NCBI GenBank assembly: GCA_025526915.1
Contig: JAHLKH010000269.1
Span: 1-27,307 of the forward strand
Direction of reading: 5' to 3'
DNA: 27,307 nucleotides
From: Entophlyctis helioformis
Lineage: Eukaryota > Chytridiomycota > Chytridiomycetes > Chytridiales > Chytriomycetaceae
The notes under the pieces are model-generated. The model was not told the DNA's origin, made no database searches, and was given only the letters and a program-made list of their open reading frames with translations. Each line of letters opens with the position of its first letter. Positions within the stretch are counted from its first letter, which is position 1. Shown one piece after another: positions 1 through 27,307 of this stretch. The translations under genes were made by a program, and so were the position numbers.

Positions 1-500
1 TAATGCTTGACGTGATCGCTGACCCATTTGCTCATCCCAACTCGCTTCCTCAGCAGCCATTAGCAACTGATGCCAGGCTCTGTTCAACGATGAATGCAAC
101 GCATCGAGTCTTACCCTCCAGACCAACGGCAGGACGAGCATGCAAATAAATGCTGCTGGCCGCCTGTGGTTATCATTGAGCCGAAAGGCGAGCCTTGCAG
201 CGAGTTTGCTGGCGGTCGTGTTGTGCTGTTCTTGTTCAAGGCTCTTATGCAGAGTACAGCTGCAAGGCGTCATCTGCTGTTGATGGCGAGATCAGACTGG
301 ATGCCTTGCCAGCGATACTCGCTACTCATCTGCCTAGCGTCTACTTGCTGCTGACACACGCCATCAAGCTTTGCACACTCCAGCCACAACGCTGCTTTGA
401 AGAAGTGGCAAGACTCGCTATAATCGATGCATTTGGAGGTTTGTCACACCCTGCAAGTCAAAGCGGGCAATACGAGATGAAGCATCCGTCCGTCACATGA
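1..500 (+). CDS. Possible 3' exon(s) of an unrecognised gene (uncertain)
   Basis: I do not recognise a family here. A reading frame open from about 180 runs to a TGA at 498-500. From about 250 its composition looks protein-like (for example the stretch LPAILATHLPSVYLLLTHAI), unlike the shadow frames nearby. A second open stretch in frame from position 3 to about 150 could be an earlier exon. Acceptor-like AG sites lie near 239 and 251, but I cannot fix a splice. If real, this gene is convergent with the PARN gene and their stop codons nearly coincide (498-500 on +, 493-495 on -). It could equally be the PARN 3' untranslated region with a chance open frame. Confidence 0.2.
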
Positions 501-3054
501 TCTGGCACCCGTTGCCGCCCTCGGAGCTTCTCTGTCGCTTCCGAGTGCGACGCACAGTCACCAGCTCTTCATCAGCATCGGCTCCTTCATCAGCAGCACC
601 GCGAGCAGAATCGAGTGCGTGGCGTCGCCTCTTGCGCTGCACAACAGGAATGAATCCATCATCGTCTCCCTCTTCGGCCTTGATCTCGACCGTTACAGAC
701 TCGGTAACGGTCGCAGTTGCCGTTGCCGTTGCGGCGGCGGAGGCTCCAGACCACGGCTCCAGGGAGAACTCAGAGTTCTTCTTCTGGCTGAGCGCAGTCG
801 CAAACGAAACCATCTTGCGGTCGCGAATGATGAGCAGGCAAGTCGTGTCGTCGACCCACTTGACGACCACTGCGCCAACGTCCTTGAACCGGGTCATGAT
901 GTCAGAGGTCTTCCACTTTGCAGGGAAGTTGGACAGCTTGAACACGTTTGAGCGATCAGGGATATCTACAACATTGCAGAGCGTGCTTATCAGCAACCAA
1001 ACTTGAATGGCAATCACGGATGGGAGTGCAAGGCTCACCGTCTTCACCGCCAATGTCAAAGAAGCTAATGTCCGAGCGCATCACAAACATCTTGTTGTTG
1101 CAGTGCTCGACAAAATCAGCCTGCCAGTTGAGCGACTCGCCCTCCTTTAAGGCAGAGACGTGGCCCATGAGGCGGAGGAAAGAGAATCCGGTAATGTAGG
1201 CATCGTAGCCAGCCTCATGCAACTGCTTCGAGCCAGTCTTGTACTGATCAAAGTTCTCAGCGAGGTCTGACAAGGGTTATCGGTATGTGAGTTGCGGTGC
1301 CGGTAGACAAAACTGCAAGGTCAGGAAAAGACGTACCGACGGCCGGCATGAGGAATGGCGCGTCACAGACACGTGCGTACAAGTCGCCAAGAGTCGTGTT
1401 TGTGACAAGTGCCTTCAAACATCGATCCAAAGCAGTCAGCCCTTGTGGCAGGCAATGGAAACAAGTGCAGCCGCCACTCACCTGAACATCGCCGTTGGTC
1501 GATGAAACAAACTTGGTGTCGTAGATGCTGTTTACAATGGCCAGTCAGTCTGCCAATGCTGTGAAGCAATCGCATGCATCGTCAACGGCAGTACCTTGGA
1601 AACAGACCATGCATAACAGACTTGTACTCTTCAAAGGTGTCTGGAAGCGGCTGGATAAAGCGGTGGCAGAAGTGGCAAAGATCTGCGAACCAAACATGCC
1701 AAGCGTGTAAGTGTCTTGCGTCACAGGTCGGCGCTGGGACGTATCCATTTACCGAGTAGCATATTGTGGCCAACAATGGGCTTTTTGGCAGCAGACAGGA
1801 TATCAATGACTTTGCGGAAGCCAATCAAGGTGTCCAGCTCAGCCTGCGCTGCTGTGTCAGTTTGCGATACAGGCAGATTGACCACAGGAACGGCAACTTA
1901 CGCCAAGGGCGACAACGCGGTCATCGTTGGCAGACTTTTCCTCTGTCAAGCGCTTGCGGATGTCGACTCCAAGCTTGGTGCTCTCCGTGCTCAGGTTGCC
2001 GTTAAACCTAGGATCATACGGCCGCGTCAATCAATGAGAGGAGTCGCGATGGGCATCACAAGGTGCTGCCAATGAGCGCCAACTCACTGCTTCTTGACTT
2101 CCTGGTGAATGAGACGCTTATGGTATGACGAGGGTGTTGGCACATTGTGCACCTGCTCGGTTGAGTTTTGGAGCCAGTCGCGAATCTTGGCGCTGGGATG
2201 CCATCCAAGGGGGAAAGCAGTGAGAATGCGACGTGGCAGACGCATTCCAAAAGGCAAAGCAGAGGGGGGGCATGCATATGAGATAACATACATGGCACCT
2301 TCGACATAGGCACGGTTGCGCTCTTCGATGGGAATGTCGCTGTCCGTCTTCATGGCATTGATCTTTGCACGCACTTCGGCCTCTTCTGCCGTGCTGACAT
2401 ACGAGATGCCTGCATAAAGGGAGTTCAAGCAGGGCCATCCAGCCATCTCGTCAGCCGGGCATCCAGTGTAAGCAGCCATGCATCCATCCGATCATGCGCA
2501 CCATCGCGGATCCACTTGTTAAAGTCGAAGCTGTTGCCGTACAGGAAGTCGAGCGATGAGGCCTGCGAGCCAAAGGTGCGATCGAGGTTGAATGCTCTGC
2601 TGCCCGGACGGGGGAAGATGAAGAAGTTGAAGGGCTTGGCCAAGTAGGTGTTGGTCTCTGCGTTCCAGGCAAAGGCACACAGGCCGATCTGAATGGGCAG
2701 GAACTGCGCAGCCGAGGAACGCTGCTTGACATAGCGTTCCTGCGGTGTGTCGAGCAGGTCGATGCGCTGCGAAGGGTCGATGCCCAGACCTGCACAAGAG
2801 GGCAGGCCGTGGTCAGCCAAGTCCAGAGGTGTGCCACGCCATACCATACCAGGCTAGGCATGCTATGCATGCGGGCAGGTGGGCTGACAGAAAGACAAGC
2901 AGACAGACAGGCAGACAGGCAGGCAGACTGAAGCAACCAGCAGCCGATGCGACGCACCAGTGAACTCGGTGTCGATGGACAAAAAGTCGGCGCCTTGGAT
3001 GGCCTCTGCGACGGCAGGCAGAGTCTCTTCAAAGTTGTGCCTGGTGACCTCCAT
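493..3054 (-). CDS. PARN: PARN-type poly(A)-specific ribonuclease, 11 exons
   Basis: A DEDDh-family 3'-5' exoribonuclease that shortens mRNA and small-RNA poly(A) tails, acting in cytoplasm and nucleus. Exons on the minus strand, in transcript order: 3054-2958, 2789-2502, 2409-2292, 2192-2088, 2007-1902, 1843-1753, 1682-1595, 1527-1482, 1412-1337, 1266-1039, 965-493. All introns are GT-AG (58-168 bp). The exons sum to 1716 nt, i.e. 571 residues plus stop, against about 640 in human. The nuclease core is intact: D28 and E30 in SIDTEF, the third Asp in VGHNMLLD, and HEAGYDAYITG giving the catalytic His and fourth Asp. An R3H-like segment (AKIRDWLQNS) follows the first core half. The C-terminal RRM-like domain is clear (FPAKWKTSDIM, VVKWVDDTT). 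The tail is basic with acidic patches (KRKRRRHA, RRTRKRQR), possibly a nuclear signal. The start was chosen because residues 28/30 then match the family position exactly. The acceptor of exon 9 (GAAG) is the weakest junction. Confidence 0.93.
2883..2936. repeat. Tetranucleotide-like (GACA/GGCA) microsatellite in PARN intron 1
   Basis: An imperfect run of ACAG/GCAG units lies inside the first PARN intron (2790-2957). It is not coding in the spliced model and shows the replication-slippage type of variation common in the noncoding parts of this window. Confidence 0.7.
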
Positions 3055-3714
3055 GGCGGCTTTGGTTGCGCTGGGCAAGTTGTTCGTCGGCAGCGAGCAG
3101 GTTGCGACGGAGTTGACCAAACGGCCGAAAACCACAGCGACGCGGCTCGTGTCATCCACATCGCCTTGCAGCAGTTGGCTCGTGACTGAACGGCACCAAC
3201 TGAACAGAACAGCAGGACTGTAAGCACACACCCAGCCCCTCTCTGTTGCCACCACACACACACTCTCTCTCTCTGCGCCCTTTTCTGCCAACGTCTGTCC
3301 CCGCGTGCCACGCAGCAACACACCCCATCGCGTCGTCGCTGTTGTTGTCGCTGTTGGCGCCGTGTCGCGTCTGGCGTCGCTCTGGACGCTGTGCTTGGTC
3401 TATGCCGACGCCTTCTCCCGCCTGCTCTCCTGTCGTCCCAGCCGTCCAAGACACGCCCCTTCCTCCCCTTTCTGCTTTTGACTCTGTCTCAGTGTCCTTG
3501 TCTGCCGGCCCACTGGCCGACGGGCTGGCACCGCTTGCTGACCGGCCGTCCCCATCCCACCACCCGCCTTCTCCTTATCGTTACGCGCAGGCTTTCGCTC
3601 GTATTCCAAACGCGTCCGGCCAGCATCATCGTCTGACACGTCTGACGCACTCGACCGGCACGCGCTCGACACGCATCCACAACCAGCAACACAAACACAA
3701 CCGCAACACTCGCC
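3055..3714. promoter_or_regulatory. Divergent upstream region shared by PARN and dynein heavy chain
   Basis: These 660 bases separate two divergent start codons (PARN at 3054 on -, dynein at 3715 on +) and must contain both 5' untranslated regions and promoters. They are pyrimidine-rich on the + strand, with a CA/CT microsatellite at about 3250-3275. The sequence before the dynein start (CACTCGCCATGCCC) is a reasonable eukaryotic initiation context. I see no clear TATA box and no convincing additional gene; the open frames here are low-complexity. Confidence 0.6.
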
Positions 3715-6700
3715 ATGCCCGAGGACAAAAAGGAAGACGACTCCAAGGGCAAGAAGGGCAAGGATGGTGAGGGCGACGATGCCCCCGTTGCCATCCCCAT
3801 CGACGCCCGTGTCATGTGGTTCGAAGAAAAGGTCTGCAGTGCTCTCAAGATCAAGAACGACAAGTGGAAGAAGCTCACCAGTCTCAACGAGAACGTGTAT
3901 GTTATCTGCTCGATCAGTCAGACAACATCAACCATTTGCTACAGACCTTCATTTGCTGTCATGCCATGCCATAGTCGCTAACCATCTGCTTGCTACTACC
4001 GCCACTTTTCACCCCCTTCACCCCCTTCCACTACTTCCAACCACCTTCCACCACCTTCCATCTCGACTGTCTTTCCAGCGAGATTATCTACAAGTTCCTC
4101 GACAAGGAGTACACCACCATTCTGTTCTACCTCAACCAAAAGGAGGAGCTGTTTCCTGCCATTGATTTCCCGTCGCAGCTCAAGCGGAAGTCCATATACT
4201 TCCTGAAGAAGCGTCCTGGCGCGCAAATCACCGAAAAGCTCGACCAAGAGCTCATTCTGGGCGATCTGTCCGCCAATCCACTCGAATTCCTGTCCACAGT
4301 CCTCGAGGAGGTCTATCTGCCGCTGCTTACCAATCCAAAGAACCTCGAGTCCTGGCCCGAGGTTGTTGCCAGCGACGTGTTGCGCCACTTTCACCAGCTC
4401 AATGGTGCCGTTTGTGTCATTTCTGGCAAGGCAAAGGTATGTTGGAGTTGCCCATGTGCATCACGCATCATGACGATCGAACGCCATCCTTGATTCTGAC
4501 ACTGTGTTCTATTGCATCATGTGCTTGCATTCAATGTATTCGCACTTTCTGCAGGGTAAAACCATGCTGCCTCTGCCTCACGGCGCCAAGCTTGCATCTG
4601 AAAGCGACAAGACAATCCTTCACACCCTAGAGTCTGCCGTCATTGACTGGACGCACCAGATCAAAGAGGTCATCAAGAGCAACTCGTCCGCGCCGCTCGA
4701 AGAGGGACTCAACCCTGGCCCGACCATGGAGATTGACTTTTGGGCTGCCAAGGCTGCCAATCTCAAGTCGATCCACCAGCAGCTCACAGACGAGAAGATC
4801 CAGAAGATCTCAAAGGTTCTTCAGCTGAGCAAGAGCACGTACTACCCTGCTTTCCAGATGATCTTTGACGAGGTCGTCTTTGCCCTCGAAGAAGCAAGCG
4901 ACATCAACACATACCTCAAGGCTCTGCGTCCTGTGGTCGAGCGCCTCACGGGTGCTGGCGAGCTGTCCGAGCTGTCGCAGATCTTCCCAGGACTGATGCA
5001 CACGCTGCTCATGATCTGGAAGTCGTCCAAACACTACAACACTCCGAACCGCCTGACGGTCGTGCTGCAAGAGTTTTGCAACGACATCATCGAGCAGGCA
5101 CGCAACTTTATCCAGCCCGCCGAGCTGTTCAACTCGGAGCCCGAAGAAGCCGCCGAGCGTCTTCGCCTGGTGCTGCGCATCTGCGAGTCATTCAAGGCAA
5201 CCTACTTTGAATGCAAGGCTGGCACCATGGAGTCCAACCGTCCCTGGAACTTTGACTCAAAGCTCGTCTTTGGCCGTCTTGACAGTTTCCTCGTTCGCGT
5301 CCAGCAGATCCTCGAGCTGTTTGAGACCATTATTGAGTTTAACCGTCTCGAGAAGATTGAGATTGGTGGCACAAAGGTAAGCACCGACTGTACTCGTGGC
5401 TCTTCTGCTTGTTGCCCATTTGCCGTTTTACTAATCTGATACTGCGCAACTGCCCTGGCACCATCTGATCGTCGTCCAACGCGTATCAGGGCAAGATTCT
5501 GAGTTCCCAGGTCGTGCAGATCTTCACCGAGTTTACTGGCGTTTTGAGCGGCTTCAGCAAGCTCAAGTACGATGTGCTCAACATTGCACTGCCAGACTTT
5601 GACGTGGACCGCAACGCTTTCCTCGAGAAGATCACCGACCTTGATCGTCGCATTGGGTGAGTATTCCCGCTGCTGCTACTACTATACTCTGATCTTGCCA
5701 GCTTGCGATGCTTCCTGTGCGTATCGCTGCTGACGCCAACTGCATTACTTGCTCTCTTCTCGCATGCCAGCACGATCCTGTGTCAGGCATTTGACGACTG
5801 CTCTGGTCTCTACTCTTGCTTCCGCCTGCTCGAGTCCTTCTCCGGCCTTCTCAACCGCAGCCATATCCAAAAGGACTTTGAGCTAAAGTACTTTGAGCTG
5901 CTCAAGATGTACTCGCAAGATCTCGAGGACGTGTCGGTGATCTTCCTGCGGTACCGCGACAACCCGCCGATCCACTACAACATGGCGCCTGTCACTGGTG
6001 CGGTTGCGTGGATCCATGAGCTAAAGGACAGAATCTCCAAGGCGATGGACAAGCTCAAAAGCGTATGTGCTGGCATCATGCCCTATTCCAACACTGTGCA
6101 ATGCGTGGGCGACAAGACACTCACAGTCTTGGCATCTGATCCACTTCCACTTTGCAACACTGCAGCTCAACCACGCAGTCATGAACACCGACGAGGCGAA
6201 CGGCGTCAAGAGCAAGTACAATGAGCTCATGGAGGCGCTAGAGACGTATGAGCAAGGCGTGTTCAACCGATGGAAAGACACGATCATTGACGAGTCCGAT
6301 GCCAACCTCAACAAGCCCATCCTCATCCGCGAAAAGAATCTGCTCAAGGTCAACTTTGATCCAAAGGTCGTCGCCCTCTTGCGCGAAGTCAAATATTTCG
6401 GCGCGCTCTCTGTACAGCCCCCGCCCGCCGCTGTAGATATCTACTCCAAGGCCGAAACGTTCCGCAAGTACATATTCTCGCTCGAAAACATCGCAAACAT
6501 GTACAATGGCATTCGGACCGGCGTTCTCGATGTTGAAAAGCCGCTCATCGAGGAAAAGATCAGGCAAATCGATGGCCAGATCGAAGTTGCAGTCTCGTCG
6601 CTCAACTGGAAATCTGATACAATCGACACATACATCACCGACATCTCGGGCACGGTCGGCAATCTTTCTTCGGTTCTCCAGAACATGAAAAACAACCTCG

Positions 6701-9700
6701 ACCAGATCACCAAGATCCTCAAAGTGTGGTCGGCCACGCCGCTTCTCGAACGCAAGGACGGCAAGAAACTGCTCAATCTCGAGGAAAAAGACGCCAAGCT
6801 TGCTATCGCCAATGACAGCATCCGCAAGGACGGCAAGACGATCATTGATCTGGTTGAGCAGACGCGCCAGCTGGTCGAGGCATCATCCGAGAGCGACCAA
6901 TGGGCAAGATACCGCCAGTATGCCGACACGATCGTGCAAAAGGGCTTTTGGACAACCATCAAGTCGAGCATGGAGTACATTCTGCAAAACATGGAGAAGG
7001 ACCGCGCTGCAGAGGTTGGCCCTCTCCTCGAGGCCAAACTGGAGCTGGAAAACGAAATGCTTGTCTACACGCCCAGCATGGAAGAAGGTAACTGCGTACC
7101 ATGTGCTCGCAGTTTAGCATCGCATTAGCACAGGACTAACCATGACCGTCTCACACGTGTTGTTGCGTGACATCCACCATCCCTCCATCAGACTCTGCCG
7201 AAGGCCTCATGTCAGTCATGGAGTCGCTGCTCGAAGACATCTACGACGTCTCGTCTCTCATGCCCCGCGTTGCCCCGATCGCCGCTGAGAAGGCGCCGCC
7301 CCCACCAATCCGTGTCGAGGCCGAAAGTGGCAATGGTGTGTCATCTGCTGACGAGTCTCCTGACGGTCCAGAGCCATCCAGCACGGAAAAGGAAAAGGAT
7401 CTTGCTCTCAAGGCGATGGAGAACGAGACGTATCTCGGCGAGATGCGCCAAGACGAGACTCTCGACAATCTTCGCGTCGCGATTATTGAGCGTGTCCGCG
7501 CGATCATGGAGAGCTGCTCTGCCTACAAGGACGGCTACGAGCAGTACACGTACCTGTGGACGGAGAATCGCCAAGAGTACATGAAGCAGTTCCTGCAGCC
7601 GGCCGACAAGGGCGAGGAGGGCGACAACGCAGCCTCGTCGGGAGAGGAGGAGCAGCAACCTGTCCAGCTTGAAAAGTTCGAGGCGGAGATCCGCAAGTTC
7701 GAGGGCATCCACAAGACCGTGATGGCGATTGAGCCGGAAGTCATCTTCATGGGCTGGTTCCGCGTGGATGCACGTCCGCTCAAGCAGTCTCTCAACGTCG
7801 TCGTCAAGAAGTGGAGCTACACGCTGACCAAGCACCTCTCTGACGACACGGTCGCGACCCTCAACGAGCTCAACAGCTTCATCAAGCTCAACAAAAAGGG
7901 TCTCCAGGGCAAGATCGAAGAGGGCGACTACAATGGTCTTGTGGCAGCCATGGGTCTCTTGCACGCGATCAAGCACCGGACAGGGAGCATCGACAAGATG
8001 TTTGAGCCTCTTCGCAAGACCGTCAATCTGCTGCGCCAGTTTGGTGTTGAGCTGCCCGAAGAGATCCACAAGCTGCTAAACGACCTGCCCGAGGAGTGGT
8101 CCGAGGTCAAGAAGCTGTCCGTGTCCATCAAGGACCACGTCGCCCCGCTGCAAGCCAAGGAGGTCGACGTGCTGCAGCAAAAGTGTAACCGCTTCGAGAT
8201 GAAGAACCACAACTTCCGCGAAGAGTTCCGCAAGAAGGCGCCGTTCAAGTTTGACGTCGGCCCTGACCACGCATACGAGCTTGTTGATGTGGCGCACTTT
8301 GACGTGTTCGCCATGGAGACGGAGGCCACGGCGCTCAAGAAGTCGTGCGAGCTGTTTGAGCTCAACGTGCCCACGTACCGCCAGCTTGCCGACTGCCGTC
8401 GCGACGTGGGCATGCTCAAGAGCATCTGGGATCTTGTTTCGCTTGTCACGTACATGTTTGGCCAGTGGAAGACAACGCTGTGGACCGAGATCGACACCGA
8501 CTCGATGGAAAACCGTTGTCGCGATCTGTCCAAGGAGCTGCGTCGCATGGACAAGGAGATCAAGGGCTGGGACGCCTACGCCGGCCTCGACCAGATGGTC
8601 AAGGACATGATTACGAGCTTACGCGCTGTTGGCGAGCTGCGAAGTAACGCTATCCGCGACCGCCACTGGAAGCAGCTCATGAAGACCACGGGCGTGACCT
8701 TTGTGCTCACCAAGGACATGAAGTTCCAAGACCTGCTCAGCCTTCAGCTCCACAAGTACGAAGACGACGTCAAGGTCATTGTCGATCGTGCCACCAAGGA
8801 ACTGGCCATGGAAAAGGTGCTCAACGATCTCGACAAGACGTGGGCGGTGCTCGAGTTCACATACGAGATGCACGAAGCGACCAAGACGCCGCTCCTGCGC
8901 AGCTCCGAAGAGCTCATTGAGACGCTCGAAGACAACCAGGTCATGCTGCAGAACATGATGACGTCCAAGTACGTGGCTCACTTCGAGGAGCAGATCACCA
9001 AGTGGCAGATTGCCCTCTCGACCGTGGACTCTGTCACGACACTCTGGCTCGAAGTGCAGCAGACATGGTCCACCTTGAGAACATCTTCATGGGCTCCGAG
9101 GACATTCGCGCACAGCTGCCCGAAGACTCGCGTCGTTTCGACAGCATCGATGCCAGCTACAAGGTGCTCATGCAAGAGGCGCAAAACACACCCAACTGTG
9201 TCAAGGCGTGTACCAAGGAAGGTCTTTACGAAAAGCTCGAGCACCTCCAGGGCCAGCTTGCTCTTTGCGAGAAGTCGCTCGCAGAGTATCTCGAGACCAA
9301 GCGTCTGGCATTCCCGCGTTTCTACTTTGTGTCTGCGTCAGACCTGCTTGACATTCTTGCCAAGGGAAACATGCCGCAGGAGGTCGCAAAGCATCTCTCC
9401 AAGCTGTTTGACTCTGTCTCGCGTCTCAAGTTCCTTGAAGGTCCCAACGGCGAGATGACCAAAACGGCTGTGGGCATGTACTCGCGCGAGGACGAATACG
9501 TCACCTTTGTCGAAAAGTGCGAGTGCACTGGCCCCGTCGAAGTGTGGCTCAACCGTCTTGTCGACAGCATGCGCATGACGCTCAAGCAGCTGCTCGGCGA
9601 GGCCGTCGCATCGTACGAAGAAAAGCCGCGTGAGCAGTGGATCTTTGACCACCCGGCCCAAATCACGCTGGCCGGCACGCAGATCTGGTGGACGACCGAA

Positions 9701-12700
9701 GTCAATGTGGCGTTCAGCCGGCTTGAAGAAGGCTACGAGAACTCGCTCAAAGACTACTACAAGAAGCAGGTCAACCAGCTCACTGCGCTCATCAGCTTGA
9801 TCCAGGGCGAGCTGACTGGCGGAAACCGTCAGATGATCATGACCGTCTGCACACTCGATGTGCACGCTCGTGATATCGTTGCCAAGCTCATCGCCGAAAA
9901 GGCCGAGAACGCGCAGTGTTTCGGATGGCAGTGCCAGCTGCGTCTCAGATGGGACGATGTCGATCAAAACGACTGTTTCATCAACATTTGTGATGCTCTC
10001 TTCCGCTACAACCACGAGTATCTTGGTGAGTCGATTTCATGCTGAATCTACTGGCACTCTGCCACTCTGACTGACAGCGCTGTCCTTGCTCCCCTTCTTC
10101 TTCCATCTGCCAGGCAACACGCCACGTCTTGTGATCACTGCTCTCACCGATCGCTGCTACATCACCCTTACGCAATCACTCCACCTGATCATGGGTGGCG
10201 CACCCGCTGGTCCCGCCGGTACTGGCAAGACGGAGACCGTCAAGGATCTGGGCAAGGCCTTGGCGATCATGGTTTATGTCTTCAAGTAAGATCCGATATT
10301 CCAGGCCAAGGGAAAGACTGCCAGTGACTTACCCTCCGTGCATGAATACAGTTGCTCAGAGCAGATGGACTACAAGTCGATCGGCAACATCTTCAAGGGC
10401 CTGGCACAGTCTGGCGCTTGGGGATGCTTCGACGAGTTCAACCGCATCGCCGTCGAGGTGCTTTCCGTCGTGGCAACACAGGTCAAGTCGATCCAGGACG
10501 CTCTGCGCGCCAAGAAGAAGCGCTTCATTTTCCAGGGCGAGGAAATTGGTCTGGTGCGCACAGTTGGCGAGTTTATCACCATGAATCCCGGTTACGCCGG
10601 TCGCACTGAGCTGCCCGAGAACATCAAGGCCCTGTTCCGCCCTTGCTCGATGGTCGTGCCCAACCTCGAGCTGATTTGCGAAATCATGCTCATGGCCGAA
10701 GGTTTCATCGAAGCCAGTTCCCTTGCGCGCAAGTTCAACACGCTGTACAAGCTCAACCGCGAGCTGCTGTCCAAGCAGGACCACTATGACTGGGGTCTGC
10801 GTGCCATCAAGTCTGTGCTCGTCGTCGCCGGCTCGCTCAAGCGTTCCGATCCCAACGTCCCTGAAGAGCACGTGCTCATGCGTGCTCTTCGTGACTTTAA
10901 CTTGCCAAAGATTGTCACGGACGATCTGCAGGTCTTCCACGGCCTCATTGGCGACCTGTTCCCCAAGGTCGAGGTGCTCCGTAAGCGCAACGAGAAGCTC
11001 GAAGACGAGATCCGCAAGGCAACCATCGAGCAGGGTCTGCAGGCCGAAGACATTTTCGTGCTCAAGGTTGTGCAGCTCGAGGAGCTCATGGCCGTGCGTC
11101 ACTGCGTGTTCATTATCGGCAACAGTGGCACAGGAAAATCGCAGATCTGGAAGATGCTGTCCAAGACCTATGTCAACATGGGCCGCAAGTGTACAACGTC
11201 CGATCTCAACCCGAAGGCGGTCAGCACGGACGATCTCTTTGGATGCATCAACCCGTCGACGCGTGAGTGGAAGGACGGCCTGTTCTCGTGCATTCTGCGT
11301 GAAATGGCAAACGCGCCGGGCACGGACCCCAAATGGATGATTCTCGACGGTGACATTGATCCCAACTGGATCGAGTCGCTCAACTGCTTCCCGGCAACCG
11401 ACCATGAAGTCTTGACTGCAGAGGGCTTCATGACGCTCGCCGAAGTACAGCGCCACTTTAAGCAGCACGACACACTCGAGATTGCCTGCTACGTGGACGG
11501 TCGTCTGGAGTACCACGCCATCACAAAGGACAAGTTGACGATCAAGACGGGCCGTCACACGCTTGTTGACTTCAAGGGCAGAGCGGCTGTGCACAAGGAT
11601 GCGCGTCTGGAAAGCCGCACTGTGTGCAACAACGTGGATCTCAGTCCAACCGCCAACCACCGCATGTACGCCATGGTTGCACCAACCAGGCAAAGTGCCA
11701 GCGGCCAGCGGAAGTGGCGCACCGATGCCAACAGCCCGCCTGCATACCGCATCCTCCGCGCAGACGAGGTCGTCGCAGCCGGAGAGCAGGACGAAAGCAC
11801 GGTGGCACAGCTGCGCACCAATGCCGAGCTCGGATTCATGCCGGCGCAGGACGATCTGCTGTCGCTGCCATTCATGGATGCGCTTGGTCTCAAGACGGCA
11901 GAGCAGGCGTACGCGTTCCTCGAGCTGTACGGCTACTGGCTCGGCAATGGCCATCTCGGCTCTACCCAACGTGGTGTATGCTTTGCTGTGGCCAAGCCTC
12001 GCGACTGTGCATACCTCGAAGGACTTCTCGCTGCTGTTGGACTGCCGAAGCTCAAAGATGCTCCACGGGCAGACCGGGATATGACCGAATGCGATGGCTA
12101 CTTCAAGTGCTCGGCACGTTCCAGCGGTCAGTGCTCGTTCACCATCACTGCGCGTTGCTGGTGGACCTACTTTGCTCGCCAGTACGGCCACAAGTACAAG
12201 GGCTATTGGTGCGAGGTCGCTGCACTGGAGGGAGCACTGATGCGTGGCAGCGGTGTTCCGCTCGGACGGTACAGACCAGCGGTGCCGGCAGAGAGTGTCG
12301 AGCAGCAACTGGCTGATCTGCTGCTTCGCGGCCCACCGCACCTTGCCAAGGACGCAGAGAACAAGCCGCCAGAGTCTTCTCAGCAGCGTCCTCCAGCCAA
12401 GCGTGTTGCATCTGAGCCTAGTGCAGATGCTCCGTGCAAAGCCAGACGCGTTGATGTGTTGGCGACGATTGCGCGTCTGCATGACACGTCCATGTCTGAG
12501 CCGTCGCCTCCGGCTGCAGAAGACGTCAAGTCTGTCGATTGGTTCTGGTACTGGGTGCATCGCCATCTGAGCGGCGATGCGCTCCGGGCCATTGTTCGCG
12601 GTCTCAAGTGCGCCGACGATCACACGCTGCAGGCTGCAATGCCAACGACAACCGCCGTCAAGAGAGCGACGACTGCATCGGCACGTCGTCTGCGAGATTC

Positions 12701-15700
12701 CGTGACGAGCTTACTCGCGTGCTGTGCTCGCTGGCTTCTCGACGCACTTTGAGCTGCAGTCACAATATGGCGATCACCAGGACGGCATCAAGCAGTGCGC
12801 GGTGCCCATTGCTACATCAGCACTCCACTGGAAGGTGTGGTTCAGCGACAAGCCGCAAGACGCGCAGCCGCAGCTTCACGTCCGCGACGAGTGCACAACC
12901 AGGACATGGAGCGGCACCGTGTGGTGCGTGACGGTGCCCACGAAGCAGAACCTCATCGTGTTCCGTCGCGTGCAGAAAACCGCGCCAGACGGCACGGTCC
13001 TTGCAGCATCGCGGCCAGTGGTCGTTGGCAACACGGTCATGGACGACAACAAGATGCTCACGCTTGCCAGTAACGAGCGCATTCCACTCAAGAGCTACAT
13101 GCGTCTTGTCTTTGAGATTGGTAACCTCAAGTATGCCACGCCTGCCACGGTCTCGCGCGCTGGTATCCTGTACCTCAACACGACGGATCTGGGCTGGAAT
13201 CCATACGTGCAGTCGTGGCTTGAGAAGCGCGAGGATGCCGCCGAGCGGTCCAGCTTGTCAGTTCTTTTTGACCGCTACGTCAACCCATCTCTCGAGGCAG
13301 TGCGCTCTGGCCGCTTCAAGATGGCCAACGTCGAAGAGTTCTCGATGGTTGCAGCCCTGTGCAACATCCTCGAGGGACTGCTGACGCCTGTAAACACACC
13401 AAAGGGCTGCGACAAGGAATGGTTTGAAATCTACTTTGTCTTTGCGGCGGTATGGGCCTTTGGCGGCTGTGTCTTCCAGGACCAGCTTGTCGACTACCGC
13501 AACGAATTCAGCAAATGGTGGAACTCTGAGTTCAAGGTCATCAAGTTCCCGCCGTCAGGCACTGTGTTTGACTACTACGTCGAGACCGAGACCAAGCGGT
13601 TCCTGCCCTGGACCGACCGCGTCCCTGTCTACGAGTATGATTCGGAGATGCCGCTGCAGGCCGTGCTTGTCCACACACCAGAGACGACGCGTATTCGTTA
13701 CTTCTTGGACCTGCTTGCAGACAACAACAAGCCAGTGCTGCTGATCGGCAACGCAGGCTGCGGCAAGACGGTGCTCATGCAAGACAAGCTCAACTCGTAT
13801 GGCGAGGACCGCTTGATTATCAATGTGCCCTTCAACTTCTACACAACCGCCTGGTCTCTGCAGGCTGTGCTCGAGAAGCCGCTCGAAAAGAAGGCTGGCC
13901 GCAACTACGGTCCTCCGGCAACAAGAAGATTGTGTACTTCTTGGACGACCTCAACATGCCCGAGGTCGACAAGTACGGAACGGCCAGTCCGCACACGCTG
14001 CTGCGTCAGTTCCTTGACTACAGACACTGGTACGATCGTGCCAAGCTCACGCTCAAGGAGATCCACAACTGCCAGTACGTGGCGTGCATGAATCCCACGG
14101 CCGGCTCGTTCACCATCGACCCGCGTCTGCAGCGCCACTTTGCCTGCTTCGCAGTCAACTTCCCTGGCGTCGAATCGCTCCAGAGCATCTACTTGCAGAT
14201 CCTGTCTGGCCATCTCAAGCCATTCCCGCCCTCGCTGCAGAAGCTGGCGGAACGTATCGTGACGGCATCGCTGATCTTGCACAAGAAGGTTGCATCGACA
14301 TTCTTGCCAACGGCTGTCAAGTTCCACTACATTTTCAACCTGCGAGACCTGAGCAATATCTTCCAGGGCATCCTCTTTTCGACCAAGGAGAAGATCAAGG
14401 ATACCATCGATCTTGTCCGCCTGTTTGTACACGAAACGACGCGCACATACGGCGACAAGATGGTCGAGGAGGGTGATCGGCAGACGCTCGTCAAAATCCA
14501 AGAAGAGATTCTCAAGAAGAACTTTGAGGACATGGACCAGGCGGCAATCAAATCAGAGCCCAACGTCTTTGCGCACTTTGCAGGCGGTATGGGCGAGCCC
14601 AAGTACGGCCAGGTCAAGGACTGGGCTCAGCTGCGCAAGCTTCTTGACGAGGCACAGTTGCAGTACGAGGAAGTCAACGCCGCCATGAACCTGGTGCTCT
14701 TTGAAGACGCCATGAGCCACATTTGCCGCATCAACCGCATTCTCGAGTCTCCTCGTGGAAACGCGCTCCTGGTCGGTGTCGGTGGTTCAGGCAAGCAGTC
14801 TCTGTCGCGCATGGCCGCATTCATCTCGCAGATGGATGTGTTCCAGATCACGCTGCGCAAGGGCTACGGCTTGGGCGATCTCAAAACGGATCTCGCGAGT
14901 CTGTTCGTCAAGACGGGCCAGAAGAAGATGCAGATCATGTTCCTGCTGACCGACTCGCAGATTGCCGACGAGAAGTTCCTTGTGCTCATCAACGACCTGC
15001 TCGCGTCTGGCAACATCCCCGGTCTCTTCCCCGATGAAGAAGTCGAAGGCATCATCAACTCGATGCGCGGCGAGGCCAAGGCACAGGGCCTGGTGGATAC
15101 GCGCGAAGTCTGCTGGGACATCTTCATTCGCCTTGTACGCCGCAACCTCAAGGTCGTGCTGTGTTTCTCGCCCGTCGGCAACACACTCCGATCGCGCTGC
15201 CGCAAGTTCCCGGCCATTGTCAACTGCACCATGATTGACTGGTTCCAGGAATGGCCAGAGGAGGCGCTGACGTCTGTCGCCAACCGCTTCATCTCGTCCT
15301 TTGATCTCGTGTCTGACTCGCTCAAGGTGCCAGTCACCAAGTTCATGTCGTTTGCACACATGGGTGTGAATGCCATCTCGCGCAAGTTCCTGCTGAACGA
15401 GAAGCGCTACAACTACACGACGCCCAAATCGTTCCTGGCTCTCATCTCGCTGTACAAGGAGATGCTGGAAAAGAAGGCACTTGAGCTCACCAAGAGCATG
15501 GATCGTCTTGAGAACGGTCTAACGAAGCTGCAGGCGACTGCCGGCCAGGTGGACGATCTCAAGGAGAAGCTCGCGACGCAGGAAGTCGAGCTCAAGTCCA
15601 AAAACGAAGAGGCCAACAGGCTCATTGAGCGTGTTGCTGTCGACACGGAAAAGGTCAACAAGGAAAAGGCGATTGCTGCCGAAGAGGAGAAAAAGGTCGA

Positions 15701-18700
15701 CGTCATCACCAAGGAGGTTGGAGAGAAGCAAGCGTCTTGTGAGAAGGATCTGAGTGCTGCCGAGCCCGCTCTCGCCGCTGCGTCTGCTGCCCTCAACACG
15801 CTCAACAAGGCCAACTTGACGGAGCTCAAGTCGTTTGGCTCGCCCTCGGAGGAAGTCAAGAACGTTGCCGCTGCGTGCATGGTGCTGCTGAGCCCGCCCG
15901 GCAAGATCGCCAAGGACCGATCGTGGAAGGCTGCCAAGAACATGATGGCCAAGGTCGACGCGTTCCTCGAGTCGCTCATCAACTTCAACAAGGAAAACAT
16001 TGACCAGTCCAACTTGGACGCCCTCCAGCCGTATCTCGCCGATCCCAACTTCAACGAAGAGTTTATGCGCAGCAAGTCCATGGCCGCCGCCAGTTTGTGT
16101 GCCTGGGCCGTCAACATTGTTGCCTACTACCACGTGTACTGTGACGTCGAGCCCAAGCGCAAGGCCCTCGAGGCTGCCAACGCTGAACTGATGTCATCTC
16201 AGGCTCGTCTGCGCGACATTCAGTCCAAGATCAGCGAGCTCGATCGCAACTTGGGCGACCTCCGCGCCAAGTTCGAAAAGGCGACGGCTGACAAACTCAA
16301 GTGCGAGGAAGAAGCCAAGAGCACTCAGGAGACCATCGTGCTTGCCAACCGTCTCGTCAACGGTCTTGCCTCTGAAAAGGTTCGTTGGAGCGAGGCTGTC
16401 GGCCGCTTCAAGGAGCAAGAAAAGACGCTTGCCGGCGATGTCCTAGTTTCGGCTGCGTTTGTGTCGTACGTCGGTTGTTTCAGCAAGCGCTACCGCGAGG
16501 AGCTGCTCAACGACAACTGGCTGCGGTACTTGCGCGACGAAAACAACGCATTCCGTGTCCCTCTCTCAAGCGATGTCGACCCGCTCGGCATCCTGACCAA
16601 CAGCGCTGAAATCGCCAAATGGAACAACGAGGGTCTGCCGACGGATCGCGTGTCGCTCGAAAACGCCACCATGGTGACGAGCTGCAAGCGATGGCCCCTC
16701 ATCATCGACCCGCAGCTGCAGGGCGTGACATGGATCAAGAACCGCGAGGGTGCCGGTCTCAAGGTCGTGCGTCTCGGTGCTCGTGGATACCTGGATGCCA
16801 TCGAAAAGGCAGTGTCTTCCGGTGACGCTGTGCTTATCGAGGACATTGCTGAGAGCATCGATCCTGTGCTCAACCCGCTGCTTGGTCGCGAGACCATCAA
16901 GAAGGGTCGCTACATCAAGATGGGCGACAAGGAGGTCGAGTACGACCCCCGCTTCAAGCTCATTCTGCAGACACGCCGCGCCAACCCGCACTACCCGCCC
17001 GAGATCCAGGCCCAGACAACGCTCATCAACTTCACCGTCACTCTGGCGGGTCTCGAGGACCAGCTGCTGGCCGACGTCGTTAACATTGAGCGTCCTGATC
17101 TCGAAAAGACAAAGGCGGATCTGACCAAGCAACAGAACGAGTTCAAGATCAAGCTGACCGAGCTTGAAGATGCCCTGCTGTCGCGTCTCTCGGCTGCCCA
17201 GGGCAACTTCCTTGGCGACACGGCTCTCGTCGAGAACCTCGAGATCACCAAAAGCACGGCCACCGACATTGAGCAGAAGGTCGAGGAAGCCAAGCGCACA
17301 GAAAAGAAGATCAACGAGACGCGTGAGCTGTACCGTCCCGTCGCCGCTCGGTCGTCGCTCCTGTATTTCCTGCTCAACGACCTGTGGAACATCCACCCCA
17401 TGTACCAGTACTCACTTAACGCGTACAAGGTCGTGTTCAAGAACGCCATCAACCGCGCAGACGCCAGCGAGGACATCAAGGAGCGCGTGCTGCTTCTTAT
17501 TGACTCGATTACGTTCATGGTCTTTGTGTACACCACGCGCGGCCTGTTTGAGCGCGACAAGCTCATCTTCACGGCCCAGATGTCGTTCCAGATCCTGATT
17601 GCATCAGGCGACATTGAGTACCAGGAACTCGACTTTCTGCTGCGCGGTCCTCGTGCGCTTGGTGTCAACAGCACGCTCGAGTGGCTCTCTCAGACCTCTT
17701 GGGCTATGGTCAAGTCGCTCTCCAACCTCGAAGTCTTCCGCACGCTTGCCTCGGACATTGAAGGCTCGTCCAAGCAATGGAAAAAGTACTGCGAAAACGA
17801 GTGCCCAGAAAACGAAAAGTTGCCACAAGTAAGCAAGCAGTGATTGCGTGCATCTCGTGCATGTCGTTGGTGCATGGATAGATGGACGGATGGACGGACG
17901 GACGGATGCACTAACACTCGCGCAATGGCATATCCACTCTGGCTTGTGTGCCATGTGCACGGCACGTAGGAGTGGAAAAACAAGACGCCTCTCCAGAAGC
18001 TGTGTATTCTGCGTTGTCTGCGTCCCGATCGCATGACCTATGCCGTGCGCAACTTTGTCGGCATGAAGATGGGCCAGCGCTACATCGAGGCAGCGCGTGT
18101 TCCGCTCGCAAAGTCGTTTGAGGAGTCTGCCCCCGCAACGCCCATCTTCTTCATCCTGTCGCCCGGTGTGGATCCCGTCAAGGAAGTCGAAGCCCTGGGT
18201 CGCCAGCTGGGCATCTCTGAGGACGCGGGCAACTTCCACAACGTGTCGCTCGGACAGGGCCAGGAAGTCATTGCCGAGCAGAAACTGGACATTGCGTACA
18301 AGAACGGCGGCTGGGTCATGCTTGAAAACATCCATCTGGTCGCCAAGTGGCTCGCGACGCTTGAAAAGAAACTGGAGGCTCTGTCGACCGGTGCCCATCC
18401 CGACTTCCGCGTGTTCCTGTCTGCCGAGCCTGCGGGTGATCCAGCATACCACATCATCCCCATCTCGATCCTGCAGGCATCGATCAAGATCACCAACGAG
18501 CCGCCAACAGGCATGCAGGCCAACATCCACCGTGCGCTGGACAATTTCTCGCAAGAGTCGCTCGAGCGCTGCTCCAAGGATGCCGAGTTCCGCGCCATTC
18601 TGTTCGCCCTCTGCTACTTCCATGCCGTCGTGCTTGAGCGCAGAAAGTTTGGCACCCAAGGCTGGAACAAGCCATATCCCTTCAGCACAGGCGACCTGAT

Positions 18701-19907
18701 GATCTCGAGTGATGTGCTGCTCAACTACCTCGAGACGTTCGCCAAAGTGCCCTGGGTTGATCTGCGCTACATCTTTGGCGAGATCATGTATGGCGGCCAC
18801 ATCTCGGACGACTGGGACCGTCGGCTGTGCTCGGCGTATCTCGATGTGTATCTGCGCGAGGAGCTCTGCGACGGCAACTTTGAGCTCGCGCCAGGATTCC
18901 AGGGACCGCCGTCCTCCGACTACAAGGAGTACCACCGATACATTGACGAGAATCTGCCGGCAGAGTCGCCCAACCTGTACGGTCTGCATCCCAACGCGGA
19001 AATTGGTGTGCTCACCAAGATGGCCGAGAAGCTCTTCAAGACCATTCTGGAGATGCAGCCCAAAGACGCTGCCGGTGGCGCTGCCTCGTCCAAGGAAGAA
19101 AAGGTCAAGGCCGTGCTCGACGAGATCATGGAGAAGCTGCCAGACAGTTTCAACGCTCAGGAGCTAATGGCCCGCGTCGAGGAGCGCACGCCGTACATCT
19201 CCGTGGCCATCCAGGAGTGCGATCGCATGAGCATGCTCACCACAGAGATCCGCCGGTCGCTCAAGGAGCTCGAGCTCGGTCTCAAGGGCGATCTGACCAT
19301 CTCTGAAAACATGGAGCTTCTCATGAACTCGCTGTACATGAACGAGATCCCGGCACGATGGGAGAAGCTCGCGTATCCGTCTCTGCAGCCCCTCGGCTCG
19401 TGGTATGGCGACCTGCTCCAGCGCATCAAGGAGCTGGAAGGATGGGTGGCCGAATTCAATCTGCCCTCGGTCGTCTGGCTGCCGGGCCTGTTCAACCCGC
19501 AGTCGTTCCTCACTGCCATCATGCAGACGACTGCCCGCAAGAACGAGTGGCCTCTCGATCGCATGGTCCTTACGGTCGATGTCACCAAGAAGGCACGCGA
19601 AGAGTTCTCGGGTGCTCCTCGCGAGGGTGCTTACGTCCACGGCATGTTCATGGAAGGCGCACGCTGGGATACCGGCACCGGCCTGATTCAAGAATCGCTC
19701 ATGAAGGAGCTCACGCCGCCCATGCCGGTCATTTACATCAAGGCAGTCCCAATCGATAAGCGCGAGACCAAGGGTGTGTACGAGTGTCCCGTCTACCGCA
19801 CGCGCCAGCGCGGCCCGACCTTTGTCTGGACATTCAACCTCAAGACCAAGGAGCGTCCGCAGAAATGGATTCTTGCTGGCGTTTGTCTGCTGTGTTCTGC
19901 TGAGTAG
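3715..19907 (+). CDS. Axonemal dynein heavy chain, outer-arm beta type (DNAH9/11/17-like), interrupted by an intein
   Basis: The motor subunit of flagellar outer-arm dynein, an ATP-driven minus-end microtubule motor. Exons: 3715-3896, 4079-4436, 4555-5376, 5490-5656, 5771-6062, 6166-7087, 7192-10025, 10114-10285, 10352-17828, 17970-19907, all with GT-AG introns of 66-182 bp. The coding sum is 15164 nt; four missing bases (near 9070, 12630, 12727 and 13918) restore one frame of 5055 codons, or 4505 without the intein, the usual family size. Order: charged N-terminus, tail domain 1 (about residues 190-590), linker (about 1180-1600), then the AAA ring. P-loops are GPAGTGKT (AAA1, 10209-10232), GNSGTGKS (AAA2, 11118-11141), GNAGCGKT (AAA3, 13747-13770) and GVGGSGKQ (AAA4, 14775-14798). 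AAA1 Walker B is FDEF. The coiled-coil stalk and microtubule-binding domain lie at about 15460-16390 ([29 protein letters not shown]). The C-terminal cap ends [19 protein letters not shown]. The AAA1/AAA2 and C-terminal wording fits beta-type chains best. Confidence 0.96.
7288..7680 (+). other. Two acidic low-complexity inserts in the dynein tail
   Basis: Within exon 7, one stretch at about 7288-7400 is rich in Pro, Ser, Asp and Glu ([19 protein letters not shown]). A second at about 7605-7665 ([17 protein letters not shown]) interrupts otherwise conserved tail sequence. They keep the reading frame and are probably disordered loops specific to this lineage. I see no domain in them. Confidence 0.6.
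9066..9074 (+). other. Apparent one-base deletion in dynein exon 7
   Basis: The conserved frame reads VQQTWS up to 9071. The family continuation [13 protein letters not shown] appears in another frame from 9071. One extra base in the CC at 9070-9071 (TGG TCC CAC CTT) joins them exactly. No GT-AG intron fits here. Confidence 0.88.
12615..12645 (+). other. Apparent one-base deletion inside the intein, first
   Basis: The endonuclease frame ending [11 protein letters not shown] stops resembling the family here. The family-like [15 protein letters not shown] (about 12672-12720) lies in the frame reached by one missing base. The exact site cannot be fixed; one added base near 12633-12635 would join them (LQ then CNAND). 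Confidence 0.75.
12706..12735 (+). other. Apparent one-base deletion inside the intein, second
   Basis: FRDELTRVL and the following [15 protein letters not shown] block are in frames differing by one missing base, best placed around 12725-12730. Without correction the frame used upstream of 12620 ends at a TGA at 12750-12752, so no full-length dynein would be made. Confidence 0.78.
13911..13922 (+). other. Apparent one-base deletion in dynein AAA3
   Basis: The frame reads GRNYGPP up to 13916, and the conserved continuation [17 protein letters not shown] is in the next frame. One extra G in the GG at 13917-13918 restores PPGNKK, the wording expected after the AAA3 P-loop. Confidence 0.88.
17876..17908. 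repeat. GGAT/GGAC tetranucleotide microsatellite in the last dynein intron
   Basis: Imperfect GGAT/GGAC units lie within intron 17829-17969. The intron is bounded by GTAAGC and GTAG and joins KLPQ to EWKNKTPLQ, so the repeat is noncoding. Confidence 0.75.
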
Positions 19908-20061
19908 AAGGATAGAGTCGAATGAAGACTGTCATGACTGCAGATGCTGGAAGTTTCTGATAGAAGGTCGATGCGCAACAGCGAAGCAGGTTGTGTCATG
20001 ATGACGATGAGTATAGTAGCAGTTTATTGATGCGTTATTGGAATGACCGCAGTAGCCCGCG
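19908..20061. other. Convergent intergenic spacer, dynein and stomatin 3' ends
   Basis: Only 154 bases separate the two convergent stop codons (TAG at 19905-19907 on +, TAA at 20064-20062 on -). It must hold both 3' untranslated regions and polyadenylation signals. I see no clear AATAAA; TTATTG near 20024 and 20034 on the + strand reads as A/T-rich on both strands. Confidence 0.55.
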
Positions 20062-21873
20062 TTACAGCATCTGCTCCAGAAGCATGGCATCGCGCATTGT
20101 TAAACCGGACGAGCCGCCGCCGCCATTGCCACCTTTGGCACTCGGAGATCCACCTGCCGCACCTTTGATGCTGGACGAGTCGGCTCCAGGCATGAAGATG
20201 ACCTTGGCGCCAGTCGTGCGTGCCATCATGGACAGCGTCTCGAGGTATCGGATCTGCATGGCAGCGGGTCTGTATGCATGATGTGTGAGAGAGGGAGGGG
20301 AGAGGGAGTGTGTATGTATGTGTGTGTATCACAATGAGTGCTGCCAGTAAGGCATGCCACACAGCAATCAGCAAGACATATGAACAGTCGGCACTCACGT
20401 GTTGAGAATGTCAGACGCCTCGCGCATCAGTCGGGCCGAGTCGACTTCCGCCTGTGCGGCAATCACTTGCTCTCGCCGATGCGCTTCTGCTTGGCAGCCG
20501 ACGAAAGCGTCTCCTGCAGCTCCTGCGAGAACTGCAGATCCTTGATGAGGATGTTTTCAATCTTGACTCCCCATGCCTGTGCGGCAGGTCCAATGACGGC
20601 GTGGATCTCGTGCGCGATGGTGTTTCTGTTCTCGATGCAGTCTTGCAGCGTGCGCGTGCCAAAGACGTGGCGCAGCGTAGTCATGGTGCGCTCGACTAGT
20701 GCCTTGCGCACGTCCTGCACAAGGAATGTTGCAACATATGGATCGACCACGTGCCAGTATAGCACAGAGTCGATGAAGATGCTGACGTTGTCCTTGGTCA
20801 TGACCTGCTGGCGCGGCACGTCCTCTGTGGCCGTGGTGAGTGGATGAGATGAGTGGCGAGTCGCATGGGCAGCTTTGCCAGACATGCATGCATGCCCTCT
20901 TGCAAAGCCATGCTAGCCAAGTCGCATGAAGGAGAAGCGATCCGCGCAGGCATCACTCACCGATCTGGATCTTGATCTCCAAGGTGACGATGGACTCTGA
21001 GCAGATGTTAACAAAGATGAGGCCAGGATCGACCGAGCGGTAGTACTTGCCAAAGCGCGAGACGAGACCCACGCTGCCCTGCTGTACCATTCTGAATGGG
21101 CTGTTTGAATGGTCGGTGGATGGGACGGACGCAGATGCAGATGGGCAGATGCAGGTGGATGGAAGCAGATGCGGAGTCACGGAAGACAATGCAGCGTGAG
21201 ATGCGAGGTGGATGCGAGACGCGTTTGAAAGGCAGCACACAGGGTCATGCAAGTCATGTGTCGGTTGCCAGCTGGAAGGGCGGCAGACAGACATCGGCCA
21301 CTCACTTCAAGCAGCCACACGGCAGGCACGGAATGCTGCCAAAGAAGCCAAAGAAGTTGCCAATGGCTGTCATCATGCCTTCGTAGCACACGCTGTCGCT
21401 CTCGGGAATGGCGACCGTGTTTGCATACGACTGCTGGTACACGGTGGCGAGCGGCTGGTACGTCTGCTGGATGGAGCTGGCCTGTGGGTTTGGAGCGTAC
21501 ATGGGAGCTGGCTGGGCAGCGATGACATCCTCTGCTGCTGCATGCTTGACGAGTGTGTTGAACGGGGGTCTGGCTGGCCGGTGTTTTGGTTGGTGTTGGA
21601 GCTGGGACTGGAGCTGGAGCCGCGATTGTCAATGAGAAGATGGCGAGAAGGAGAGTTGGAAGAGATGAGTTGGCGTGAATCCGATGCAGCAGCCGGATTG
21701 ACGAGATGCGCGAGACTGGATGAGCTTGCTGCGGTTCCGGTGAAGACGCTTGTGGTGCTTTGGCGCTGCTCTAGTTGCTGTTGGTCTTGCTGCTGTTGCT
21801 GTTGCTGCTGTTCGTCTTGAGGGTCGAGTATCTGTCCAGGCAGGTTGACGGATTGGCTCATGGACGTGCTCAA
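20062..21873 (-). CDS. Stomatin-like SPFH/band-7 membrane protein, 4 exons, with apparent frameshifts
   Basis: Stomatins are oligomeric membrane-scaffold proteins that bind cholesterol/ergosterol-rich membrane and modulate channels. Exons on minus: (21873 or 21502)-21306, 21100-20961, 20824-20399, 20269-20062, with GT-AG introns. Before the SPFH domain is a Cys-rich, acylation-like stretch (SIPCLPCGCL). The domain then reads VQQGSVGLVSRFGKYYRSVD, DVPRQQVMTKDNVS, TTLRHVFGTRTLQD, WGVKIENILIKDLQ, with the usual oligomerisation end AAMQIRYLETL. The tail is Gly/Ser-rich. The conservative start at 21502 (MYAPNPQ) gives 323 residues. The start at 21873 adds a poly-Gln N-terminus for 447 residues but needs one extra base in the G run at 21564-21568. 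Another missing base at about 20466 is shown by the paralogue at 27150. Divergent from the ankyrin gene, convergent with dynein. Confidence 0.9.
20283..20330. repeat. Purine and TGTA microsatellite in stomatin intron 3
   Basis: A GA-rich run followed by TGTATGTATGTGTGTGTAT lies within intron 20270-20398 of the minus-strand stomatin gene. Confidence 0.7.
20460..20470 (-). other. One-base deletion in stomatin copy 1, shown by its paralogue
   Basis: On the minus strand copy 1 reads GAGAGCAAGTGATTGCC, giving GESK then stop. Copy 2, at about 27160-27145, reads GAGAGCAAGGTGATTGCC, giving GESKVIA. One missing G here accounts for the break, and the following residues (AQAEVDSARLMREASDIL) are the expected family sequence. 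Confidence 0.9.
21118..21180. repeat. GCAGATG-rich imperfect repeat in stomatin intron 1
   Basis: Several imperfect GCAGATG / GGATGG units lie in intron 21101-21305. No coding potential is used in the spliced model. Confidence 0.6.
21560..21572 (-). other. Candidate one-base deletion in the stomatin N-terminus
   Basis: The poly-Gln frame from 21873 runs into GQPDP, and the frame leading into MYAPNPQ is open back through FNTLVKHAAAEDVIAAQ. They differ by one missing base. A G5 run on the + strand at 21564-21568 is a natural site. Alternatively translation starts at 21502, or an unresolved intron lies here. Confidence 0.5.
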
Positions 21874-22106
21874 AGGTTCATGTCATGCAAGTGGTTGTGG
21901 ATTGATGGATGGCCGGCTGGATGGCTGTCTGGCTGGCGAGAGGCGGGCAGATGGCTTGGACGCTTGATTGCTTGGCTGGCAACTCGCCGACTCGAGCCAA
22001 TGCGCAGCGACGCGGTTGAAGTGTCGCGCTTTGAGGCTGACGCTGGACGCGTTTCGAGGGTCGTGGCACTTTTCTTGTTGCCCAACAGCAGCGACAAGGG
22101 ACAGTC
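21874..22106. promoter_or_regulatory. Divergent upstream region of stomatin and ankyrin genes
   Basis: These 233 bases lie between the possible stomatin start at 21873 (-) and the ankyrin start at 22107 (+). They hold GGATGGC/GGCTGG imperfect repeats at about 21902-21990. No TATA box is evident. Confidence 0.45.
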
Positions 22107-23581
22107 ATGCACGACGAGCCACGGCGCTCAAAGCGGCTCAAGACGCCGCAATCTGTGGAGCAGCAGCAGCAACAACAGCAACAGGATGGCGACACTGCTG
22201 GCAGCGACAGCGACAACCACAACCGCAGCAGTCATGCAGTCGATGGGCACGGCAGTGATGATGATGCTGGACAGCTGCCGCCGTTCCATCTGGGCGGTGG
22301 CATCTGGGACAGGCTGTTCATTGAGCTGCGACTGATGGTGCTGGACCATACGGGGCCGCTGACCAAGTTCCTGCTGGGCCACCACCACCAATGCAGCTGC
22401 CAGCCAGCCGCTCGCCGAGCATCCAGTGTCAACCGCCACAGCCGCCACAAGCGACTCGAACGACTCGAGCGAGTCGAGCAGAAGCGGATGCCATGCCGCA
22501 CGGCGGTAGCACGATCAGAACAAGCAGAGCCAGCACCAACGCTCGCCTGCCCACACACGCCCAGGCTCGACAGGGCAGCACAGCATGCCATCTGGTGCGA
22601 CGCATTCCGCATGGACTGGGCGGGCGATCTGGGTCTGCTGCCGCGCATGCTGCCGTCGGCCCGCGAGGGTCTGCTGCTCGTGCGCAGCCGGTCCATGTAC
22701 CGGCGGCTGTGCGTGCGGTTCCCCAGGCTGGCCGAGACCACCACGGCCAAGTTCTGGCACCAGGACAGCAGCAACAACCAGTATGGGCCGCCGCACTTTG
22801 ACTCGACGAACGCGGCATGCCGGCTGCTGCACATTCCCATGCGGCACGGGTGGTTTGATGCGATCGAGGCTGCCCTGTCTGGGGTTGGCTCTTCTGTGGT
22901 TGGCTCTGCTGGGAGTGGCTCTGCTGGCACTGGCTCTGCTGGCACTGGCTCTGCTGGCACTGTTGGAACTGGCACGCCATCGTCGTCTCGATCTCGCCCA
23001 CGGCTCAAGGCACCAGCGACTGCGTCGAACGGCATTGCTGCGCGCGCCATCGCGCTGGCACGGCTGGCGATCGAGTTTGGACACACGGCCACCTGCGGCA
23101 CCTGTGCAGTGCACCCCGCAGGCTGGTCGATCTGCGCCAGTTCCGCATGCTCAAGCACTCTGAGCGGCAGAACCTGGTGACGGATCTCGCCATGGACATG
23201 GCGGCCGAGCATGGCCACCTGGACGTGGTCAGGATGCTGCACGAGGCGGGCAGCACGGCGTGCTCGACAAGAGCCATCGACATGGCAGCCACCCGCGGCC
23301 ATCTGGACGTGGTGCGGTTCCTGCAGCACAGCCGACGCGAGGGATGCACGAGTGCAGCGCTGGCTGGAGCAGCGGCCAACGGACACACGAGCGTGGTGCA
23401 GTTCTTGCTGGACTGCACGGTCAGGCTTGGCGTGCATGGGATTGGTGCCGGTGGCGAGCAAGGCGGCGATGCCTTGGCCGAGATCAGCAGCCATCTGCAG
23501 ACAGCCGCACAGGCAGCAAGCGACAATGGACACGACGAGACAGCCGCACTGCTGGTGCAAGTGCTGAGCAGTCTTGCGTGA
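22107..23581 (+). CDS. Ankyrin-repeat protein of chytrid-like type, with one apparent frameshift
   Basis: One exon; 491 residues if one missing base is restored in the C run at 23114-23117. The N-terminus is basic and Gln-rich (RRSKRLKTPQ, then a Q run). It is followed by an F-box-like lead-in (WDRLFIELRLMVLDHTGPL) and a Trp-rich segment (IWCDAFRMDWAGDLGLLPRM, LLLVRSRSMYRRL), an arrangement I associate with expanded ankyrin families in chytrids. A GSAGT repeat sits in the middle. The C-terminal third holds two clear ankyrin units (AAEHGHLDVVRMLHEAG, AATRGHLDVVRFLQHSR) and at least one weaker one (AAANGHTSVVQFLLD). Such proteins usually mediate protein contacts; if the F-box is real, it would be an SCF ubiquitin-ligase substrate adaptor. 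Specific role unknown. Confidence 0.75.
22902..22961 (+). repeat. Four 15-bp coding tandem repeats (GSAGT)
   Basis: Four near-identical copies of GGCTCTGCTGGCACT (first copy varies at the end) encode a GSAGT linker in the ankyrin protein. A shorter, degraded unit precedes them. Copy number is likely variable between strains. Confidence 0.9.
23110..23120 (+). other. Apparent one-base deletion in the ankyrin gene
   Basis: The frame through LAIEFGHTATCGTC reads on to a stop at 23180 without ankyrin features. The frame with RRLVDLRQFRMLKHSERQNL and the ankyrin repeats is reached by one extra C in the C4 run at 23114-23117 (CAC CCC CGC AGG). Confidence 0.82.
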
Positions 23582-25457
23582 GCGCTGTGTCGTGAGAGCA
23601 GCGTGCTGTGTCGGTGCAGGCGTGCTGAGAGTGCGCAGCATCACGCGACGAGGGTCGCACATTGCCAGGCAGGGCCAGGCAGCCGGCAACAAGCGCGATA
23701 GCAGCCCGCCAGCCATCGCCATCCAGCCAGCCATCCAGCCCGCCATCCAGCCGATATCAACGTGGCACAGCACACGGCACACACAGCACACAGCGCATGG
23801 CACACACCGCACACAGCACACCGCGTGCTGCCAGCCAATCAGCCAGCCAATCAGCCAGCCATCAGCTCCGCATCGTGCGGCAATCGCAGCCTGCAGATAA
23901 CAGACCCCCTGTGGCCGTGGCTCTCTCTCTCTCTGTGTGCGTGGTGTGTCTCTATCTCGTATCTCTCCTATCTCGTGTCTCTTGCCCCCCTCGTGCCTGT
24001 CTGGCAGTCGCCCGTCCAAGTCTCGCCATCCAATGAACCGTCCTTTCACATGCCTTATCTCATGCAGCCGCACGCACATGCCCACACCGCCAGCCAGCCA
24101 GCCCAGCCAGCCAGCCCGTCTCTCCTCTTCACATGCTTCGATCAGAGTGTCCCAAGCGCCGTGGCAGCCGCGTGCAACTCCGAGTCGCCCAATGGCGCTG
24201 GCACCTCCTGAATGCTCAATGGCGCTGACTCCATGACTGCCACGTGAAAGACACGCTCACGACAGCACAGCCAGCCAACAAGCCAACAAAGCCGGCTGGG
24301 CAGCTCGCGTGACTCAACCGACGGGCCGTTGTTCCGCCCACGTGCGCTGATTGCAGCCAAACGCCATCGCGTGACGGCGGCACTGGCGCAGCGGCGTGAT
24401 GCGGACAACAGGGCCGCTGCAGTGACCCGCGCTGCTGATGCTGCCGATGCTGCCGATGCTGCTGCTCCTGCTGATCCTGCCGATGCGGAAGCAGATGGGC
24501 CACGCCGCCATGCCGATAAGCAGCGGGCTAGTCTGCCTGCAGTCTGCCAGTCAGTCTGCCTGCAGCGTGTCAGTATGCACTCGCCCGCCAACTCTCCCAG
24601 CGCATGCAACAAAAACAACGTGCGTGCACCCCGACCGCAAGTGTGCCGGATCATCAGGGTGCCGACCACGGTCATTTGGTTTGGCCCGGGCGAGCCGCTG
24701 AGCCAGCCGCACGAGCGTGCGTGCAGGGCCGCGAAAAATGGCGTCATGCGACGGGCCGCCAGCGAATCAGCAGCCATCGCAGCAGCACGATATCGGCGAA
24801 TGCCGACAGGAGCATGCCGACAGGAGCATGCAAGCGCCGTCACGCGAGCATCGCAGCGGGCGGCCGCCCTTGGCTGGGACATGCATGCGGCTGCAGGCGT
24901 CGAGGTGTGTACCGACCAGCCAACCAGCCGACTACGCACACACGCATGCCATGGGCAGGCAGCAACCAGCAGCCAGCAGGCAGCCAGCAGGCCGCCGTGT
25001 GCCGTGTGCCTGCTGCCCGCCTTGCACCACCACCACCACCACCACCACCACCTCCTCCTCCTCCAGTGCCGCTATCGGCGTATCCCAACAGCCAGCGCGC
25101 AAATTGCTGCCACGTGCGTCTGTCGCGCTCGCCCACTCCGCCCGTCTGGAACAGCCCCGCTCGTATGATTGCGCCATGATTGTGCTGCTGATTGTGCTGC
25201 TCGTCGGCGGCTTGTCGGCGCGGCATATAAAGCGACGGCCCTTTCCCGTCTGCTCCTGCTGCCCCATACTGCTCCTGCCTGCTGCTCTTGCTGCTCCTGC
25301 CATCGGTGCTGCTCCTGCTGCCCACTACTGCTGCCCACCGCTCTCGCTCTCGCCGCCTGCATCCGCATTCGCCCGCTGCCCTTGCCATCGCCCGCCCTTA
25401 TCGCACCACCACCAGCACAGCTCAGCACTCGCCATTCAACCGCCAATCGCTGCCCAC
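23582..25457. other. Long noncoding, microsatellite-rich interval upstream of the bHLH gene
   Basis: I see no convincing gene in these 1.9 kb. Open frames on both strands are long only because GC-rich repeats lack stops. Contents: CCAGCCAT units (about 23710-23756), ACACAGCACAC-like units (23765-23825), CAGCCAAT units (23830-23866), CCAGC units (24090-24115), GATGCTGCC units (24433-24490), CAGTCTGC units (24535-24565), and a CCA/CTC run (25025-25065). It probably includes the ankyrin 3' untranslated region and the bHLH promoter and leader. Confidence 0.6.
25226..25231 (+). promoter_or_regulatory. TATA box of the bHLH gene
   Basis: TATAAA (within GGCATATAAAGCG) lies 227 bases before the bHLH start codon. 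It is the only clear TATA element seen next to a gene start in this window. The sequence after it is CT/GCTCCTG-rich, typical of a leader. Confidence 0.55.
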
Positions 25458-26532
25458 ATGACCTGCAACGCATCCGTCCACTCTGCCCACGCTGCCATGC
25501 CTGGCTTCGGCCCCTCGCTCGGCTTCTTCCCACACGCACACCAGGCACACGCACACCAGGCATCCGCCGCCTCGTCGCCCGAATCCACGTCCGTGTCGTC
25601 GCTGTTCTCGTCGCAGTTGCCATCGCAGCACGCTCGCTCGGCCGTGCCCGCTCCTGCTTGTGCCCCTGCCACTGCCACTGCCCTTGCCCCTGCCTCCACC
25701 GCGCATGCATCCACCGGCCGCCGGTCATCGGCAGTCTCCAAGAAGACGGCTGCCTCTGCGGCCCCGTCGTCCACAGCAGCATCCACAGCATCTGCAGCCC
25801 CCACACAAAAGACCGGCCGCCGAGTCGTGCGGTCCAAGGAGGATCGCGAGATGCTGCGCAAGGTGTCGCATTCGGCCATTGAGCGTCGCCGTCGCGAGCG
25901 CATCAACGACAAGATCATGGTGCTCAAGGCCATTGTGCCGGCAACCGTCGACCAGCCCGCGCTGCACAAGCTCACGATCCTCGAGGAGAGCATCACGTAC
26001 ATTGCGCAGCTGCAAGCCAAGATCACCGAGCTGACGGGTCTGCCCATGTGCGACGTTGCGCTGCCCATGGTCGCCTCGTCGTCGTCGTCGTCGGTCGCCG
26101 GCGTGCCTGGACGAGTCGCAGCTGGACCACTCGGTGTCGCCCCTGGCGGCCGCTGCCGACCTGCCAGCCGTTGTCAAGCACGAGGAGGACACGTCCGACT
26201 TCCACGCCGGCTACTACGCCATGCACGGCGACGGCATGGACGTCAACATGCACGCAGCAGCCGCCGGCCGCAGCGACGCCATGGACTACGACGACAGCGA
26301 CGAGGTGTCTGTGGCGGCGGCCACTCTGTTTGCAACGCTGTCTGCATCCTCGTCGTCTGCAAGCGGCCTCGCGTCGTCGCCTGCTGCTGGCACGGCAGCA
26401 ACGCGTGCGTTTGCCGCGCCGCCATCGCCGGCTGCATCGCACGACTCTGCAGAAACCTGCTCGCCGCGGGTGGACAGCACGACTGCGTCCCAGTCGCGGG
26501 TGGTCATGGCGCTCGACTCGATCCTCTCTTGA
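25458..26532 (+). CDS. Basic helix-loop-helix transcription factor (class B, E-box binding)
   Basis: Single exon; 357 residues if one surplus base near 26093-26094 is removed. Residues 1-125 are Ala/Ser/Pro-rich and probably disordered. The bHLH lies at about residues 134-197: basic region SHSAIERRRRERINDK, helix 1 into MVLKAIVPA, a short loop, then helix 2 LHKLTILEESITYIAQLQ. His, Glu and Arg at basic positions 5, 9 and 13 predict binding to CACGTG. The tail is acidic, Ser- and Ala-rich (EEDTSDFHAGYYAM, DYDDSDEVS), plausibly an activation region, and ends ALDSILS. The start at 25458 (MTCNAS) is the first ATG after the TATA box in this frame. The best-known fungal relatives act in lipid or phosphate regulation, but I cannot assign this one. 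Confidence 0.87.
26076..26100 (+). other. TCG trinucleotide run with an apparent one-base insertion in the bHLH gene
   Basis: Six TCG units (poly-Ser) are followed by GTCGCC. The frame used through the bHLH continues as a poorly structured reading. The frame with CLDESQLDHSVSPLAAAAD and the acidic tail is reached if one G at 26093-26094 is surplus. Slippage or consensus error is likely here. Confidence 0.65.
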
Positions 26533-26822
26533 TCGCTGTGCGCATGTCTGTCGGTCTGCCTCTTTCTTCTTCTGTCCATGTCGTTTCTATATCCCCCCTC
26601 TCTTCTGCGTCTTGCATCCATGAGTACATACCACCCAATACAGCATGTTCATTGCATCCATCCATCCATCTATCCAACGCTTTCTGTCTGGTTGTGTTCT
26701 CCTTCTGTGGCAGGCCGAGTGTGGGGCGGGGCGAGACAGATGGATGCTGGTTCATTGCAAGCGGAGAGATACATATCAGACAAGGATGCGGTTGAATGGC
26801 TCGGCGGCACAGTGCACAGTCA
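26533..26822. other. Convergent spacer, bHLH and stomatin copy 2
   Basis: These 290 bases lie between convergent stops. They are T/C-rich just after the bHLH stop, with a CCAT microsatellite near 26658-26675. No gene is seen. Confidence 0.55.
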
Positions 26823-27307
26823 CTAGGAGCTGTTGCCAAACTGCTCGTACAGCTGTGCCTGCAGCATGCTGATCGGCTGGCCGGCTGCTCCCTTGTTGTT
26901 GCTGCTGCTGCTGCCAGCGCCGCCATACGCACCGCCGGCCGCCAGATGCAGCGTTGCTCGTCACGGCGCCGTCTGCGCCAGGCATGAAGATGACCTTGGC
27001 ATTGCCCGACTTGGCCATGTTGCCGAGCGTCTCGAGGTAGCGGATCTGCATGGCGGCCGGCGTGTTGAGGATGTCGGCAGCCTCGCGCATGAGCTTGGCC
27101 GCCTCGACCTCGGCGCGCGCCGAGATGACCTTGGACTCGCCCTCGGCCTTGGCGGCAATCACCTTGCTCTCGCCGATGCGCTTCTGCTTGGCGGCGGCCG
27201 ACAGGTTCTCCTGCAGCTCCTGCGAGAACTGCAGGTCCTTGATGAGGATGCTCTCAATGTGCACGCCCCATGTCTGCGCAGCCGGGCCGATGATGCCCTC
27301 GATCTCG
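26823..27307 (-). CDS. Stomatin-like protein, second copy, 3' part (runs off the window)
   Basis: The end of an SPFH/band-7 protein whose 5' portion lies beyond the right edge. It reads EIEGIIGPAAQTWGV, ESILIKDLQFSQELQE, KQKRIGESKVIAA, LMREAADILNTPAAMQIRYL and ETLGNMAKSGNAKVIFMPG, nearly matching copy 1 in this stretch. Copy 2 has an extra KAEGESKVISARAE segment. After GADGAV the frame open to 26776 becomes Gln-rich. A frame shifted by one surplus base near 26932-26946 gives a Gly/Ser/Asn tail ending SMLQAQLYEQFG with stop at 26825-26823, which resembles the end of copy 1 (TMRDAMLLEQML). I prefer that end; the alternative stop is 26778-26776. Confidence 0.88.

Follow-up and report, generated by a model that had tools for sequence, protein, structure and literature searches.

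An insert shared by three dynein heavy chain genes

The window, by which we mean the whole 27,307 nt stretch of Entophlyctis helioformis DNA analysed (contig C269), contains a gene for an axonemal dynein heavy chain of the DNAH9/DNAH17 type, interrupted in AAA2 by a putative intein-coding insert (Table 1). The best PDB relatives of the window piece 13932-17840 are DNAH9 and DNAH17 chains, followed by chains labelled 'Heavy chain alpha' and 'outer dynein arm heavy chain beta'. The gene appears to carry short spliceosomal introns, one from about 10026 to 10113 (GTGAGT...CAG) and another opening with GTAAG near 17826. At the insert, the extein codon AAC, ending at 11384, is followed by the first insert codon, TGC; the insert closes with GTT GGC AAC, after which the host sequence continues as ACG GTC ATG GAC GAC AAC AAG (TVMDDNK).

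Table 1. Coordinates of features in the window (forward strand; positions counted from the first base of the window).
Feature	Position	Strand	Basis or remarks
Host gene, axonemal dynein heavy chain, DNAH9/DNAH17 type	4504..19898	+	matched span; several exons and frames
N-extein end, presumably the AAA2 Walker B region	11340..11384	+	sequence
Putative intein-coding insert, dynein heavy chain AAA2	11385..13032	+	1648 bp with 2 single-base deletions; 550 codons in sister copies
Predicted N-terminal Hint half	11385..11864	+	alignment and structure model; bounds approximate
Cys1	11385-11387	+	
Block B TxxH, T89	11649-11651	+	
Block B TxxH, H92	11658-11660	+	
Predicted LAGLIDADG endonuclease-like domain	11865..12822	+	sequence, alignment and structure matches; bounds approximate
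Motif 1 (WLGNGHL), N188	11946-11948	+	
Motif 2 (GLKCADG), D411	12615-12617	+	acidic residue kept
Out-of-frame stretch between two single-base deletions	12618..12725	+	window copy; comparison with C118 and C137
Predicted C-terminal Hint half	12823..13032	+	alignment, structure model and structure matches
Block F (VWCVTVP), C515	12925-12927	+	
Block G (PVVVGN), G549	13027-13029	+	
Block G (PVVVGN), N550	13030-13032	+	
C-extein start TVMDDNK	13033..13077	+	sequence; +1 nucleophile Thr is ACG at 13033-13035

A DNA search of the genome (29.57 Mb in 482 contigs) detected two further copies of the insert, both on the minus strand and alike over the whole length: C118:54978-56627, with 98% DNA identity, and C137:5840-7489, with 97%. 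Each is 1650 bp long and forms 550 codons of a single open frame with no stop, and the frames open around the insert extend over 1558 codons in C118 and 3139 in C137. All three copies occupy the identical codon position of their dynein hosts. The best PDB relative of the C118 host piece is DNAH2; for the C137 host it is a 4583-residue chain bearing the label 'Radial spoke head protein 9 homolog', and two DNAH10 chains come next. DNAH9 and DNAH17 are outer-arm chains, and DNAH2 and DNAH10 are inner-arm chains. The C137 host is represented by a deposited gene model, P0011 (E. helioformis BC831DRAFT_55734; 100% match to the C137 intein), which retains the insert as protein.

When the three copies are aligned, near-identity starts at TGC and stops at AAC, and the flanks are diverged, with 11-24 of 30 bases identical per bin over the 90 bp on each side (15-20 of 30 at 31-60 bp from the insert ends, and 11-20 of 30 at 61-90 bp). 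Because near-identity stops exactly at these two codons, the ends of the insert are fixed without reference to motifs or to the reading of open frames. The original prediction had placed the insert at 11385..13032, between WIESLN and TVMDDNK, and the three-copy alignment gives the same ends. It had also joined frames, and rightly so: relative to both sisters, the window copy has lost single bases just before 12618 and just before 12725, such that its frame is broken. The prediction missed the two additional dynein paralogs that carry the insert and the dyneins that do so elsewhere.

Predicted Hint and LAGLIDADG domains

The predicted structure model of the insert, and its structure matches, combine a Hint fold with a two-motif LAGLIDADG fold. 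All three copies have Cys at position 1 and Thr at +1. Conservation was counted over 35 rows of a family alignment, which leaves out P0009 and the first part of P0006 (truncated), P0011 (the same as C137), the window copy (frame broken) and, by choice, P0014b, P0016b, P0017a, P0019, P0025, P0026, P0031, P0036-P0040 and further weak envelopes; P0041-P0046 lie outside this count and were examined separately. Block B is nearly invariant (T89 in 34 of 35 rows, H92 in all 35), and the terminal Asn is present in 34 rows, the remaining one being truncated there. The penultimate His is absent: the dynein inteins have Gly549, and Gly is found in 32 of the 35 rows. We treat this Gly as a likely family-wide variant, and the penultimate His as a usual but non-defining feature of inteins. 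Block F commonly has an Asp where the dynein insert has Cys; both the block F Cys and the penultimate Gly are features of this family. The reference list of one paper (PMC6805012) includes a study of a DnaE intein with 'without the penultimate histidine' in its title.

The two LAGLIDADG motifs do not both have an acidic catalytic residue. Motif 2 keeps D411, and motif 1 has Asn (N188) in all three copies, where P0012 and P0013 (described below) and 18 of the 35 family rows have Asp. With its first catalytic Asp replaced by Asn, the endonuclease now probably has weak activity, nicking activity or none, and we refer to the domain as endonuclease-like.

The original prediction named intein blocks A, B, F and G, all of which are present in the insert and conserved in its relatives, and suggested a profile search for Hint similarity, which fell short for the two intact copies: hmmscan of the C118 and C137 copies against Pfam and NCBIfam gave neither Hint nor LAGLIDADG, the sole match being DUF6264 (E 0.27). 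Within alignment A1, 8 of the 17 members match the LAGLIDADG_3 profile (best E 0.00036), the C118 copy not being among them. No intein chain was found in the PDB, either by phmmer with the intein as query (a single unrelated chain, E 0.097) or by hmmsearch with alignment A1. Since 8 of the 17 rows of A1 are whole proteins, which dominated the profile, the latter returned matches to host parts (RFC, RPN11, Prp8, Mo25) and three weak mannanase rows, and we set these aside. The central claim of the prediction, an intein in an axonemal dynein heavy chain, draws its support from the predicted Hint and LAGLIDADG structure, from relatives in Prp8 and from the LAGLIDADG_3 matches in A1.

Occupied and empty dynein sites

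To find dynein loci in the genome we used both flanks of the insert as queries, 104 aa on the left and 156 aa on the right; the resulting counts are lower bounds. Each query detected at least 14 dynein loci, on the same contigs for both, and among the loci found 3 are occupied and 11 are empty. The in-frame insert, intact at 550 codons in two of the occupied genes, is absent from these other homologous sites, where the codons continue directly as N/T (C42, C13, C31, C11, C36, C122, C408, C60) or N/S (C57, C90, C19); here and below, a slash marks the insertion point. Four of the empty loci (C36, C122, C408 and C60) share 299 of 300 bases around the site; they may represent a single gene present on redundant contigs, in which case eight separate empty genes are left. 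Across 40 bp of the target, the occupied genes agree with one another at 28-33 bases, which is no more than the eight empty genes do (mean 32.4).

Related inteins in dyneins, Prp8 and Cwc24-like proteins

Two proteins from outside this genome, P0012 (4374 aa, JGI; ...WVESLN/TTMDDNK) and P0013 (2034 aa, ENA), have a related intein at the same dynein site, and both hosts are of the DNAH9/17 type. Both inteins are 50% identical to the dynein intein by local BLAST (P0013 over 59% of the query), and 53% and 45% identical, respectively, in alignment A1. In a tree of 36 rows the five dynein inteins form one clade (100/99), the internal order of which is weak (88/59; 98/45).

Fungal nuclear Prp8 inteins at GNLT/TKPING (for example P0003, P0016, and P0015 and P0024 from Coemansia) belong to the same sequence family, sharing with the dynein inteins the CFP..DH start, the TxxH block B, the VWCVTVP block, Thr at +1 and the endonuclease domain; they differ in host and site, and the dynein inteins are a clade of their own. 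The Prp8 gene of E. helioformis is empty at GNLT/TKPING. VMA inteins (PI-SceI/VDE; archaeal TliVMA and PhoVMA) have a similar overall fold by prediction, in which Hint is combined with a two-motif LAGLIDADG endonuclease, but are only 9-14% identical to the dynein intein; they reside in a V-ATPase and have a penultimate His where the dynein intein has Gly.

Protein queries with the C118 intein, P0003 (Prp8) and P0010 (GPHR-like) detected the three dynein copies, the empty Prp8 gene and a fourth intein at C142:42743-41139(-). This intein has 535 codons and lies within a frame of 928 aa that matches CCCH and RING zinc fingers and that we take to encode Cwc24/RNF113. It sits between Y and Cys of the CCCH finger (Y/C); Polyrhizophydium stewartii proteins P0041 and P0043 have an intein at the same site, and P0044 has one a few residues further on. 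The Cwc24/RNF113-like inteins of C142 and P0041 belong to the dynein-intein family, with pieces 46% and 33% identical and the same end block, but differ in their CCCH-finger site and +1 Cys, and C142 has Ser in motif 1. A PF14528 search of the genome gave no match and missed the four known inteins too, so others may exist. Among viral contigs, none of 86 pattern stretches was confirmed by tblastn, and a viral source is therefore without support here.

Purifying selection and the state of the window copy

The insert is under purifying selection. Its dN/dS is 0.25 for C118-C137, 0.29 for C118-window and 0.23 for C137-window (0-0.25 in the Hint halves and 0.27-0.35 in the endonuclease part), and nonsynonymous changes fall below the neutral expectation in the same three comparisons (18 of 40, p 2e-5; 18 of 37, p 3e-4; 21 of 48, p 1e-6), in a test whose pairwise comparisons share data and which ignores transition bias. 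For the Hint halves alone the counts are 2 of 10, 7 of 16 and 5 of 14, respectively; the weaker constraint here between C118 and the window counts against the intein reading.

Beyond the two deletions in the insert, the window host gene changes frame at two places too tight to hold an intron, near 9070 and near 13915, and has three stops within matched frames, at 10287, 17841 and 17967. The stops are likely intronic, since the stretches that contain them open with GTAAG and have no counterpart in P0012. We favour sequence error on a small contig as the source of the frame breaks; if they are real, the window gene is disrupted, and C118 and C137 remain as the live examples. Such decay, in which production of the window dynein has ceased and the DNAH2- and DNAH10-type copies alone are live, would fit the presence of four frame changes in one gene, two of them inside the insert. 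We nevertheless consider it unlikely: all four changes run toward single-base loss, as residual long-read error would presumably produce, the in-frame stops probably lie in introns, and constraint on the intein outside the deletions equals that of the sisters (dN/dS 0.23-0.29).

Discussion

We conclude with considerable confidence that the insert is an intein, with predicted Hint and LAGLIDADG-like domains, in three paralogous dyneins at the same codon, and that it likely splices itself from the precursor. The class 1 splicing steps are established for inteins in general. By analogy, the dynein precursor would be translated with the intein inside and processed through Cys1, Thr+1 and Asn550: Cys1 would attack the Asn-Cys1 bond, the chain would transfer to the +1 Thr, Asn550 would cyclise, and the exteins would be joined into a normal motor.

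On balance we lean toward an intein that has hopped within a gene family, its endonuclease reading an obligatory dynein motif, such that outer- and inner-arm paralogs were colonised at the same codon and several motors depend on splicing. An endonuclease recognising the DNA of the conserved ESLN-T-DDN motif may have driven homing into a DNAH9/17-type gene, with later ectopic entry into the DNAH2- and DNAH10-type paralogs. Entry at the same codon would follow if the LAGLIDADG domain targeted DNA encoding a motif that heavy chains conserve. Because both dynein copies outside this genome are of the DNAH9/17 type, we infer that this type is the older host and that the other two were entered later, in the E. 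helioformis lineage.

Two observations are difficult to reconcile with mobility. All three copies have Asn in motif 1; either the spread preceded or tolerated this residue, or conversion equalised the copies. In addition, there is no long co-converted flank, and the identity that repair could draw on beyond 30 bp is only half to two thirds, a difficulty for the recombination route.

An alternative possibility is that the intein was already in place in the ancestor of the dynein paralogs and that gene conversion has kept the copies alike, with no recent homing. The same codon in all three hosts and the common motif 1 Asn are as expected from this history, which we consider quite unlikely given that the insert is missing from 11 of the 14 dynein loci found, that both outside dynein copies found sit in DNAH9/17-type genes and that the flanks contain no converted tract. 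It is very improbable that splicing has been lost and that dynein works, or is regulated, with a 550-residue domain in place. The Gly at the penultimate position would fit such a loss, but Cys1, the block B Thr and His, the terminal Asn and the +1 Thr are all kept, nonsynonymous changes in the Hint halves are few between C118 and C137 (though not between C118 and the window), and a domain adjoining AAA2 Walker B should disturb the ring. Lastly, removal from RNA, as a spliceosomal intron or a multiplied introner-like element whose frame is incidental, is scarcely credible: near-identical copies in several genes do resemble introners, and the host gene seems to have short introns of its own, but the insert has 550 open codons under purifying selection, intein blocks and a predicted Hint-LAGLIDADG fold, relatives at the same dynein site with the same residues, and a place in the deposited C137 protein, and GT-AG, GC-AG or AT-AC ends occur at none of the equivalent excision boundaries (0 of 5 in the window, 0 of 4 in each sister). 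We rejected a spliceosomal intron on this last ground, since no excision that restores the host sequence has fitting ends.

A survey of eukaryotes reported 257 inteins in nuclear and chloroplast genomes (Green et al., 2018; PMC5784728), with Prp8, VMA1 and RNA polymerase as the leading nuclear hosts; the nuclear hosts that it lists act in RNA processing, transcription, translation and metabolism. Its main text does not contain the word 'dynein', and its supplement and its one apusozoan intein leave room for further hosts. Literature pairing intein with dynein consisted, among the matches listed, of titles on other matters; we found none on inteins in Entophlyctis, Polyrhizophydium or Thecamonas, and other intein literature, judged by titles and the starts of abstracts, concerned known hosts, reviews or unrelated work. 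The intein described here very probably represents a new host class, a cytoskeletal motor, and has spread across paralogs in an unusual way. Movement of a nuclear intein from one gene to another within a genome has been reported for fungal GLT and CHS inteins in the same survey; those inteins have 48.3-56.9% amino-acid similarity and lie in unrelated genes, whereas the dynein inteins have 97-98% DNA identity and lie at the same codon of three paralogs. If axoneme assembly needs splicing, zoospore motility would depend on it. Moreover, three same-site copies beside eleven empty sites found in one genome provide a natural test of whether and how inteins pass from one paralog to another, given target sites that match at about 30 positions in 40.

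Endonuclease motif 1 and related inteins

In all three of the near-identical dynein inteins, Asn replaces Asp in endonuclease motif 1 (11946-11948 in the window copy, and in both sister copies). Recent homing is hard to square with an Asn that is common to all three. Inteins of the same family can also occur more than once in a single protein: a family B polymerase (P0014), presumably POLD1-like, carries three, and P0006, which we take to be WASH7-like, carries one complete and one partial intein.

A further family member in the E. helioformis genome, on contig C142, is inserted directly before a Cys of a zinc finger; its host gene is probably Cwc24/RNF113-like. An intein in a Cwc24/RNF113-like protein is common to E. 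helioformis and Polyrhizophydium stewartii (P0041). Among the protein search results, the Cwc24-like zinc finger has two distinct intein sites only a few residues apart, one in P0044 and the other in P0041 and P0043. The P0044 intein ends in GQ, with a terminal Gln in place of Asn.

Other features of the window and genome

The host dynein exons contain two frame changes without room for an intron (window 9060-9090 and 13905-13935), and the window copy of the intein is likewise frame-broken; these changes reflect either sequence error or decay. The long antisense open frame is perhaps a by-product of codon use.

Features of the window and of contig C142
Feature	Location	Strand	Context
Antisense open frame, 755 codons	window 10356-12623	-	spans host exon and most of insert
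Helix-loop-helix match	in frame 24717-26795 of window	+	
Band_7 match	end of window	-	
Intein of dynein-intein family	positions 4640-6244 of L037 (C142:36500-46400)	-	Cwc24/RNF113-like CCCH-RING gene

Four other dynein heavy chain contigs (C36:178482, C122:81078, C408:11722 and C60:109912; stretches L033-L036) share 299 of 300 bases around the dynein insertion site, indicating either redundant contigs or recent multi-copy duplication. In the window, G+C content reaches 63-66% 3' of the dynein gene (22000-27307).
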